In this document: positions 1 to 64,000 of the stretch, in pieces
How the letters are laid out: each line of letters begins with the position of its first letter
How positions within the stretch are numbered: the stretch's first letter is position 1
NCBI GenBank assembly: GCA_014874475.1
Contig: JADBJJ010000023.1
Location: 190,001-254,000 of the forward strand
DNA: 64,000 nucleotides
Reading direction: 5' to 3'
Origin: Chloroflexota bacterium
GTDB taxonomy: Bacteria > Chloroflexota > Anaerolineae > B4-G1 > DUEL01
Notes under the pieces: model-generated
What the model saw: only the letters and a program-made list of their open reading frames with translations
The model's database searches: none
What the model was told of the DNA's origin: nothing
Position numbers and translations under genes: made by a program

Positions 1-149
<149 letters not shown>

Positions 150-252
150 ACAAACGGACTACGGTCCGAGGACCGTTCAGGTTTGATGTGGGCCCCGTTC
201 AGCGTTCCCTTACCTGCCACTCTTCAACTGTTAAGGTCCTAAACGTATTGGT

Positions 253-281
253 AGTATACCACAATCTCTAAACTTTGTCAA
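253..281 (-). promoter_or_regulatory. rRNA operon promoter P2 (proximal)
   Basis: On the minus strand a perfect -35 TTGACA (276-281) and a -10 TATACT (253-258) are separated by 17 nt. About 100 nt of leader separate it from the 16S start. Confidence 0.85.
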
Positions 282-348
282 GACCCGCAGGCCCTTTTCA
301 GCAACTTCTCCCATCAGGGCGAAACTCTCAGGCCTTGCTGGGACTCAT

Positions 349-376
349 ATTATACTCAAGTCCTTTTTTTTGTCAA
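349..376 (-). promoter_or_regulatory. rRNA operon promoter P1 (distal)
   Basis: On the minus strand TTGACA (371-376) and TATAAT (349-354) are both perfect consensus, with a 16-nt spacer. This gives the tandem P1/P2 arrangement typical of rRNA operons. The insertion sequence begins only 70 bp upstream. Confidence 0.85.
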
Positions 377-411
377 GAGGGCGCATTATCATTATGACTT
401 GACGCGGCATC

Positions 412-439
412 TTGCATGAAACGACAACTGGGGTATAAT
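412..439 (+). promoter_or_regulatory. Rightward promoter now cut off by the insertion sequence
   Basis: Plus-strand TTGCAT (412-417), 16-nt spacer and a perfect TATAAT (434-439). It points into the insertion sequence that starts at 446. If the element and one target copy are removed, the -10 lies about 32 nt before the ATG at 2471 and about 107 nt before the preferred ATG at 2546 of the histidine kinase, so this probably was that gene's promoter. Confidence 0.55.
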
Positions 440-441
440 AT

Positions 442-445
442 CTAA
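442..445. repeat. Target-site duplication, left copy (CTAA)
   Basis: CTAA directly abuts the left inverted repeat and is repeated at 2448-2451 next to the right inverted repeat. A 4-bp duplication is usual for IS1380-like and some IS4-superfamily elements. Confidence 0.75.
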
Positions 446-2331
446 CCTAACGGTTGTGCAATCAGATGCAATTCGTTGGAAAATGGCCTCAGAATGGCAA
501 GATTTACCTTCAAAAAGTGCCAATTGTCTGATAAGACACTGTGTTTTGAAATCTTGGATGAGCCCCAAAACGCGTAGTCTTTGAAAGTGTGATCGGTATG
601 GGAATGGTTACTGCTTCGCAATCGGATCATCTTGCCGGCGAATACACTCTGCTCGCTGAACGTTAACAACTTACCTCGTGAATCCTGAACGACCTGGGCT
701 GAGACTTGTGTCCCTACTCGCACCTGACGTTTAACGCCCATCCTGCTCACATCCAGACTCTCGGCGACCGGTTCAGCCTGCCTGGACAACCAGGCTGTGG
801 CCCAACGGATAAAGTTGGCCGCGAAAAGAACCATCCGCTCCTGCAAGTAGATCGCCAGCTCAGAACGCACCTTGATGCGATGCAGGTAGAAGACCCCTTT
901 GCCCTCCTTGATGCCCGCCTCAATGGTCTGCCAGCCGTTGTAGTGCCCGAACCAGGCGGTCAGGTTTTCGCCGACCGGGTCATCGCCGAAATGCAGCAAA
1001 CCGCTGTATTTGAGTTTGTCCCCCGTGTGGAAGCGTTCCAGGCCGACGTCCAGGGGATAGGGACAGCGCCGAAGCTCCAGACCAGACCAAGCCATCATCT
1101 CGGCATTGGCCCCAACGCGCTCCCAAGACGCCCCTGTGCCGGCTTTGTCCTTGAGAAAGGTCACCAGGCGATGGTTGTGCGCCTTGGTGTAGACCTCGTA
1201 CCCCATCTCAATTAACAGGGCGATGTTGTCATAGGTGCCAAAACCGGCATCCAGGCGGAACTCGGCTTCTATCGGGGAAGGATTCGTCTCATTCTCCTGC
1301 TCAAAGCGGGCCAGGCGCTCCTGCAGCCTCTTCAATTCCTCTTCTTGGGCGGCTCTTTGTGCCTGGGTCTTGCCCAGGCGCTGCTCTGCGGCCTGCAGAG
1401 CTTTCTCCCGGCTGCGACAGCGACGTTCTGCTGCCTCCAGACGCTTTCGCGCCTGGGCCAGACGACCGGTTGGCCGTTCTTCCCGTTGACGCAGCCGCTC
1501 CTTCTCGGCGGCCAAAATCGCCTGCCGTTCCAGGAGCTGTTGTTGGGCCTCTGCCAAACGGCAGCGCGCTTTCTGCACCTCCTGCTCTTGCGACACCAGC
1601 CGCCGTTGCGTGGTTTCTATCTGGTGCTCAAAGGCCTCAATCCGCTGACGCAACAGCTCGGTGCGCCGTCGGGGACGCAAGCCGGTACGAGCTTCGGCGG
1701 CGAGCACCAACGCCTCGGCCTGTGTGCTGGAGACCGTGTCACCGGGATGATGCTCTACCCAGAGCCATAGCCGTCCGTAGGTTGGACTCTCCATGCTCAC
1801 CACCGCAGCCTGATACCCCAGCCGGATCTCACCGCCCATATGCCCGAAGGCAGCGTCAGGATACGTTCGGCTGCTGTTTGAGACGGGCAGCCCGGTCAGG
1901 TCGCCGTCGTAGCACAAGCGCTGCTTCTGTGAACGGAGAATCTCCCGTTCCGCTTGAATCAACGGCTGCTCGACCTGCTCCAACGCTTGAGATAGGGCGC
2001 GTGCTTCATCCCAACTCAGCGAACTCAAGGTGCGGCTCACACCGGAATAGTCCGCCCAGGCCGACTGTCCCCACGCCTCGGCCACTGCCTGGTCTTGATC
2101 GAGCGGGTGCGCCGATCGGCTGATGTCCTGCAAATGCTCCAGCCCGGCCAAGATGGCCACGAGAAACTCCAGCACCTTCGTCTGTGGCTTGTGCGTATAC
2201 TGCTTCTGGTGCAAAGGGACAGCCTGTAGCGCCTGGATCAGGCCGATGTGTTCTGCAAACCAGCCCCAAGCGACCAGCAATGCGTGCTGGGTGTTCTGAA
2301 CCTTTCCTTCATCATTGTCACTCATTGCCAT
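442..2331 (-). CDS. DDE transposase with internal coiled coil
   Basis: A 629-residue transposase that would cut and join the ends of the surrounding element. The first catalytic Asp lies in YDGDLTG (residues 141-147) and the second in RLDAGFGTYDN near residue 360. The C-terminal part has YNGWQTIEAGIKEGK, which fits the IS4-superfamily signature Y-x2-R-x3-E-x6-K except that Arg is replaced by Trp. Between the first two catalytic motifs lies a long, highly charged Gln/Glu/Arg-rich coiled coil (about residues 220-350) that makes the protein longer than typical family members. The last sense codon straddles the element end, and the TAG stop (442-444) is supplied entirely by the duplicated target. 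Whether the Trp variant is active is unknown. Confidence 0.85.
   Translation of the reverse strand: MAMSDNDEGKVQNTQHALLVAWGWFAEHIGLIQALQAVPLHQKQYTHKPQTKVLEFLVAILAGLEHLQDISRSAHPLDQDQAVAEAWGQSAWADYSGVSRTLSSLSWDEARALSQALEQVEQPLIQAEREILRSQKQRLCYDGDLTGLPVSNSSRTYPDAAFGHMGGEIRLGYQAAVVSMESPTYGRLWLWVEHHPGDTVSSTQAEALVLAAEARTGLRPRRRTELLRQRIEAFEHQIETTQRRLVSQEQEVQKARCRLAEAQQQLLERQAILAAEKERLRQREERPTGRLAQARKRLEAAERRCRSREKALQAAEQRLGKTQAQRAAQEEELKRLQERLARFEQENETNPSPIEAEFRLDAGFGTYDNIALLIEMGYEVYTKAHNHRLVTFLKDKAGTGASWERVGANAEMMAWSGLELRRCPYPLDVGLERFHTGDKLKYSGLLHFGDDPVGENLTAWFGHYNGWQTIEAGIKEGKGVFYLHRIKVRSELAIYLQERMVLFAANFIRWATAWLSRQAEPVAESLDVSRMGVKRQVRVGTQVSAQVVQDSRGKLLTFSEQSVFAGKMIRLRSSNHSHTDHTFKDYAFWGSSKISKHSVLSDNWHFLKVNLAILRPFSNELHLIAQPLG
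446..466. repeat. Left terminal inverted repeat
   Basis: Starts CCTAACGGTTGTGCAA. It matches the reverse complement of 2427-2447 at 18 of 21 positions; the differences are GG/TT at positions 7-8 and T/C at position 17. Confidence 0.85.
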
Positions 2332-2426
2332 TCCTCTTGTCCTGGAATGGCATCAAGTTTACAACGATTGGATTCACTTGGTAAGGTGCGAAATTGTCAT
2401 TTCAGGCCGTTTTTCACGATTCGGCC

Positions 2427-2447
2427 TCTGGTTGCACAAAAGTTAGG
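2427..2447. repeat. Right terminal inverted repeat
   Basis: Ends in GTTAGG; its reverse complement begins CCTAACTTTTGTGCAA and pairs with the left end at 446-466. Confidence 0.85.
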
Positions 2448-2451
2448 CTAA
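2448..2451. repeat. Target-site duplication, right copy (CTAA)
   Basis: Second copy of the 4-bp target, immediately outside the right inverted repeat. Confidence 0.75.
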
Positions 2452-2545
2452 GTCTCATAGATCGGCCACAATGTCTTGGATAAGGGGGCGGGGGCCTGTC
2501 CATCGGGCTGACACCAAAGCACAAGGCCCTGTGGGCAGGAGAGGA

Positions 2546-4837
2546 ATGGCCGAAAAAATCCGTTATCCACGTCTCTTTCGGGCTTTTTCCTGGACGTTAC
2601 TAGCCGTCGGATTGGCCTCGTTGCTGGCATTCACCCGAGCAACCCCTCTGGAGAATTGGCTGCCCCTTGCGGCTTTCATCCCCCTGGTTCTGATCGCCGA
2701 CCGCTTCGCAATCCGGATGCCGGGGGATATCTACCTCTCTCTGGAAACCACGTTCCATCTGGCCTGTGCGCTGATTTTTGGTCCGGTGGCGGCGGCATGG
2801 GTGGCAGGGGTCAGCGCCTTTCTCAGCGAACTCGCTCTCTTCCGCCGGTCACCAGACTTCGCGGCCCGCACCACCGGGATGTACATCGTGATGTGGCTGG
2901 TCGGCGGAGTGGTGTACAATGCGATAGGGGGAGCAGTACCCCTCACCCGGCTGGGAGGGCCTGAATTGGGGTACGCCCTGGTTCTCTTCCTGGTCATCAC
3001 CGCCGTCAATTACGGGATTATGGCAGTAGACAGTGTGCTGCGCAGTACTTCCTTCTCCACATATGCGCTTCAGACCGCCCCGCGCGCCGTGATGTTCAAG
3101 ACAGCCTTCGCCCCATTTGGAATTGCCGGAGCCGCTACCTACACCGCCCTTGGTCCGATCGGTGGCATCCTGCTCGCCATCGGGTTCCTGACGGCAACTG
3201 CAACCGTTTGGAGGCTCCAACAGGTTTCCGAACAACTGCAACAACAGGTAACAACCCTAAACCTGATTAATGAAATTGGGCAGACCATCAGTTCCTCACT
3301 GGAACTGGAGCCCCTGCTCAATTTGATCTACGCGGGAACCAGCCGGTTAATGGACACATCCAACTTCTGGATCGCCCTCTACGACCCGGAGCAGAACGAA
3401 TTGTGCTATGAGATCATCTACGATGAAGGGCAGCGATACCCGCCGGAACGGCTCCCGTATGACCCCACCCGCTTCCTGGCGGCATACACCATAGACAGCC
3501 ACCGTCCCCTGTTCCTCTCTACGTTGGAAGAGGTCCAAAAGGTCCCCATCTATCTGGAGACTACGGGGTCCGGACGGTCTCCGGAATCACTGATAGCCGT
3601 ACCTATTCTTTCCCGAGGGCGCGCGATCGGCGCTATCTCGGTACAGAGTTATGAACCCCACGCCTTTCGCCAGGAGGACCTGGAAATTTTGATGATGATT
3701 GCCACTCAGGCTGGCGTCGCGCTGGAAAATGCCCATCTGTTCCGGGAAGTGGAGGCCAGTCAGCAATATTTGCGGGCAATCCTGGATAGCGTGGACTACG
3801 CCGTTGTAGTGACCGACCTGAACGGACAAGTGCGACTGGCCAATCAGGCCACCGAGAGAATCTTCGGTATTCGGGAGCGGGACATCATCCATCAACCTCT
3901 CGCGGAAGTCATCCGTCATCAAAGCCTGATGGAGATCGCCGGTCGGATCGCACAGGGTTTGGTGACCGGTTATGAGAGCACCCAGGTGACCCTGAGTGAC
4001 GACCGGATTATGGCCACCCATGTCGCCCCGGTCTCCGCCTCTCAGGGAGAACGGGTCGGATATGTTCTGGCTATGGCCGACGTCACCCCTCTGCATCGCC
4101 TGAGCCAGTTGAAATCCCAGATCATCCAACTCGCTTCCCATGACTTGCGCAACCCCTTGCAACTGGCCAGCGGATTCTTCCACATCCTCCTGGAAGAGAT
4201 GCCCCCACGGACGGAGATGCAGGCCGATCTGGCCCGTCGGGTGACCTATCACCTGGAAGCGATGGAGCGACTCATTGACGAGTTGCTGGAACCGGAATGG
4301 GTTGAGGTCTCCGGCGAAGGCCCTGAAGAACTTCTCAATATGGGACAACTGGTTCAACAAGCCACAGGAGAGTACCGCTGGCAGGCGGAGATGAAAGGTT
4401 TGCGGTTATGGACCGAGGTCATCGGAGAGATCCCTCCGGTCCGGGGCAACCCTCGGACGCTCCTGCGGGCAATCGGCAATCTCCTGGATAACGCGATCAA
4501 GTACACTCCTTCAGGGGGGACAATTAACCTCCGTCTCTGGGCAGAGAAGGGGGAAGTGATCCTCACCGTACGGGACACCGGAGTGGGCATTCCCCCGGAA
4601 GATCTCCCCCACATCTTTGAGCACTTCTATCGCGCCTGTCAGTCCGGGACAGAGCATATCTCTGGAACAGGCTTGGGCCTGAGCCTCGTGCAGAGCATCG
4701 TTCGGGAACACCGTGGACGAGTCTGGGCGGAGAGCGAAGGAATACCCGGAAAGGGCTCGCTCTTCGGCATCGCTCTGCCTGCCGTGCCGGAAGAACCTCC
4801 GGCTGACTTGCCAGATCAGCAGAATATGGTACAATAA
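2546..4837 (+). CDS. Membrane sensor histidine kinase (TM-GAF-PAS-HisKA-HATPase)
   Basis: Autophosphorylating two-component sensor. Residues ~10-235 are a multi-helix membrane domain. A GAF-like domain (~250-400) and a PAS domain (~410-525) follow. The phosphoacceptor His is in SHDLRNPL (~531). The ATP-binding domain shows an N box (GNLLDNAIKYTPSGG, ~643), G1 (DTGVGIPPEDL) and G2 (GTGLGLS). An in-frame ATG exists at 2471, but the ATG at 2546 is preferred because AGGAG sits at 2537-2541 and the hydrophobic domain begins soon after. No response regulator is adjacent. The gene lies just downstream of the insertion sequence, which appears to have separated it from its promoter at 412-439. The input signal cannot be deduced. 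Confidence 0.9.
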   Translation: MAEKIRYPRLFRAFSWTLLAVGLASLLAFTRATPLENWLPLAAFIPLVLIADRFAIRMPGDIYLSLETTFHLACALIFGPVAAAWVAGVSAFLSELALFRRSPDFAARTTGMYIVMWLVGGVVYNAIGGAVPLTRLGGPELGYALVLFLVITAVNYGIMAVDSVLRSTSFSTYALQTAPRAVMFKTAFAPFGIAGAATYTALGPIGGILLAIGFLTATATVWRLQQVSEQLQQQVTTLNLINEIGQTISSSLELEPLLNLIYAGTSRLMDTSNFWIALYDPEQNELCYEIIYDEGQRYPPERLPYDPTRFLAAYTIDSHRPLFLSTLEEVQKVPIYLETTGSGRSPESLIAVPILSRGRAIGAISVQSYEPHAFRQEDLEILMMIATQAGVALENAHLFREVEASQQYLRAILDSVDYAVVVTDLNGQVRLANQATERIFGIRERDIIHQPLAEVIRHQSLMEIAGRIAQGLVTGYESTQVTLSDDRIMATHVAPVSASQGERVGYVLAMADVTPLHRLSQLKSQIIQLASHDLRNPLQLASGFFHILLEEMPPRTEMQADLARRVTYHLEAMERLIDELLEPEWVEVSGEGPEELLNMGQLVQQATGEYRWQAEMKGLRLWTEVIGEIPPVRGNPRTLLRAIGNLLDNAIKYTPSGGTINLRLWAEKGEVILTVRDTGVGIPPEDLPHIFEHFYRACQSGTEHISGTGLGLSLVQSIVREHRGRVWAESEGIPGKGSLFGIALPAVPEEPPADLPDQQNMVQ

Positions 4838-4845
4838 CCCCGCTC

Positions 4846-4916
4846 TGGGGGCTCGTCTAAGGGTAGGACAGCAGACTCTGGATCTGCGTATGGGGGTTCG
4901 AATCCTCCGCCCCCAG
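4846..4916 (+). tRNA. tRNA-Gln (CTG)
   Basis: Acceptor TGGGGGC pairs with GCCCCCA (4909-4915); discriminator G4916. Anticodon stem GCAGA/TCTGC encloses the loop CTCTGGA, giving anticodon CTG. The T arm contains GGTTCGAATCC. CCA is not encoded. It starts only 9 nt after the histidine-kinase stop. Confidence 0.93.
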
Positions 4917-4966
4917 CCTGTATGGGCAGGGACGTGCAGAACTTGCGCCTTTACCGGAGAAGCGTC

Positions 4967-5002
4967 GGGCCGCCTCACTGGTTTGAGGCGGCCCTTTCGT
5001 TT
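4967..5002 (+). terminator. Rho-independent terminator after tRNA-Gln
   Basis: Perfect 11-bp stem GGGCCGCCTCA/TGAGGCGGCCC with a 6-nt loop, followed by TTTCGTTT. Confidence 0.85.
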
Positions 5003-5039
5003 CCGACGAACAGAACGTCCCACCCTCAGCGCCCGTCAG

Positions 5040-5068
5040 TTGCGCGTTCGGGCGAAGGACAGTATCAT
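5040..5068 (+). promoter_or_regulatory. galE promoter
   Basis: TTGCGC (5040-5045), 17-nt spacer, TATCAT (5063-5068), about 32 nt upstream of the galE start. Confidence 0.55.
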
Positions 5069-5100
5069 CACATTGAATTCAGGCCAACCGGGAGGGAACG

Positions 5101-6084
5101 ATGAACATTCTGGTTACAGGAGGCGCCGGTTACATCGGCAGCATCGTCGTGGAAGAACTGATCCGCCGGGGGTATTCTGTCATTGTCCTGGATAACCTCT
5201 ATACCGGCCATCGGGCCGCTGTCCACCCCCAGGCTACCTTCGTCTACGGGGACCTGGCCGACCGGCGGGCCGTCCACACCGTCTTTGAGACATATCCCAT
5301 AGATGCGGTCATGCATTTCGCCTCGTACACGCTGGTCGCCGAGTCGATGGAGTTGCCGTTCAAGTATCTGGGGGAGAACGTCACCAACGGGTTAAACCTG
5401 CTGCAGGAGGCCGTCGCCCACGGCGTGCGTCGCTTCATCCTCTCCTCCACAGCCAACCTTTTTGACCAGCCGCGACGGATCCCGATAGATGAGGAAGAAG
5501 AGATCATCCCGGGGAGCCCCTACGGGGAATCCAAGAATCTGCTGGAGCGGATTCTTTCGTGGCTGGACCGCATCTACGGCTTCCGGTATGCGGCGCTCCG
5601 CTACTTCAATGCGGCCGGGGCATCCCCCTCCGGCGAGCGGGGAGAGGATCATGACCCCGAGACTCACCTGATCCCGCTGGTCCTCCGAGTGGCGTTGGGC
5701 CTGCAGGACAAGGTCACTATCTTTGGAGATGACTATCCAACCCGCGATGGGACCTGCGTGCGGGATTACATCCACGTCACCGACCTGGCACAGGCGCACA
5801 TCCTGGCGCTGGAAGCGCTGGAGCGGGGAAGCCGGACCTACAACCTGGGAAACGGACAGGGGTTCACAGTCAAAGAGGTGATAGAGACCTGTCGAGAAGT
5901 TACCGGCCATCCTATCCCGGCAGTGGTGGGCCCCCGGCGCCCCGGCGACCCGGCGGTCCTGGTCGCCAGCAGTGAGAAAATTCGTCGCGAGTTAGGGTGG
6001 AAGCCCCAGTACCCGGACCTGCGGACAATTGTGGAACACGCCTGGAACTGGCACCGCACCCATCCGCACGGGTATGAGGACTGA
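5101..6084 (+). CDS. galE: UDP-glucose 4-epimerase
   Basis: NAD-dependent epimerase of the extended SDR family that interconverts UDP-glucose and UDP-galactose for sugar catabolism and polysaccharide precursors. The N-terminal Rossmann motif is TGGAGYIGS. The catalytic Ser/Thr is in LSSTANLF and the Tyr/Lys pair in SPYGESK. FNAAGA and [12 protein letters not shown] are typical GalE signatures. At 327 residues it has normal length. A ribosome site, GGGAGGG, precedes the ATG. It stands alone between its own promoter and a short terminator. A related UDP-sugar epimerase specificity (for example UDP-xylose) cannot be excluded. Confidence 0.9.
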
Positions 6085-6156
6085 GAAAATCCCCCAAAAG
6101 CCACAAAGGCTAATCCCTGAGTTCTCTATGTGCCCTTGTGTCCTTTGTGATGACAG

Positions 6157-6174
6157 GGCGCGTTCGCGCCTTTA
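6157..6174 (+). terminator. Small terminator-like hairpin after galE
   Basis: GGCGC/GCGCC stem with a GTTC loop, then TTTAT. A second, longer inverted repeat, CACAAAGG (6102-6109) with CCTTTGTG (6142-6149), lies just upstream and may act with it. Confidence 0.45.
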
Positions 6175-7206
6175 TGCCGATAGCACCGCCCGCACCGCGC
6201 GCAGCGTCGTCTCTACATCCTCGTCGGTGATCCAGTAGTGAGTGACGGCGCGAAAGCGGCCGTCCTCCCGACCCAGCACCAGCACTCCCAGTTCCCGCAG
6301 CCGGTAGAGGAACTCCTGGGGGGATAGAGAGACCCCTTCGTCCAGCCAGAAATAGAAGATATTGGTGTAGACGGGGCCCACTGCGATGCCGGGAATCTGG
6401 GCCAACCCTTCGGCCAGCCGCTGGGCGCGGGCGTGGTCTTCCGCCAGCCGCCCGGTCATTTGTTCCAGGGCGACAATCCCTGCCGCTGCCAGAATCCCCG
6501 CCTGCCGCATGCCGCCGCCCACCACCTTGCGCGCTCGCCGTGCCTCGTAGATGAAATCGGCGCTTCCGCAGAGGACGGACCCCACGGGCGCGCAGAGCCC
6601 TTTGGAGAGGCAGAACATCACCGAATCCACCTCCCGCACCAGGTCTCGGACGTCACAGCCCAGAGCCGCTGCCGCGTTGAAGATGCGGGCGCCATCCAGA
6701 TGCACCCGCAAGCCATGCTGGCGGGCCAGATTGGCGACGGCGGCAGTGTACTCCGCCGTTAGCGGCGCGCCGTCGCAGAGGTTGTGGGTATTCTCCAGGC
6801 AGACCAGGCGGGTGCGGGGGAAGTGGACATTCTCCGACCGGATGGCCGCCCGGATGTCCTCCAACCGGAGTGTGCCGTCGGGTTGATTAGGCAGGGGACG
6901 GGGGGTGATGCCGCCCAGAGCGGCCATCCCGCCCTGTTCGTAGATGAAGGTGTGGCTGTGGTCGCCCAGGATGACCTCGTCCCCCCGGCCACAGTGGGTC
7001 AGCAGGGCTACCAGGTTGCCCATCGTGCCACTGGCGACGAAGAGCGCCGCCTCTTTCCCCATCCGCTCCGCCGCTATCTCCTCCAGCCGCCGGACGGTGG
7101 GGTCTTCCCCGAAGACGTCGTCCCCCACCTCCGCCCGGTACATGGCCTCCCGCATCGCGGGAGTCGGGTGAGTGACTGTGTCGCTGCGCAGGTCAATGTA
7201 CCGCAT
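6172..7206 (-). CDS. ltaE: Low-specificity L-threonine aldolase
   Basis: PLP fold-type I enzyme cleaving L-threonine or allo-threonine to glycine and acetaldehyde. It begins with the family motif DLRSDTVTHPT. The PLP lysine is in CLSKGLCAPVGS and the Asp that contacts the pyridine ring is in HLDGARIFNA. An upstream in-frame start exists (7245), but 7206 is chosen because GGAGGAGG lies just before it and the protein then starts at the conserved MRYIDLRSDTV. 344 residues is normal. It is transcribed toward galE, and a terminator lies just upstream. Confidence 0.9.
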   Translation of the reverse strand: MRYIDLRSDTVTHPTPAMREAMYRAEVGDDVFGEDPTVRRLEEIAAERMGKEAALFVASGTMGNLVALLTHCGRGDEVILGDHSHTFIYEQGGMAALGGITPRPLPNQPDGTLRLEDIRAAIRSENVHFPRTRLVCLENTHNLCDGAPLTAEYTAAVANLARQHGLRVHLDGARIFNAAAALGCDVRDLVREVDSVMFCLSKGLCAPVGSVLCGSADFIYEARRARKVVGGGMRQAGILAAAGIVALEQMTGRLAEDHARAQRLAEGLAQIPGIAVGPVYTNIFYFWLDEGVSLSPQEFLYRLRELGVLVLGREDGRFRAVTHYWITDEDVETTLRAVRAVLSA

Positions 7207-7227
7207 GCTTCGCCTCCTCCCAATAGC

Positions 7228-7257
7228 AAAAAAGCAGGCCGGCATAACCAGCCTGCT
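7228..7257 (-). terminator. Terminator between tRNA-Phe and ltaE
   Basis: On the minus strand AGCAGGC/GCCTGCT form a 7-bp stem with an 11-nt loop, followed by TTTTT. It ends transcription coming from the tRNA-Phe side just before the ltaE ribosome site. Confidence 0.6.
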
Positions 7258-7330
7258 TCGGGGCCGGATACCCTTCCCCCTTTGGCCTGGAATCCAGAAT
7301 AAGGAGAGCCCGGCGGATCGCGATCTGGCT

Positions 7331-7423
7331 CTACGTGCCTAAAGGCACAAATCGGCGCTCGCGGCGCATTTCCTCTATGGCGCTCCAGGGCGCAATCAAG
7401 AGCCGCTCGTCCGGGCTCCCCAA
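7331..7423 (-). pseudogene. Possible short coding remnant next to tRNA-Phe
   Basis: Directly beyond the 3' end of tRNA-Phe the minus strand has a 28-codon frame after a TTG (7421-7423) with normal-looking composition (APWSAIEEMRRERRFVPLG) and a TAG stop at 7331-7333. There is no clear ribosome site and no family match I recognise. It could be the 3' tail of a gene left by an element that once inserted at the tRNA, or chance. The rest of 7258-7424 shows only small inverted repeats such as GTGCCT/AGGCAC. Confidence 0.2.
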
Positions 7424-7424
7424 G

Positions 7425-7500
7425 GTGCCGAGGGGCGGATTCGGACCGCCGACTCCCTGATTTTCAGTCAGGTGCTCTACCGGGCTGAGCTACCTCGGCA
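7425..7500 (-). tRNA. tRNA-Phe (GAA)
   Basis: On the minus strand TGCCGAG pairs with CTCGGCA, with discriminator C at 7425. The anticodon loop CTGAAAA within the CCTGA/TCAGG stem gives GAA. The D arm and T arm (GGTCCGAATCC) are canonical. CCA is not encoded. Confidence 0.94.
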
Positions 7501-7520
7501 AGTCGTACCGGCCAATTGAG

Positions 7521-7549
7521 ATTTTACCACATCCTCCCCACTTTTGCAA
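7521..7549 (-). promoter_or_regulatory. tRNA-Phe promoter
   Basis: Minus-strand TTGCAA (7544-7549), 17-nt spacer, TAAAAT (7521-7526), about 20 nt before the tRNA 5' end. Confidence 0.6.
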
Positions 7550-7646
7550 GCGCGCGGGGCGCTGGCAGGCCCCCGCTGGCTTTCTATCCAGATGATCCCC
7601 TGCGATGCCTTCCGATGGTCAGCCATTACTTCCCGGTCGGCGACAG

Positions 7647-7751
7647 TCAGGCATCCCTCGGTGGACCTGAACGAGAAGTGGCACAGATGGGCGAATTGGG
7701 CGCTAGACCGATGGCCTGCCGGTAAAGTGCGATGGCCTGTTCGTACTTTCC
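7647..7751 (-). pseudogene. Remnant of a tetratricopeptide-repeat gene
   Basis: One minus-strand frame reads GKYEQAIALYRQAIGLAPNS, a near-consensus TPR helix pair (G-x-Y-x-x-A-x-x-x-Y-x-x-A-x-x-x-x-P). It is closed by a TAA immediately upstream and runs into 13 non-TPR residues and a TGA at 7647-7649. No start codon or ribosome site is present, so it is a fragment of a once longer gene, wedged between divergent tRNA promoters. Nothing else coding is visible in 7550-7770. Confidence 0.4.
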
Positions 7752-7775
7752 TTAAGCGTAACGCGGAGGTAGAAT

Positions 7776-7804
7776 TTGACAAAAAGGCCAGATTGGGGTA
7801 TACT
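7776..7804 (+). promoter_or_regulatory. Upstream promoter of tRNA / rpmG / secE-nusG / L11-L1 cluster
   Basis: Perfect TTGACA (7776-7781), 17-nt spacer, TATACT (7799-7804). Confidence 0.75.
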
Positions 7805-7820
7805 TACCGGCAGTTGGGAC

Positions 7821-7848
7821 TTGACCCTGTTGATGGATGTGGTATAAT
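7821..7848 (+). promoter_or_regulatory. Downstream promoter of the tRNA-Thr cluster
   Basis: TTGACC (7821-7826), 16-nt spacer, perfect TATAAT (7843-7848), 10 nt before tRNA-Thr. Together with 7776-7804 it forms a tandem pair. Confidence 0.75.
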
Positions 7849-7858
7849 TTTTTTAACT

Positions 7859-7931
7859 GCCGACGTAGCTCAATCGGCAGAGCATCCGCCTTGTAAGCGG
7901 AAGTGTGCGGGTTCAAGTCCCGCCGTCGGCT
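7859..7931 (+). tRNA. tRNA-Thr (TGT)
   Basis: GCCGACG pairs with CGTCGGC, discriminator T. Loop CTTGTAA in the TCCGC/GCGGA stem gives anticodon TGT. T arm is GGGTTCAAGTCCC. Confidence 0.95.
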
Positions 7932-7935
7932 TGAT

Positions 7936-8017
7936 GGGTCGGTGGCCCGAGCGGCAAAGGGGGCGGACTGTAAATCCGCTGGCTCAGCCTTCGCAGGTTC
8001 GAGTCCTGCCCGGCCCA
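7936..8017 (+). tRNA. tRNA-Tyr (GTA)
   Basis: GGGTCGG pairs with CCGGCCC (one G-T pair), discriminator A. Loop CTGTAAA in the GCGGA/TCCGC stem gives GTA. The long variable arm (class II, 82 nt) agrees with tyrosine. Confidence 0.94.
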
Positions 8018-8023
8018 CTGCGA

Positions 8024-8096
8024 GCCCACGTAGCTCAATCGGCAGAGCACACCCTTGGTAAGGGTGTGGTTATGGGTTCGATTCCCATCGTGGGCT
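8024..8096 (+). tRNA. tRNA-Thr (GGT)
   Basis: GCCCACG pairs with CGTGGGC, discriminator T. Loop TTGGTAA in the CACCC/GGGTG stem gives anticodon GGT. Confidence 0.94.
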
Positions 8097-8185
8097 TCTG
8101 TGTCTTCCTAGTGAATCTCAGGCTCTATCAGAGGTTGGTTGAACAGAAGACGGCGCGGTTATCCTGATTTTGATCGGGGATTCTT

Positions 8186-8356
8186 ATGGCAAAAAAGGGA
8201 AAGGCGATTCGGTTGACAATTACTCTGGCCTGTACAGAGTGTAAAGAACAGAATTACACTACCGAGAAGAATCGGCGGAACGATCCATCGCGGCTGGAAC
8301 TGCGGAAGTTCTGCCCGCGCTGCCACAAGCACACGCTCCATCGGGAGACCAAGTAG
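8186..8356 (+). CDS. rpmG: 50S ribosomal protein L33
   Basis: A 56-residue basic protein of the large subunit. It starts [19 protein letters not shown] and ends in the L33 pattern [14 protein letters not shown]. Two CxxC pairs (Cys16/19 and Cys43/46) form the zinc-binding, C+ version of L33. A GGGGA ribosome site precedes the ATG. The position between tRNAs and secE-nusG is the common bacterial arrangement. Confidence 0.95.
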
Positions 8357-8392
8357 CCGCAGGCCTCGCGCCTGTCCCAGTTCGGCGGCCAC

Positions 8393-8466
8393 AGGGGGTT
8401 AGCTCAATAAGGCAGAGCAGCGGTCTCCAAAACCGCAGGCTGCGGGTTCAAGTCCCGCACCCCCTG
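8393..8466 (+). tRNA. tRNA-Trp (CCA)
   Basis: AGGGGGT pairs with ACCCCCT, discriminator G. Loop CTCCAAA in the GCGGT/ACCGC stem gives CCA. T arm GGGTTCAAGTCCC. Placement before secE is widely conserved. Confidence 0.95.
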
Positions 8467-8470
8467 CCTG

Positions 8471-8510
8471 CATTTCAAGACACCGCCTACCCTGGCGGTG
8501 TCTTGAAATG
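8471..8510 (+). other. Perfect 17-bp hairpin between tRNA-Trp and secE
   Basis: CATTTCAAGACACCGCC (8471-8487) pairs perfectly with 8494-8510 around a 6-nt loop, and TGCCT/AGGCA extend the stem outside it. No T tract follows. It could be an RNase III-type processing site releasing the tRNA from the mRNA, or a weak terminator lowering secE-nusG expression. Confidence 0.6.
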
Positions 8511-8556
8511 TTAGGCAGAAGAAACGCAAGCAGATAGTGCTGGAGGACGGTTCACC

Positions 8557-8832
8557 GTGAAAAAAGAGAATGCGCTGGTCCGCTACTTCCGAGAGACCCG
8601 GGTGGAGGTCAAACGGGTCCGCTGGCCTACCCGGGAGGAGACCTGGCGGCTGACCCGGATTGTCCTGGTGGTCACCCTCAGCATGGCCATTTTCCTCTGG
8701 CTAATGGACCTGCTCTTCTCCTGGTGGCTGCGGGGCATCATAGAGAGCGACCCCTGGCGGATCGCGATGGGGCTGGCCGTCCTGGTTGCCGGGATTGTCG
8801 TCGGGATCATCCTGGGACGGCAGCAGGAGTAG
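8557..8832 (+). CDS. secE: Preprotein translocase subunit SecE
   Basis: Small essential subunit of the SecYEG channel in the inner membrane. The 91-residue protein has the SecE signature VEVKRVRWPTREETW just before a transmembrane helix (~33-55). A second hydrophobic stretch (~67-86) follows, ending in a short charged tail. The start is GTG, with GGAGG about 11 nt upstream. It is the first gene after the tRNA-Trp hairpin and is followed by nusG after 21 nt, the standard secE-nusG-rplK-rplA order. Confidence 0.93.
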   Translation: MKKENALVRYFRETRVEVKRVRWPTREETWRLTRIVLVVTLSMAIFLWLMDLLFSWWLRGIIESDPWRIAMGLAVLVAGIVVGIILGRQQE

Positions 8833-8853
8833 CGGCAACGAAGAGGTGAGTTG

Positions 8854-9555
8854 ATGGACGAGGAAGACCGCCTGGAAAGGGAAGAGCGCGAAGCGGAGGC
8901 ACGCGAAGAGTCCCTGGAAAGGGGCGCGCAAACCGGTTCCCGCCCGTCTGTGCCTGCCATAGACCCTTCCGCCCCGGCCGAGGGCGCAGGGAGTTCCGCT
9001 ACATCGTCCGACCCGACGGCCGAACCGACGGACGAGCGAGCCTGGTATGTAATCCACTGCTACTCCGGCTACGAGAACAAAGTCAAACACAACCTGCAGC
9101 AGCGCATTGAGACGATGCGCATGCAGAATAAAATTTTCCAGGTCGTCGTCCCGACTGAGGAAGAGATTGAGGTCAAAGACGGCAAGCGGCGGACTGTAGA
9201 GCGCCGAGTGTTTCCGGGGTACGTCCTGGTACAGATGATTCTGGACGATGAGTCCTGGTCGGTGGTCCGCAACACCCCTGGGGTGACCGGTTTCGTGGGG
9301 ATGGGCAACCGTCCGACGCCGCTGCGCCCGGAAGAGGTGCAGGCGATTATGAAGCGGATGGAGGCCGAGGCGCCCCGGGTCAAAATGACTTACAAGATTG
9401 GCCAGAAGGTGCGCATCATTGATGGCCCCTTCCGCGATTTCATCGGTGTGGTGGATACCATTGACGAAGAGCGGACCCGGGTGCGGGTCTTGGTCTCCTT
9501 CTTCGGACGAGACACACCAGTGGAACTGGACTTTCTGCAGATAGAGCGAGTGTAG
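8854..9555 (+). CDS. nusG: Transcription termination/antitermination factor NusG
   Basis: RNA-polymerase-bound elongation factor linking transcription with translation and Rho. The NGN domain begins at about residue 60 (AWYVIHCYSGYENKVKHNL) and contains FPGYVLVQM and NTPGVTGFVG. The C-terminal KOW domain is GQKVRIIDGPFRDFIGVV. A highly acidic, then Ser/Pro/Ala-rich N-terminal extension of about 58 residues precedes the NGN domain and is not part of the core family. ATG 8854 is preferred over the adjacent TTG at 8851; GAGGTGAG lies just upstream. Confidence 0.95.
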   Translation: MDEEDRLEREEREAEAREESLERGAQTGSRPSVPAIDPSAPAEGAGSSATSSDPTAEPTDERAWYVIHCYSGYENKVKHNLQQRIETMRMQNKIFQVVVPTEEEIEVKDGKRRTVERRVFPGYVLVQMILDDESWSVVRNTPGVTGFVGMGNRPTPLRPEEVQAIMKRMEAEAPRVKMTYKIGQKVRIIDGPFRDFIGVVDTIDEERTRVRVLVSFFGRDTPVELDFLQIERV

Positions 9556-9591
9556 CCGATTGCCGATTGCAAATTTGGTGGGAGAGGATAA

Positions 9592-10014
9592 ATGAAGAAA
9601 ATTAAAGCCGTAGTGAAATTACAGATTGAGGCCGGGAAGGCAAACCCGGCGCCGCCCGTAGGGCCGGCGCTGGCCCAGCACGGCATCAACCTGATGCAGT
9701 TCTGCAAGGAGTATAATGCCCGCACGGCGTCTATGGCGGGCAACATTATCCCGGCGGAAGTCACCATTTATCAGGACGGGTCCTTCACCTTCGTGCTGAA
9801 AACGCCGCCCACGCCGGACCTTCTCCGCAAGGCCGCCGGGGTGGATAAAGGCTCCTCGGAGCCGAACCGCAGCAAGGCGGGGCGCATCACTCGCGCGCAG
9901 TTGCGGGAGATTGCCCAGATGAAAATGCGGGACCTGAATGCCGTGGACCTGGAGGGCGCAATGCGCCAGATCGAGGGGACGGCGCGCAGTATGGGGATTG
10001 AGATTTTGGATTAA
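9592..10014 (+). CDS. rplK: 50S ribosomal protein L11
   Basis: Large-subunit protein of the GTPase-associated centre, binding 23S rRNA helices 43/44. The N-terminal domain shows [20 protein letters not shown] with the conserved proline pair near residue 21. The C-terminal RNA-binding domain follows [14 protein letters not shown] and ends in the typical [10 protein letters not shown]. 140 residues is normal length. GGGAGAGG precedes the ATG. It follows nusG by 36 nt in the standard order. Confidence 0.97.
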
Positions 10015-10062
10015 CCGGCCCGGTGGGAGGGCGATGCCCGTTATTCACCACAAGGAGGGAAT

Positions 10063-10779
10063 ATGCCGAAGAGAGGAAAGAAGTATCTGGAAGCACTGAA
10101 GAAAGTGGACCGCAACCGCCTGTACTCGCCTCAGGAGGCAGTCCAACTGGTCAAAGAGACCTCTTACACAGACTTTGACGCCTCAGTGGATGTTCACATC
10201 CGGCTGGGGGTGGACCCCCGCCACGCCGATCAGCAAGTGCGGGGGGTGGTTCTGCTCCCCCACGGCCTGGGCAAGACGGTGCGGGTGCTGGTCTTCGCAG
10301 CCGGCGACGCCGCCCGGATCGCCGAAGCCGCCGGAGCGGATTACGTTATCTCCGACGACGAAGGGATCAAGAAGATTCAGGACGGCTGGACGGATTTTGA
10401 TGTCGCCATTGCGGTGCCGGATATGATGGGAAAAGTGGGCCGCCTGGGCCGCATCCTGGGCCCGCGCGGTCTGATGCCCAACCCGAAGACTGGCACGGTG
10501 GTCCCGCCGGAGGACCTGCCTCGGGTGGTTTCCGAAGCGAAAGCCGGTCGCGCTGAGTTCCGCGTGGATAAGACGGCCAATCTGCATATCCCCATTGGCC
10601 GGATCAGTTTCTCCAACCAGGCGCTTTTGGAGAACCTGGCGGCTGCAATGGACGCGGTCAAGAAGGCCCGTCCTACAGCGGCCAAAGGCACCTACATCCG
10701 TAAGGTCACCCTGGCGTCCTCTATGGGACCAGGGATCAAGGTAGACCCGGTGGCGGCGCAGGCGCTGGAAGTGGCATAG
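10063..10779 (+). CDS. rplA: 50S ribosomal protein L1
   Basis: L1-stalk protein, which in many bacteria also represses its own mRNA. The 238-residue sequence carries the signature domain ([20 protein letters not shown]), the hinge and the [14 protein letters not shown] motif, and ends in the C-terminal VRKVTLAS-like strand ([15 protein letters not shown]). AAGGAGGG precedes the ATG by 6 nt. The L11-L1 pair is followed by the L10 leader. Confidence 0.97.
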
Positions 10780-10844
10780 TAGCAGATTGCAGATTTTCCT
10801 GCGTTCAGAAGGGGAATCAGCAGCAGATTTTGCATCAGCATATA

Positions 10845-10955
10845 GGGCCGAAGACAGCAGGCGCGCCGAAGGGCGCTGAAAGTGGCCTGCCGAGGCTGGA
10901 GAGAGTGTCCGTTTCTTCATTGGGCGATGGTTTTCTATGCCCGGTGAAGCAGACT
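10845..10955 (+). promoter_or_regulatory. Ribosomal protein L10 leader (autoregulatory mRNA structure)
   Basis: The stretch GGGCCGAAGACAGCAGGCG, later followed by GCCTGCCGAGGCTGG, has the conserved kink-turn-like pattern of the L10 leader family (AGACAGCAGG paired with CCTGCCGAGG). In bacteria this binds the L10-(L12)4 complex and represses rplJL. Here it leads straight into an intrinsic terminator at 10956-10988, so control may be by premature termination. Confidence 0.8.
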
Positions 10956-10988
10956 CCCCCGCGTCGGCTGGCGCGGGGGTTTGTTTTT
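10956..10988 (+). terminator. Terminator at the end of the L10 leader (attenuator)
   Basis: CCCCCGCG (10956-10963) pairs with CGCGGGGG (10972-10979) around an 8-nt loop, followed by TTTGTTTTT. It lies before rplJ, so it partitions L11-L1 from L10-L12 expression. Confidence 0.85.
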
Positions 10989-10995
10989 GGTGCGA

Positions 10996-11030
10996 TACGT
11001 GAAACGTGAAACGTGATGTGTGAAATGTGA
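10996..11030 (+). repeat. Iterated GTGAAACGT array before rplJ
   Basis: Imperfect 9-10-nt units of the form ACGTGAAACGTGAAACGTGA repeat through the stretch. Related arrays occur at 11593-11635, 13927-13983 and 43448-43488, each in sense orientation between co-transcribed genes. Confidence 0.6.
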
Positions 11031-11051
11031 GACGGAAGGAGGTGATGTCGA

Positions 11052-11597
11052 GTGGCTATCAGCAGAGCAAAGAAAGAGGAACGAGTAGAGCAGTATCTGG
11101 AGCACCTGCAGAAGAGCCAGGGGCTTATCCTGACCGACTACCGGGGCCTGCGGGTAGCGGAGGTGGAGGAACTGCGCCGGTCGCTGCGGGGCGCCCAGGC
11201 GACGTATCAGGTAGTCAAGAACCGGCTGCTGCTCCTGGCATTGCAACAGATGGGGCTCACGATGCCGCAAGAATGGTTGGAAGGCCCAGTGGCAGTCGCG
11301 TTCTGCCATGGCGAGGTGCCGGCAGCAGCGAAGGTGGTCCAGGACTTCGCAAAAGGGCGAGAGAAATTCGCCGTCAAGGGCGGACTGCTGGGCAAAACGC
11401 CGATTACGGCTGCACAGGTCAATGCCCTCGCCAATCTCCCGCCACGGGAGGTCATTCTGGCCCAGGTCCTGGGTGCGATGAACGCGCCAGCCTCCCAGGT
11501 GGTTGGAGTCGTCGCCAGCGGAATCCGGCAGGTGCTCAACGTGCTGCAGGCGTATGTGGATAAACTGGAGGGGAAGACGGCCCCCCAGGCAGCGTGA
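11052..11597 (+). CDS. rplJ: 50S ribosomal protein L10
   Basis: Stalk base protein that anchors L7/L12 dimers. It starts at GTG with AAGGAGGTGATG upstream. The N-terminal rRNA-binding part contains ILTDYRGLRVAEVEELRRSLR and KNRLLLLAL; the C-terminal helix (RQVLNVLQAYVDKLEG) is the L12-binding region. 181 residues is normal. It is likely controlled by the leader and terminator at 10845-10988. Confidence 0.95.
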   Translation: MAISRAKKEERVEQYLEHLQKSQGLILTDYRGLRVAEVEELRRSLRGAQATYQVVKNRLLLLALQQMGLTMPQEWLEGPVAVAFCHGEVPAAAKVVQDFAKGREKFAVKGGLLGKTPITAAQVNALANLPPREVILAQVLGAMNAPASQVVGVVASGIRQVLNVLQAYVDKLEGKTAPQAA

Positions 11598-11635
11598 AAC
11601 GCGAAAAGTAAAACGTGAAACGTAAAACGTGAAAG
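11593..11635 (+). repeat. Iterated GTGAAACGT array between rplJ and rplL
   Basis: Units such as GTGAAACGCGAAAAG and AAACGTGAAACGTAAAACG repeat from the rplJ stop to the rplL ribosome site. Confidence 0.6.
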
Positions 11636-11646
11636 GGAGGTAAAGA

Positions 11647-12030
11647 ATGGCCGATTTGCAGAAACTGGTGGAAGAGATCAGTCAATTGACGCTTCTGGAA
11701 GCCGCCGAACTGGTGAAGATGCTGGAGGAGAAACTGGGTGTGACGGCTGCCGCCCCGGTGGCATTTGCCGCAATGCCTGCCGCAGCAGCGGCTGCTCCCG
11801 CTGAACCGGTGGAGGAGAAGACAGAGTTCACCGTCGTGCTCAAAGAGGTCGGCGAGAAGAAGATTGAGGTCATTAAGGTGGTGCGGAAACTGACCAACCT
11901 GGGCCTCAAGGAAGCCAAGGATCTGGTAGAGAGCGCGCCGGCGACGGTGCTGGAGTCCGTCCCGAAGGAAGCAGCGGAGAGCGCCAAGGCGGAACTGGAA
12001 GCAGTCGGCGCCAAAGTGGAAATCAAATAG
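11647..12030 (+). CDS. rplL: 50S ribosomal protein L7/L12
   Basis: Flexible stalk protein recruiting translation GTPases. The N-terminal dimerisation domain ([21 protein letters not shown]) is followed by an Ala-rich hinge (~40-58) and the C-terminal factor-binding domain [20 protein letters not shown]. 127 residues is typical. The ribosome site GGGAGGTAAAG is close to the ATG. Confidence 0.97.
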
Positions 12031-12041
12031 TCCTGTTTGGC

Positions 12042-12092
12042 CACCGCAGAAGACGCAGAGAGCGCAGAGAGTCAATCTCTGCGTTCTCTGCG
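12042..12092. repeat. CGCAGAGA-type palindromic repeat after rplL
   Basis: CGCAGAGAGCGCAGAGA (12054-12070) pairs with 12076-12092 with one G-T pair and a 5-nt loop. It belongs to a class of ACCGCAGAG-type iterated intergenic repeats seen in many bacteria and here lies between the convergent rplL and the fusion gene at 12114, where it could serve as a bidirectional terminator. Confidence 0.6.
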
Positions 12093-12113
12093 CATCTGTG
12101 ATGGACGGAAAAA

Positions 12114-13910
12114 TTACCCCCTCGCTGGATACCACTTCTGGAACCACGCGGTGAAGGCGAAGGCCGGGACCAACAGCAGGTTGCGCACCACGGTCCACAG
12201 TAGCGCCTGCTCGGGCTGCGCATGCCCCGCCAGCGCCAACACCGCCATCAGCAGATAGACCCATCCCCAAGCCGTGGTGATGATGGCGTTGGTCCGCAGG
12301 AAAACGGGGTGCTTCCAGAGGGCTGGTGGATAGGACCATTTGGAGTACTCGGCGGTGAGAGGCCGCTCGGCCGCCAGTGTCCCCAGCCAGATGCCCGCCA
12401 GCGCCAGATATCCCAGGACGCCCCCATAGTCGGCGAAGAACCGGTTCCCCAGGAACGTCGCCAGGCCCGCCAGCGCGAAGTACACAGGCGTCCCCGTCTC
12501 CATCCAGGTGGGGCGGGCGAAGAGCCGCCGGTACCCCCAGATCAGCGCCCCCAGCAGCAACGGGACCCCCAGGCTGACCCAGAGACCCAGGCCAGGAATG
12601 TCCATTGTCGCCCAGTGGACGATCCATGGGATAAACGCCAATGTGAGCCAGGCCATACCGGGGATGCGGATGGGCCCCCGTTGGACCGTCTCCTCTTCCG
12701 GTGGTACGGCGACGGGCTCGGACGGCGGGCTCGGCCCTTCCGGCCCGGAGAAGAGGTTTCCAAATCGCAGAAGCAGACTGAAGTCCCCCTCTACCCGATA
12801 TAGCCCCTTCACATAGGCGGCCTGTCCGCTCAGTTCGTTTCGGGCAATCTTCAGCCAGACGTCCGCCGGAGTGTGAATCGTCATCGTAGGCCGGGAGACG
12901 GTGCCCTCGTGGGCTGTGCATCGGCGGTCCCGGATGCGCAGGACATAATTCCCCGGCTCATCTCCGGTGACGACGAACTGGATGTCGGCATAGAGGTCTC
13001 CGGCAGCCGCAGGGTTGAAGACCGCCGCCATCCCCAGGATGGCCTCCCGGCAAGTCCGGGGCCCCTGTCCCAGATCCCCGACGGGCAGGGCAATGGGCGG
13101 GGAGAGGGAATCCTCAGGCTGTACCCGCACTCCGCTATCGTCTTGTGCCTGGCTACGAGCAGATGGCAGTTTGCCCTCACTCGGCGCCTGAGCGCGAGGC
13201 CCGATCTGGCTATCCCACCACAGGTTGGCGATGTTCGCGTAGACTTCCGGCTCCGCCAATGGGGTGTCCAGGATAATCTGAGTCTCCGGCAGGATGTGCC
13301 CATAGCGGACCAGTTCCTCTCCGGCCCGGCGAGCGGCATCGGGATACCACTGCAGGCTCTCTCGCAGCGCATCCTGGGCCAGCAACTCGCCCCCGGCGCA
13401 GAGGATGGTCGCCGCCAGTTCGGTGTCTGGGTTATCGGTGAACCGGCGGAACGTCTCCACCAGTGCGGAGAAGTGATGTCGCTCCGGAAAGCCGCAGTTG
13501 GAAATGAGGACCACCTTCTGGTAGGGCGGGCCATCGTTGTAGCGAGGTAGATGGAGGTAATGTTCCCCCCGCTGGACAATGTGCGGGTCCAGGTTGGGCA
13601 AGTGTCGGTCCATAAAGTCCTTCATCAGCCCGCTGACGGTAAAGACGTAGAGAGGCGTGGCATAGACGACGACGTCGGCCTGGCGGATTTTCGGGAGCAG
13701 GCCCGTCATATCATCCTTGTGGACGCAGACGCCGGGGGTCTTGGTCCAGCAGGTGAAGCACCCCAGGCAGGGGTTGATCTTCAAATTCGCCAGATAGACG
13801 GTCTCCGTCTCTGCGCCAGCGGCCCGTGCGCCCTCTAGAAAAGGCTGGAGGATACGGTCAGTGTTGCTCCGGCGCCCACGCGGGCTTCCGTTGATAGCGA
13901 AAACATACAT
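12114..13910 (-). CDS. Flavodoxin-like reductase fused to SCP2-like domain and membrane helices
   Basis: The ~598-residue protein appears to hold three parts. Residues 1-~210 are an NAD(P)H-dependent FMN reductase/flavodoxin-like fold (AINGSPRGRRSNTDRIL, a Cys cluster INPCLGCFTCW, VVYATPLYVFTVSGLMKDF). Residues ~280-385 resemble an SCP2 sterol-carrier-type domain (DIQFVVTGDEPGNYVLRI, TPADVWLKIARNELSG). Residues ~415-595 form about six transmembrane helices. The start at 13910 has AGGAGG 5 nt upstream; alternatives at 13913 and 13931 fit less well. It follows a PadR regulator on the same strand and is presumably co-regulated. A membrane-tethered flavoprotein acting on a lipid or quinone-like substrate is a guess. 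Confidence 0.75.
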   Translation of the reverse strand: MYVFAINGSPRGRRSNTDRILQPFLEGARAAGAETETVYLANLKINPCLGCFTCWTKTPGVCVHKDDMTGLLPKIRQADVVVYATPLYVFTVSGLMKDFMDRHLPNLDPHIVQRGEHYLHLPRYNDGPPYQKVVLISNCGFPERHHFSALVETFRRFTDNPDTELAATILCAGGELLAQDALRESLQWYPDAARRAGEELVRYGHILPETQIILDTPLAEPEVYANIANLWWDSQIGPRAQAPSEGKLPSARSQAQDDSGVRVQPEDSLSPPIALPVGDLGQGPRTCREAILGMAAVFNPAAAGDLYADIQFVVTGDEPGNYVLRIRDRRCTAHEGTVSRPTMTIHTPADVWLKIARNELSGQAAYVKGLYRVEGDFSLLLRFGNLFSGPEGPSPPSEPVAVPPEEETVQRGPIRIPGMAWLTLAFIPWIVHWATMDIPGLGLWVSLGVPLLLGALIWGYRRLFARPTWMETGTPVYFALAGLATFLGNRFFADYGGVLGYLALAGIWLGTLAAERPLTAEYSKWSYPPALWKHPVFLRTNAIITTAWGWVYLLMAVLALAGHAQPEQALLWTVVRNLLLVPAFAFTAWFQKWYPARG

Positions 13911-13926
13911 CATAACCTCCTTGCAT

Positions 13927-13983
13927 CTCACTTTTCACTTCTCACGTTTCACTTTTCAGTTTCACTTTTCACGCCGCACGTTT
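13927..13983 (-). repeat. Iterated GTGAAAAGTGAAAC array between padR and the fusion gene
   Basis: On the minus strand, units GTGAAAAGTGAAACTGAAAA repeat through the padR stop region up to the ribosome site of the next gene. Confidence 0.55.
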
Positions 13984-14516
13984 GGTATTGCGCGCCTTGC
14001 CTCCTCTGTCCACTCCATTGCGGCGCGGGTGAGCCGGACACCGTAATCCAGCGTGAGCGCCCAGAAAAAGACCTCGCGGGGAGACTGGATCGCCTCAGCG
14101 TATTGGGCAGCCTGCTGGGGAATCCGGGCATACTCTTCCAGCCGGGCCCGCAGGCGGGCCTCATATGCTTCCAGCAGTGCGACGGCCTCCTCGTCTGCCA
14201 GTTGTCCTGCGAAGAAGACTTTGATCAGCAGAGGGACGCGGGGATCCTCCGGTTCGGTGGGGGTGCACAGCCACCGGCGCAGTTCCTCCCGCCCCGAGTC
14301 GGTGATATGGTAGACCTTGCGATTGGGCCTGTCCTCCTGCGGGACAATCTCCACCGTCGCCCAGCCCCGACGCATCAGGTCCCGCAGCGCGCGATAAATC
14401 TGGGCCTGATCGGCGGGCCAGAAATGGCAGACAGAAGTGTCAAAGGCCTTTTTCAGATCATAGCCGGTCATCGGGGCATAGTTCAGGAAGCCAAGAATGG
14501 CATGGGACAAAGACAT
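13962..14516 (-). CDS. PadR-family transcriptional regulator
   Basis: 184-residue PadR repressor. The N-terminal winged helix is SLSHAILGFLNYAPMTGYDLKKAFD, with YRALRDLMRRGW and the wing NRKVYHITDSGREELRRWL. The C-terminal PadR_C (Vir) helices (~95-180) mediate dimerisation. AGGAGG is close to the ATG. A palindrome at 14536-14561 overlaps its own promoter, as expected for autorepression. The fusion flavoprotein downstream is the likely co-regulated target; the inducing ligand is unknown. Confidence 0.9.
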   Translation of the reverse strand: MSLSHAILGFLNYAPMTGYDLKKAFDTSVCHFWPADQAQIYRALRDLMRRGWATVEIVPQEDRPNRKVYHITDSGREELRRWLCTPTEPEDPRVPLLIKVFFAGQLADEEAVALLEAYEARLRARLEEYARIPQQAAQYAEAIQSPREVFFWALTLDYGVRLTRAAMEWTEEARRAIPNVRREK

Positions 14517-14535
14517 CGCACCTCCTGTTTATATT

Positions 14536-14561
14536 TGACTTGTCTTATATATGACAAGTCA
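14536..14561. promoter_or_regulatory. Palindromic operator in the padR promoter
   Basis: TGACTTGTC (14536-14544) and GACAAGTCA (14553-14561) form perfect 9-bp arms with an 8-nt AT-rich spacer. It lies between the -35-like TTGTCA and -10-like TATAAA of the minus strand, 20 nt before the padR start. Confidence 0.7.
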
Positions 14562-14652
14562 TATTATATCCCAGGCCGCGATTTCTGTCAAGGTCTGGGA
14601 AAGGGAGTGCTGACGACTGCGAAGGGGATTCCCGGTCGGGGTAGCCAGTCTG

Positions 14653-15276
14653 TCAGAAGGGGGATAAAAAAGTAGCGTCGTTGAGCGCCAGCAAGGAAGT
14701 CCGACCTTTTTCCACCCAAACCCGCGTGAGGGCGCAATGGGTCAGTTCGTACCCCCACCACTGGCTCATCTGGTCCGGAAGCAGATAGGCCAGCATTGCC
14801 CGCAGAGTACCGCCGTGCGCCACGATGAGAACAGTACCATGCCAGTGGTGAGAGAGGATGTCATTGCAAGTCGCGACGACGCGGCGGAAAAAGTCGGAGC
14901 GGCGCTCGCCCCCGGGCCAGGTGAACTCCATATCCGTCCGGTCCTGCCACCGCTCGTAGAGGTCGGGGTAATGGGTCTTCATCTCCTCCGGGGTCATCCC
15001 GTCCATATCGCCAAAGTTAATCTCCCGCAGCCCGTCCAGCGGGATGGGGTCCAGCCCCAGCGCATGTCCTATGATCTCCGCTGTCCGGCGGGCGCGGGGT
15101 AATGGGCTGGTGTAGAGGGCAACGGCGTCGATCACTTCGGCCGCTAGGTGACGGGCGACGGCCTCTGCCTGAGCCTCCCCCCGCTCGGTCAGGGGCGTGT
15201 CGTTCCAACCCACCCAGCGTTTCTGGACATTGGCGACGGTCTCAGCATGACGGATGAGGATGAGTTGGAGAGCCAT
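14653..15276 (-). CDS. Histidine phosphatase (phosphoglycerate-mutase-like)
   Basis: Cytosolic phosphatase of the RHG superfamily. The catalytic phospho-His is in LIRHAETVAN, the second His in VAHGGTLRAML, and the acid in REINFGDMDG. The WPGGERRSDFFRR element is typical of CobC/GpmB-like members. The ATG at 15276 lies 1 nt after the nth stop, consistent with translational coupling; an in-frame start at 15309 inside nth is less likely. Substrate is unassigned; alpha-ribazole phosphate and sugar phosphates are possibilities. Confidence 0.85.
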   Translation of the reverse strand: MALQLILIRHAETVANVQKRWVGWNDTPLTERGEAQAEAVARHLAAEVIDAVALYTSPLPRARRTAEIIGHALGLDPIPLDGLREINFGDMDGMTPEEMKTHYPDLYERWQDRTDMEFTWPGGERRSDFFRRVVATCNDILSHHWHGTVLIVAHGGTLRAMLAYLLPDQMSQWWGYELTHCALTRVWVEKGRTSLLALNDATFLSPF

Positions 15277-15277
15277 G

Positions 15278-15937
15278 TTATCCCGCCCGTTCCTGGCGAT
15301 AGAAATCACACTCCTCCCGCAGGGTGCATCGCCCGCATTCCGGGTTACGGGGATGGCAGACGTCCCGTCCCAGCGCGATGAGGTTCAGGTGTAGGGGATA
15401 ATAGAGTTCGGGTGGGATGAGTTCCTCCAGGAGCCCATGGGCCTGCTCCCGAGTGGCCCGCTCCGGGATCAGCCCCAGCCGCCGGGATACCCGGTGGATG
15501 TGGGTGTCTACCGGGAAAGCAGGGCGGCCAAAGGCGAAGAGAAGGACAATAGCCGCCGTCTTGGGGCCGACGCCGGGGATGGAGAGGAGCCAGGCCCGCG
15601 CCTCCTTCAGCGGCATATCGGATAGAAAGTCCAGGGAGAACTGGCCCCGTTCAGCCCAGATGCGCCGCAGGGCTTCCTGAATGCGCGGGGCTTTGGTGGG
15701 CGCCAGTCCCGCTGGACGAATCGCCGCGGTCAGGTCTTCCAGGGGGGCATCCCGGATGGCCTCCCAGGTGGGGAATCGCTCCCGCAACCGCATGTACGCC
15801 CGATCCCGGTTGAGGTCGTTGGTGTTCTGGGAGAGGATGGTGGAGACCAGGACTGCCAGCGGATCGCGCGGCGCCCATCGCGGCTCACCGTACTCCGAAA
15901 CCAATCGTTGATGAATGCGACGAATCCGGTTGGTCAT
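15278..15937 (-). CDS. nth: Endonuclease III (DNA glycosylase/AP lyase)
   Basis: Base-excision-repair enzyme removing oxidised pyrimidines. The helix-hairpin-helix is LLSIPGVGPKTAA, with the catalytic Lys in GPKTA and the catalytic Asp in FPVDTHIHR. Four cysteines near the C terminus (Cys-x6-Cys-x2-Cys-x5-Cys) bind a 4Fe-4S cluster. 219 residues is normal. The start overlaps the gmk stop by 4 nt (ATGA), and the histidine phosphatase follows directly. Confidence 0.93.
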   Translation of the reverse strand: MTNRIRRIHQRLVSEYGEPRWAPRDPLAVLVSTILSQNTNDLNRDRAYMRLRERFPTWEAIRDAPLEDLTAAIRPAGLAPTKAPRIQEALRRIWAERGQFSLDFLSDMPLKEARAWLLSIPGVGPKTAAIVLLFAFGRPAFPVDTHIHRVSRRLGLIPERATREQAHGLLEELIPPELYYPLHLNLIALGRDVCHPRNPECGRCTLREECDFYRQERAG

Positions 15938-16542
15938 AGTTGTACCCGACGCGGATGGACCCGGCAGTGCTCCGCTTCCACAATGGATGCGATCTGGGCC
16001 ACGGTGCGGTCCAGTTCTCCCTCCCGGTTGACCACCACGTAATCAAACTCCTCCATGCGGGTCATCTCCCACTGGATTTTCCCGATGCGCTCGGCCAGTT
16101 TCTCTGGCGTCTCGGTTCCCCGCTCCGTCAGTCGGCGGATCAGCACCTCTTCCGACTCGGCGGTCAGGAAGATGAGCACTGCCTCTGGGGCCAGTTTTCG
16201 GATAGTTGCTGCGCCCTGCACGTCCACTCGCATGACGACGTCTTTGCCGGAAGCGAAAGCGTCCCGGACCTGCTGTTTGGGTACCCCTTTGTGTTCCCCG
16301 TAAACGACGGCGTGCTCCAGAAGTTCTCCCTCCCGTTCCAGGCGGAGGAACTCCTCGGTGGAGAGGAAAAAGTAGTCCACGCCGTGGATCTCGCCGGGGC
16401 GAGGGGGCCGGTCAGTGGCGGTGACGACGAAGTGGAAGGGGTAGCCCAGTTCCTTCATCCGCCGCAGGACGGAATCTTTGCCGACCCCGGGCGGTCCGGA
16501 GATAACGAGAAGAAGCGGATAGTGAGGGAGTCTCCAGGTCAT
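15934..16542 (-). CDS. gmk: Guanylate kinase
   Basis: Phosphorylates GMP to GDP with ATP. The P loop is ISGPPGVGKDS. Downstream motifs TATDRPPRPGEIHGVDYFFLS and GELLEHAVVYGEHKGVP form the GMP-binding lid, and the C-terminal RLTERGTETPEKLAERI is typical. A GTG-initiated frame extends to 16710 but overlaps the divergent promoter and zinc-ribbon gene; 16542, with GGAAGG just upstream, gives the normal ~202-residue length. First gene of gmk-nth-phosphatase. Confidence 0.92.
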   Translation of the reverse strand: MTWRLPHYPLLLVISGPPGVGKDSVLRRMKELGYPFHFVVTATDRPPRPGEIHGVDYFFLSTEEFLRLEREGELLEHAVVYGEHKGVPKQQVRDAFASGKDVVMRVDVQGAATIRKLAPEAVLIFLTAESEEVLIRRLTERGTETPEKLAERIGKIQWEMTRMEEFDYVVVNREGELDRTVAQIASIVEAEHCRVHPRRVQL

Positions 16543-16543
16543 C

Positions 16544-16572
16544 TTGCCTTCCCTTTCAGAGGACGGTATAAT
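16544..16572 (+). promoter_or_regulatory. Promoter of the zinc-ribbon gene, abutting the gmk start
   Basis: TTGCCT (16544-16549), 17-nt spacer, perfect TATAAT (16567-16572) on the plus strand. The -35 lies only 1 nt upstream of the gmk ATG on the other strand, so transcription of the two divergent genes may interfere. Confidence 0.6.
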
Positions 16573-16608
16573 TTTATCATAACTGCAAGTTTGCAGGAGG
16601 GAACAGAG

Positions 16609-17010
16609 ATGCCCGTTTACGAGTATCGCTGTCACGACTGCCGTCGTCGCGTTTCCATTTTCTGGCGGACATTCTCCGAAGCACAAAGCGGGACGCCGGT
16701 CTGCCCCCACTGTGGGGGGAGGAACCTGACCCGTCTGATCTCCCGCGTGCGCGTGGTCCGCTCCGAGGGGAGCCGCCTGGAGTCGCTGGCCGACGATTCC
16801 TTTCTCTCCGACTTTGATGAGAAAGACCCTCGCTCGCTGGCGCGGATGATGCGCCGAATGGCCGACGAGGTGGGAGAAGACCTGGGGCCGGAGTTTGAGG
16901 AGGTCGTTGGGCGGCTGGAGGCGGGGGAGAGCCCCGAGGAGATAGAAAAGGCCATGCCGGAACTGATGGGAGAGGAAAGTGGGGCAGAGGACATCGGCGA
17001 GGAACTATAG
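16609..17010 (+). CDS. FmdB-family zinc-ribbon protein
   Basis: 133-residue protein with an N-terminal zinc ribbon: PVYEYRCHDCRRRVSIFW then CPHCGGRNLTRLISRV gives two CxxC knuckles, the FmdB regulatory-protein pattern. The rest is acidic and helical (DEKDPRSLARMMRRMADEVGEDLG), ending in a Glu-rich tail. GGAGGG precedes the ATG. The function of this family is poorly known; regulation or metal handling has been suggested from FmdB. The last 6 nt overlap the convergent tmk. Confidence 0.85.
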   Translation: MPVYEYRCHDCRRRVSIFWRTFSEAQSGTPVCPHCGGRNLTRLISRVRVVRSEGSRLESLADDSFLSDFDEKDPRSLARMMRRMADEVGEDLGPEFEEVVGRLEAGESPEEIEKAMPELMGEESGAEDIGEEL

Positions 17011-17643
17011 CGCAGGAGGGATTGGCCCTCCTGTCCAGTGCGCCTTCAGGAGGGCGCGCAAATCCGCCTGTACCGCTTCCACCGGACGGGCGGCATCCAC
17101 CACGATCCACCGCTGGGGCTCCCGACCGGCCAGTTCCAGGTAACCGGTCCGCACCCGGCGGTGGAAATCCACCGTTTCCCGATCCAGACGGTTCCACTCC
17201 CCCCCACCCCTCTGGCGGCGGGCCAATCCCTCTTCGGGTGAAATATCCAGGCAGAAGGTGAGATCGGGGGCCAGGCCGCCAGTCGCCAGATGGAGGATGA
17301 GCCGCAGCGCCTCCAGGTCCAGCCCGCGCCCGTAGCCCTGATAGGCCAGGGTGCTATCCGCGTAGCGGTCGCAGAGGACGGCCTGCCCGGCAGCCAGCGC
17401 GGGCCGGATGACCTCCGTCACCAGTTGGGCCCGCGCGGCGCAGTACAGGAAGACCTCTGTCCATGGAGACATCCCGCTATGGGCAGGGTCGTGGAGAACA
17501 TCCCGAATCCGCTCCCCGATGGCCGTCCCCCCCGGTTCCCGGACCAGGATGACCGGATAGCCCTCTTCTTCCAGCCAGCGAGCCAGCAGACGAGACTGAG
17601 TCGTCTTGCCGCTTCCGTCGGGTCCCTCAAATGTGATGAACAT
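17005..17643 (-). CDS. tmk: Thymidylate kinase
   Basis: Phosphorylates dTMP to dTDP. P loop FEGPDGSGKTTQ, then LVREPGGTAIGERIR (dTMP-binding DR-like region), CDRYADSTLAYQGYGRG, and a lid with ARRQRGGGEWNRLD carrying basic residues. 212 residues is normal. It is the last gene of the leftward pdxS-to-tmk run, 83 nt after the nucleotidyltransferase stop. Confidence 0.93.
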   Translation of the reverse strand: MFITFEGPDGSGKTTQSRLLARWLEEEGYPVILVREPGGTAIGERIRDVLHDPAHSGMSPWTEVFLYCAARAQLVTEVIRPALAAGQAVLCDRYADSTLAYQGYGRGLDLEALRLILHLATGGLAPDLTFCLDISPEEGLARRQRGGGEWNRLDRETVDFHRRVRTGYLELAGREPQRWIVVDAARPVEAVQADLRALLKAHWTGGPIPPAL

Positions 17644-17726
17644 CGCGCGCAGCCTTTAAGAAACCCTTGAAGTGTAGTTGCTCGCCCCTGTGGTTACCCG
17701 AATTGGGGCCGGCACAAGACCTACCC

Positions 17727-18035
17727 TTACCTCCAGTACACCCAGACCGTTTCCTCCCGGAGGCGTTGGGGCAGGCGCTCCCATTCCTCCGACGAATACA
17801 CCAGGACGTCCACCGGCACCGGCAGGTCGGTCAGGTCCCACTCCGCCACCCGCCGCTCCGGCGGCATCTCTGTTCTCTCCACCAGGATGACCACATCCAG
17901 GTCGCTGCCGACTCCCCAATCCCCCCGACTGTAGGAGCCGCAGTACCCGATGCCCAGCACATCCGGTCGGCGGACGGTCTCTGCCCAGCGCCGCAGCGCT
18001 TCCAGAACGGTGGAAGCATCAGGCCATTTGAGCAC
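17727..18035 (-). CDS. MNT-type nucleotidyltransferase (antitoxin partner of HEPN)
   Basis: Minimal nucleotidyltransferase of about 102 residues. The catalytic motif GSYSRGDWGVGSDLD holds the G-S and the Asp-x-Asp pair, and a third acidic residue is in VPVDVLVY, so the site looks intact. It partners the upstream HEPN protein; in known pairs the MNT modifies (for example AMPylates) the HEPN toxin. The GTG at 18035 overlaps the HEPN stop by 17 nt and is preferred over in-frame ATGs at 18062 and 18158, which would overlap more. It lies in the pdxS-to-tmk run. Confidence 0.8.
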   Translation of the reverse strand: MLKWPDASTVLEALRRWAETVRRPDVLGIGYCGSYSRGDWGVGSDLDVVILVERTEMPPERRVAEWDLTDLPVPVDVLVYSSEEWERLPQRLREETVWVYWR

Positions 18036-18408
18036 GGACGAAGTCCATAATCTCACGGGCATACTCAATCGCTTCCTGGCTCTGGAGGGGGCCGTAGTGT
18101 TCAAACGGGGCGCCTTCGGCGAAACTGTTGGGATATCGGGGAGGGATATAGAAGCCATCCAGAACGCGAGCCTTCTCTATCAGGGGAGCAGGAACAGCGA
18201 TCTGGGGTGGGAGTTCCCGGAGGAGTCGGGCCACCACATGCCCCCAGGCCTCCTGCCCATAGTGGAGGTGCAGGGCCTGCACCGCTTTCTCGGCGGCCTG
18301 CTGGGCGACAAAACATGCCCATTCGTGTCGCCCGGCGCGCTGGGAGTCCTCTGCCTGCTCCAGGTCCCGCTCTGCCTGTCGGAGCCAGTCCCGCGCCCGG
18401 TAGACCAT
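18019..18408 (-). CDS. HEPN-domain protein (putative toxin)
   Basis: 129-residue all-helical HEPN protein: YRARDWLRQAERDLEQAE, then the conserved HEWACFVAQQAAEKAVQAL helix, then FYIPPRYPNSF. The family includes RNases and toxins paired with MNT antitoxins (type VII). The RYP element is present, but a compact R-x4-6-H RNase motif is not obvious, so nuclease activity is uncertain. It starts 3 nt beyond the stop of the AAA ATPase gene and overlaps the MNT gene, so it is translationally coupled to both. Confidence 0.85.
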   Translation of the reverse strand: MVYRARDWLRQAERDLEQAEDSQRAGRHEWACFVAQQAAEKAVQALHLHYGQEAWGHVVARLLRELPPQIAVPAPLIEKARVLDGFYIPPRYPNSFAEGAPFEHYGPLQSQEAIEYAREIMDFVRAQMA

Positions 18409-18411
18409 GTC

Positions 18412-19971
18412 TTATGCCCTCGTAATCCGCACCCGTCGGTTGGGCTCTTCTCCCACCGAATAGGACGAGAGGCCGGCCTCCCGGGCCATTTCGTGCTGCT
18501 GGCGGCGGACAAACGCGTTCTGGGGGGAGAGTTCCACCTCGTCGGCATCGCCGTCCAGGATGCGACGGATGGCTTGGTCTGCCTCCCGCAGGGCAGGGGT
18601 CAGCGGGCCGGGCAGGTGGTTCTCCGCCGCGATGTCGCTGATGCAGGCCTCCATCTGGGCGACGGTGTTGGCCCGCAGGACGTAGACGGGGATGCCCTTT
18701 CGCTCGGCATCGGTAATCAGCCGGGGGCGCTTGCGGAAGAATCCCTTGGTGGTCACAAATGCATCCGCCTGGCCCAGTTCGTCCACTACGTAGACGGGGA
18801 CCTGCATACGGCGGGCGGCCCGTTCCAGTCGGTTACGGGCGATGCCGTAGGGGAAGATACGCACCGGCTCCTGGATTTTGGGCGTCAGCGGCGTCGGGGA
18901 GAGAGGGGGAGCCGTCGGGGACGGGCGCGCGCGGCCCGCTTCCCGCTCCTCCAGCGACGGCGGCTTGGCTCTCTCCACCCGAATCTCCCCCGAGGCGTCC
19001 CGGTAGCGGAGTTCGGCTTGCAGGGGACGGCCCCGGAGCAGCGCGTCCACCGATTCAGCCACACTGGGGTGGATGAGCAACCGCTGGCGGTCCTGGATTT
19101 CAATGAGGACGTCAAACGTCGGTGGCGCGCGCCGCTCCAGAATGGTCTTTTGCGTGCCTCTCCGGCGCGCCTCCTCGTCGGAGAGAGTCACGCTCTCAAT
19201 CCCCCCGACCAGGTCGGAGAGGGTAGGGTTCAGCAGCAGGTTATCCAGAGTGTTGCCGTGGGCAGTGGCGATGAGTTGGACACCTCGTTCGGCGATGGTC
19301 CGCGCCGCCAGGGCTTCCAGTTCCCTCCCGATTTCGTCAATGACGATGACCTCGGGGTTGTGGTTTTCCACCGCCTCAATCATCACCTCGTGCTGGAGGG
19401 AGGGCATCTCCACTTGCATCCGGCGCGCGCGCCCAACGGCAGGGTGAGGGATGTCGCCGTCGCCGCCGATTTCGTTGGACGTGTCCACAATGATGACCCG
19501 TTTCGTCTCTGCCAGGACCCGGGCGGCCTCCCGGAGCATCGTCGTCTTGCCGACGCCAGGCCGGCCCAAGAGGAGGATGCTCTTGCCACTCTCAATAATG
19601 TCCTGGATGATGGCGATGGTGCCATAGACAGCCCGTCCCACCCGGCAGGTCAGCCCGACGATGTCTCCTTTGCGGTTGCGGATGGCGGCAATGCGGTGGA
19701 GGGTGCGGGCAATGCCAGCGCGGTTGTCGGCGTCAAACTCACCCACCCGCTCTACCACGTGCCGGATGTCCTCCCGGGTGACCTCCCGCTCGCTCAAGAC
19801 TATCTCGCCGTCGGTGTAGCGGGCGGTGGGCACCCGTCCCAGGTCCAGAATGACCTCCAGCAACTCATCTCGCCGGCCAATCTGCTGGACGCTCTCCCGC
19901 AGATCGTCCGGCAAGACGTTTAGCAGTGCGTCTAGATCGTCTGTAATGCGATTGTACGTTCCCTTCCCCAC
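18412..19971 (-). CDS. AAA ATPase with C-terminal R3H domain (Ycf45/SpoIIIAA-like)
   Basis: 519 residues. The ATPase domain has P loop [19 protein letters not shown] (~140), Walker [15 protein letters not shown] (~215) and a sensor region [14 protein letters not shown], the pattern of the SpoIIIAA/Ycf45 secretion-ATPase-like family. A Pro-rich linker (~355-375) follows. The C-terminal R3H nucleic-acid-binding domain ends in [18 protein letters not shown], with the R-x3-H motif in [10 protein letters not shown]. Such proteins occur in Chloroflexota, Firmicutes and plastids without a firm function; single-stranded nucleic-acid binding is likely. It lies directly upstream of HEPN. Confidence 0.85.
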
Positions 19972-19980
19972 AGTCCCAAC

Positions 19981-20874
19981 TCAGTCTTCTTCGCCCTCAG
20001 ATTCTAAAGACGGGAGCAGCGGGCCGGGCGGCACCCGCTCCCCGCGCCCGGTGATCAGGCCGACGCCGAACCGGTGGGCGGCCGCGTCGCAGCCAGCGTC
20101 CACCCGCAGCCCGTAGATGTAGACCAGATAAGGGCCAGGGACTCCATTTTGAGTCAGACGGCGTCGGTAGCCTGCCGACCGCATCCGATTGGCCCAGTCC
20201 TCTATCGCTCGTCGGCTCAGGCGGGTCTTCGCCTCCACTACTGCCCATATAACCTGCCCGTCCCGGGCGGCCGGTATCGCCACGTCTATTTCACCATCCA
20301 TACGGACCTGTACAGGGGCTTCCAGAATCTGATAGCCTTTTTCTTCCAGAAGGTAGCATACCCAGTCTTCGGCCTCCTCTTCCATTGTTGCCCCAATCGT
20401 CCGCTGGAGGTTGTTCACTGCTTCGGCGAGATGGTCCACCTTCTGACTCAACTGGTTCACCCTTTCATCAGTCCGCTTTTGGGCCTCAGCCAGCGCTCTG
20501 ACCGCTTCCTCGGTCCGCAGTTGGGCCTCCTCCAGCCGGCTCAGCCGCTCCTCGGTCCGCAGTTGGGCTTCCTCCAGCCGGCTCAGCCGCTCCTCGGCTC
20601 GCTTTTGAGCCTCGGCCAATTCTTGGACAACGGCCTCCAGCCGGCTCAGCCGCTCCTCGGCCCGCTGTTGGGCCTCCTCCAGCCGGCTCAGCCGCTCCTC
20701 GCTACGCCGGTGAGATTCCGCCAGAGCCTCTACGTGGTCGCTGAGCCGCCGGAACAGGGCCGGCAGTTCCAGCAGGTCATCGGTGAGCACCACGCTCCGC
20801 AGGAGGGCTCGCCATTCCGGGTTTTCCTCTATAAGCCGGAGCAACAAATTGATATCTATGACATCGGTTTGCAT
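19981..20874 (-). CDS. Coiled-coil protein with C-terminal PD-(D/E)XK nuclease-like domain
   Basis: 297 residues. After a short N-terminal domain, residues ~50-165 form a coiled coil built from 14-residue steps (EAQLRTEERLSRLE). The C-terminal part (~165-285) has GEIDVAIPAARDGQVIWAVVEAKTRLSR, matching the D...ExK core of PD-(D/E)XK nucleases, as in DUF3782-type proteins common in thermophiles and cyanobacteria. It lies between pdxT and the R3H ATPase in one operon-like run. The DNA encodes the coiled coil with near-identical 42-nt repeats, so length variation between strains is likely. Function is unknown. Confidence 0.75.
   Translation of the reverse strand: MQTDVIDINLLLRLIEENPEWRALLRSVVLTDDLLELPALFRRLSDHVEALAESHRRSEERLSRLEEAQQRAEERLSRLEAVVQELAEAQKRAEERLSRLEEAQLRTEERLSRLEEAQLRTEEAVRALAEAQKRTDERVNQLSQKVDHLAEAVNNLQRTIGATMEEEAEDWVCYLLEEKGYQILEAPVQVRMDGEIDVAIPAARDGQVIWAVVEAKTRLSRRAIEDWANRMRSAGYRRRLTQNGVPGPYLVYIYGLRVDAGCDAAAHRFGVGLITGRGERVPPGPLLPSLESEGEED
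20533..20701. repeat. In-gene tandem repeats coding for coiled-coil heptads
   Basis: The 22-mer beginning CAGCCGGCTCAGCCGCTCCT occurs essentially unchanged at 20533, 20575, 20638 and 20680, spaced 42, 63 and 42 nt. These are multiples of 21 nt, that is, whole heptads. Confidence 0.8.
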
Positions 20875-20883
20875 ATCTTTCTT

Positions 20884-21468
20884 TTATGCGGTCAGTTGAA
20901 GAAAATACCGATGGAATCGAACATCTCCGGTCAACTCTGGATGGAAAGCAGTTGCCAGGAGATGGCCCTGCTGCACGGCGACCGGCGTACCATCTTCCAG
21001 AGAGGCCAAAACTTCTGCCTCTGCCCCCACCCGTTCAATGACCGGGGCACGGATGAAGACGGCGTGGAAGGGCGGGTCGCCCAGGACAGGAACCAGCAGG
21101 TCGGCTTCAAAACTATCTACCTGCCGACCGAAGGCATTGCGCCGGACAGTGATATCCATCAGACCCAGCAGAGGCTGACCCGGCACGCCGTCCACGACCT
21201 CTTTCGCCAGCAGGATCATCCCTGCGCAAGTGCCCCAAACGGGCCGCCCGGAGCGGGCAAACGCCCGCAGCGGCTCCAGCAGTCCCCACTTCTGGGCCAG
21301 AAGGCCTATAGTGGTGGATTCTCCGCCAGGGATGATGAGACCATCCAGGTTCTCCAGATGTTCCGGCAGACGGACCTCCACCGATGGCACACCCAAGCGA
21401 GTCAGGACGTTTTTGTGCTCCACGAACGCGCCCTGCAGAGCCAGAACACCGACTTTCACGTTTACCAC
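20884..21468 (-). CDS. pdxT: Pyridoxal 5'-phosphate synthase glutaminase subunit
   Basis: Class I glutamine amidotransferase providing ammonia to PdxS. The oxyanion region is [15 protein letters not shown], the nucleophile Cys is in [12 protein letters not shown], and the catalytic His and Glu are in [11 protein letters not shown]. 194 residues is normal. It starts at GTG overlapping the pdxS stop by 7 nt, so the two subunits are translationally coupled. Confidence 0.95.
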
Positions 21469-22349
21469 CCCCGCACAGCCAACCGCTCTTCGGCCGGGAG
21501 GAGACTGATGTTGATGCCGACCATCGGCTCACCAAGCCCCCGGCTGATTTCGGCCAGAATCTTCGGGTCGTTGTAGTGGGTGACTGCCTGGACGATGGCC
21601 CGCGCCCGTTTGACCGGGTCGCCGCTCTTGAAGATGCCGCTACCCACGAAGACGCCGTCCATTCCCAGTTGCATCATCAGGGCAGCATCGGCGGGAGTGG
21701 CGACACCACCGGCGGCGAAATTGACCACCGGCAGGCGCCCCAGCCGAGCCGTCTCCACCACCAGTTCGTAGGGCGCCCCAATCTCCTTGGCATAGGCCAT
21801 CATCTCCTCTTCGGCCATCGTGGTCAAGCGGCGAATTTCTCCCAGGACGGCGCGGGCATGCCGGACCGCCTCTACCACGTTACCGGTGCCAGCCTCCCCC
21901 TTGGTGCGAATCATCGCCGCGCCCTCGCCGATACGCCGGAGCGCCTCCCCCAGATTGCGGGCCCCGCAGACAAAGGGAACTTTGAATTTGCGCTTGTCAA
22001 TGTGGTGTTCCTCATCGGCGGGAGTCAGCACCTCGCTCTCGTCAATGAAATCCACCCCCAGCGCTTCCAGGATCTGCGCTTCCACGAAGTGACCGATGCG
22101 GCATTTGGCCATCACCGGGATGGAGACGGCCTCCATAATCTCCAGAATCTTCTCCGGGTCTGCCATACGGGCCACGCCGCCCTGGGCGCGAATATCCGCC
22201 GGGACCCGCTCCAGGGCCATCACAGCGCAGGCGCCCGCCTCTTCAGCGATCCGGGCCTGCTCGGCATTGGTCACATCCATTATCACTCCGCCCTTCAGCA
22301 TCTGCGCCAGACCGCGCTTGACTGTATCTGTTCCGATTTCCCGTTCCAT
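21462..22349 (-). CDS. pdxS: Pyridoxal 5'-phosphate synthase synthase subunit
   Basis: TIM-barrel enzyme making PLP from ribose 5-phosphate, glyceraldehyde 3-phosphate and ammonia. The 295-residue protein shows the near-invariant family blocks [41 protein letters not shown] and [18 protein letters not shown]; Lys residues in LKGG and in RTKGEAGTG are catalytic. GGAGG lies upstream of the ATG. It heads the leftward operon and has its own promoter at 22404-22432. Confidence 0.97.
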
Positions 22350-22403
22350 TTTCCAACCTCCTGAATCCAGCGAATGGCTGGAGATTCCCGGTTCAGCAAG
22401 TAC

Positions 22404-22432
22404 ATTCTACCGCTATTTGGTCAAATCGTCAA
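22404..22432 (-). promoter_or_regulatory. pdxS promoter
   Basis: Minus-strand TTGACG (22427-22432), 17-nt spacer, TAGAAT (22404-22409). It is back-to-back with the mat promoter. Confidence 0.65.
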
Positions 22433-22458
22433 TTCACCTTAGCAGTTTAGCGCCTTGT

Positions 22459-22486
22459 TTGACAAAATTCCTATCTGTGGTATGAT
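22459..22486 (+). promoter_or_regulatory. Promoter of the SAM riboswitch-mat transcript
   Basis: Perfect TTGACA (22459-22464), 16-nt spacer, TATGAT (22481-22486); the riboswitch starts about 30 nt downstream. Confidence 0.7.
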
Positions 22487-22514
22487 TTAGCCAACAATTG
22501 AATAGCCCCGGCGG

Positions 22515-22656
<142 letters not shown>

Positions 22657-22672
22657 GCGGCGCGCCTGTCGT

Positions 22673-22705
22673 GCCCCTTCTGTCTTTCCAGAGGGGGCTT
22701 TTTTT
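22673..22705 (+). terminator. Riboswitch expression-platform terminator
   Basis: GCCCCTTCTG pairs with CAGAGGGGGC (one G-T pair) around a 6-nt loop, followed by seven T residues. It lies 16 nt after the aptamer. Confidence 0.85.
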
Positions 22706-22765
22706 GCCCCTCAGCCCGACCCCAGAGTGCACCGACCGGGAGCCCCTTGAGCAGGAGAGGAGAAC

Positions 22766-23953
22766 ATGTCCAAGCGAAATATCGTCGTGACGGAAGCCAG
22801 CGGACAGTATATTGAAGACCTCCCAGTGGAGATTGTGGAGCGCAAAGGTATCGGTCATCCCGATAGCCTGTGTGACGGAATCGCCGAGCGGATTTCCGTG
22901 GAGTACTGTCGCTGGTGCCTGGAGAACCTGGAAACCCTGCCGCATCACAACTTTGACAAGGTGCAGTTAGTGGCTGGGGAGGTAGAGGTCGGCTTCGGCG
23001 GCGGCTATATGATTCGCCCCATCCGCATCCAGATCGCCGGTCGCGGCACCCCAACATACCGGGGCCGGAAGATTCCCCTGGATACCATCGCCATTCAAGC
23101 GGCCCGCCAGCACATCCGGGAGACGATGCGCTATCTGGACCCCGACCGCCATATGGTCATAGATTCCTACGTGGGACGGGGGGCTGAGGAACTGGTTCAC
23201 GTGGTGGAAGAGGTGACGGCCAACGATACCAGTTTCGGCGTCAGCCATTGGCCTCGCTCCGGGCTGGAGCGAGCGGTCTATGAGACCTCTCGCTACATTA
23301 ACTACCAACTGATTGACCGTTTCCCCATCGGCGAGGACGTGAAGGTGATGGGAGCGCGGCAGGGGGATGAGATGGTGCTGACGGTGGCCCTCCCTTTCAT
23401 CGCCACCCACATCGGGGACCTGGCCGAGTATCTGGAACTGAAGCACGCAGCCCAGGAGGCTATCCAGTCCTTTGCCAGCCAACTGGACACCCGAAAAGTG
23501 GTGGTGGCGGTCAACACCGCCGACGAGGAAGATGCCGGAGCGATCTACCTGACCCTCACCGGCACCTCTGCTGAGATGGGCGACGATGGCGCTGTGGGGC
23601 GGGGAAACCGGGTGAATGGCCTGATCACCCCCTTCCGCTCCGCCAGTCTGGAAGCGGCCTGCGGAAAGAATCCTATCTCTCATGTCGGCAAGGTCTACAA
23701 CGTGCTGGCTATGCTGGCCGCGCGGGACATCGTGGAGCGGATACCGACGGTGCGCGAGGCGACCGTCTACATTCTCTCCCAGATTGGGAAGCCCCTGGAC
23801 CAGCCTCTGATTGCAACGGTGCAGGTGCGCCCTGTCTCCGGTGGGCTTACTCCCAGCATCCAGGCCGATGCAGAGGCGATTCTGGATGAGCACCTGAGCC
23901 AAATCCACCAGGTCCGGGACCGAATTATCCGCCGCGAGTTTCCCCTCTTCTAA
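22766..23953 (+). CDS. mat: Archaeal-type S-adenosylmethionine synthetase
   Basis: Makes SAM from methionine and ATP. The 395-residue protein belongs to the archaeal MAT family (PF01941 type) rather than bacterial MetK: it has [70 protein letters not shown] and [12 protein letters not shown], and lacks the bacterial GAGDQG motif. GAGGAG precedes the ATG. It is monocistronic behind a SAM-I riboswitch, which independently supports the function. Presence in a bacterium suggests ancient transfer from archaea, with regulation by a bacterial RNA device. Confidence 0.93.
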
Positions 23954-24103
23954 GGAGGTCCCGAGAGAGTCCATCTGCAGGACTGCGCAGTTCACTGGTA
24001 GGACGGGCGTTGCAGACCATCTGGACATCCCAGGAAGGCCGTCCTGCAGGGTAAATACGTAACTCTTGATCTGGTGAATCGGTTGCAGAATCAGGACGGG
24101 TTG

Positions 24104-24134
24104 TTGCGGCGGTGGCCGACGGCCGCCGCCGCAA
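24104..24134. other. GC-rich hairpin between mat and the next gene
   Basis: TTGCGGCGGTGGCC (24104-24117) pairs with 24121-24134 (one G-T pair, 3-nt loop). No T tract follows on the plus strand. It is the most structured part of the 208-nt gap 23954-24161, which otherwise shows no gene. Confidence 0.5.
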
Positions 24135-24161
24135 AACCTTACCTCAGGCAGGCCCAGGAGA

Positions 24162-25856
24162 ATGAGCCGGAATCTGGCCCAATGTCTGGCTAATGCGGAT
24201 GCGGTGCGGCTGGAGGTGATCGCTCATCACTGGGGGCTGGAGGACCTGCCCAACCGCCGGCTGGAAGCCATCGCCGCTCTGGAAGCGCGGATGCGGGACG
24301 GGGAGCAGGTGGCGGAGATGTGGGCGTCCCTCTCGCCCAATGAGCGGACCGCGTTGGAGTTTCTCCACTCCGTTGGCGGGGCAGTGGCCTGGCCCACTTT
24401 CGTCCGCCGCTGGGGGCCAGTGCGGGATATGGGTCCGGGCCGCCTGCGGCAGGAGCGGCCCTGGGAGTCTCCAACATCCGTGGCGGAGTCCCTCTGGTAT
24501 CGAGGGCTGGTCTTCCGCACCGTCGTGGAAGGCCCCACCGGCCTCTACGAAGTGGCTATGGTCCCGGACGAATTGCGGGCTCTTCTGCCGCTCTCTCCCG
24601 TCCCCCTTTTCCATCTGGAGCCCACAGCCCCACCCCCCTCTCCCGCTCCCCCTACTGACGCGCTTCTGGATGATCTCTGTACTCTTCTGGCCTACTTCCA
24701 GGTCCACCCGATCCGTCCCACGGCGGGTGGGAGATGGCCGCCCTCCGCTGAAGCCGACCTGAGGCGCTACCTCCGCAACCCCGACCAGGAACGCTGGGCG
24801 TTCCTGACTCACCTGGTCCGGCGGCTGGGCTGGCTGCGGACCGACCGCGCCGGGCACCTCCGTCCGGCTCCGGAGCCGGTGATAGAGTGGTTGCGGTCCT
24901 CTCCGGCTCCTCAGCGGCTGACCCTGGCCCGAGCCTGGCGGGAAGACCCCACCTGGGACGACCTCCGGCATATCCCGACCCTGCGCCCGGAGGAGACCGG
25001 CTCCTGGCGCAACGACCCCATCCTGGCCCGGGAGGCTGTCCTCCGATACCTGGCTGCCTGCTCCTCTGGGGAATGGTACGCGCTGGCGGACTTCATCGCC
25101 GCCATCAAAGAGGCTGACCCCGACTTCCAGCGGCCCGATGGTAACTACGATACCTGGTACATCCGGGACGCGGTCAGCGGGGAGTATCTGCGGGGATTTG
25201 AGAACTGGGACCGGGTGGAGGGGGCGCTGGTTCGCTACATCATCACAGGGCCGCTGGTATGGCTGGGGATGATGGCAGTGGCGGACGACGAATCGCCCCG
25301 GTTCTCCCTCACCCCGACGGGCGCGGCCTTTCTGGGACAGGCGGAATCGCCCCAGGAGTCCGCTCCGCCGCCGATGGTAGTCCGGCCCAACGGCGTCCTG
25401 GAGGTTCCGGCGGAGCGGCGATATGAGCGCTTCCAGGTGAGCCGCGTGGCCGAGTGGCTGCGCATCGGCGACCCCTTCCTCTACCGGCTGACGCCGGCCT
25501 CGCTGGAGCGGGCTCGCCAGCAACGCATTCCGCCGGAGCGGGTGCTGGGCTTCCTGGAGGAAGCGGCCGGGGGGCCAGTACTTCCAGCCCTCCGCCAGGC
25601 GCTGGAGCGCTGGGCCCGCCGGGGACCGGAGGCCCGGCTGGAGTCAGCCGCCCTTCTGCGGGTTCAGGATGAGGCACTGCTGCGGGAATTGGCGGCCGCA
25701 CCCGCCACCCGCCGATCCATCCGGGAACTCCTCACCCCTACCGTTGCCATAGTCTCTCTGGACGACGTGGAGAAACTGGCACAGGCGCTGATAGAACGGG
25801 GTATCTTGCCGGATTTCAGCCCTCTCTCTGGAGCCCATCGGCAGGGAGAGGACTGA
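24162..25856 (+). CDS. Helicase-associated (XPB/Ssl2-like) domain protein
   Basis: 564 residues with no Walker motifs. The C-terminal half (VRPNGVLEVPAERRYERFQV, SRVAEWLRIGDPFLYRLTPA, RIPPERVLGFLEEAAG, then a winged-helix-like tail) matches the helicase conserved C-terminal domain family (Helicase_C_3, PF13625) of Actinobacteria and Chloroflexota. The N-terminal half is helical, with a likely winged helix (LSPNERTALEFLHSVGG), and the middle is Pro-rich. In other genomes such proteins sit near an XPB-type helicase; none is in this window. A DNA-repair or transcription role is plausible but not shown. It is convergent with the next gene, 3 nt apart. Confidence 0.65.
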   Translation: MSRNLAQCLANADAVRLEVIAHHWGLEDLPNRRLEAIAALEARMRDGEQVAEMWASLSPNERTALEFLHSVGGAVAWPTFVRRWGPVRDMGPGRLRQERPWESPTSVAESLWYRGLVFRTVVEGPTGLYEVAMVPDELRALLPLSPVPLFHLEPTAPPPSPAPPTDALLDDLCTLLAYFQVHPIRPTAGGRWPPSAEADLRRYLRNPDQERWAFLTHLVRRLGWLRTDRAGHLRPAPEPVIEWLRSSPAPQRLTLARAWREDPTWDDLRHIPTLRPEETGSWRNDPILAREAVLRYLAACSSGEWYALADFIAAIKEADPDFQRPDGNYDTWYIRDAVSGEYLRGFENWDRVEGALVRYIITGPLVWLGMMAVADDESPRFSLTPTGAAFLGQAESPQESAPPPMVVRPNGVLEVPAERRYERFQVSRVAEWLRIGDPFLYRLTPASLERARQQRIPPERVLGFLEEAAGGPVLPALRQALERWARRGPEARLESAALLRVQDEALLRELAAAPATRRSIRELLTPTVAIVSLDDVEKLAQALIERGILPDFSPLSGAHRQGED

Positions 25857-25859
25857 GAC

Positions 25860-26381
25860 CTATCGTCCCCTCCATTGCCGTTCCACCTCCGCCAGCCGCG
25901 CATCCAGATCCTCCAGCAGTCCCTCCAGCCCCAATGTCCCCAGGTCTACCTGCACCGGTACCTCCATGCTCACCGCCAGCGATGCTTCCAGACGCACTGT
26001 TTTGCTGACCGGGACCACCACCTCCACGTAGATCGGCACCTCAGCCTGGATGGGTATGCTGATCCGTCGTTCCCCAAGAAACGGGATGTTCAGGGGCACC
26101 TCTACGTCCGTGGAGATGGGCAGGACGGTGTGGATGGGGACGTCAAATGCTTCCCGGATGGGAATCTGGGCGCTGACGGGAACGGTCTCCTGGATGCGGA
26201 TGGGGACCGTCAGCGTCTGACCGGGGAGGGTAGCCAGGGCAGCGCGGGTCTGAGTGATAGCCTCCAGCATGCCCCGTTGCAGCCGGGTAGCCTTGTAATA
26301 GGCGATACCGCTGATGGCCAGGGCTGCCAATGAGATGAGCAGGATGAAAACAGAGAGCAGCGGGCCGAGAATCCGCTTCAT
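25860..26381 (-). CDS. Single-pass membrane protein with beta-repeat exterior, unknown function
   Basis: 173 residues. An N-terminal transmembrane helix (LGPLLSVFILLISLAALAIS, ~5-25) is followed by repeated V/I-P strands such as TVPIRIQETVPVSAQIPIRE and further near-repeats of ~12-14 residues up to ~150, then a short amphipathic C-terminal helix. The pattern suggests an extracytoplasmic beta structure. I do not recognise the family. Its ATG overlaps the stop of the methyltransferase-like gene by 4 nt, so the two are coupled. Confidence 0.6.
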   Translation of the reverse strand: MKRILGPLLSVFILLISLAALAISGIAYYKATRLQRGMLEAITQTRAALATLPGQTLTVPIRIQETVPVSAQIPIREAFDVPIHTVLPISTDVEVPLNIPFLGERRISIPIQAEVPIYVEVVVPVSKTVRLEASLAVSMEVPVQVDLGTLGLEGLLEDLDARLAEVERQWRGR

Positions 26382-28729
26382 TGTATCTCTCCTGTCGTCT
26401 GTGGTCGGTCATCTGCGGTCTCTTGTCTATCGTCTGTGGCCATAATCAAGGGGATTTGCACGCCCCGAGGGCCGGTTGCCGGGTCCAGCGCCAGCATCAC
26501 TGCGAAGGTGCGGCGGTCTACACCCTCCGCAATGAGACGGCGTAGATGGCGGAATTTGACGAACTGCCAGCCGGCCCCCCAGACAGCGCGGACCAGACGG
26601 GGGTCCCGCCGGAGTTTCTCTGCCAGCAGTTCCGCCCGACCGCCGGGAAGGACCTGGCAGGGGCGCCCGCCGCGCGGGATGGGCAATCGGCCAGAGACGA
26701 TGTCCCCCAGCGCGGCAGTGGCGGAGATGCGGAAGAGGTAGACATCCCGTCCCCGTTCCCGCCAGCGCAGGTCCCAACCGCGCCCCCGGGCCGGGCGGTA
26801 GCGCAACCGGCGCCCCAATGCCTCTAAGTCCTGCCGCAGCGCATCCAGTTCCTCCGCCCGCCGGGTTGGGTTATCTTCCTCCCGCAGGCGCCAGACCCCA
26901 CCGTCCTCTACACCGTACGAGCGCATACACAGGAGGACCAGCGACGGCTCCGGAGTGAGTGGCCCGTCCAGGGCCCGGTAGACAGCCAGCAGAAGGTCGT
27001 CGGTCGCCCACGGAGAGCCCTCCGTCAGCAACGACCGGACGGTCTCCTCTGTCCGGTCCGCCAGTGGAGGGTCCAGGTGGCTGGCATCCAGGTCGGAGAG
27101 CCAGAAGAGGCCCGCTTCCAGCGATTCCAGTTCCAGACTCTCCCACCCTTGCCGGACAGCCTGGGCCACTTCCCCAAAGGGCCCGTTCCACTGACGTTGG
27201 GCCAGGTCGGTATGGACGGCGGCGGTCAGGAGGAGACGGGGCGTCGGTTCAGCGCGCGCCTTCAGTGTTTCCCGGACCGTTCTGGCGACCCCGTCGGGGG
27301 CAACCGATGGAGAGGCAGGGCTTGCCCCTGTCCTGGAGATTACCCCTTCCCCGGGGAGGCGGCCGAGGTCGCCCCTGGGGGCCCACCGCCAGACCAGACG
27401 GCATCCGACTTCTGTGCTGGCCCCCCAGCCGACCAGGTCGTATCCGGCAGCGGAAGCGGCCTGGCAGGCCGAGGCGACCAGATTCTCATCCGGCTCAGCG
27501 AAGAGGATGACGAGATGGCCATCGGGGGTCAGCAGCGGGCCGACGGCGGAGAGGGCCGCCTGCAGGGCTTCCTGATGCCAGTCCCATTCCAGACGGCGGC
27601 GGCCCAGGAGGGGGCGCAAGGCCTGGGAGGTCGGGGATTCCCAGAGCCAGCCCGCCCAGAGAGCGCAGAGGGCCCAGAAGACCCCATCCGGCCGGGGCGG
27701 GTCAGCCAGAATGAGGGAGACGGTACCCGGTGCCAGGCGGCGGGACACCTCGCGAGCGGGGAGCGGGAGGAGCGTGTAGGCCGGATTGGGGCCTGAAAGG
27801 AGTTCCTTCAGCCCGGGTGCCCGTTGAACCGGCTCCGAGGCCCATTCCGATGCCCGCGCCACGGCCTCTTCCAGCAGATACCAGACGTTCCGCTCCAGGA
27901 AGCGGGTGGGCGGGCGGAGGAGGCGCGGACGGGGCCGTTCCTCGCCGTGGGGGTCCAGGCTGCTGGCGCGGTCCATCGTCTCCAGAAGGGCCCCCTGCAA
28001 CGCGGCGCGCGCCGGGCGTTCCAGTTCCAGCCCCTCCAGCCGGATCAGAATGTCTACCAGGGCGGAGAGGTTGCGAGGGGTGTAAAGGTCCACTAGTTCC
28101 CCTGCGCGGGCGCGGTGAGCGCTCTGGGGGGGCGCGACCCGGTCCAGGGCAAAGTAGTAGGCAAAACCCCGGCGGTCCAGGCGGCGGGCGGCCATCATAT
28201 CCGACTCGTCCGTCGGGCCCTCCCGGGCGCGCCCGCAGCGGAGGCAGCGGACAGACTTGGCGTAGGGGTAGCGGGTCTCCCGGTCCCAGGCGAACCACTC
28301 CGCCGTCCCCTCTGCCCCGCAGACGGGACAGCGGCTACGATAAAGGGAAAGGATGTGGCGATGGAGAGGGATGGAGCGGCGATTGGAGGTCCTCTTGGGC
28401 GCGTCGGCCAGGCGGGTAAAGGCGGCATCCAGATTCGCAGGGGCCCCCTCCAGCCCCAATCCGGCAATCAGCAGGCTGACGGGATTCGCGTTGGCGCCAA
28501 TGGCCCGGCAGCCAGCCCTAACCGCCTCTCTCAGAAAAGTTGGCCCCTGGCAGAACAGGTCCAGCACCAGCGCACCCGGCGACGCCAACTGCCGAATGTA
28601 GCCCGCGGCGGCACCGACAGGGGTGGGAGAGCGATAGCGGGCCAGCGGCCCTCCCACCCCTCCTGGCCGACCGGGGATAAACCAGGCCACCTCTCCCATC
28701 TCTACTCCCAGGATATAAGGACTGCCCAC
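26378..28729 (-). CDS. Methyltransferase-like protein, DNA-methylase fold, unknown substrate
   Basis: 783 residues. A SAM-binding motif I is visible: LVLDLFCQGPTFLREAVRAG followed by an Ala/Asn-rich turn. A DPP motif is in SLILADPPRPDG (~350), where the residue after DPP is Arg instead of the usual aromatic. A zinc ribbon lies between them (CPVCGAEG ... CLRCGR, ~135-170). The layout resembles DUF1156-type adenine-methylase-like proteins. The C-terminal ~300 residues form a separate unassigned region. A start at 28699 with GGGAG upstream is an alternative to the GTG at 28729. The last ~20 codons fall in an iterated GACGATAGAC-type repeat. Whether it modifies DNA is open. Confidence 0.55.
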   Translation of the reverse strand: MGSPYILGVEMGEVAWFIPGRPGGVGGPLARYRSPTPVGAAAGYIRQLASPGALVLDLFCQGPTFLREAVRAGCRAIGANANPVSLLIAGLGLEGAPANLDAAFTRLADAPKRTSNRRSIPLHRHILSLYRSRCPVCGAEGTAEWFAWDRETRYPYAKSVRCLRCGRAREGPTDESDMMAARRLDRRGFAYYFALDRVAPPQSAHRARAGELVDLYTPRNLSALVDILIRLEGLELERPARAALQGALLETMDRASSLDPHGEERPRPRLLRPPTRFLERNVWYLLEEAVARASEWASEPVQRAPGLKELLSGPNPAYTLLPLPAREVSRRLAPGTVSLILADPPRPDGVFWALCALWAGWLWESPTSQALRPLLGRRRLEWDWHQEALQAALSAVGPLLTPDGHLVILFAEPDENLVASACQAASAAGYDLVGWGASTEVGCRLVWRWAPRGDLGRLPGEGVISRTGASPASPSVAPDGVARTVRETLKARAEPTPRLLLTAAVHTDLAQRQWNGPFGEVAQAVRQGWESLELESLEAGLFWLSDLDASHLDPPLADRTEETVRSLLTEGSPWATDDLLLAVYRALDGPLTPEPSLVLLCMRSYGVEDGGVWRLREEDNPTRRAEELDALRQDLEALGRRLRYRPARGRGWDLRWRERGRDVYLFRISATAALGDIVSGRLPIPRGGRPCQVLPGGRAELLAEKLRRDPRLVRAVWGAGWQFVKFRHLRRLIAEGVDRRTFAVMLALDPATGPRGVQIPLIMATDDRQETADDRPQTTGEIQ
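26385..26440 (-). repeat. Iterated CAGACGA-type repeat overlapping a gene 3' end
   Basis: On the minus strand, units such as CACAGACGATAGACAAGAG, GACCGCAGATGAC and GACCACAGACGACAG repeat through the last codons of the methyltransferase-like gene and the ribosome site of the next gene. They encode its low-complexity tail (TDDRQETADDRPQTT). Confidence 0.5.
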
Positions 28730-28776
28730 GGATCAGCCTGGCATTAGTATATCACGGTCTCCCCAACACTCAAGCC

Positions 28777-28805
28777 TTGACGAAAGAGAAGAATCGGATT
28801 AGAAT
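28777..28805 (+). promoter_or_regulatory. rplY promoter
   Basis: TTGACG (28777-28782), 17-nt spacer, TAGAAT (28800-28805). Predicted start near 28812, only ~8 nt before a terminator-like hairpin. Confidence 0.65.
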
Positions 28806-28819
28806 ATTCACCGTGGCCA

Positions 28820-28841
28820 GGCGGGCCTTGCCCGCCTTTTT
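28820..28841 (+). terminator. Terminator-like hairpin in the rplY 5' leader
   Basis: Perfect 7-bp stem GGCGGGC/GCCCGCC with a CTT loop and TTTTT after it, between the promoter and the ribosome site (28859-28864). Confidence 0.6.
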
Positions 28842-28868
28842 CATTCAATCGCGGGATTGGGAGGTATG

Positions 28869-29519
28869 ATGACACAACTGGCACTGAACGCTCAAGAGCG
28901 TACGCTGGTAGGGAAAAAGGTGCGCCGTCTGCGGAGAGAAGGGTGGCTCCCAGTCATTCTCTACGGTCCGGATGCGAAGAGTCGGCCGTTGCAAATTCCG
29001 GCTGCGGAAGCGGAAGCGGTCATCAGTCGTGCCGGCACCAGCCACTTGATCACTCTGTCGATCAGCGGCGAGCCGTCGGCTTTTCAGGTGCTGGTGCGAG
29101 GGCTGCAACGGGACCCGATTCGCCGTTCCCTGCTTCATATGGACCTCTACCGGGTGGAAATGGATAAGCCGATTACGATGGAAATCCCCATTGTTCTGGT
29201 CGGCTCCTCTCCGCTCTTGGAGCGCCGGGAAGGAATCCTGCTGCAGGGGAAGCAGGCGCTGAAGATTGAATGTCTCCCTCGCGACCTGATAGAGGCAGTG
29301 GAAGTGGACCTGAGCAACCTGACCAAGGTAGACCAGCAGATTACTGTGGGGGACCTCACGCTTCCTTTCATTATCCGAGTTCTGGATGACCCGGAGGAGA
29401 TGGTGGTGCGGGTCGCCCCGCTGGCGGTCGCTGAAGAAGAGATTGAGGGGGCTCCCGCTCCGTCGGAGGCGGAACCCGAACTGATCCGTCGCCGGAGGGT
29501 GGCGGAGGAAGAAGAGTAG
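28869..29519 (+). CDS. rplY: 50S ribosomal protein L25/general stress protein Ctc
   Basis: 5S-rRNA-binding large-subunit protein of the long CTC type. The N-terminal L25 domain runs from LALNAQERTLVGKKVRRLRREGWLPVILYG to ~95 with LHMDLYRVEMDKPITMEIPI; the C-terminal TL5/CTC beta domain contains LLQGKQALKIECLPRDLIEAVEVDLS. The tail is Glu-rich. Of two adjacent ATGs, 28869 fits best with GGGAGG at 28859-28864. 216 residues is normal for Ctc. The leader hairpin may attenuate it. Confidence 0.93.
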   Translation: MTQLALNAQERTLVGKKVRRLRREGWLPVILYGPDAKSRPLQIPAAEAEAVISRAGTSHLITLSISGEPSAFQVLVRGLQRDPIRRSLLHMDLYRVEMDKPITMEIPIVLVGSSPLLERREGILLQGKQALKIECLPRDLIEAVEVDLSNLTKVDQQITVGDLTLPFIIRVLDDPEEMVVRVAPLAVAEEEIEGAPAPSEAEPELIRRRRVAEEEE

Positions 29520-29566
29520 GGGCAACAGGTTGCCAGGATGTCCTGAAAGACGGATTCTTGGGAAAC

Positions 29567-29614
29567 CAGGTAACGTGCCAGGCACTTTTGCAGCGCCTGG
29601 CACGTTGCTACCTG
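29567..29614. repeat. Large palindromic repeat between rplY and the SDR gene
   Basis: CAGGTAACGTGCCAGGC (29567-29583) pairs with 29595-29614 with a 3-nt bulge. It is flanked by a GGGCAAC/GTTGCCC hairpin (29616-29636). The core GTGCCAGGC/GCCTGGCAC recurs at 52398-52423, so this is a dispersed element; here it lies between convergent genes and could terminate both. Confidence 0.6.
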
Positions 29615-29636
29615 CGGGCAACGGCAAAGGTTGCCC

Positions 29637-30425
29637 TTACACCCCTCGGTATAATCCCCCGTCCACCAGCAGGCTGACGCCGGTAATGTAGGATGCGGCA
29701 GGAGAGGCCAGAAAGGTCACTGCGCGCGCCACCTCCTCCGGCGACGCCATACGGCCCATAGGGATGGCGGCGGTGATTTTCGCCTCTTCTACATCCGCCG
29801 TTGTGCCGCTGCGGGCCGCCCGGTCCTCCAGCAATTGCACTACCCGCTCCGTCCGGGTCCAGCCCGGGCAGACGGCATTCACCCGGATACCGTCCGGCGC
29901 CAGTTCGTCGGAGAGGGTCTTGACCAGTCCCACCACGGCCATGCGCAGGCTGTTGGAGAGAATCAGGTTGGGCAGTGGTTGCTTCACGCTCACCGAGGTC
30001 ATCGCGACGATGGCACCGCTCTTCTGGGCCCGCATAGTAGGGACGACGGCGTAGCAGAGGCGGACGACGCTCATCAGGGTCAGTTGGACGGCGGCTTCCC
30101 AATCGGCGGAGGTCAGTTCCAGGAAGCGGCCCGGCGGGGGTCCTCCGGCGTTGGTCACCAGGATGTCTATCCTGCCGAAGCGGGTGCGGGCGGCTTCCAC
30201 TATCCGCTCCACGCCCTGCGGGTCGGCGACGTCGGCGGTGAGGGCGACGACTTCGGCACCGGTGGCTGCGCGAATGGCCTGAGCGGCCGCTTCCAGCGGA
30301 CCTTCCTGGCGGGCACAGATGACCACCCGCGCCCCTTCCCGCGCCAGTTCGGTCGCCACTGCCCGGCCCAGCCCTCGGCTGGCGGCGGTCACTACGGCGA
30401 CTTTGTCCTGCAATCCCAGGTCCAT
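29637..30425 (-). CDS. Short-chain dehydrogenase/reductase-like protein, atypical active site
   Basis: 262-residue Rossmann protein with the cofactor motif VTAASRGLGRAVA and NAGGPPPG, a Ser in AMTSVSVKQPLPN, and the C-terminal GVSLLVDGG. Where the catalytic Y-x3-K is expected, the sequence is LILSNSLRMAVVGLVKTL, so Tyr and Lys are replaced; this matches a known subgroup annotated as 3-oxoacyl-ACP-reductase-like with unclear activity. GAGGGAG precedes the ATG. It is the third gene after moaD and aor (41-nt gap), suggesting a role in handling the AOR substrate or product. Confidence 0.8.
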   Translation of the reverse strand: MDLGLQDKVAVVTAASRGLGRAVATELAREGARVVICARQEGPLEAAAQAIRAATGAEVVALTADVADPQGVERIVEAARTRFGRIDILVTNAGGPPPGRFLELTSADWEAAVQLTLMSVVRLCYAVVPTMRAQKSGAIVAMTSVSVKQPLPNLILSNSLRMAVVGLVKTLSDELAPDGIRVNAVCPGWTRTERVVQLLEDRAARSGTTADVEEAKITAAIPMGRMASPEEVARAVTFLASPAASYITGVSLLVDGGLYRGV

Positions 30426-30466
30426 CGCTCCCTCTACAGACTACAAACTGGCCGCCGCACCACCCC

Positions 30467-32296
30467 CTATAGGAGGCCTAACTCTGCCAGTTTCTCCGCC
30501 GTCGGGACTCCGTTCTCATCCCAGCCGCGCAGGCGATAATACTCCGGCAACATCCGGTCCAACTCCACCACATGCCCCTTTGCCGGCCCCTCCGGCATCG
30601 GCTCATACAGCATCCGGGGCGGAAGCGTGTCGTCGGCCCTGGAGAATCCCGCCCGCACCAGGAACATCCGCTCCAGATTATACACCCGCTCCCCGGCCTT
30701 CAGCAGCGTCTCCTCGTCGTACCCGGCGCCAGTGGCGTACTCCATCAGCCGGGAAATCCGCACCGGCTCCACGTTGTACGTCGGCTCAAAGAGATAGCGG
30801 ATGCTCAGGAAGACGCACAGTCCCGCTGCATCTACAATGGTGAAGATGTCCTCAAAGTACTTCACGAGCCGGGGCTTGTCCTCCCAGGAGAGCGGGTCAA
30901 CTTTCTTGGGGACGCCGAAGACCTCCATATAGGCCGTATCCCCGGCCATATGGGAGGCGCCGATGTTGGAAGTGGCGTAGAGGAGCCCCATACCCTTCGC
31001 CCCGCGCGGGTCGTAGGCGGGGAATTCCTGCTTCTTGGCACTCATGGAGAACTCCGGATGGCCGTAGTGGGAGGCCAGACGGTAACTGCCCTGGGCGATG
31101 AGGTCACCGAAGCCCTCCCGCAGGCCGGCGAGGCGGACCATCTCCACGACCGCCTCCGCGTCGCCGAAGCGGAGGGGGCGTCCGATGTCCGATTCCGGGA
31201 TGAGCCCCAGTTCGTACATCTCCATCGCGCAGGCAATGGTCATCCCGGCGGAGATGGTATCCAGGCCCAGTTCGTTGCAGATATAGTTGGCTTTGGTGAT
31301 AGCGGCGAGATTATCCACGCCGCAGGCGCTGCCCAGCGCGCCGATGGTTTCATACTCTGGTCCCTCCCCCTCGCCCCCGAAGATCGGGTCCTCTACCCGC
31401 GTCAGTCGGCCGCAAGCGATGGGGCAGCCGTAGCAGGCTTTGGCCCGGATTAGGTACTTCTGGCTGAGCGCGCGCCCGGAGATGGCCTCCGCTCCGGCGA
31501 AGACACCCGTTCGGAAGTTGTAGGTCGGCAGGATGCCCAACTCATTGGTGACGGGGGGCACATAAGCGGTCCCGTAGATGCGCAGCGTGGATTTCCCCGC
31601 CGCCACCGCCTGCTTGACCTCCTCCACCACCTGGTCAGAGAGGGCCTTCAGTTCGTCCGGGTGGGCCAGGGGGATGCGGCGGGTGCCGCGCACGACGACG
31701 GCTTTGAGGTTCTTGGAGCCCATGACCGCGCCCACGCCAGAGCGGGCGGCAGCGCGGTGCTTCTCGTTGATGATAGCCGCGATGGGCGCCCGTCGCTCTC
31801 CTGCCGGACCGATGCAGGCCACCCGCGCGCGCGGGTCCGTCTCCGCCCGCAGCATATCTTCAGTCTCAAAGACCGTCCGGCCCCAGATGTGGTCAGCGGG
31901 GCGAATCTCCACCCGGTCATCGTTCACCCAGAGGTAGACAGGCCGCTCCGCCTTTCCCTCAAAGATAAAGAGGTCAAACCCGGTGCGCTTCATCTCCGTG
32001 GGGAAGAAGCCGCCGGAGTTGGAGCAGGAGAGCGCGCCGGTGAGAGGAGACTTGGTAACCACCATATAGCGATTGCCGGTGGGAACCGGGGTGGCGGTGA
32101 GGGGCCCGGTAGCAAAGACCAGTTTGTTCTCCGGAGCGAGAGGGTCCACCCGGGGGTCCATCTCGTCGTAGAGGTAACGGATCGCCCACCCCCGCCCGCC
32201 GATGAAGTCGCGCGCTACGCGGGGGTCCACCTCTTCTACGCGGGTTTCTCCGGTTGTCAGGTTGACTCTGAGGATTCTGCTGTTCCAGCCGTACAT
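30467..32296 (-). CDS. aor: Aldehyde:ferredoxin oxidoreductase (tungsten/molybdopterin)
   Basis: Oxidises aldehydes to carboxylic acids with ferredoxin. 609 residues, normal length. N-terminal cofactor-binding domain: ILRVNLTTGETRVEEV, FIGGRGWAIRYLYDE, and GAVMGSKNLKAVVVRGT. The 4Fe-4S cluster ligands are in KACYGCPIACGR together with the later Cys in DAAGLCVF. Bis-pterin contacts occur around GASHMAGDTAYMEVF. GGAGGTCCT precedes the ATG. A MoaD-like protein is encoded upstream and an SDR downstream, the common AOR gene context in anaerobes. Substrate range is not predictable. Confidence 0.93.
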   Translation of the reverse strand: MYGWNSRILRVNLTTGETRVEEVDPRVARDFIGGRGWAIRYLYDEMDPRVDPLAPENKLVFATGPLTATPVPTGNRYMVVTKSPLTGALSCSNSGGFFPTEMKRTGFDLFIFEGKAERPVYLWVNDDRVEIRPADHIWGRTVFETEDMLRAETDPRARVACIGPAGERRAPIAAIINEKHRAAARSGVGAVMGSKNLKAVVVRGTRRIPLAHPDELKALSDQVVEEVKQAVAAGKSTLRIYGTAYVPPVTNELGILPTYNFRTGVFAGAEAISGRALSQKYLIRAKACYGCPIACGRLTRVEDPIFGGEGEGPEYETIGALGSACGVDNLAAITKANYICNELGLDTISAGMTIACAMEMYELGLIPESDIGRPLRFGDAEAVVEMVRLAGLREGFGDLIAQGSYRLASHYGHPEFSMSAKKQEFPAYDPRGAKGMGLLYATSNIGASHMAGDTAYMEVFGVPKKVDPLSWEDKPRLVKYFEDIFTIVDAAGLCVFLSIRYLFEPTYNVEPVRISRLMEYATGAGYDEETLLKAGERVYNLERMFLVRAGFSRADDTLPPRMLYEPMPEGPAKGHVVELDRMLPEYYRLRGWDENGVPTAEKLAELGLL

Positions 32297-32335
32297 AGGA
32301 CCTCCATTCAGTGGTTAGGGATTGGCCGGTAGCGG

Positions 32336-32572
32336 TTAGCCGCCGCCGATGGCCGGGAAGAGACAGAGGACGTCCCCCTCCCGGAGCGTCTGGCCTGGCT
32401 GAGGAGTGCGCCCGTTCACCAGAACGACACTCTCCTCAGATGGCACAGGTAGCCCAGCCAGGACCTCCTCCACCCGGACATCCGGGGGGACTTCTACTTC
32501 ATACGACGAAGAGGAGCAGTCGGGGGGCAGGTACTGTTGATAATGGGCCAGGAGTTTGATGCGGATTTTCAT
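32336..32572 (-). CDS. MoaD/ThiS-family sulfur carrier
   Basis: 78-residue ubiquitin-like protein ending in the required Gly-Gly (FPAIGGG; one more Gly follows the pair). VVLVNGR and the LREGDVLCLFPAIGGG end are typical of MoaD. It supplies sulfur for the pterin dithiolene; the position before aor suggests a dedicated tungstopterin role. The sequence SSSSYEVEVPPDVRVEEVL forms the second strand/helix. First gene of the moaD-aor-SDR operon. Confidence 0.85.
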   Translation of the reverse strand: MKIRIKLLAHYQQYLPPDCSSSSYEVEVPPDVRVEEVLAGLPVPSEESVVLVNGRTPQPGQTLREGDVLCLFPAIGGG

Positions 32573-32656
32573 CGCCCGACCTTCGCGTTGGTGGGATTAC
32601 ACAAATCTCCTTGTCCGTGTGTCTCTGGGTGAGAAAATCGTGCTCATCCACATTCT

Positions 32657-32684
32657 ATTGTACTATAGACGGCGATAAGGACAA
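32657..32684 (-). promoter_or_regulatory. Promoter of the moaD-aor-SDR operon
   Basis: Minus-strand TTGTCC (32679-32684), 16-nt spacer, TACAAT (32657-32662). The remaining 32573-32880 gap shows a plus-strand TATAAT at about 32829-32834 likely serving the radical-SAM gene, and no further gene. Confidence 0.5.
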
Positions 32685-32880
32685 GCCGCTTGCCGGACGG
32701 CAGCCCTCGGGCTCATCCTGTAGCCCCCTTTCGGAGGCCAAACAGTCCAAAGGGCTTTTCTGATCCCGGACGCAAACGCATGAGCGGGATTTTCGGCTCC
32801 ATCGCTTCCCGTCCGGCGAATTCTGTGATATAATTTGTGCGAACAGATGTTCTCTCACGGCGAATCGTGAGCCTGCCTTT

Positions 32881-34023
32881 ATGGACCCGATAGAGAAACT
32901 GCAATTGTTGGGGGCGGCGACCTGCTACGAACCGGCCGAGGAAATCAGTGCGGCAGGACGACCTCTCTCTGCCCCTGCCGGGCTTCCGCCCGATCTCTCC
33001 GGATTGATCCACTATGCGGCGGTGCCTGGCGGTCGGCGCATCGCGCTGCTGAAGACTCTCCTCACCTCGGCCTGTGAGCGGGATTGCTTCTACTGCGCGT
33101 TCCGCGCCGGGCGAGATGGTCCACGCGCTATCTTTGCGCCCGATGAACTGGCGCGCCTGTTTCTCCAACTCCACCAGCGCGGCATCGCCGAGGGGCTCTT
33201 CCTGAGTTCTGCCATTCTGGGTGGGGGACCGCACACACAGGACCGGCTCATCACCACGGCGGAAATTCTCCGCCACCGATACGGCTTTCGGGGCTACATC
33301 CACTTGAAGATTATGCCCGGCGCGGAGCGGGCCCAGGTGGCGGCAGCGATGCGCCTGGCGAACCGCGTCTCGGTCAACCTGGAGGCCCCCAGTGACCGCC
33401 GTCTGGCTGCGCTGGCTCCCCACAAGCAATTCACCGATGAACTCCTCCGCCGACTCCGCTGGATAGAGGAACTTCGCCGGGAGATGCCCGGACCGACCCC
33501 CAGTTCCACTACCCAGTTCGTGGTCGGCGCAGCGGGGGAAAGCGACCTGGAATTGTTACACGTGACGGCGTTCCTGTACCGCCACCTGGGGCTGGCCCGG
33601 GCCTATTTCCAGGCATTCCGTCCCGTCCCCGGGACGCCGCTGGAAGCCCACCCACCCCCTTCGCCGCAACGAGAGCACCGCCTCTATCAAGCCTCCTTCC
33701 TGCTGCGAGATTACGGCTTCAGCGTAGAGGAACTCCCCTTCCGACCGGACGGCCATCTTCCGCTGGAGACGGACCCGAAACTGGCCTGGGCGCGGGAGCA
33801 CCTGGCAGAGGCACCGGTAGAGGTGAATCGGGCGGGGCGGGAAACTCTCTTGAGGGTGCCGGGCATTGGCCCTCAGGGCGCCGACCGGCTCATCAGTGCG
33901 CGCCGTCGGGGTCGGCTGAAGGACCTGCAGGACCTGCGCGCTCTGGGGATTGCCGCCGACCGGGCCGCGCCGTTTATCCTGCTGGACGGTCACCGTCCGG
34001 CCCGCCAACTGGCGCTGTTCTGA
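32881..34023 (+). CDS. Radical SAM protein with C-terminal helix-hairpin-helix (DNA modification/repair type)
   Basis: 380 residues. The 4Fe-4S/SAM motif is LLTSACERDCFYCAFRAGRD (C-x3-C-x2-C). The barrel includes GLFLSSAILGGG and VSVNLEAPSDRRLAALAP. The C-terminal helix-hairpin-helix (LLRVPGIGPQGADRLISARRRGRLKDLQDLRALG) binds DNA in the family annotated as putative DNA modification/repair radical SAM protein. The usual partner genes (uracil-DNA-glycosylase-like) are not in the window. No strong ribosome site is visible before the ATG; transcription probably starts near 32840. Reaction unknown. Confidence 0.85.
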   Translation: MDPIEKLQLLGAATCYEPAEEISAAGRPLSAPAGLPPDLSGLIHYAAVPGGRRIALLKTLLTSACERDCFYCAFRAGRDGPRAIFAPDELARLFLQLHQRGIAEGLFLSSAILGGGPHTQDRLITTAEILRHRYGFRGYIHLKIMPGAERAQVAAAMRLANRVSVNLEAPSDRRLAALAPHKQFTDELLRRLRWIEELRREMPGPTPSSTTQFVVGAAGESDLELLHVTAFLYRHLGLARAYFQAFRPVPGTPLEAHPPPSPQREHRLYQASFLLRDYGFSVEELPFRPDGHLPLETDPKLAWAREHLAEAPVEVNRAGRETLLRVPGIGPQGADRLISARRRGRLKDLQDLRALGIAADRAAPFILLDGHRPARQLALF

Positions 34024-34056
34024 TCCAACCATAGAGATGCTGGGAACGCAGAAGTT

Positions 34057-34719
34057 CTATGATCCCCTTTGCGTCTCCGCGGGGAAAACCTCGCCTCCCC
34101 GCGCGGCGACGGCTTGCCGGACCGTCTCCACGTCCGGGCGGTAGAGCGTGCCCGAGGGAGCAGGCCGTTCCCCAACGACAATCAGTACCGTCCCCTCCCT
34201 GCACGGAATCGCCAGGTCCACCACGTACTCAGTCCCGCCCTCGCGTACGGGATACTCCCGCTCCGGCTGGAATCCTCTCTCCTTCAGAGTGACGAACAGC
34301 CCATCGGCTCCCGAGGCAAAGAGGTCGTTGATCTCTCGCGCCGCCACAAAACGATCCCACGTGGTCTCAATAAAGGTGATTCGCCGCCAGCGGAGGCTGG
34401 GGATGGGCCGCTCCAGGCGGATCAGCGGACCCAGTTGCAGTTGATAATAGAGGTCATCGGCGCGGGGGTGGTCGGGCTCCTCGGGCAGGAGGTCCCGGCG
34501 GCGGGCCAGTTCGTGCCCCCGAATCGGGGCGTACCAGTGGATGGCCCAGCCCTCCTCGCCAAAAGCGCGGGTGAAGTAGAAGGCCAGCGCGACGGCCTCG
34601 GTGGTGCTGAGCGGGGCATGCCGCACGGGAATTCGGTACCAGCCCCGGTCGCGGGCAATCTCAAAATCCCGCCACCGGTTCATCACGGCGACTAGAACGC
34701 GGTCTTCCGGGTGGAACAC
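34057..34719 (-). CDS. Conserved hypothetical protein, possible nuclease-like fold
   Basis: 220 residues, no family recognised. The N-terminal half is aromatic- and Arg-rich (MFHPEDRVLVAVMNRWRDFE, YRIPVRHAPLSTTEAVALAFYF). The C-terminal part, LKERGFQPEREYPVREGGTE followed by YVVDLAIPCREGTVLIVVGE, loosely recalls PD-(D/E)XK-like proteins with an Asp then an acidic residue, but the ExK is not clear. A TATAAT lies upstream on the minus strand (34767-34772). The next 34720-34990 hold nothing else I can support. Confidence 0.5.
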   Translation of the reverse strand: MFHPEDRVLVAVMNRWRDFEIARDRGWYRIPVRHAPLSTTEAVALAFYFTRAFGEEGWAIHWYAPIRGHELARRRDLLPEEPDHPRADDLYYQLQLGPLIRLERPIPSLRWRRITFIETTWDRFVAAREINDLFASGADGLFVTLKERGFQPEREYPVREGGTEYVVDLAIPCREGTVLIVVGERPAPSGTLYRPDVETVRQAVAARGGEVFPAETQRGS

Positions 34720-34992
34720 TTTCTCGCCTCTACTCAGCCTGCTATCCCTTCCACTTGACCAGGGTCATTATACGGGCTATCAGGGCGCGGGGGCGAGTTT
34801 TTCTCCGCTCCAGGCCCCCTACCCCGCCTATCCTTTCTTCCAGCGATGGACCAGGGGGAACAATCTGCCTGGGTTGTAGTGTGTTCACATTTTACTGCGG
34901 AAGGCCACAAACAACAAATGAGGAAACTGCGTAAACCGCCCGGCCTGTTTACTTTACCTCAACCCTTGACTTTGTCCCCATCTCAGACCACC

Positions 34993-35021
34993 TTGTTTTT
35001 TCTCCCAGGCCATGTTACAAT
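34993..35021 (+). promoter_or_regulatory. Promoter of the GH3-like gene
   Basis: TTGTTT (34993-34998), 17-nt spacer, TACAAT (35016-35021). The ~36-nt leader consists of iterated ATCAC/CACATATCA units and has no Shine-Dalgarno sequence before the ATG at 35064. Confidence 0.55.
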
Positions 35022-35063
35022 TCCACCATCCATTACATATCACTTATCACGCATCACATATCA

Positions 35064-37805
35064 ATGAAACGACTCCTAACGAGAGTCTTCCTGCTCCTCC
35101 TGATTGCGGGGAACGTGGCACCGGTTGCCGCCCAGCAGCCGACGGATCCGGCGGTCGCCCTGCTTTCCCGCATGCCGCCCGCGGCGCGCGTCGGACAACT
35201 CTTCATCGTCACCTTTCCCGGCACCGACACGACGGAGACCTCCGCCATTTACGACCTGATCGTCAACGAACGCATTGGCGGAGTGTTGCTCAGCCCTGAA
35301 AACGGCAATATTCTCAACGAGGGGGATACCCCTCTTCAGGTCGCAACCCTGACCAGCCAGTTACAGCATCTGGCTGGGGATGCGGTTCAGATTCCTCTTC
35401 CCCTCTCCGAAGGAGAAACGGTTACCAGTCCCTACGTTCCCCTGTTTATCGCCGTCCGACAGGGAGAGGAGACCGGTCTGCCGACCCTTCCGATCAGCGG
35501 CACGACTCCGTTGCCGTCCCCAATGGCCCTGGGGGCGACCTGGAATCCGGCCAATGCCGAGGCGATCGGACAAATCGTCGGGGCTGAACTGAACGCGTTG
35601 GGGATCAACCTCCTGCTGGGCCCGATGCTGGACGTACTGGATACTCCGCGGCCTGGCAGCGCTGCCGACCTGGGTACCGCCTCTTTCGGCGGCGACCCTT
35701 TCTGGGTAGGGCAGATGGGGCGGGCCTACATCCGGGGCGTCCACATGGGCAGCGAAGGCCGGGTGGGGGTCATTCCTGGCCATTTCCCTGGCCTGGGCGC
35801 GGCCGATCGACCCCTCTCCGAGGAGGTCTCCACCGTCCAGAAGTCCCTGGAACAACTGAAACAAATTGAACTGGCTCCCTTCCTGGCTGCGACGGGCAGC
35901 CGCGAAGCCCTGGAGCGTCCGGATGGCCTTCTGGTCGCCCCGATTCGGTACCGAGGATTCTTAGGCAACCTTTACGCCTCCACCAAGCCGGTGACCTTTG
36001 ACCCCCAGGCATTGCAATCTCTGCTGGCACTGCCGGAGATCGCCCCCTGGCGGGAATCGGACGGGATCGCCGTAGCCGACGAACTGGGTGTGCGTGCCAT
36101 CCGTCGCTTCTACGACCCCTCGGAACAGAAATTCAACCACCTGCGAGTTGCTCAGGAAGCGTTCCTGGCCGGCAACGACCTGCTGATTCTCTCCCATTTC
36201 GCCGCTGGGGACGACTGGGAGTCCCACATCGCCAACGTAAAGGCAACCCTGGCCTTCTTCCGGGAAAAGTACGCCTCCGACCCCTCTTTCCAGGCACGGG
36301 TGGACAAGGCAGCGTTGCGCATCCTCCGGTTGAAATTGCGGCTCTACGGCTCTCGCTTCACCCTCAGCGCCACTCAGCGAGATGCGGACGTCGTGGCCCG
36401 CAAGGTCGGCCACTCTGGAGAGACGGTCGCTCCCATCGCTCGCGCGGCCGTCACCCTGCTGTCGCCACCATCACCCGACTTGCTCCCCGACCCACCGATG
36501 CCGGAGGAGCGGATTGTCATCTTCACCGATGACCGGCAAACGGTGCCTTGTGCGGGCTGCGCGCCGGTCCCTATCCTCTCCCCCACCGCGCTGGCCGATA
36601 CAATGGTCCGCCTGTACGGTCCCCAGGCCACAGGGCAGATTTCTCCCCAGCGGGTCTGGAGTTTCACCTTTAGTGAACTGCTGGACATACTCAACCGACC
36701 ACCGGCTACGCCAACTCCAGAGTCTACCCCGGTTTCATCACCCGTCGCCACCGCGCTGGAGCGGGCGGACTGGGTGATTTTCGCCATACTGGATGCCGGA
36801 AACCGCGCGTCCCCTTCGGGAGCAGTACGTCGTTTTCTCTCGGATCGGGCCGACGTCCTGCGGGGTAAGAAAGTTGTCGTCTTTGCCTTCGGTGCGCCCT
36901 ACTATCTGGATACCACCGAAATTGCCAAACTCTCCGCCTACTTCGGCATCTACAGCCCGGCGCCGCCGTTTGTGGAAGCCGCTGTCCGCGCCCTCTTTGC
37001 CGAATTTCCATTCACCGGCGCGCCCCCGGTGACCGTCTCCGGCATCAACTACAACCTCACCCAGCAGACCCAGCCGGACCCCAATCAAATCATCCCGGTC
37101 TTCATCGTCACCGAAGAGACGAACGAAACCCCGGAACCACCGATGATCTATCAGGGAGATACTCTCCACCTGCGGACCGGGGTCATTCTGGACCGCAACG
37201 GCCATCCGGTGCCGGATGGGACCCTGGTGGAGTTCATCCTCACATACCCGCAGGAAGGGCTGGAGCGAACGGTGCAGGCAACCACCCAGGGCGGGGTGGC
37301 CGAGGCAACGGCGACACTGGACCGGACGGGGCAGTTACAGATTTCCGTCCGCGCGGAGCCGGTGCCGCGGGCGGTGCGGCTGGAGATGGACATCCGACCG
37401 GGAGAGCCGGCGGTCATCATCCCCATTACGCCGACGCCCAGCCCGGAGCCGCCGACGCCCAGCCCGGCCCCCTCCCCCACGCCGGAGATAGAACCGACCC
37501 CCGAGCCGGTGGCACCAGAGCGCCCCCCTGATCGGGCGCGCAGTTCAGACCTGATGCAGAGCTTGCTGATCGCGCTGATCGGGGCGGCAGCCAGTTATGC
37601 GAGTCTCTGGAAACGCGGGCAGAGCCTATCCCGGGCCGTGCGAGGGGGGCTTCAGGCATTTACCGGGGGACTGGTGGGCTATCTCTTCTTCCTGGCCCTG
37701 GTGGGCATCGGGCAACTCCGGCCCTTCGGGGACCTCGGGGCAGCCATCCTGACCGCTATGGGGACCGCGATCCCGTCGGCGATTCTGCTTCTCCGCAAAA
37801 CGTAG
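35064..37805 (+). CDS. Exported GH3-like protein with Ig-like domain and C-terminal membrane anchor
   Basis: 913 residues with a signal peptide (LLTRVFLLLLIAGNVAPVAA). Residues ~30-420 resemble the GH3 N-terminal barrel of beta-N-acetylhexosaminidases: LSRMPPAARVGQLFIVTFPG, RIGGVLLSPENGNI, GINLLLGPMLDVLDTPRPGS, a degenerate GVIPGHFPGLGAADRP loop (normally KHFPGHGDT), and a nucleophile-like Asp in IAVADELGVRAI. A C-terminal-like alpha/beta domain, an Ig-like bacterial domain (~690-780, LRTGVILDRNGHPVPDGTLV), a Pro/Thr/Glu-rich linker and three transmembrane segments follow. It is probably surface-anchored peptidoglycan- or glycan-related; the altered His loop makes catalysis uncertain. Confidence 0.75.
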   Translation: MKRLLTRVFLLLLIAGNVAPVAAQQPTDPAVALLSRMPPAARVGQLFIVTFPGTDTTETSAIYDLIVNERIGGVLLSPENGNILNEGDTPLQVATLTSQLQHLAGDAVQIPLPLSEGETVTSPYVPLFIAVRQGEETGLPTLPISGTTPLPSPMALGATWNPANAEAIGQIVGAELNALGINLLLGPMLDVLDTPRPGSAADLGTASFGGDPFWVGQMGRAYIRGVHMGSEGRVGVIPGHFPGLGAADRPLSEEVSTVQKSLEQLKQIELAPFLAATGSREALERPDGLLVAPIRYRGFLGNLYASTKPVTFDPQALQSLLALPEIAPWRESDGIAVADELGVRAIRRFYDPSEQKFNHLRVAQEAFLAGNDLLILSHFAAGDDWESHIANVKATLAFFREKYASDPSFQARVDKAALRILRLKLRLYGSRFTLSATQRDADVVARKVGHSGETVAPIARAAVTLLSPPSPDLLPDPPMPEERIVIFTDDRQTVPCAGCAPVPILSPTALADTMVRLYGPQATGQISPQRVWSFTFSELLDILNRPPATPTPESTPVSSPVATALERADWVIFAILDAGNRASPSGAVRRFLSDRADVLRGKKVVVFAFGAPYYLDTTEIAKLSAYFGIYSPAPPFVEAAVRALFAEFPFTGAPPVTVSGINYNLTQQTQPDPNQIIPVFIVTEETNETPEPPMIYQGDTLHLRTGVILDRNGHPVPDGTLVEFILTYPQEGLERTVQATTQGGVAEATATLDRTGQLQISVRAEPVPRAVRLEMDIRPGEPAVIIPITPTPSPEPPTPSPAPSPTPEIEPTPEPVAPERPPDRARSSDLMQSLLIALIGAAASYASLWKRGQSLSRAVRGGLQAFTGGLVGYLFFLALVGIGQLRPFGDLGAAILTAMGTAIPSAILLLRKT

Positions 37806-37815
37806 CGCAAGCCTT

Positions 37816-38802
37816 TTATAGCACGAGGGTCAGTAGAACCACCAGCAACAGGAGCCCCATCGCCAGCAACACCCACCCCCGATTCGCCTCCAGTGCCTGC
37901 CCCCAATCCCGACCGGGAGGCACCCAGACAGCCAGCGCGTCGGAAAAAGAGGTATCGGTCAGCATTTGCTGAAACGCTTCCACGTCGGGGGGGCGGTCAT
38001 CGGGGTGCATAGCCATTGCTGCCAGAATGGCCCGCTCAGTGGTCGGGGATATGCGCGGGTTCAGGGTTCGGGGTGGAATCAGCGACTCGGGCCGAAGAAA
38101 CCGCTCCCGGGCATCAGCCGGGAGCTGGCTGGTCAGGAGATGATAGAGCGTTGCCCCCAGCGCGTAGATGTCGGACCGGGGGTCCGTGTGTCCACTATCG
38201 CCCCCGTACTGCTCCAGCGGAGTGTAAGCAGCGGTCCCCCTCCCCTCCAAAATCGTAATGGTACGGGCGTCGTCAGCAGTCAACAACTTGACCAGCCCGA
38301 AATCCACCAGTTTGATGAACCCCCCTGCCGTCTCTTTGACGTTGGACGGTTTAATATCCCGGTGGAGAATCGGGGGGTCCTGACTGTGGAGATAAGAGAG
38401 GGCATCGCACAACTGCATCGCCCATCCCAGAACCCGTTCCTCTTCCAGCATCTGGCCCGCGCGCCGTGTTTCCTCCAGGACCTGCCGGAGGTCCGGCCCG
38501 GCGACGTAGTCCATGACCAGATACTCCCGCCCTCCCTCGGTGAAGTAGTCGGAGACTTTGGGCAGGTTAGGGTGATCCAGCCGGGCCAGGATGCTGGCCT
38601 CTCGGTAGAACTGTTGCTGAGCCTGGGCCTGCAACTCGGGCGGGAGGTCAGGGTCGGTGAGAATCTCTTTGACCGCGCAGATGCGGCCTTCCAGCCGCAG
38701 ATCAGCGGCGCGGTAGACAGCCCCCATTCCCCCCTGCCCAATTGGGGCGAGAATGCGGTAGCGCGCGTATAGGACAGTCCCGGGAGCTAGCAACCTCGGC
38801 AC
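37816..38802 (-). CDS. Serine/threonine protein kinase, membrane anchored
   Basis: 328 residues. The PknB-type kinase domain (~15-270) has a Gly loop [12 protein letters not shown], Lys in CAVKEI, catalytic loop [14 protein letters not shown] in [10 protein letters not shown], an activation region [15 protein letters not shown], and [19 protein letters not shown] single transmembrane helix ends the chain ([19 protein letters not shown]), placing the kinase in the cytosol; no extracellular sensor is present. The start is GTG with GGAGGGGAAGAGA upstream. It is convergent with the GH3-like gene. Targets are unknown. Confidence 0.9.
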
Positions 38803-38823
38803 TCTCTTCCCCTCCGGCAGAGC

Positions 38824-38851
38824 ATGATAAACGAGATTGGGTTTCTGTCAA
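38824..38851 (-). promoter_or_regulatory. Promoter of the Ser/Thr kinase gene
   Basis: Minus-strand perfect TTGACA (38846-38851), 16-nt spacer, TATCAT (38824-38829). The divergent gap 38852-39143 shows no gene; the palindrome ACTTCTATGAAGT (near 39098-39110) lies before degV. Confidence 0.65.
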
Positions 38852-39143
38852 GCCGCGGTCTCTCCGATGGGCACTGCAAACGGAGATGCCCCAGTCCCAC
38901 TTCGGCGGTGGAAGAGAGGAGAAATGAGAGATGGCGGAGCAGGCAGCAAAGCCGTCCCCATCCTGCTGGTGGAAAGGCCAAACTTCGGGAAGAGGGGATA
39001 TAGGGGGCACCAGGGCGGCTGCAGAGGCAGAAAGTGTTAGCAAATTACGAATCATCCCTTTTTCCCGCGAATCTTTTGACCCCTCCCGGTGTTATCACTT
39101 CTATGAAGTAACAGTCAGCATATTTACTGGGGGGAGGTATCCG

Positions 39144-39998
39144 ATGAGCAGACAATCTATTGCCGTCGTCACCGATAGCACCACCTATCTGCCTCCGAAC
39201 GTGCGGGAACGACTGGACATCCCGGTCATTCCCCTCAATGTCCTCTGGGGGGAGGAAGTCCTGAAGGACGGGGTAGATATTGACCCGCCGACTTTTTACC
39301 GACGCCTCCAGATGGCCAAAGTGATGCCCACCACCTCCCAGCCGTCGGCTGGCGAATTTGTGGAGTTTTTCCGTCGGGTGGCGGAGGAAAAGGGGACCGA
39401 TACCATTGTGGGGGCGTACATCTCCTCCCAACTGAGCGGGACTGTCGCCTCTGCGGAAGCGGCGAAGGAATTGCTTCCCGACCTCCGGATAGAGGTGATT
39501 GATTCCCGCTCTACGTCTATGGGGCTGGGCTTTCAGGTTATGGCGGCGGCGGAAGCCGCCCGGGCTGGCGGTTCTGTGGAAGACGTCATCGCCGCAGCCG
39601 CGCGAGTACGGGAGCGTATGCACATCCTTTTCATGGTGGACACCCTGGAGTTCCTCCATCGGGGCGGGCGCATTGGTGGGGGCAAACGGTTTCTGGGGAC
39701 AGCCCTCCAGATCAAACCGATCCTGGGACTGGACGGCGTGATTGAGGGCGTGGAGTCAGTCCGGACAAAGAAAAAGGCGCTGGCCCGGATGCTGGAAATC
39801 CTACGGGAACGGGCCGGAACCTCTCCGGTCTTCCGGGCTGCCGTTGTTCACGCCAACGCACCCGAGGACGCTAATGCGCTGGCGGAAGACGTGAGAGCCC
39901 AACTGGGGCCGGAAGAATTCTATCTGGCGGAGGTTAGCCCGGTGATCGGCACGCATACGGGACCGGGGACGCTGGGGATTTGTATTGTGACCCGGTAA
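39144..39998 (+). CDS. DegV-family fatty-acid-binding protein
   Basis: 284 residues. N-terminal IAVVTDSTTYLPPNVRERLDIPVIPL, then the family blocks MPTTSQPSAGEF, GAYISSQLSGTVASAEAA, VIDSRSTSMGLGFQV and FLHRGGRIGGGKRFLGTALQIKPIL. DegV/FakB proteins bind a fatty acid and present it to the FakA kinase; fakA is not in the window. A frame extending upstream to 38931 lacks conserved sequence; ATG 39144 has GGGGAGG upstream. Confidence 0.92.
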   Translation: MSRQSIAVVTDSTTYLPPNVRERLDIPVIPLNVLWGEEVLKDGVDIDPPTFYRRLQMAKVMPTTSQPSAGEFVEFFRRVAEEKGTDTIVGAYISSQLSGTVASAEAAKELLPDLRIEVIDSRSTSMGLGFQVMAAAEAARAGGSVEDVIAAAARVRERMHILFMVDTLEFLHRGGRIGGGKRFLGTALQIKPILGLDGVIEGVESVRTKKKALARMLEILRERAGTSPVFRAAVVHANAPEDANALAEDVRAQLGPEEFYLAEVSPVIGTHTGPGTLGICIVTR

Positions 39999-40028
39999 GG
40001 GCCTGGACGCTGCACGGGCTTTCCTCGG

Positions 40029-40064
40029 CAGGCGCCCCTTCTCCTCCAGGGGCGCCTGCTTTTT
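40029..40064 (+). terminator. Terminator after degV
   Basis: Perfect 10-bp stem CAGGCGCCCC/GGGGCGCCTG with a 10-nt loop, then CTTTTT. Confidence 0.9.
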
Positions 40065-40129
40065 CTTCGCTTTTCATCCTATCCGAAATCGGGTATACTT
40101 TTCCTGCTATCCCATCAAGGAGAATTTCC

Positions 40130-40807
40130 GTGTCCGTGCTGTTCACTTATGCCGTCTTTGACCTGGATGAAACTCTCTATCCGACCAGCGCCGGGCTGAT
40201 GCAGGACGTGGCCCTGCGAATCACGGATTGGGTTCAGCGTCACCTGGGCCTGGGGCCCGAGGAGGCCTCGCACCTACGGGAGGCCTACATCCACCGCTAC
40301 GGCACCACTCTGGCGGGCCTGTTGGCGGAACACCGGGGGAAAGTAGACGTGGAGGACTACCTGGCCTACGTCCACGATGTCCCGGTGGAGGCATACCTCC
40401 GGCCCGACCCGGCCCTGCGGGCCATGCTGACGGCTATCCCTCTGCACCGCGTGGTCTTTACCAACTCCTCGTCCGAGCATGCCGCCCGGGTGCTGAACAC
40501 CCTGGGCATTGCCGACCTCTTTGAGCGGGTGGTAGATATTCGGGCCCTCCATTTCGTCCACAAACCCCGGCGAGAGGCCTACGAGCGATTGCTGGCTATA
40601 CTGGACGTCTCCGGAACCGCCTGCATTCTGGTGGACGACCGTGTCGTCAACCTGCAGTCCGCCAAAGCCCTGGGCATGACGACGATTCTGGTGAACGGTC
40701 TGCCCCAGGATGGGGTGGATTTCGCCGTGAGGAGTGTGCTGGAGGTTGGCCCGTTGATTCAACGTCTCCTGGCGCGGGAGACGGGAACCCGAAACAATAC
40801 AGACTAA
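40130..40807 (+). CDS. HAD-superfamily phosphatase (pyrimidine 5'-nucleotidase type)
   Basis: 225-residue HAD hydrolase. Motif I is FDLDETLYPTSAGL, motif II is VVFTNSSSEHAARVL, motif III Lys is in FVHKPRREAYERLL, and motif IV is CILVDDRVVNLQSAKALGM. The FDLDETLYP form and small helical cap fit the pyrimidine 5'-nucleotidase subgroup. It starts at GTG 40130 with AAGGAG 7 nt upstream; an in-frame ATG at 39980 would overlap the degV end and terminator. Confidence 0.88.
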   Translation: MSVLFTYAVFDLDETLYPTSAGLMQDVALRITDWVQRHLGLGPEEASHLREAYIHRYGTTLAGLLAEHRGKVDVEDYLAYVHDVPVEAYLRPDPALRAMLTAIPLHRVVFTNSSSEHAARVLNTLGIADLFERVVDIRALHFVHKPRREAYERLLAILDVSGTACILVDDRVVNLQSAKALGMTTILVNGLPQDGVDFAVRSVLEVGPLIQRLLARETGTRNNTD

Positions 40808-40856
40808 CAGCCTGCTTCGCCACCCGTACTACGGCACGGCAGGCCGATAGCCTGGG

Positions 40857-43313
40857 CTAATAGCGGTCCCCGATTTCTGCTTCCACCCGGATGACTTCTA
40901 CCCCCGGTGGCGGGAGGGGTACAACGTCCCCCTCCGCTGGACGGCCATCCACCCGCAGGGAGACCCGATTCCCTGGGCCGACCCGCCGTACAGTGATGTG
41001 GTACATTGCCCCGCGAAAAACCCGCCGGGCCGTGAAGCCTTCCCAGCCAGCCGGGATGACGGGGGCAATCCGCAGCCCGGAGAAGGTGGGGCAGATGCCC
41101 AGAATATGCTGCGTAATCGCAACGTAATTCCAGGCGGCGGTGCCCGTTAGCCAGGAGTTCTTCGCTTCCCCGAAGGTAGGCGCGTCCCGCCCGGCAATCA
41201 TCTGGGCATAAACATACGGCTCGCAGCGATGGACCTCGCTGATCTCCTCTCGCACCGACGGGTTGATGCGGAGATAGTATTCGTGGGCCTGGTCCCCATG
41301 CCCCAACACCGTCTCCGCAATCATCACCCAGGGGTTGGTGTGGCAGAAGACGGCACCGTTCTCCTTGTAGCCGGGCGGGTAAGATGAAATCTCCCCCAGG
41401 TGGACGTAGTAGCGGGTATAGGCTGGCTGGTGCAGAAGAATGCCGTGGGGCGTACTCAGCCGCTCCCGGACCGACTCCAAGGCCCGCTGGGCGCGTCCGT
41501 CCTCCACGCCAATGCCGGCTATCACGCACATCCCCTGCGGCTCAATGAAGATCTGCCCCTCGGAGCACTCCCGTGAACCGACTTTCCGCCCGAAGGCATC
41601 GTAGGCGCGCAGGAACCAATCTCCGTCCCAGCCGTGCTCCAGCACCCGGCGGGCCATCTCCTCCGCCGCCGTTTCATAGCGAAGCGCTTCCTCTTCCCAG
41701 CCGCGCCAGCGGGCAATCCCGGTCATCTCCCGCGCCGCCAGCACGAACAGCCCGCCGATGAAGACCGATTCCGCCACCGTCCCATCCTGCTTCAGCGGCG
41801 CCGTCTGGAACGATTCCCCCGGCTCCTCCGAGAAGGTGTTCAGGTTCAGACAGTCGTTCCAGTCAGCGCGGCCGATGAGAGGAAGCCCATGCGGCCCCAA
41901 CCGCTCCAGCGTATAGCGGATGCTTCGCTCCAGATGCCGGTAGAGCGGCTCCTCACTGCCCGGCCGATTGTCATAAGGGACAGGTTCATCCAGAATGCTC
42001 CCGTCTCCCGTCTCTTTCAAATACGCCGCTGTGCTCAGCACCAGCCAGAGGGGGTCATCGTTGAACCCGCTGCCGATGGCGTCGTTCCCCCGTTTCGTCA
42101 ATGGCTGATACTGGTGGTACGCGCCACCCGTCTCCAACTGGGTCGCTGCCAGGTCCAGGATACGCTGCCGGGCCCGCTCCGGGGCCATCGCCACTACGGC
42201 CAGCAGGTCCTGATTAGAATCCCGGAACCCGATACCCCGTCCGATGCCGGATTCAAAATACGAGGCCGAACGGGCCAGATTCAACGTGACCATACACTGA
42301 TACGGATTCCAGATGTTGACCATCCGGTTCGTGTGAGGGTCGGGAGTTTCCACCTGGAACGTGCTTAGCAACCGGTCCCAGTGGGCACGGAGCAACTCAA
42401 AGGCCATCTCCACGTATGCGGGTTCCAGATAATCAGCGATAAGGCGGCACACGGTTCGTTTGTTGATCCGCTGGGAATCCGGTGGATCAAACTTCTCCTC
42501 TGGAGGGTTCTCGTGGTAGCCCAGCAGGAAGATAACCTGCCGGCTCTCTCCCGGGGCCAGGATGAGGCGGATATGATGGGAGCCCATCGGTGCCCAGCCG
42601 TGGGCGATGGAGTTGAAAGACCAGCCCTGTTCTACGGCTATGGGGCGGTCCCAACCCCGGTACGGTCCCAAGAAGGCATCCCGGCTGGTGTCGTAGCCGA
42701 TCAGCGGTTCGGAGCATGCGAAGAAAGCAAAATGGTTCCGTCGCTCTCGGTATTCCGTCTCGTGGTAGATAACCCCGCCCTCTATCTCCACCTCACCGGT
42801 GCTGAAATTGCGCTGAAAATTGGTGGTGTCGTCCTGAGCATCCCACAGACAGAACTCCACCGCCGAGAAGACGGAGAGGGTGAGAGGTCGGTCGCGGTGA
42901 TTGGTCACCGTCAATTGCCAGATTTCCAGAGGGGCCCCCAGAGGGACGAAGTAGCGAACCTGGGCGGCGACTCCTCGGTAGGAAGAACCGATGACCGTAT
43001 AGCCCAGGCCGTGCCGACAGAAGTAATTCTCCACCTCGTGCCGGGTCGGCTGCCAGGTGGGGGACCAGAATATGCCGGCCTCATGGTCCCGCAGGTAAAT
43101 ATACCGTCCGCCGAAGTCCATAGGGACATTGTTGTAGCGGTAGCGGGTCAGACGGCGCAGGCGGGGGTCCCGGTAGAAACAGTAGCCGCCGGCGGTGTTG
43201 GAGATGATCCCGAAGAAGTCCTCACAGCCCAGATAGTTGATCCAGGGGAGCGGCGTATCCGGGCGGGTGATGACGTACTCCTGACGCTTGTCGTCAAAAT
43301 AGCCGAACCGCAC
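40857..43313 (-). CDS. GH94 cellobiose phosphorylase-like enzyme
   Basis: 818 residues. Inverting phosphorolysis of a beta-glucosidic disaccharide to glucose 1-phosphate. The N-terminal beta sandwich starts [20 protein letters not shown], and the (alpha/alpha)6 barrel contains [14 protein letters not shown] and the catalytic acid in [14 protein letters not shown]. The C-terminal region has [17 protein letters not shown] and [17 protein letters not shown]. The start is GTG after AAGGAGG. A LacI-type operator lies 63 nt upstream. It follows GH130 in the same direction, so cytosolic phosphorolysis of imported oligosaccharides is likely. Cellobiose is the best guess; cellodextrin or other acceptors are possible. 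Confidence 0.9.
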
Positions 43314-43375
43314 ATCGCCTCCTTACCAATTTGATGCAACCAACTTTGGCCCCTGCCCCTTTCCTCCTCCTTGAA

Positions 43376-43389
43376 TGAGAGCGCTCCCA
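43376..43389. promoter_or_regulatory. LacI-type operator before GH94
   Basis: TGAGAGCGCTCCCA, identical to the site at 51457-51470 and one mismatch from the perfect palindrome at 51530-51543 in the lacI-family gene's own promoter. Confidence 0.75.
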
Positions 43390-43404
43390 AACAAAGGCTT
43401 TAAT

Positions 43405-43434
43405 TTTGCCGCCCTGATGTGCCAGAGCGGCAAA
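43405..43434. other. Hairpin between GH130 and GH94
   Basis: TTTGCCGC (43405-43412) and GCGGCAAA (43427-43434) form a perfect 8-bp stem. It may be a weak terminator ending the transporter transcript before the GH94 operator. Confidence 0.4.
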
Positions 43435-43447
43435 CCCCTTTCCGCCC

Positions 43448-43488
43448 TTCACACGTCGCTTTTCACTCTTCACGCTTCACTTTTCACA
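43448..43488 (-). repeat. Iterated GTGAAAAGTGAAG array at the GH130 stop
   Basis: On the minus strand, GTGAAAAGTGAAGCGTGAAG units begin at the GH130 stop codon and run downstream. Same family as arrays at 10996, 11593 and 13927. Confidence 0.55.
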
Positions 43489-44491
43489 ACCGATTCACCC
43501 TCACAAAATCCACCACCTCATGCAGATACGCGAAGGCCAGACAAGTGACCGTATCTGCGCCGCCGTAATAGATGGCCATCCGGCCCGTCGGCGGGTCTAC
43601 CAGCGCCGCGCAGGGGAAAACTACATTGGGCACATCCCCCACACACTCGTAGTACTCCCGGGGGTTCAGCAGATAGGAACGGGTCCGGTAGATGACCTTC
43701 CAGGGCTTCTCCAGGTCCAGCAGCGCCGCGCCGAAGCTATAGACGAAGCCGTTGCAGGAAGTCAGAACGCCGTGGTAGATGAGGAGCCAGCCTTCGGGGG
43801 TCTCAATCGGCGTGGGGCCAGCGCCGACCTTGGTAGATTGCCAGCCGCCAAACGGGGCCATCACGAATCGGTGGTGGCCCCAGTGAATCATATCCGGGCT
43901 TTCGCTGTAGAATATGTCGCCGAAGGGGGTGTGCCCGCGATCGCTGGGGCGGCTCAGCATAGCGTACTTCCCATTGATCCGGCGTGGGAACAGCACCCCG
44001 TTGCGATTGTAGGGCAGAAACGCGTTCTCCAACTGGTAGAATGTTCGGAAGTCGTACGTGTAGGCCACGCCGATGGTCGGGCCGTAGTACCCGTTGCACC
44101 AGGTGACGTAGTACCGATCCTCTATCCAGCAGACGCGCGGGTCATAACCGTAGACGAATTGCCCGATCTCTGGGTCCTCGCAGACAAACTGGATCCGCTG
44201 CGGCTCTATCTGCCAGTGGATGCCGTCGTCGCTGAAACCGGCATGAATCTGCATATCCCGGGCGGTATTGTCGCAGCGGAAGACACCGGCGAAGGCCCCG
44301 TTGAAGGGCACCACCGCACTGTTAAAGATACTGTTGGCACCAGGGACAGCGTCCCGGGTAATGATGGGGTTCCTGCTATAGCGCCAGACGACGTCGGAGC
44401 ACCCCGGAGGGCGGTCCTCCCAGGGGATGTTAGGAAGAGCAGGGCCAATGGCCTGGATCATCCTCAGCACCTCCGCTTGCGTCCGGATCAT
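43484..44491 (-). CDS. GH130 beta-mannoside phosphorylase-like enzyme
   Basis: 335-residue five-bladed beta-propeller typical of GH130: [83 protein letters not shown] and [20 protein letters not shown]. Members phosphorolyse beta-mannosides to mannose 1-phosphate. ATG 44491 overlaps the ABC ATPase stop (ATGA) and is preferred over an upstream in-frame start (44596) inside that gene. Coupling to an oligosaccharide ABC transporter indicates intracellular processing of imported manno-oligosaccharides. Confidence 0.9.
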
Positions 44492-45429
44492 CGCGCCCAG
44501 CAGGCCACGAAGTGACCTGCCTCCGCCTCTCTCAAATCCGGCTCCTCCTGGGTGCAGATGTCCATCGCCTGCGGACAGCGGCTGGCGTATACACACCCGT
44601 TTCCCTCAGAGCCTGCCAGTCCCCCCTCCCGCTCCACGCGAATCTCTTTCTCCCACTTCCGGTCCAGCCGGGGCACCGCCTCCATCAACATCTCCGTGTA
44701 GGGGTGGAGGGGACGGTTGTAGACCTTATCCGTCGGGCCCATCTCAACGATGCGGCCCCGGTAGAGGATGATGGCCCGCTCACTGATGTAGTAGCCCAGG
44801 GAGAGGTCGTGGGTAATGAAGAGGATGGAGAGGCCCCGGGCCTTCAGGTCCGCCAGTAGGTTCAGGACGTCCACGCGGGTGGAGGCGTCCAGCATGCTGA
44901 TAATCTCGTCGGCGATCAGCAGGTGGATGTCCAGCAGGAGCGCGCGGGCGACCAGGAAGCGCTGCAATTGCCCGCCGCTCAACTGATGAGGGAACTTGTT
45001 CAGCACATCCGGAGGGTTCAAGCCTACGGCCCGCAGAGTGGCCTCCACCTTCTCTGTCCACTCCCGGGCGCCCATCTCTGGATAGAACTCGTCGTGGACC
45101 ATCCGGAAAATCCGGTCGGCCTTGAAAATGGGGTTGAAAGAAGCGAAGGGGTCCTGGAAGACACCCTGAACCCTGCGGTAGTACTCCTTTAGAGACTGGC
45201 CGTTCAGCGTGGAGATGTCCGTCCCCTCAAAACAAATCTTTCCAGAGGTAATGGGGATCAGGCGGAGGATGAGTTTCCCGATAGTGCTCTTTCCGCTTCC
45301 GCTTTCGCCAATCAGGGAGACGATCTGCCGCTCACCAATTTCAAAACTGACGTCGCGGACAGCGATCAGTTTTTGCAGGCCAAAGGCGCCGAGCCGGTAT
45401 GTTTTGGTGACTCGTTCCAGACTGAGCAT
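44488..45429 (-). CDS. Oligopeptide/oligosaccharide ABC transporter ATPase (OppF-like)
   Basis: 313 residues. Walker A is [14 protein letters not shown], the signature is [18 protein letters not shown], and Walker B is [14 protein letters not shown]; the H loop is FITHDLSLG. The C-terminal Cys-containing OppD/F extension ([20 protein letters not shown]) is present. With the second ATPase, two permeases and the SBP, it forms a complete Opp-type importer; the neighbouring glycoside phosphorylases argue for oligosaccharide rather than peptide cargo. Confidence 0.93.
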
Positions 45430-45430
45430 C

Positions 45431-46378
45431 TCAGTACGCCCTCCAGCAGGCTACAGAGTGTCCGGGGGAAATTTCCAGGAATGGGGGGACTTCCACGCAG
45501 CGGTCAAAGGCGACAGGACACCGCTCCCGGAAACGGCATCCCGCCGGAGGGTTGAGCAGTCGGGGAGGGGAGCCGGGAATCCCCAGTAACCGTTCCTCCT
45601 GGTGGCGCACACCCACCTTTGGAAGAGAGCCGATGAGCATTTTCGTGTACGGATGGCGGGGGTCCTGGAAAATGGTCTCCGTCGGCGCCTTTTCTGAGAG
45701 TTGTCCAGCGTACATCACCAGGATGGAATCGGCGATCTGGTAGAGGATGGAGATATCGTGGGTGATGATGATGGTGCTCTTGACGAAGCCCTGGTCCCGG
45801 AATTCCACCAGCATCTCGCAGACCGCTTTTTGAGTGGATACGTCCAGCGCCGAAGTGATTTCGTCCGCAATCAACAAGGAGGGGTTCAGCAACGTGGAGA
45901 CCACCATCACCGTTCGCTGTTTCATCCCTCCTGATAACTCTATCGGGTACATCTTCAACACATCGTGGGACAACTGGACCAGGTCCAGCCGTCGCTTCAG
46001 TTCCGGCAGGACTTCATCAAAATTCACCCCCCGGCTTTCCAGGAGTTCAGCGATCATCTTCCCAATTTTTCGGGTCGGGTTCAGGGCATTCATCGCATAC
46101 TGAGGGATGAGGGAGATATGCCGGTAGCGGAATTCCTGCATTTGCTCCATATCCCAGACCGGCACTTCCCGTCCGTCCAGGACGACACGGCCCTCTATGT
46201 AGTTCATCGGGGGGCGCAGATGGATGAGGCTGTGGCCCAGAGTCGTCTTCCCGCAGCCGGATTCGCCGGCCAGCCCCATAATTTCACCGTCGGCGATGGT
46301 GAACGTTGCCTTCTCCAGGGCCTGCACGTATCCCCGGATGGTCTTGTAATAAACGGTGAGGTTTTCCACCTGGAGCAT
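45431..46378 (-). CDS. Oligopeptide/oligosaccharide ABC transporter ATPase (OppD-like)
   Basis: 315 residues from ATG 46378 (LQVENLTVYYKTIRGYVQAL). Walker A LAGESGCGKTTLGH, signature PIELSGGMKQRTVMVVSTLL, Walker B SLLIADEITSALD, H loop IITHDISILYQ. The C-terminal CRFRERCPVAFDRC region is the OppD-type Cys cluster. The upstream in-frame ATG at 46462 lies inside the permease gene and is rejected. One nt separates it from the OppF-like gene. Confidence 0.93.
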   Translation of the reverse strand: MLQVENLTVYYKTIRGYVQALEKATFTIADGEIMGLAGESGCGKTTLGHSLIHLRPPMNYIEGRVVLDGREVPVWDMEQMQEFRYRHISLIPQYAMNALNPTRKIGKMIAELLESRGVNFDEVLPELKRRLDLVQLSHDVLKMYPIELSGGMKQRTVMVVSTLLNPSLLIADEITSALDVSTQKAVCEMLVEFRDQGFVKSTIIITHDISILYQIADSILVMYAGQLSEKAPTETIFQDPRHPYTKMLIGSLPKVGVRHQEERLLGIPGSPPRLLNPPAGCRFRERCPVAFDRCVEVPPFLEISPGHSVACWRAY

Positions 46379-46382
46379 CGGC

Positions 46383-47249
46383 TTACATCTCCCGCAGTTT
46401 GGGGTTGAAAATCTCGTCCAGGCCGACGTTGGTGATGTAGAGGGCCCCGACGATAGCGGCAATGGCTGCGCCGGGCGGTAGCAACCACCACCACTGACCC
46501 AGTTGCAGGGCAGCCCAAAGGACAGCGTTGTTCATAATCAGCCCCAGGGACGTCCCCTTTGTCGGACCCAGACCGATGAAGTCCAGCGTGGCCGCGTTAA
46601 GAACGGCGCCGCCGAACTGAAGGATGAAGACCAGCAGCAGATAGGACATCATATTGGGTGCGATTTCGGTAAAGACGATGCGCAGGGAACTCCGGCCAGT
46701 CATTCGGGCCAGGTCCACGAACTCCCGCACCCGCAGGGAGAAAGTCTGAGCGCGGATGGCCCGCGCCGCCCAGGGCCAGGCCGTCAGCCCAATAAACACA
46801 CTCTGCATAAAGATACCCCGCACCGAGAGATAGGCGGCAATGATGATCAGGACGGCCAGGGTTGGGATAATAAGGATGATGTTGGTGATCATATTCAGAA
46901 ACTCATCCACCAGGCCGCCCCGGTAGCCTGCGATGAGGCCCACCAGAATCCCGACCAGGGTCCCGATGCTCCCTCCCAGCAGACCGACCAGGAGCGTGGA
47001 GCGAGTGCCGTGGGCAAACTGGCTGAAGACATCCTGGCCGAAGGTGGTGGTCCCGAACCAGTATTCCCGCGAAGGCGGGGCGCCCATCGGGCCCACGTAC
47101 TCCAGAGGGTCGTGTTTGGCCAGAAATGGCCCGATGATGGAGAAGAGTACAAAGGCCAGCAGAATGCTCACCCCGATCCGGAGTTTGACGTTTCTCCAGG
47201 CGAAATAAATGAATTCGCTTCGGACTTTCTTCGGTTGTTCCTGACTCAT
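46383..47249 (-). CDS. ABC transporter permease (OppC/DppC-like)
   Basis: 288 residues with about six transmembrane helices. The N-terminal OppC-type segment (RIGVSILLAFVLFSIIGPFLA) is followed by EYWFGTTTFGQDVFSQFAHG and the binding-protein-dependent core. The EAA-like loop is FVDLARMTGRSSLRIVFTEIAPN. It pairs with the OppB-like permease, whose stop lies immediately before its start. Confidence 0.92.
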   Translation of the reverse strand: MSQEQPKKVRSEFIYFAWRNVKLRIGVSILLAFVLFSIIGPFLAKHDPLEYVGPMGAPPSREYWFGTTTFGQDVFSQFAHGTRSTLLVGLLGGSIGTLVGILVGLIAGYRGGLVDEFLNMITNIILIIPTLAVLIIIAAYLSVRGIFMQSVFIGLTAWPWAARAIRAQTFSLRVREFVDLARMTGRSSLRIVFTEIAPNMMSYLLLVFILQFGGAVLNAATLDFIGLGPTKGTSLGLIMNNAVLWAALQLGQWWWLLPPGAAIAAIVGALYITNVGLDEIFNPKLREM

Positions 47250-47251
47250 CG

Positions 47252-48238
47252 CTATTCACCCGTCATTCCGAGTCGCGTCCGGGGGTCCACAATGATGTAG
47301 ACCAGGTCAATCAAGAAGTTTGCCAGCAGGACGCCGATGATGATGAACAGAAAGCACCCCTGGAGCAAGAAGTAATCCTGATTCTGGACCGCGTTCAGAA
47401 TGATGTAACCGATACCCGGATAAGCGAAGACGACCTCCGTAGCAACAGCACCCGCAACGATACCACCTAACTGGAGGGCCAGGCCGGTGATCTGGGGAAG
47501 CATTGCGTTGCGGAAGGCGTACTTCCGGATCAGGCTCTGGGGGATACCCAGCGCCTCCAGGTAGCGGGAATAGTCCGATTCCAGTTCGTAGATGATCATA
47601 TTGCGCATGCCGATGGCCCAGCCGCCAAACATCACCAGGAACAGCGACATGAATGGTAAAAACCAGTGATGGAGCAGGTTCAGGATGAACTGCAGAGAGA
47701 GATGGGGACGGATGGCAAAACTATAGGCACCGGCGATAGGGAAAATGCCCGCCACATTGCCCAGAGACCAGGCCAGCACGATGGCCAGCCACATATAGGG
47801 GGTGGCGGTCAAGAGGTAGCCCAGGGGGAGGATGGTGTTATCTAGCCAGCGGGCCCGCGCCGCCAGCGCACCCACCTGATTCCCAGCAAACCAACTGAGG
47901 AAAATCGCCGGGAGCAGGAGGAAGAGGTCGTAGGGAATGGCCCGCTGGATAATCCGGATAACCGGTTGCGGGTACAGCCAGATGCTGACCCCCAGGTCTC
48001 CTTGGAAGAGAGCTTTCCAGAAATTCAGGTATTGTTGCCAGAGGGGGACATCCAGCCCAAAGGCTTTAATGAAGTATCCGCGAAGCACCTCGGCCGCTTC
48101 CGGCCGGGTCCCGATGCGGGCAATCATAAGGGAAACCGGGTCGCCCGGCATGAAGCGAGGGATCATCCAGTCTATCGTCACCGCCACGAAAAAGGTGAGT
48201 ATGTAGATCAAGAGCTTTCGTCTCAGGTATCGTCCCAC
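47252..48238 (-). CDS. ABC transporter permease (OppB/DppB-like)
   Basis: 328 residues, six predicted helices. It begins VGRYLRRKLLIYILTFFVAVT and has FMPGDPVSLMIAR, typical of OppB-type permeases, and the cytoplasmic EAA loop YLEALGIPQSLIRKYAFRNAMLP. The GTG at 48238 with GGAAGGAG upstream is chosen; an in-frame ATG at 48373 adds 45 residues without conservation. A terminator-like hairpin separates it from the SBP gene. Confidence 0.9.
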   Translation of the reverse strand: MGRYLRRKLLIYILTFFVAVTIDWMIPRFMPGDPVSLMIARIGTRPEAAEVLRGYFIKAFGLDVPLWQQYLNFWKALFQGDLGVSIWLYPQPVIRIIQRAIPYDLFLLLPAIFLSWFAGNQVGALAARARWLDNTILPLGYLLTATPYMWLAIVLAWSLGNVAGIFPIAGAYSFAIRPHLSLQFILNLLHHWFLPFMSLFLVMFGGWAIGMRNMIIYELESDYSRYLEALGIPQSLIRKYAFRNAMLPQITGLALQLGGIVAGAVATEVVFAYPGIGYIILNAVQNQDYFLLQGCFLFIIIGVLLANFLIDLVYIIVDPRTRLGMTGE

Positions 48239-48480
48239 GGCGACTCCTTCCAGGCCGGAATGGCCGCGCAGATATGGGGAGTGGGTCTCTGCTAATAGTT
48301 TATCCCCGAATCCCGCAAATGGCAATTTTTTGCAGGGAACGGCGAGGGCTCCGCCGGGGCCGGCCCGAGGCACCGACCCCCGCAGGCCTTCTCTGGAGCG
48401 GGAGAAAAATTGTCTCTGTAGCAGGCCGCCGGGCCTGCTTTTACAGGCGAGCGTCGCAAGTCCTTCTCTGAAGTGGGGAA

Positions 48481-48512
48481 AAGTCGCCCCTCCCCCCTTC
48501 GGGGGAGGGGCG
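48481..48512 (-). terminator. Terminator-like hairpin after the SBP gene
   Basis: On the minus strand CGCCCCTCCCCC pairs with GGGGGAGGGGCG around a short GAAG loop, followed by ACTTTT. It lies just after the SBP stop and before the permeases, so it probably sets a high SBP-to-permease ratio. A second hairpin, AGCAGGC/GCCTGCT at about 48419-48440, belongs to the dispersed GCAGGC repeats. Confidence 0.7.
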
Positions 48513-48523
48513 ATTAACGGCGA

Positions 48524-50296
48524 CTACTGGGCTGGTTTCAGTTCGGCGAGCATCAGGATGGCGGTCATGTTCCAGTAGCCGTTCCAGGTGCACGGCAGGT
48601 ACTTGGGCGCCCCCTCCGCAGCGGACGGCCAGTTGGTCCAGTAGGTCTCGTTCCACTGGGCCCACAGACCGTTGTACCACAGCGGCACAGCCGGCATATC
48701 CGTCAACTGGATGCGCTGAATCTTGGAGATGACGGATGCCATTTGGTCTTTGGGGGTCCGGTCCAGTTCATCCACCAGCGCAAAGACTTCAGGGTTATCG
48801 TACCGGCCGAAGTTGCCGTTGGGCATAGAGGCCTCAATGGGATTGCGGAAGAGCCAGCCATAGAAAGTGTAGGGGGTGTCGCTCATGTTGGAGCCGAAGT
48901 TGTTGATGGCCATATCAAAGGTGCCGCCGGTCAACTGGTCCCAGTACCCACCGAAGTCCGGGAAGTCCGGCTGGAGGTTGATCCCCACCGCCTGAGCGCC
49001 GGCTGCCACGACCCGGATGGACTCCATCCAGTCCGTCCACCCGAAGGGCACCATAATCTTTAGTTCAATCTTGGAGCCGTCGGGGGCCTCACGCCAGCCA
49101 TCGCCGTCCACGTCCTTGTAGCCGGCCCCGTCCAGAATCCGTTTGGCCTCGTTGGGGTCGTAGGAGAAGCCCAGTTCATCCACCACCGCTTTGTCTACGT
49201 ACTGCGACCAGGTGGGCAGCAGACCACTGGAGTCGGCCTTCTGGACGATATTGCCGTAGACCTTGGTCACGATTTCGTCCACGTTGACGGCATAGGCCAT
49301 TGCCTTGCGGAAGGCCGGGTCATCCATAGGCTTCTTAGTGGTGTTCATAAAGAGGAAAGCGGTGTTGGCCGCCAGCATAAAGGGCGCATCGTCGTACCAG
49401 GTCTTCACGCCGTACCCGCCCTTCACCAGGGTGGCGATGCCGGGCAGGAAGTTGTTGCTCAGGTCCATCTCCCCCTTGAGGAACAGGCCCAGAGCCACGT
49501 TGTTGCTGGGGTTGACGATGTCCACGATATATTTGGGGGCTACGGAGAGACCCAGCAGTTTCGTGGCCCACCAGTTGTCGTTCCGCTTCCAGACCATGCG
49601 GTCCTCGGAGTGAGTCTCATACATGTAGGCACCGGTGCCCATTGGGGGCAAGTTCGGGCCGTTGACAATGTCCTCCTCCGACCGACCCTCCCATGCGTGC
49701 TTGGGGACAATGGCGATGGAGTAGAGGAGGTTGCCCCAGGACTGGTAGCGGACTTCCTTAAAGGTGAAGCGGACCGTGAGGTCATCCACTGCCTCCACTT
49801 TCTCCATCCAGTTCCAGAGCGGCTGATAATAAACGCCGCCGAGTTTGCCCAGTTCAAAGGTATAGACGACATCGGCGGCGGTGAGGGGCTGGCCATCCTG
49901 CCACTGGATGCCCTGGCGGAGTTTCACCTCGTAGACCTTGTCGCTCACAAACTGGCCGCTCTCCGCCAGCCAGGGGATGTACTCGTTCTTCAAGGGGTCA
50001 AAGATGAAGAGGGTCTCGTAGCAGAGGCCGATCACCCCCATGGCGTAGGCACCAGTCTGGAGCGGGTTCCACGAGGTAGGCGGACCCCACTGCTTCCCAC
50101 TGGTGTAGATGGTCTCGTTGCGCGGATAGACCACCGGCGAGGGAGCCGGCGTGGGCGTGATGACGACGGGTACGGTCTCTTTGACCGGAACCGTCTGGAC
50201 CACGGTTACTGTTACCGTCTGCGGCTGGCAGGCCGCCAGCAGCAGGCTGCCCACCAAAAGGGCACTCAGAATCACAAACATTAGTTTCCGGGACAT
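48524..50296 (-). CDS. ABC transporter substrate-binding lipoprotein (Opp/SBP_bac_5 family)
   Basis: 590 residues. Signal peptide with lipobox LLVGSLLLAACQ. A Thr/Val/Pro-rich linker follows, then the SBP_bac_5 fold: SWNPLQTGAYAMGVIGLCYE, VKLRQGIQWQDGQPLTAADVVYTFEL, ARGRSEEDI-like FKEVRYQSW, and FDMAINNFGSNMSDTPYTFY. GGAGGAG precedes the ATG. Given the GH130/GH94 neighbours and a LacI regulator, it probably binds beta-linked oligosaccharides, as known for several Opp-family SBPs of thermophiles. Confidence 0.9.
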   Translation of the reverse strand: MSRKLMFVILSALLVGSLLLAACQPQTVTVTVVQTVPVKETVPVVITPTPAPSPVVYPRNETIYTSGKQWGPPTSWNPLQTGAYAMGVIGLCYETLFIFDPLKNEYIPWLAESGQFVSDKVYEVKLRQGIQWQDGQPLTAADVVYTFELGKLGGVYYQPLWNWMEKVEAVDDLTVRFTFKEVRYQSWGNLLYSIAIVPKHAWEGRSEEDIVNGPNLPPMGTGAYMYETHSEDRMVWKRNDNWWATKLLGLSVAPKYIVDIVNPSNNVALGLFLKGEMDLSNNFLPGIATLVKGGYGVKTWYDDAPFMLAANTAFLFMNTTKKPMDDPAFRKAMAYAVNVDEIVTKVYGNIVQKADSSGLLPTWSQYVDKAVVDELGFSYDPNEAKRILDGAGYKDVDGDGWREAPDGSKIELKIMVPFGWTDWMESIRVVAAGAQAVGINLQPDFPDFGGYWDQLTGGTFDMAINNFGSNMSDTPYTFYGWLFRNPIEASMPNGNFGRYDNPEVFALVDELDRTPKDQMASVISKIQRIQLTDMPAVPLWYNGLWAQWNETYWTNWPSAAEGAPKYLPCTWNGYWNMTAILMLAELKPAQ

Positions 50297-50409
50297 CTTT
50301 CTCCTCCTGTCTTTTGGAATGATGGATAGGATAATCCGATTGCTGGACGGATGCTGCTATGACCTCCCTGCACTTCCCTCCTTTCTCTTTTGGACAGGAT
50401 GCGCGTGGT

Positions 50410-51444
50410 TTACTGGACCCGGACCCCGCAAGAGGCCCGAATGACCAGTTCAGTAGGCAATACAACCCGGTGAACGCCACCGGTGTTGGGGTTTTCCAGC
50501 AGGCTGATCAGCAGTTCCACCGCCATGCTGCCCAGTTGTTCTATGGGCTGGCGGACAGTCGTGAGCGGCGGGTCCACCATGGAGGCCAGCGGCACGTCGT
50601 CAAAACCGACCACCGCCACATCCTCCGGGACCCGCAGGCCTGCCTCCCGAAGGGCTTTGAGCGCGCCGACCGCCATCATGTCGCTGGCGGCAAAGACAGC
50701 CGTGGGTTGATGAGGAAGAAGCCGCTGCATAGCCGTCCGGCCCCCCTGTTCGGCAAAATCCCCCTCAGCGATGAGACGCTCATCCAGCGGAATGCCGCGG
50801 GCAGCCAGGGCCTGCCGGTACCCTTCCAGCCGGTCCTGGGCGGCGAACATATTCAGGGGCCCGGTGATGGTCGCGATCCGCTCGTGGCCCAGGCGCAGCA
50901 GATGCTCTACTGCCATCCGCGCGCCGACCACATTGTCCACGTCCACATAATTGGCCCGCTCATGGGGATACCGGCCCACGATGACGAAAGGTACATTGTC
51001 CTCCAAGAGACGGGGGAAAATCGGATCATCCAGCGGGGCCGAAGAGACAACCACTCCATCCAGATAGCGGCCGCGCAGCAGTTGCCGATAGAGAAGGTCT
51101 TGCCCGGCGTAGGAGTCCCGAACCCGACGATGGCTGAACAGAGAAAGCATCAGGTGGTAATTGTGGGCGTTGCAGGCATCTGCGACCCCTCGCATGAGAA
51201 CAGGGAAATAGGGATCGGTGAAGAGGGTGGTGACCGCCTGAGGGATAATCAGACCAATCACCCGGGTATATCGGGTAGCCAGGCTGCGGGCAGCGGCATG
51301 GGGTTGATAGCCAGTCTGCCGGATCACTTCCCAGACCCGTTCTCTTACCTCGGGGCGCACATGGGGGTGCTGGTTGACCACCCGGGAGACGGTGGAACGG
51401 GATACCCCGGCCAGTTTGGCGACCTCTTCCAGGGTTGGAGGCAT
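50410..51444 (-). CDS. LacI-family transcriptional regulator
   Basis: 344 residues. The N-terminal LacI helix-turn-helix [21 protein letters not shown] and hinge [12 protein letters not shown] are followed by the periplasmic-binding-like effector domain ([67 protein letters not shown]). ATG 51444 is chosen because the helix-turn-helix starts there; the frame extends far upstream but through promoter and operator sequence. Two operators lie 12 and 85 nt upstream, indicating autorepression, and a third controls GH94. It heads the SBP-permease-ATPase-GH130 run. Confidence 0.93.
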
Positions 51445-51456
51445 GGTCCGCCCTTC

Positions 51457-51470
51457 TGAGAGCGCTCCCA
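51457..51470. promoter_or_regulatory. LacI-type operator O2 in the regulator leader
   Basis: TGAGAGCGCTCCCA, one mismatch from a perfect palindrome; identical to 43376-43389. Confidence 0.75.
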
Positions 51471-51529
51471 GAAAAAACCTTCTAAAAAGACCGATTATTT
51501 CACTTACCAACGAACAAACAACGGATTTT

Positions 51530-51543
51530 TGGGAGCGCTCCCA
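51530..51543. promoter_or_regulatory. LacI-type operator O1 at the regulator transcription start
   Basis: TGGGAGCGCTCCCA is a perfect 14-bp palindrome, with the central CG expected for LacI-family operators. It lies directly after the -10 of the promoter at 51548-51576, over the predicted start site. Confidence 0.85.
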
Positions 51544-51547
51544 GTTA

Positions 51548-51576
51548 ATTGTATCACAAAATGGCCCATTTGTCAA
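51548..51576 (-). promoter_or_regulatory. Promoter of the LacI-headed operon
   Basis: Minus-strand perfect TTGACA (51571-51576), 17-nt spacer, TACAAT (51548-51553). Confidence 0.75.
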
Positions 51577-51606
51577 GACCGCAAATATCTGAATTATTCG
51601 CCAAAC

Positions 51607-51635
51607 TTGACGCTCCAGGGCAGATGAGGTAGTAT
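51607..51635 (+). promoter_or_regulatory. tlyA promoter
   Basis: TTGACG (51607-51612), 17-nt spacer, TAGTAT (51630-51635), about 29 nt before the ATG. Confidence 0.6.
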
Positions 51636-51663
51636 TTCTGGAGAAAGGGCTCTTCTCCCCGAT

Positions 51664-52413
51664 ATGAATAGGCCACAGCGAATCCGACTGGACCGGCTGC
51701 TGGTGGAGCGCGGACTGGCAGAGAGCCGCGCTGAGGCCCAGCGGTGGATCCGCGCGGGCGAAGTGCGCGTCGCCGACCAGGTGGTAGACCAGCCCGGAGT
51801 CCTGGTGGCTCCCGATGCCCCGGTCACGCTGACCGCACGGCCCCGCTTCGTCAGCCGGGGCGGGGAGAAACTGGAGGCCGCCCTCATCGGCTTCGGGATG
51901 AATGTGCGGGGGTGGGTCGCCGCCGATGTGGGAGCGTCCACCGGGGGCTTCACCGATTGTCTCCTCCAGCGCGGCGCCGCCCGGGTCTACGCCATAGACG
52001 TGGGCTACGGGCAACTGGACTGGCGACTGCGCAACGACCCGCGCGTGGTGGTCATGGAACGCACCAACGCCCGCTATCTGGAGCAGTTGCCGGAGCCGGT
52101 CCATCTGGTGACCATAGATGTCTCATTCATCTCGCTCCGGCTGATCCTGCCCCGCGCGGTGGGATGGCTTCGTCCCTCCGGACAGGTCATCGCTCTAATC
52201 AAGCCCCAGTTTGAGGCCGGACGGCGGGAGGTGGGGAAAGGTGGGGTGGTGCGGGACCCGGCCGTCCACCGGCGCGTGCTGGTGGAGGTCATTCGCGCCG
52301 CTGCCGACCTGAGCCTGACTCTGCGGGGTTTGATGGTCTCTCCGCTCCTGGGCCCCGCCGGAAATCGCGAGTTTCTGGGGTGGTGGAGTCTCAACGCGCC
52401 AGGCACTCCCTGA
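51664..52413 (+). CDS. tlyA: TlyA-type rRNA 2'-O-methyltransferase
   Basis: 249 residues. The N-terminal S4 RNA-binding domain is [29 protein letters not shown]. The FtsJ-like methyltransferase domain has motif [18 protein letters not shown], then [20 protein letters not shown], the [14 protein letters not shown] block and [22 protein letters not shown]. TlyA methylates ribose of 16S and/or 23S rRNA; it is often called hemolysin A, a historical name. No clear Shine-Dalgarno is seen before the ATG. Divergent from the LacI operon. Confidence 0.92.
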
Positions 52414-52423
52414 AACGCCTGGC
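52398..52423. repeat. GCCAGGC/GCCTGGC dispersed palindrome
   Basis: GCCAGGC (52398-52404) and GCCTGGC (52417-52423) form an inverted repeat over the tlyA stop codon; related to 29567-29614. Confidence 0.5.
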
Positions 52424-52453
52424 ACGGGATAGGGGATTCAACGAGGGGAAAAG

Positions 52454-52484
52454 GTGCGGCGGGCGGCAAAACCGCCCGCCGCAC
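52454..52484 (-). terminator. Terminator of the GH57 gene
   Basis: GTGCGGCGGGCGG (52454-52466) pairs perfectly with 52472-52484 around a 5-nt loop; on the minus strand CTTTTCC follows. It lies between convergent tlyA and GH57 genes. Confidence 0.8.
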
Positions 52485-52492
52485 TGCATCAC

Positions 52493-55400
52493 CTATTGGG
52501 CCTGCAGGAGCGGTACCTGCGAGAAGTCGTCCGGGCCCAGGGTGGCGATATCGGCCTTGCTAGAGGGGTAGCGGGAGAGGATGTCCTCCTGAGTCGGCGC
52601 GCCGGCCCAGGCCAGGTCTATGATGCGGGTGTGGTTGGTATCGTCCGGGCCGCCGCCGAAGCGCCACTGCTGGGCCTGCGCCAGCACGTCCCGCACCCGC
52701 CAGACCCCGGTGGAGGGGAAGCCTTCCTGGCTGAGCACCGCCGCAACGTAGCCCCACGCAGCCGGGTCGCCCTCACCAAAGGCCGCGCGCGGCACCCGCA
52801 GCGTCACCGTTCTTGCGGCGGGGTCCACGATGACTTTGAAGGAGACACCCGTCACCTGCTTCGGCGCACCACTCTGCGGGTCAGGAGCCAGAATCTGCGG
52901 GGTCCAGCCCTCCGCCCAGACAGCCACATCCCAGCCGTTGCCCGCTTCCAGCGCGGCGTTGCGACCGGGCAGGAGGAGCCGCGCGCCCGTCCCAGCGCCG
53001 GGGTCTTTATCCACATAAACGTCCAGCGTCTGGAGGGCCAGGTTGTTCGGCGAACCCCACGGGTTGGGAATGGGACCGTAGAAGGCGAACTTGAAGACCA
53101 GGTTCTTCTCGTCGTAGGCGACGGTGAAGGACTTCAGGTCAAAGACCTGGGGCTTAAACACACCGTCGGTGGGGTAGGTGTAGGTGCCGGGGCCGTGGTC
53201 GTCGCCCTCCGGGTCCTCCACCGTCAGGACCGTCGTGTAGCGGCCCAGGTCGGGGAGGACGACCTGCGCAGGCCCGCCGACGGGCAAGAGCAGGCCCGCC
53301 GGGGTGATTACCACCACCATCCGCAGGTCGTCGCCGGCCTCCAGGTCGCCCAGGGCTTCCCAGGGGATGGCGGCCTCAAAGGCGTCAGCGCCCATGACAG
53401 CCTCTCCGACCGCGCCAACGGCCCGCCACTCGGACTTGACGGGCTGGTAGAGCGTCAGGGTTTGCCCGTCCCACTCAAAGAGATGGGTGGCCGCGATGCC
53501 CGTAAGTCGCGTCCCTTCGCCCTCAACTGCGCGGACGAAGGGGGAAACTTCCGCCGCGCGCGGGGAGACGATGTACATCCCGATGCGCGTTCCGGCCGGC
53601 TGGGGCTGCCGGAAAGTCACCCGGACGTAGAGGTTGCGGGCGTCAAAGGCGTAAGCCAGGTCAGCGCCGGCGGCCTGGGCGCCACCCGTGAACAGGGCAG
53701 CACCGGCCCACTCGTCCGGCCCAACGCGCCCGTCCACCGTGGGCGACAGGAGGCCCTGAACCTCCTGGTCGGCCTGGACGGGCTTCTTGGGGATAATGGG
53801 GACGTCCACAAAGGCCGGCACCGGCTCGCCCAGCGACTCGTACACCTTTCTCAGCAGGGCCCGGAAGCCCTCGTCAAAGTATTCGTCCTGCCTGGAGTCC
53901 TGATCGGCTCCGTACCACCAGAACCAGTCCGAACCCTCGGCCAGGTACATATAGTCCAGAGCCTGAGCAACTGCCTCCGGCGGGGCGCTACGGGTCTTGG
54001 AGATGTCGTACTTGGAGAGGTCGTAGCGGGTCTGGACCAGGTAGTTCCAGGCCTGCCGCTCTTCCGGTTCGCCGATCCAGGTGTCATAGTTGGCGCTGAA
54101 CCAGGCGCCGGGGAAGAGACGGTCCAGCGTCCGCTGTTCGGGGAACATCGCCAGGTATTCGGACGGCGTCACCGTCTTGATGGTCTGGCTCTCAGAGAGA
54201 AGCCGGTACAGGGTGTGGAGGAACTCCTTGCCGTCGTTTTCGTAGTACTCCCAGGCGTTCTCGCCGTCCAGAATGATGCTGACGATGTGAGGGCCGGGGG
54301 CGCCCTCTTCTTCCAGACGGGCACGGATGTTCTCCAGGCGGTTTATCAGGTCCTGGGCGGCCGCCGCTCCGGGCATGCCGGAGTAGGTGAAGCCAATTTT
54401 GTCCGAGAGGGTCCAATCCCGGAAGAAGACGGCGACGCGCTGGTTGCCTCCGCCGACATAATAGGGCCGGTAGAGGGCATCGGCTTCCTGGACGGTCTCT
54501 TTAAAGTCACGGGTGAAATCGCCGATGCCCAGAGACTGAGCGAGGACAGGCTCACCGGTGGCCATCCAGATATACCCGGCCTTTGCGACCAGGGGGACGA
54601 TCTCCTGGGCGACGGCACCCTCACTGGGCCAGAGGCCCCGGGGCTTCTGCCCGAAATGGGTCTGGTAGATTTCCACGCTGCGCTGCAGGTGGGCGATGGC
54701 ATCGTTGGGGTAGGAGAAGCGTTGGGGCATCTCGGCACCAGGGTTGCCCTCCAGGGCCAGGTTCGTGTCGTAGAGGAGCGGCAGGATGGGGTGCGCGTAG
54801 GGGGTCGTGGTGATTTCTATCTGGCCCTTCTCCTGGAGTTCCCGGTGGATGGGGATAACCTGGGCGATGACGCGGCGGACCTCGTTGAAGAGGACGACCT
54901 TATCCTCTTCTGAGAAGCCATGGTCTTTGGCGACCAAACTCCGCAGGGGCTCCTTCGCCAGATCGTCGGGGTCCATCCAGGCCAGGTTGAACCAGACCTG
55001 CAGGTCCCGGAAGTCCTGTTCGGTGAAGGTCTCCAGCGCGCGGGCGATGGCCTCATCGTCGGTGCCGCCGCGCTTATCCAGGAGCGCCTTGTAGCCGGGA
55101 TAGCGCCGGATGATGCGGTCCCAGTTGGCGTCAAAGAAGCGCCGGAGGATGAACTCCTTCTCCTCGGCGGTCAACTCCGAGGCCGGCTTCTCCGCCAGCA
55201 CCCAGTACCGATCCTTCGCGCCGTTCTGGACGAAGTCATCCAGTTGACGGAGGAGAACGGGGGTCAGGTTAAAGGTGACGTGGACGTTAGGGTACTGGGC
55301 GACCGTCGCCGCCATGTCGTAGTAGTCTTTGGTAGCGTGGACGCGTACCCAGGGGCGGGTGTAGATGCCGTTCTCGTCCTTATAGTAAAGGGGCTGATGC

Positions 55401-55579
55401 TGGTGCCACATCAGGTTGAGGTAGAGGACTCCCTCCGTTGGCGGCGTGGAGGTAGGGACGGGCACGGTTTCGGTGGGTTGGGGTGGAAGAGTAGGGGAAA
55501 CTGCGGGGGCGCCGCAGGCGGCCAGAATCAGAGAGAGCAGAACCAACCCACCGATCACTGGAAACGACTTGCGCAACAT
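52493..55579 (-). CDS. GH57 glycoside hydrolase lipoprotein (amylase/pullulanase type)
   Basis: 1028 residues. Lipoprotein signal with lipobox LSLILAACG. The GH57 barrel (~55-480) has region 1 NLMWHQHQPLYY, the nucleophile region GYIWMATGEPVLAQ with the catalytic Glu, and the catalytic Asp region SIILDGENAWEYYENDGKE. C-terminal modules (~620-1000) resemble glucodextranase-type carbohydrate-binding regions (DLKSFTVAYDEKNLVFKFAF, GWDVAVWAEGW). ATG 55579 has AAGGAG 7 nt upstream; an in-frame ATG at 55600 overlaps that site. It probably degrades starch or pullulan at the cell surface for the MalEFG importer encoded upstream. Confidence 0.92.
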   Translation of the reverse strand: MLRKSFPVIGGLVLLSLILAACGAPAVSPTLPPQPTETVPVPTSTPPTEGVLYLNLMWHQHQPLYYKDENGIYTRPWVRVHATKDYYDMAATVAQYPNVHVTFNLTPVLLRQLDDFVQNGAKDRYWVLAEKPASELTAEEKEFILRRFFDANWDRIIRRYPGYKALLDKRGGTDDEAIARALETFTEQDFRDLQVWFNLAWMDPDDLAKEPLRSLVAKDHGFSEEDKVVLFNEVRRVIAQVIPIHRELQEKGQIEITTTPYAHPILPLLYDTNLALEGNPGAEMPQRFSYPNDAIAHLQRSVEIYQTHFGQKPRGLWPSEGAVAQEIVPLVAKAGYIWMATGEPVLAQSLGIGDFTRDFKETVQEADALYRPYYVGGGNQRVAVFFRDWTLSDKIGFTYSGMPGAAAAQDLINRLENIRARLEEEGAPGPHIVSIILDGENAWEYYENDGKEFLHTLYRLLSESQTIKTVTPSEYLAMFPEQRTLDRLFPGAWFSANYDTWIGEPEERQAWNYLVQTRYDLSKYDISKTRSAPPEAVAQALDYMYLAEGSDWFWWYGADQDSRQDEYFDEGFRALLRKVYESLGEPVPAFVDVPIIPKKPVQADQEVQGLLSPTVDGRVGPDEWAGAALFTGGAQAAGADLAYAFDARNLYVRVTFRQPQPAGTRIGMYIVSPRAAEVSPFVRAVEGEGTRLTGIAATHLFEWDGQTLTLYQPVKSEWRAVGAVGEAVMGADAFEAAIPWEALGDLEAGDDLRMVVVITPAGLLLPVGGPAQVVLPDLGRYTTVLTVEDPEGDDHGPGTYTYPTDGVFKPQVFDLKSFTVAYDEKNLVFKFAFYGPIPNPWGSPNNLALQTLDVYVDKDPGAGTGARLLLPGRNAALEAGNGWDVAVWAEGWTPQILAPDPQSGAPKQVTGVSFKVIVDPAARTVTLRVPRAAFGEGDPAAWGYVAAVLSQEGFPSTGVWRVRDVLAQAQQWRFGGGPDDTNHTRIIDLAWAGAPTQEDILSRYPSSKADIATLGPDDFSQVPLLQAQ

Positions 55580-55618
55580 CGTCAACTCCTTTTTGGACAT
55601 AGATTTTCTGCTGAAACG

Positions 55619-55666
55619 TAGCGCAGGCTGCTGGGCCTGCTGGATACAGGCGGACAGCCTGCGCTA
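55619..55666. repeat. TAGCGCAGGCTG dispersed palindrome between malG and GH57
   Basis: TAGCGCAGGCTG (55619-55630) pairs perfectly with CAGCCTGCGCTA (55655-55666); the loop contains GGGCCTGCTGGATACAGGC. Related GCAGGC sequences lie near 40807-40850 and 48419-48450. In mRNA it could separate malG from GH57. Confidence 0.65.
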
Positions 55667-55688
55667 TGCAGGATGAATCTGCGCGATA

Positions 55689-56597
55689 TCATCCTTTTAC
55701 CGAACCCAGGGTAAGGCCGGAGATGAGCCATTTAGACGAATACAGGAAGAGGGCCATCACCGGGATGGCAATGAGCACCGAGGCGGCGGCAAAGTTCCCC
55801 CAGGAGACCGTGAATTGCTGGGCATAGGTCCAGATGCCCAGGGGCCAGGTGAAGAGGCTGTTCTTCTGAAGGACCACCCGCGCCACCAGGTACTCGCTCC
55901 AGCCACCCATGAAACTGAACAGGAAGGCGATCGCCAGAGAAGGGCTGGAGAGGGGCAGGATGATGCGGGTAAAGGTCATCATCCGGGAAGCACCGTCTAT
56001 GAGCGCGGCCTCTTCCAGGTCCACCGGGATGGTGTCATAGTACCCTTTCAGCATCCAGATGGTCAGCGGCACCGAGGAGACCGAATAGGCGATGATCAAC
56101 CCGAGGGAAGAGTTGATCATTTTCAGTTTCGCCAGCATGATGTATAGCGGAAGCAACAGCATACCCGCCGGGATCATCTGGGTGGTGAACAGGAAAACCA
56201 GGCCAGCGGACCGTCCTTTAAAGCGGAAGCGGGAGAAGGCGTAGGCGCTCACGGCGGCCAGCGCGACGCTGATGATGGAAGTAACCATCACCACGGAGAA
56301 GGAGTTCCAGAGCCAGAGGAAAAAGTCGGACTGTCGGTTCTTCTCCGGAGCGCCGAAGAGCACCTCCCGGTAGTTATCCAGGGTGGCATTCTCCGGAATG
56401 ATACGCAGGCTGGTGGTCAGGAGGGTATCGTTGGGACGCAGGGAAATGGTCACCACGCGCAGGACCGGATAGACGGCGATGACGCAGGCGATGATTAGAA
56501 GCAGGTGAACCAACAGCCGCTTGAAGGGGCTATCGCCGCGCGCCCGAAAGAAGAACCAGCGGTAGAAGCGAACCAGAACGTTTTGCTTTTTCATCAT
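55689..56597 (-). CDS. malG: Maltose/maltodextrin-type ABC permease (MalG-like)
   Basis: 302 residues, six transmembrane helices. Starts with a cytoplasmic basic segment, then VHLLLIIACVIAVYPVLRVV. Typical MalG features are NSFSVVMVTSIISVALAAVSAYAFSR, FLFTTQMIPAGMLLLPLY and the EAA loop DLEEAALIDGASRMMTFTRIILPLSSP. It ends in the usual ISGLTLGSVKG. It pairs with MalF (9-nt gap). The ATPase (MalK) is not in the window and may be shared. Confidence 0.9.
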   Translation of the reverse strand: MMKKQNVLVRFYRWFFFRARGDSPFKRLLVHLLLIIACVIAVYPVLRVVTISLRPNDTLLTTSLRIIPENATLDNYREVLFGAPEKNRQSDFFLWLWNSFSVVMVTSIISVALAAVSAYAFSRFRFKGRSAGLVFLFTTQMIPAGMLLLPLYIMLAKLKMINSSLGLIIAYSVSSVPLTIWMLKGYYDTIPVDLEEAALIDGASRMMTFTRIILPLSSPSLAIAFLFSFMGGWSEYLVARVVLQKNSLFTWPLGIWTYAQQFTVSWGNFAAASVLIAIPVMALFLYSSKWLISGLTLGSVKG

Positions 56598-56606
56598 ATC
56601 CTCCCC

Positions 56607-58103
56607 CTATTCAGTTGCCGACTTCAGTCCGCCGGTCACCCGCAGGTACACAATCGTGAAGCCCAGTAGGATGAAGAAGATGACCAGCGCGAACATGGCG
56701 GTGAAGCCATACCGGTAGAACTGGAACGCGGCCTTGTACATAGAGGAGACCAGGATGTCTGTCTTTTCCTGCGGGCCTCCCTGGGTAATCAGCCAGATGA
56801 CGTCAAACTTGTTGAAGGTCCAGATGACGCCCAAGATGACGGCGGGAGTGAGCACCGGGCGCAACAGCGGCAGGGTGATGTTGCGGAACATCTGCCACTT
56901 GCTGGCGCCGTCCATTTCTGCTGCCTCGTAGTACTCGTGGGAGATGCTCTGCAGGCCGCCCAGGATGATGACCGCCATAAAGGGGATGCCCAGCCAGATG
57001 TTGGAAATCAGTATGGAGACAAAGGCCCAGAAGGGGTCCTGTTTCCAGGAGACCGGGCCGATGTTCTCCGCCAGCCAGGAAAACATTGGCGACAGCAGAG
57101 TAACCCTGGCGCTCAGGTCGGCAAAGAAGTTGTGGATATTGTTCAACATAATGTTGAAAAACCCGTAGCGCAGGTCAAACTCATTGCGCAGGGCCATCGC
57201 CGCGATGGTAGTGGGGATGGCCCAGGGGAAGACCAGCAGGGTCCGGTAGAAACCCTGCAGTTTCATCGGTCGGTGGAGAAGAAGGGCCAGCACCATACCG
57301 CCCATGACGTGGAAGGTGACGTTGATGACTGTCCACAGGACCGTCCGCCCAAGAACTTCAAAGAACTTGGCGTCCTTTGCGACGTTGCCCGTGAACAGGG
57401 TCACCAGGTTCTGCCAGCCGTATTGCAGGCCGTAGGAAGCATTCTTGGTCGCCTGGGTCCCTAAGGAGGCGTTGGAGAAGGCCAGTTTGATTTCAAAAAG
57501 GAAGGGATAAATGATCAGGAACAGGACGCCGACCATAGCAGGGATGACCAGGAGGTAGGCCAGGCCAACCCGGCTCACGCGCGGCTGGGTGAGCCGCTGG
57601 ATGAGGAGGAAGAGGAGACCCAGCACCACGAAGAGCAGAACGACCGCGACCAGGGAGGCCTGCCCGGCGGAGACAATCTTCGCCGTCACCAGAAACTTCT
57701 GCAACGCGGCGAACCCGCTGGCGGGTAGTAGGACGAAATTCCTGAACAGCCCCTCAGGAAGGCGGATGAGGTCAGTCAGGTCAAAGAAGGCAATGATGAG
57801 CAGAAGGGCGATGAGTCCCAGGATGCCCTGGATCAATCGGACGACGATGGTGGACAATGGGTGGGAAGGGCGACGGAAGAAGATCTGGTAGAAATAGACC
57901 TCAATCACGGCCATCCCAGCGGCAATGGCACCCAGGAACAGAGAGACTTCCCGGATACGGGAGAGGATCATTCTGGAGTTGAGGTTGATTCCGCTGGCAT
58001 GGGGTGCGAACACGGCCCGCAGAATCAGGTAGAGGACGACCAGGCCGACAATCCAGAGAACGGTGGGAAGATATTTGCGAAGAATGCTGGCTTTTTCGCC
58101 CAT
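56607..58103 (-). CDS. malF: Maltose/maltodextrin-type ABC permease (MalF-like)
   Basis: 498 residues. An extended N-terminal membrane region (~10-190, several helices) precedes the typical MalF core: RVGLAYLLVIPAMVGVLFLIIYPFLFEIKLAFSN (split over one helix), a periplasmic segment, MVLALLLHRPMKLQGFYRTLLVFPWAIPTT and the EAA loop YYEAAEMDGASKWQMFRNITLPLLRP. ATG 58103 with GGGAGGAG upstream is preferred over the frame start at 58133. Two hairpins lie between it and malE. Confidence 0.9.
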   Translation of the reverse strand: MGEKASILRKYLPTVLWIVGLVVLYLILRAVFAPHASGINLNSRMILSRIREVSLFLGAIAAGMAVIEVYFYQIFFRRPSHPLSTIVVRLIQGILGLIALLLIIAFFDLTDLIRLPEGLFRNFVLLPASGFAALQKFLVTAKIVSAGQASLVAVVLLFVVLGLLFLLIQRLTQPRVSRVGLAYLLVIPAMVGVLFLIIYPFLFEIKLAFSNASLGTQATKNASYGLQYGWQNLVTLFTGNVAKDAKFFEVLGRTVLWTVINVTFHVMGGMVLALLLHRPMKLQGFYRTLLVFPWAIPTTIAAMALRNEFDLRYGFFNIMLNNIHNFFADLSARVTLLSPMFSWLAENIGPVSWKQDPFWAFVSILISNIWLGIPFMAVIILGGLQSISHEYYEAAEMDGASKWQMFRNITLPLLRPVLTPAVILGVIWTFNKFDVIWLITQGGPQEKTDILVSSMYKAAFQFYRYGFTAMFALVIFFILLGFTIVYLRVTGGLKSATE

Positions 58104-58118
58104 AACTCCTCCCAGAAA

Positions 58119-58166
58119 GGGGCCCGCTGGCATCAGCGGATGTGCCGCTGATGCGGAAACGGCCCC
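58119..58166 (-). other. Extended hairpin in the malE-malF gap
   Basis: Outer arms GGGGCC/GGCCCC (58119-58124 and 58161-58166) and inner arms GCATCAGCGG/CCGCTGATGC (58130-58139 and 58145-58154). It lies just before the malF ribosome site and may protect or limit translation of the downstream segment. Confidence 0.55.
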
Positions 58167-58178
58167 TCCATATGCTAT

Positions 58179-58211
58179 GAAAGGGGGGAGCAGGAATCCC
58201 GCTCCCCCCTT
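58179..58211 (-). terminator. Terminator-like hairpin after malE
   Basis: GGGGGGAGC (58183-58191) pairs with GCTCCCCCC (58201-58209), 9-nt loop; on the minus strand TTTCATAG follows. It gives partial termination between the abundant binding protein and the permeases. Confidence 0.6.
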
Positions 58212-58223
58212 AAAGTCCAGAGG

Positions 58224-59522
58224 CTACTTCAGGGTGGCGACGCACTCGTCGGCTGCTTGCTGGGCTGCCGCAGCCGCCTCCTCCGGCGTGATGGTACCCG
58301 CCATCACACCCTCCAGGTTGGGCCGCCAGGCGTCCCAGGCGCAGCGCATCTCCGGTGCTGCGGGCATACCCCGACCGTTGGCCAGGGCCGCCATAGAGCC
58401 GGCCAGGATGGGGTCGGTGGTAATGACCGGATCATTCGCCACCTCTTTGTTGGAGGGCAGGCGCTTGAACTGGTCCAGCCAGCGCTTCTGGATGTCCGCC
58501 GAGGTCATAAAGGTGATGAAGCGGACCACCGCATCCTTTTTGACCGGGTCATCCAGGACGCCCTTGTAGACCATGAAGTACTTGCCACTGGTCATCTCGG
58601 TGTAGGGGTTGCCATTGATGGGCGGGACCGGGGCAACGCCCAGTTTGTCGCCCAGGGCTTCCACGTAACTGCCGAGGGACCAGTCGCCGTTGATGATCAT
58701 GGCCGCCTTGCCCTCTTTGAAGAGGGTGTCGGCGCAGTTGTAGTCGCACTCCTGCGGCACCACGCCCTCGTCCTTGAGACTCTTGACGAACTTCAGGTAG
58801 TTGACGAAGGCCTCGTTGTTGAACTGGGGCTGGTCGTTCTCATCCAGCGGCCAGCCGCCGAAGGCGCCGTAGAAGCCAGCACCCCAGAAGGGCTCGTTCA
58901 GGTTGTAGGCGAAACCCTGAATGTCGCCCTGGGTCAGTTCTTTGGCTTTCTGGATCAGTTCCTCAAAGGTGGCCGGCGCCTCGGGGATGAGGTCCTTGTT
59001 GTAGAGGAGCATCAGGTGGTTGCCGTAGTTATCCGGCACACCCCAGAGGGTGCCCTTCACAACCGCGGGCTCCAGCGCACCGGGGAAGAACTGGTCCAGG
59101 AACGCCTGATCAAACAGGTCGGGGATGGGTGCGACGATGTCCAGCGCGCTGAAGGGGCCAGCGAAGTCATTGGGCACGCGCACCACTTCGGGGGCCGCCT
59201 CGGCCAGCGCAGCGGTCTGGAACTGGTCCCGCAGGGCCTCGTTCTCGTAGTGAGTGCGTTCCACATCAATGTCCGGGTTGGCCGCCTCAAACTCGGCGAT
59301 CACCTCGTCCAGGAACACATCCACTTCCTCGCCCTCCTGCTCCCAGAAGGCAATAATGACCTTCTCAGGAGATGGCGGCACCGTCGGGGGCACCGTCGGC
59401 TCTGCCTGCGGCTGGGTAGGCTGGGCCGGTGGCTGGGTTGGGGTCGGCCGCGGGCCGCACGCGCTCAACACGAACGCAGCGACCAGTATCACGCTCAGTA
59501 CGAGCCAGAGGGTCTTCTTCAT
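58224..59522 (-). CDS. malE: Maltose/maltodextrin-binding lipoprotein (MalE-like)
   Basis: 432 residues of the SBP_bac_1 family. Signal peptide and lipobox AAFVLSACG, Pro/Gln/Thr linker, then KVIIAFWEQEGEEVDVFLDEV, WGVPDNYGNHLMLLYNKDLIP, GKAAMIINGDWSLGSYVEAL and MTSADIQKRWLDQFKRLPSN, matching MalE-type proteins. AGGAGG precedes the ATG. It is first of the malE-malF-malG-GH57 run, 157 nt downstream of the GntR-SBP fusion gene. Confidence 0.88.
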   Translation of the reverse strand: MKKTLWLVLSVILVAAFVLSACGPRPTPTQPPAQPTQPQAEPTVPPTVPPSPEKVIIAFWEQEGEEVDVFLDEVIAEFEAANPDIDVERTHYENEALRDQFQTAALAEAAPEVVRVPNDFAGPFSALDIVAPIPDLFDQAFLDQFFPGALEPAVVKGTLWGVPDNYGNHLMLLYNKDLIPEAPATFEELIQKAKELTQGDIQGFAYNLNEPFWGAGFYGAFGGWPLDENDQPQFNNEAFVNYLKFVKSLKDEGVVPQECDYNCADTLFKEGKAAMIINGDWSLGSYVEALGDKLGVAPVPPINGNPYTEMTSGKYFMVYKGVLDDPVKKDAVVRFITFMTSADIQKRWLDQFKRLPSNKEVANDPVITTDPILAGSMAALANGRGMPAAPEMRCAWDAWRPNLEGVMAGTITPEEAAAAAQQAADECVATLK

Positions 59523-59679
59523 GTTGTAATCCTCCTGTCAAATCTGGATTTGTTGGAATGGAACGGTATCAGAATACGGTTGGTTGTTGGTCGGGTCATC
59601 GCTCTTTCTCCCAGGCATCCCTCCTTTCTGCATCCTCCCCCTCCGGAAGGGGTTCTCTCCGGCGGGAGTCGGATAAGCG

Positions 59680-61161
59680 TCATATCCGGCATGGCATCTC
59701 GCTGATGACGGCGATGAATTCGGCCGTGCGGCGGACCAGCGTCTCAATCGGCATTGAGTCCGAAAAGGCCCTCTCAAACATCGCCCGCAACTGGCGGGAG
59801 ACTTTGACATATTCGGGAATGGATGGACGGGCCCGGCCCAAAGGAATCACCTCCGAGACCCACGATAGCAAGGGGGCACCATTCGGCGAGACCAGTCGGT
59901 TAAACGACGGGTTGGGCAGAATCTGGAGGAGTTCCCGGTAATACGGGCCAACCTGGGCCGGGTTGGTGGCAAACCGGAGAACATCCATCACCCGCTGGGG
60001 ACAAGGACTCTGGCGCAGGATGACATATGAAGTTCCGCCGACGGTGGGAGCCGGACGACCGCCGGGAGCCACCGGAGGCAGGATGTACCCCACCCGCTCC
60101 TGGAACTCCCTGTCGTCCCAGCCGCTGACGGCGCGGATCAGGTCGGCCTCATAACTTCCGCCCAGGGCCATCACAGCCTTACCGCTGGCGAAGAGCCGGA
60201 AGGCCGTGTCCTCCCGGTAGCGGATGACATCAGGGGGGCTTACCTGGCGGGTCAAGACCAGTTCGCGGAGGAACCGGAGCGCCCGGCAGGTCGCGGGGCT
60301 ATTCAGCACCACTTCCCCGTTTTCAAAAATCTCCCCACCCGCTGACCAGATGAAGGGCATCAGCATGTAGACGGTCGCCTCTCCGCCCGCCACGCCACCA
60401 GGGAAGACCAGGGGGTAAGTATAGCCATACCGTTCCTGCACCTGCGGCTGAAGAAAGTGAGAGGCCACTGCGACCAACTCGTCCCAGTCCCCGGGAGGGA
60501 GCAGCCCTTCGCTCTCCAGCCAGTCCTTCCGGTACCAGAGCAATGAAAGGTCAGCCTTCACCGGCAGGCCGTACAATCGGTCCTGATAAGAGTTGGCGCT
60601 GATGAAGGCCGGGTACAGGTCCTTCCCGAAGGTGGAATGGTTCCAGTGCGAGTTCAGGCTCTCCAGGGGATAAAGGAATCCCGCCCGGGCCAGCCCAGCC
60701 ACCCAGACGCAGTCCACCATCGCCGCGTCGGGGGCGGTGCCGCCGCCTACGGCCGTGCTGAGAAAGTCGTAAAGCCGGGTATGGCTGACCACTTCCACCT
60801 GGAAGGAGACCGGCTGCTGGGGATGGGCGACATTCCAGGCCTTGCGGACATGCTCCAGCAGGTGTGACCACCGGATGTCGGAACACACGAACTGGATGGA
60901 AGTGCCTGCAGCAATCTGGCGAGGGGAAGAGTCGTTAACAAAGGTGCCAGCCCCGGGGCAGCGGACCAAAACTCCTTCGTACTCCAATTCCTTCAGGGCC
61001 TGACGCACAGGGGACCGGCTGATGCCGTAGAGCCGACAAAGTTCATGCTCCGTGGGAATCCGGTCTCCCGGTTTCCACAGGCCGCTCTCTATCTGCTCCC
61101 GGATCAGAGTCTTGAGTTGATGGTAGATGGGGATAGGGGAATCCCGCTCAATCTTTGCCAT
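59680..61161 (-). CDS. Fusion regulator: GntR winged helix plus solute-binding-protein domain
   Basis: 493 residues, no signal peptide. Residues ~8-75 are a GntR winged helix (IPIYHQLKTLIREQIESGLW, KPGDRIPTEHELCRLYGISR, SPVRQALKELEYEGVLV). The rest (~85-450) is an SBP_bac_1-type domain: APDAAMVDCVWVAGLARAGF, LYGLPVKADLSLLWYRKDWL, WDELVAVASHFLQP, LFASGKAVMALGGSYEADLI and a C-terminal helical lobe. A binding-protein fold thus replaces the usual FCD/UTRA effector domain. It lies directly upstream of malEFG-GH57, and a 9-bp inverted repeat overlaps its -10 box. Inference: a cytosolic one-component sensor of maltodextrins or a similar sugar controlling the locus. Confidence 0.85.
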   Translation of the reverse strand: MAKIERDSPIPIYHQLKTLIREQIESGLWKPGDRIPTEHELCRLYGISRSPVRQALKELEYEGVLVRCPGAGTFVNDSSPRQIAAGTSIQFVCSDIRWSHLLEHVRKAWNVAHPQQPVSFQVEVVSHTRLYDFLSTAVGGGTAPDAAMVDCVWVAGLARAGFLYPLESLNSHWNHSTFGKDLYPAFISANSYQDRLYGLPVKADLSLLWYRKDWLESEGLLPPGDWDELVAVASHFLQPQVQERYGYTYPLVFPGGVAGGEATVYMLMPFIWSAGGEIFENGEVVLNSPATCRALRFLRELVLTRQVSPPDVIRYREDTAFRLFASGKAVMALGGSYEADLIRAVSGWDDREFQERVGYILPPVAPGGRPAPTVGGTSYVILRQSPCPQRVMDVLRFATNPAQVGPYYRELLQILPNPSFNRLVSPNGAPLLSWVSEVIPLGRARPSIPEYVKVSRQLRAMFERAFSDSMPIETLVRRTAEFIAVISEMPCRI

Positions 61162-61174
61162 TGCGGCCCCGGCT

Positions 61175-61204
61175 TTTGGTGTACTGATATAATATTACAC
61201 CAAA
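61175..61204. promoter_or_regulatory. Inverted-repeat operator of the GntR-SBP regulator
   Basis: TTTGGTGTA (61175-61183) and TACACCAAA (61196-61204) are perfect 9-bp arms with a 12-nt AT-rich spacer, overlapping the -10 at 61192-61197. Confidence 0.75.
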
Positions 61205-61220
61205 GTGTTCGTTTTGTCAA
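61192..61220 (-). promoter_or_regulatory. Promoter of the GntR-SBP / mal locus
   Basis: Minus-strand TTGACA (61215-61220), 17-nt spacer, TAATAT (61192-61197). No separate strong promoter was seen in the 157-nt gap before malE. Confidence 0.75.
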
Positions 61221-61348
61221 GGGGTTTGGGGCGGTGCATTTTGATTTCACCCCCCATCTCCGAAGGGACTGGACAAACCGGCGAACGGGCCTCTCCATCC
61301 CCAGGCCCCGATGCCCTCTCGGATAGGGGTAAAGTTGGGCAACGCACC

Positions 61349-61377
61349 TTGACAATTTCCGGGCATTGTGGTATATT
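61349..61377 (+). promoter_or_regulatory. Promoter of the lysW operon
   Basis: Perfect TTGACA (61349-61354), 17-nt spacer, TATATT (61372-61377). Predicted start near 61384, giving a ~227-nt leader. The preceding gap 61221-61348 shows no gene. Confidence 0.8.
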
Positions 61378-61407
61378 AAGGGACAATCTATCAGGGCACT
61401 GGATGCA

Positions 61408-61518
61408 ATGATACTCCCGATCGTCCGAAACTCCCGACGAGCCCGAGCCAAGCGCTCCCAGACCTGGGGGCTCTGGGGAGTTTCGCGTCGCCTTCCGCCG
61501 CCCTGTGGTAACGATTAA
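61408..61518 (+). CDS. Arg-rich leader peptide of the lysW attenuator
   Basis: A 36-codon frame ATG to TAA with 7 Arg codons. Five Arg and one Lys fall in the 10-codon stretch RNSRRARAKR (residues 7-16), four of them the rare codon CGA. The Arg codons overlap the left arm of a 10-bp hairpin (61426-61435 with 61476-61485). A weak AGGG lies about 11 nt upstream. Arg-codon clusters in a short leader followed by alternative hairpins and a terminator are the hallmark of ribosome-mediated attenuation. There is no evidence that the peptide itself acts. Confidence 0.6.
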   Translation: MILPIVRNSRRARAKRSQTWGLWGVSRRLPPPCGND

Positions 61519-61566
61519 GCCCAGTATCTAACCCCGAACTTTGCAGGAAAGGCCGACTCCCTGGAG
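61426..61566 (+). promoter_or_regulatory. Attenuator: mutually exclusive leader hairpins
   Basis: Region 1 CGAAACTCCC (61426-61435) pairs with region 2 GGGAGTTTCG (61476-61485), reinforced by GAGCCC/GGGCTC inside (61439-61444, 61468-61473). Region 2 extended (CTCTGGGGAGT, 61471-61481) can instead pair with region 3 ACTCCCTGGAG (61556-61566): 11 contiguous pairs, two of them G-T. Region 3 is the left arm and loop of the terminator at 61552-61584, so pairing 2:3 is an antiterminator. Confidence 0.65.
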
Positions 61567-61584
61567 CAGGGAGTCGGCTTTTTT
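61552..61584 (+). terminator. Intrinsic terminator before lysW
   Basis: Perfect 11-bp stem GCCGACTCCCT/AGGGAGTCGGC with a GGAGC loop and TTTTTT, ending 27 nt before the lysW ATG. Confidence 0.93.
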
Positions 61585-61610
61585 ATATCCCATCCAAAAG
61601 GAGGTACGAG

Positions 61611-61775
61611 ATGGTTCAATGTCCCGAATGCGCCGCCGAACTGAACCTGGCCCCAGACATGGAGGTGGGCGAGATCGTCCTCTGCCCCGATTGCGGGGTG
61701 GAACTGGAGGTGCGAAGCCTCAACCCCATCGTCCTGGAATTGGCCCCGCAAGAGGAAGAAGACTGGGGGGAATAG
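61611..61775 (+). CDS. lysW: LysW amino-group carrier protein
   Basis: 54-residue acidic carrier. Zinc-ribbon knuckles CPEC (4-7) and [10 protein letters not shown] (25-28 for the Cys pair) and the conserved C-terminal EEEDWGE, whose final Glu gamma-carboxyl is ligated to alpha-aminoadipate or glutamate. It carries lysine or arginine/ornithine intermediates, protecting the alpha-amino group in place of acetylation. AAAGGAGG precedes the ATG. It is directly followed by two ATP-grasp ligases. Confidence 0.95.
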
Positions 61776-61776
61776 A

Positions 61777-62658
61777 ATGCGCGTGGGGATCCTCTGCTCT
61801 CGCGTCCGGGTGGAGGAGAAACTGCTCTTCCAGGCCTTCCAGAATCGGGGCGTGGAGACGGTGCGGATAGACGACGAGGCGATCGTACTGGGGCTTCCGG
61901 GCGCTTCCTCGCTCCGCCTGGTGGGGGAAGAGGCAGTCAGCCCCTGCGACGTGGTCCTCATTCGCTCGCTGAGCCACTCCCGGGCCCTCTATGCCAGCCA
62001 GATGCTCAGCGCAAGCGACCAGATCACCATCAACGCGCCGGAAGTGATCGCCCTCTGCGGGGATAAATTGCAGACCAGTCTGGCGCTTGCCCGTCGGGGC
62101 GTCCCCACCCCCGCCGTCCGCGTGGCCTTCTCCCCAGAGGCAGCGCTGGCAGCCATAGAGGAAATGGGCTATCCGGTCGTTCTCAAGCCGCTGAATGGCT
62201 CCTGGGGACGCCTTCAGGCCAAAATCAATGACCGGGACGCCGCAGAAGCGATTCTGGAGCACAAGCAGACCCTCGGCGGATATACCCACTCCATCTTTTA
62301 CATCCAGGAGTACATCCCCAAACCCGGACGGGACATCCGCAGTTTCGTCGTGGGGGGAGAGACCATCGCAGCCATTTACCGCACATCGTCCCACTGGATC
62401 ACCAACACGGCCCGGGGGGCCCAGGCCACCGGATGTCCCATCACCCCCGAGATTGACGCCATCTCCCAGGCGGCGGCGGAGGCGGTGGGCGGTGGGGTGG
62501 TCGCAGTGGACATCCTGGAGGCCCCGGATGGCCGCCTGCTGGTTTCGGAGGTGAACCACACCCCGGAGTTCCGCAACAGTATCGCTCCCACCGGTGTGGA
62601 CATCCCTGGCCGCATTGCCGATTACGTTCTGGAGGTCGCCATGAAGTCGGAACGATAA
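61777..62658 (+). CDS. lysX: LysX-type ATP-grasp ligase (LysW:alpha-aminoadipate)
   Basis: 293-residue RimK-like ATP-grasp ligase that joins an amino-acid alpha-amino group to the LysW C-terminal Glu. Blocks shared with known LysX are [60 protein letters not shown] and [20 protein letters not shown], the last followed by VDIPG. That C-terminal N-S...TGVDIPG stretch is closer to Thermus LysX than in the next gene, suggesting alpha-aminoadipate as substrate. The start lies 1 nt after lysW. Confidence 0.88.
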
Positions 62659-62660
62659 AG

Positions 62661-63542
62661 TTGGGCATCCTCTATTCTCGCGTCCGGCCGGAAGAGAAAG
62701 CCATCTTCCGAGCACTGGCGGCCCGGGGGGTGAATTTTGACCGGCTGGATGAGGAGAATCTGTTCCTGTATCTTCACGCCAACGGCCTGGCCCGGAAGTA
62801 CGACCTGATCTGGAGCCGCATGGTCAGCCACACGCGGGCCCTTTATCTGCTGAGCATTCTGAACGGATGGGGAATCCCCACCGTCAACGATTACCGGACT
62901 GTCCTTACCTGCGGGGATAAAGTGCTGACTAGCCAGGCATTGATCGGGCACGGCCTGCCCACCCCCTGCACCGCCGTCGCCTTTGGGGCCGAGGCGGCCA
63001 TAGAGGCTATGGAGGAGATAGGGTATCCCGTCGTGCTCAAGCCCGCTGTCGGCTCCTGGGGACGGTTGCTGAGCAAAGTGAACGACCGGGAGACGGCAGA
63101 GGCCCTGCTGGCCCACAAGACGACCCTCGGCGGGCCAGGGCACAGTGTCTTCTACATCCAGGAGTACGTGGAGAAGCCCAGTCGGGATATCCGCGTGATG
63201 GTGGTGGGCGAAGAAGTGCTCTACGCCATCTACCGCCGGTCGCCCCACTGGATCACCAACACCGCGCGCGGGGCGGAAGCCCTCCCCTGTCCGCTGACCC
63301 CCGAGATTGCTGAACTGGCCCTGCGTGCCGCCCGCGCCGTGGGCAGCGGCATTCTGGCCGTGGACCTGCTGGAAGATGCCGACGGTCGCTTGCTGGTCTC
63401 GGAAGTGAACCACACCCCCGAATTTCACGGCGCCATGCAGGTCGTGGAGGTGGATATCGCCGGGAAGATGGCCGACTATGTAGTGAGATTGGCCGGCATC
63501 AGAAATTCATCCTGTCCCCCAACCGCACTGAGAAAGCAATAG
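62661..63542 (+). CDS. Second LysX/ArgX-type ATP-grasp ligase (possibly LysW:glutamate)
   Basis: 293 residues, paralogous to the preceding gene ([80 protein letters not shown]). The substrate-side C terminus differs ([13 protein letters not shown] instead of NS...TGVDIPG), so it may act on glutamate for arginine synthesis (ArgX). The start is TTG only 2 nt after the upstream stop, so translation is probably coupled. The two paralogs suggest LysW serves both lysine and arginine pathways, as in Sulfolobus. Confidence 0.82.
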
Positions 63543-63555
63543 GTCAGGAGGAGAG

Positions 63556-64000
63556 AATGGACGTTTCTATCGTGGGTGCATCCGGATATGCGGGGGGAGA
63601 ACTGCTGCGGTTGCTCCTGGACCATCCCCACGTCCGGGTCAAACAGGCGACGTCGGAACAGTACGCCGGTCAGCCGGTGTACTTCCTGCATCCCAACTTG
63701 CGGGGACGGACGGACCTGCGGTTTGTCCGGCTGGCGGACCTGGAGCCGTGCGACGTGCTCTTCATTGCTCTCCCCCACGGCCTGGTCGCCCCCCGGATCG
63801 GAGAGTTCGCTTCAGTGGCAGAACGGCTGATAGATTTGAGCGCCGATTTCCGCCTGCGCAATTCCGCCGACTATCCTCGCTGGTACGGCTGGGAGCATCC
63901 GGCGCCGGAGTGGCTTCCCTGCTTCGTCTACGGCCTGCCGGAACTCCATCGGGAGGAGTTGCGGAGCGCGCGCTACGTCAGCGGCGTGGGGTGCAACGCT
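63556..64000 (+). CDS. argC: N-acyl-gamma-glutamyl/aminoadipyl-phosphate reductase, 5' part
   Basis: ArgC/LysY-type NADPH reductase converting the LysW-bound acyl phosphate to the semialdehyde. The first 148 codons are present; the gene runs off the right edge. The Rossmann motif is SIVGASGYAGGELLRLL, followed by FIALPHGLVAP, IDLSADFRLRN and YGLPELHREEL; the window ends in SGVGCNA, which contains the catalytic Cys. AGGAGGAG precedes the ATG. Fourth gene of the lysW operon. Whether it serves lysine, arginine or both cannot be told from this part. Confidence 0.93.

Follow-up and report, generated by a model that had tools for sequence, protein, structure and literature searches.

The gene at positions 12,114 to 13,910 of the window (the whole stretch of DNA analysed, 64,000 nucleotides) encodes a fusion of three parts, from the N to the C terminus a flavodoxin-fold FMN reductase, a domain of the sterol carrier protein 2 (SCP2) family and a predicted membrane domain of six helices. 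We consider it about an even chance (roughly 0.5) that this protein is a PadR-controlled, inducible, membrane Isf-type reductase, in which FMN would receive from the SCP2 domain a lipophilic substrate that is quinone-, polyene- or enone-like. The catalytic and carrier parts come from known families, while for the combination, the membrane domain and the operator no description was found in the open-access literature. A search of that literature for an architecture of SCP2, flavodoxin, FMN reductase and PadR returned no paper, and no NCBIfam model was found for the fusion. The features discussed below are as follows.

12114..13910, minus strand: fusion coding sequence, 598 aa, ATG at 13910 (basis: open reading frame, translation, and homologues of equal length and order)
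13206..13913, minus strand: flavodoxin-fold FMN reductase domain, residues 1-236 (Pfam FMN_red, Foldseek)
13725..13769, minus strand: CX2CX2CX7C, residues 49-63, probable [4Fe-4S] ligands (Isf compact motif)
12750..12983, minus strand: SCP2 domain, residues 311-388 (Pfam 2.3e-8)
12120..12647, minus strand: six-helix membrane domain, residues 423-598 (AlphaFold2)
13962..14516, minus strand: padR (PadR and Vir_act_alpha_C, Pfam 1.1e-16 and 3.2e-16), upstream of the fusion gene on the same strand
14536..14561, minus strand: dyad TGACTTGTC-N8-GACAAGTCA with exact 9-bp arms, just 3' of the -10 box, probable PadR operator
14563..14591, minus strand: sigma-70-like promoter TTGACA-N17-TATAAT of the padR-fusion operon (from sequence)

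A recurrent three-part fusion

The sequence-only reading had proposed a three-part fusion with a polytopic C-terminal third, and this is borne out by Pfam matches to FMN_red and SCP2 and by an AlphaFold2 model. The full-length model, built with 74 homologues (mean pLDDT 87), shows an alpha/beta flavodoxin domain, a separate SCP2-like alpha+beta domain and, last, six helices of membrane length; residues 241-265 and 394-416 form disordered linkers. Because the full-length pTM is low (0.52), the model gives little confidence in how the three parts are arranged relative to one another. An alternative in-frame ATG at 13913, from which residues are numbered here, gives a protein of 599 aa; an AGGAGG lies upstream, 2 nt from this ATG and 5 nt from the one at 13910.

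A fusion made by sequencing is ruled out because proteins of congeners are approximately 80-86% identical to that of the window along their whole length. Homologues lacking the fusion had been named beforehand as the mark of an artefact; what was found instead are full-length homologues in several phyla, 29-86% identical, among Chloroflexota, Bacillota, Coriobacteriia and others. An artefactual or chance fusion was rejected on these grounds, as was a fusion restricted to the window genome, since the family is recurrent. A scan of GTDB genomes gave 80 loci at 27-85% identity, and nearly all of them keep the full-length order. The hosts are Thermoflexus-like Chloroflexota, many Clostridia (Lachnospiraceae and Oscillospiraceae, common gut members among them) and Coriobacteriia, most of them members of anaerobic groups. 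Further hosts are MAGs that bear the labels Spirochaetales, Synergistaceae and Desulfovibrio; such MAG labels may err in places, one "Crenarchaeota" locus being 64% identical to the Chloroflexota gene. Among 199 sampled genomes from the class of the window, the full fusion was seen only within the window's genus. No conserved downstream partner genes were seen in the Bacillota loci.

The N-terminal domain resembles iron-sulfur flavoproteins

The FMN-reductase motifs noticed earlier in the N-terminal part correspond to a Pfam FMN_red match (PF03358) at residues 2-104 (3.7e-20, 72.5 bits against a cut-off of 24), and a Flavodoxin_2 match (5e-12) also exceeds its curated cut-off. The domain carries a phosphate loop (NGSPxGxxSN) and the motifs PLY and KxFxDR, and the FMN phosphate-loop residues N8, S10, P11 and N17 belong to the 50 invariant columns of the family alignment. 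Its closest folds are azoreductases and NAD(P)H:quinone oxidoreductases (Foldseek, E down to 9.6e-9), and the best PDB sequence match is the flavone reductase FLR (7d38; phmmer, 1.3e-12). FLR and the azoreductase/NQO-type quinone reductases share the FMN fold of the fusion and reduce lipophilic aromatic substrates, but they are soluble and resemble it only in its N-terminal part, and the fusion has no match to FLR's C-terminal tail.

What had been described as a CxxC cluster is exactly Cys49-X2-Cys52-X2-Cys55-X7-Cys63, present in 74 of 74 members. The compact motif of iron-sulfur flavoproteins (ISFs), a proposed [4Fe-4S] ligand, is CX2CX2CX5-7C (PMC3164229), and the fusion family places such a motif within an FMN flavodoxin-like domain. 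Because the motif of all members equals the published one, we call the N-terminal domain an Isf-type iron-sulfur flavoprotein, its [4Fe-4S] cluster being putative. The Isf family shares with the fusion both the flavodoxin-like FMN domain and the compact cysteine motif, but Isf, whose prototype is from Methanosarcina thermophila, is known as a soluble protein that lacks an SCP2 or membrane domain, and the 60 best PDB sequence matches of the fusion include no chain of that name. FLR has a similar cysteine-rich stretch in which the last spacing is longer. Its paper (PMC7862272), searched by term, gave no mention of iron-sulfur, so cysteines at an FLR-like position need not bind iron.

An [Eubacterium] eligens plasmid (L126:1652-8220) encodes a relative of the N-terminal domain as a protein by itself, with 40% identity to residues 1-225 of a Bacillota member. 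Its neighbours form a lipid-type cluster of acyltransferases, an acyl carrier protein, an adenylate-forming enzyme, a patatin and an SGNH hydrolase.

The SCP2 and membrane domains

The middle region, placed between the flavoprotein and the membrane domain, had been likened to SCP2, and here profile and modelled fold agree: it scores 34.7 bits against the SCP2 profile (PF02036; curated cut-off 21.3) and is modelled at high pLDDT (AlphaFold2). SCP2 was detected in 66 of the 74 fusion members at E<=0.01.

Folded alone, the membrane domain is modelled with a pLDDT of 89.9 and a pTM of 0.85 (AlphaFold2). Its most conserved stretches are the TM4-TM5 loop (PLTAEYS..F..TN) and the C-terminal tail FTAWFQKWYP, which was also one search pattern of the locus scan, so conservation of the tail among loci comes partly from selection. 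With six helices, and provided that the flavin domain is cytoplasmic, loop and tail would both be cytoplasmic and could form a docking face. No Pfam family was found in residues 400-599, a Pfam scan of the domain's relatives gave stray single-member matches only, and Foldseek found no PDB fold match at E<=0.001 (best E 1.4). VC0807_fam (NF041646) is matched weakly by 16 of 28 membrane-domain members (best 2e-9), which suggests a distant relationship to the VC0807 family. The scores nevertheless stay below the cut-off of 65 bits, the best full protein among the matches listed reaching 44.6 bits, and the profile was not detected in the membrane domain of the window member. No papers on VC0807 proteins were found in the open-access literature. 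The membrane domain is sparse in sampled genomes, occurring in 15 of 400 from the window's phylum, 11 of 291 Clostridia and 14 of 198 in the actinobacterial phylum sample.

A dedicated PadR and its probable operator

Control by PadR, suggested earlier from the window, is supported by the gene neighbourhoods of homologues and by a conserved operator-like palindrome at the promoter. By tblastn, 63 of 79 loci have a same-strand padR upstream, at most 68 bp away in 60 and across a CrtI-like gene in 3. The palindrome, TATTC-N-AC-WW-GT-N-GAATA (18 bp), occurs upstream of padR at two or fewer mismatches in 53 of 54 non-Chloroflexota loci (33 exact), loci that are related by descent and do not amount to 54 independent events; 0.07% of mononucleotide shuffles reach this score. 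The dyad of the window shares its ACTTGT/ACAAGT core. The exact palindrome is found in 16 of 16 whole genomes, as one site each or as a tandem pair 27 bp apart (two genomes), and by sequence these are the padR-upstream sites. A reversed-pattern control gave zero matches in the 16 genomes. A regulon beyond the operon was rejected, there being no second site in any of the 16 at zero mismatches.

A maximum-likelihood tree unites the PadRs encoded beside the fusion, beside split forms and beside two TM-CrtISO fusions in one group (97/95) that stands apart from 16 paralogous PadRs of the same genomes, and the PadR of one split form (L144) groups with those of the TM-CrtISO loci (100/99). Because the PadRs of all three arrangements form one clade, the regulator has remained linked to the membrane module, whichever of two kinds of enzyme that module is joined to.

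Alternative partners of the membrane domain

Other ARRANGEMENTS of the same pieces were found. In three congeners (L121, L122 and L123) the order is padR, a CrtI-like gene (7.7e-40 with crtI_fam) and the fusion gene. L120 and L144 have padR followed by separate flavodoxin-SCP2 and TM-SCP2 genes, with a CrtISO-like gene approximately 2.4 kb downstream in L144. In L145 and L146 padR directly precedes a TM-CrtISO-like fusion, the enzyme part of L146 being assigned from its sequence without a profile scan. TM-CrtISO/CrtI fusions also occur in L112, L113 and L114 (Chloroflexota), beside which no padR was found, and in L163, L168 and L170 (Actinomycetota sample); in all eight of these loci the six-helix domain is N-terminal in the CrtISO/CrtI-like FAD enzyme. 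Two further arrangements were observed: L115:2652-4964 joins SCP2 and the six-helix domain to an apolipoprotein N-acyltransferase (Lnt)-like protein, and in L049:6001-8277 the fusion extends into a Rce1-like CAAX protease domain (PF02517). Because the membrane domain is also found in CrtISO/CrtI, Lnt-like and CAAX-protease-like fusions, it is a module common to enzymes of membrane isoprenoids and of envelope lipid processing.

A genome-wide search of the window genome found no CrtI-like gene, and 15 of 18 non-Chloroflexota fusion-bearing genomes gave no crtI_fam match at 1e-10. An obligatory CrtI-like partner was therefore rejected: since the gene is missing from most genomes with the fusion, the partner is dispensable and the fusion must have a function of its own.

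Proposed function

We hypothesize that PadR would repress the operon and be released by a small ligand, probably a hydrophobic or aromatic one. The putative [4Fe-4S] cluster or FMN of the fusion would receive electrons from ferredoxin or NAD(P)H. The SCP2 domain, on its flexible linkers, would pick up a lipophilic substrate, either out of the bilayer or from the membrane domain, and hand this quinone-, polyene- or enone-like compound to reduced FMN. The membrane domain would anchor the fusion and probably supply the substrate. In Chloroflexota, the occasional CrtISO/CrtI-like FAD enzyme of the operon would work on membrane substrates of that class too. The sequence-only reading, by which electrons pass to a membrane lipid or a quinone-like substrate, fits the domain logic, the azoreductase and quinone-reductase matches and the membrane domain shared with CrtISO, and the CrtISO link suggests that the substrate may be a polyene or isoprenoid. 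Against the carrier role assigned here to SCP2, domains of this family can be structural or bind other ligands. Among the invariant residues, no catalytic one could be linked to a substrate class.

The same CrtISO link lends itself to a different and, in our judgement, unlikely explanation, that the fusion is an electron donor keeping the flavin of a membrane CrtISO/CrtI-type FAD enzyme reduced, in which case a membrane isoprenoid would in truth be isomerised, saturated or desaturated. CRTISO requires FADred (PMC3382138), and the operon of the three congeners, the downstream CrtISO-like gene of L144 and the CrtISO-like enzymes fused to the membrane domain behind orthologous PadRs would all suit a donor. 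In Chloroflexota these FAD oxidoreductases are linked to the fusion by the membrane domain joined to them and by PadR lineage, but their catalytic fold differs, and the absence of a CrtI-like gene from the window genome and from the 15 non-Chloroflexota genomes shows that the partner is dispensable. Direct reduction of a lipophilic substrate is preferred because the fusion must have its own function where no CrtI-like gene is present.

Two further explanations were weighed. ISFs have been proposed as O2 and H2O2 reductases (PMC3164229), and with the Isf motif in the fusion and anaerobic groups as most of its hosts, the protein might be a membrane-placed Isf-like O2/H2O2 reductase that protects anaerobes, SCP2 merely tethering it or protecting lipids. 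We regard this as quite improbable, given that the regulator is a PadR and not a known peroxide or redox regulator, that its operator has a single target, unlike a stress regulon, and that the SCP2 domain is retained in nearly all arrangements. More improbable again would be a flavodoxin domain that serves as a redox sensor gating a membrane channel or flippase, as KefF/KefG assist Kef channels. The membrane domain does have a conserved face and the N-terminal domain matches KefF/KefG models weakly, but these matches fall far under the cut-offs and reflect a common fold, and CrtISO-like catalysts also carry the membrane domain by fusion.

If direct reduction by a membrane Isf-type protein is correct, Isf-type flavoproteins, about whose physiological roles little is known, would acquire a place in the membrane and a probable type of substrate, and anaerobes would have a route to reduce bilayer-dissolved compounds. 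As padR, operator and gene form a self-contained unit, the inducer of this single dedicated PadR should indicate the substrate. A broader proposal, which we hold tentatively and with some doubt, is an undescribed PadR-controlled membrane redox system, common to gut anaerobes and thermophilic Chloroflexota, in which a six-helix domain of unassigned fold would be the platform on which interchangeable flavoenzymes (Isf-SCP2 or an FAD enzyme resembling CrtISO) dock; their substrate, a membrane isoprenoid or a quinone-like lipid, would be reduced, saturated or isomerised.

Genomic context of the window locus

Short repeats resembling AAACGTGAAA / AAAAGTGAAA lie at 13914-13961 of the window, between padR and the fusion gene, which is the interval that the CrtI-like gene occupies in the congeners; the repeats may have served in the loss of that gene from the window locus. 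Similar repeats recur at 10999-11640, amid ribosomal protein genes. The nusG-rplK-rplA-rplJ-rplL cluster (8851-12030, plus strand) is convergent with the fusion gene, and the congener locus L122 retains this neighbourhood.
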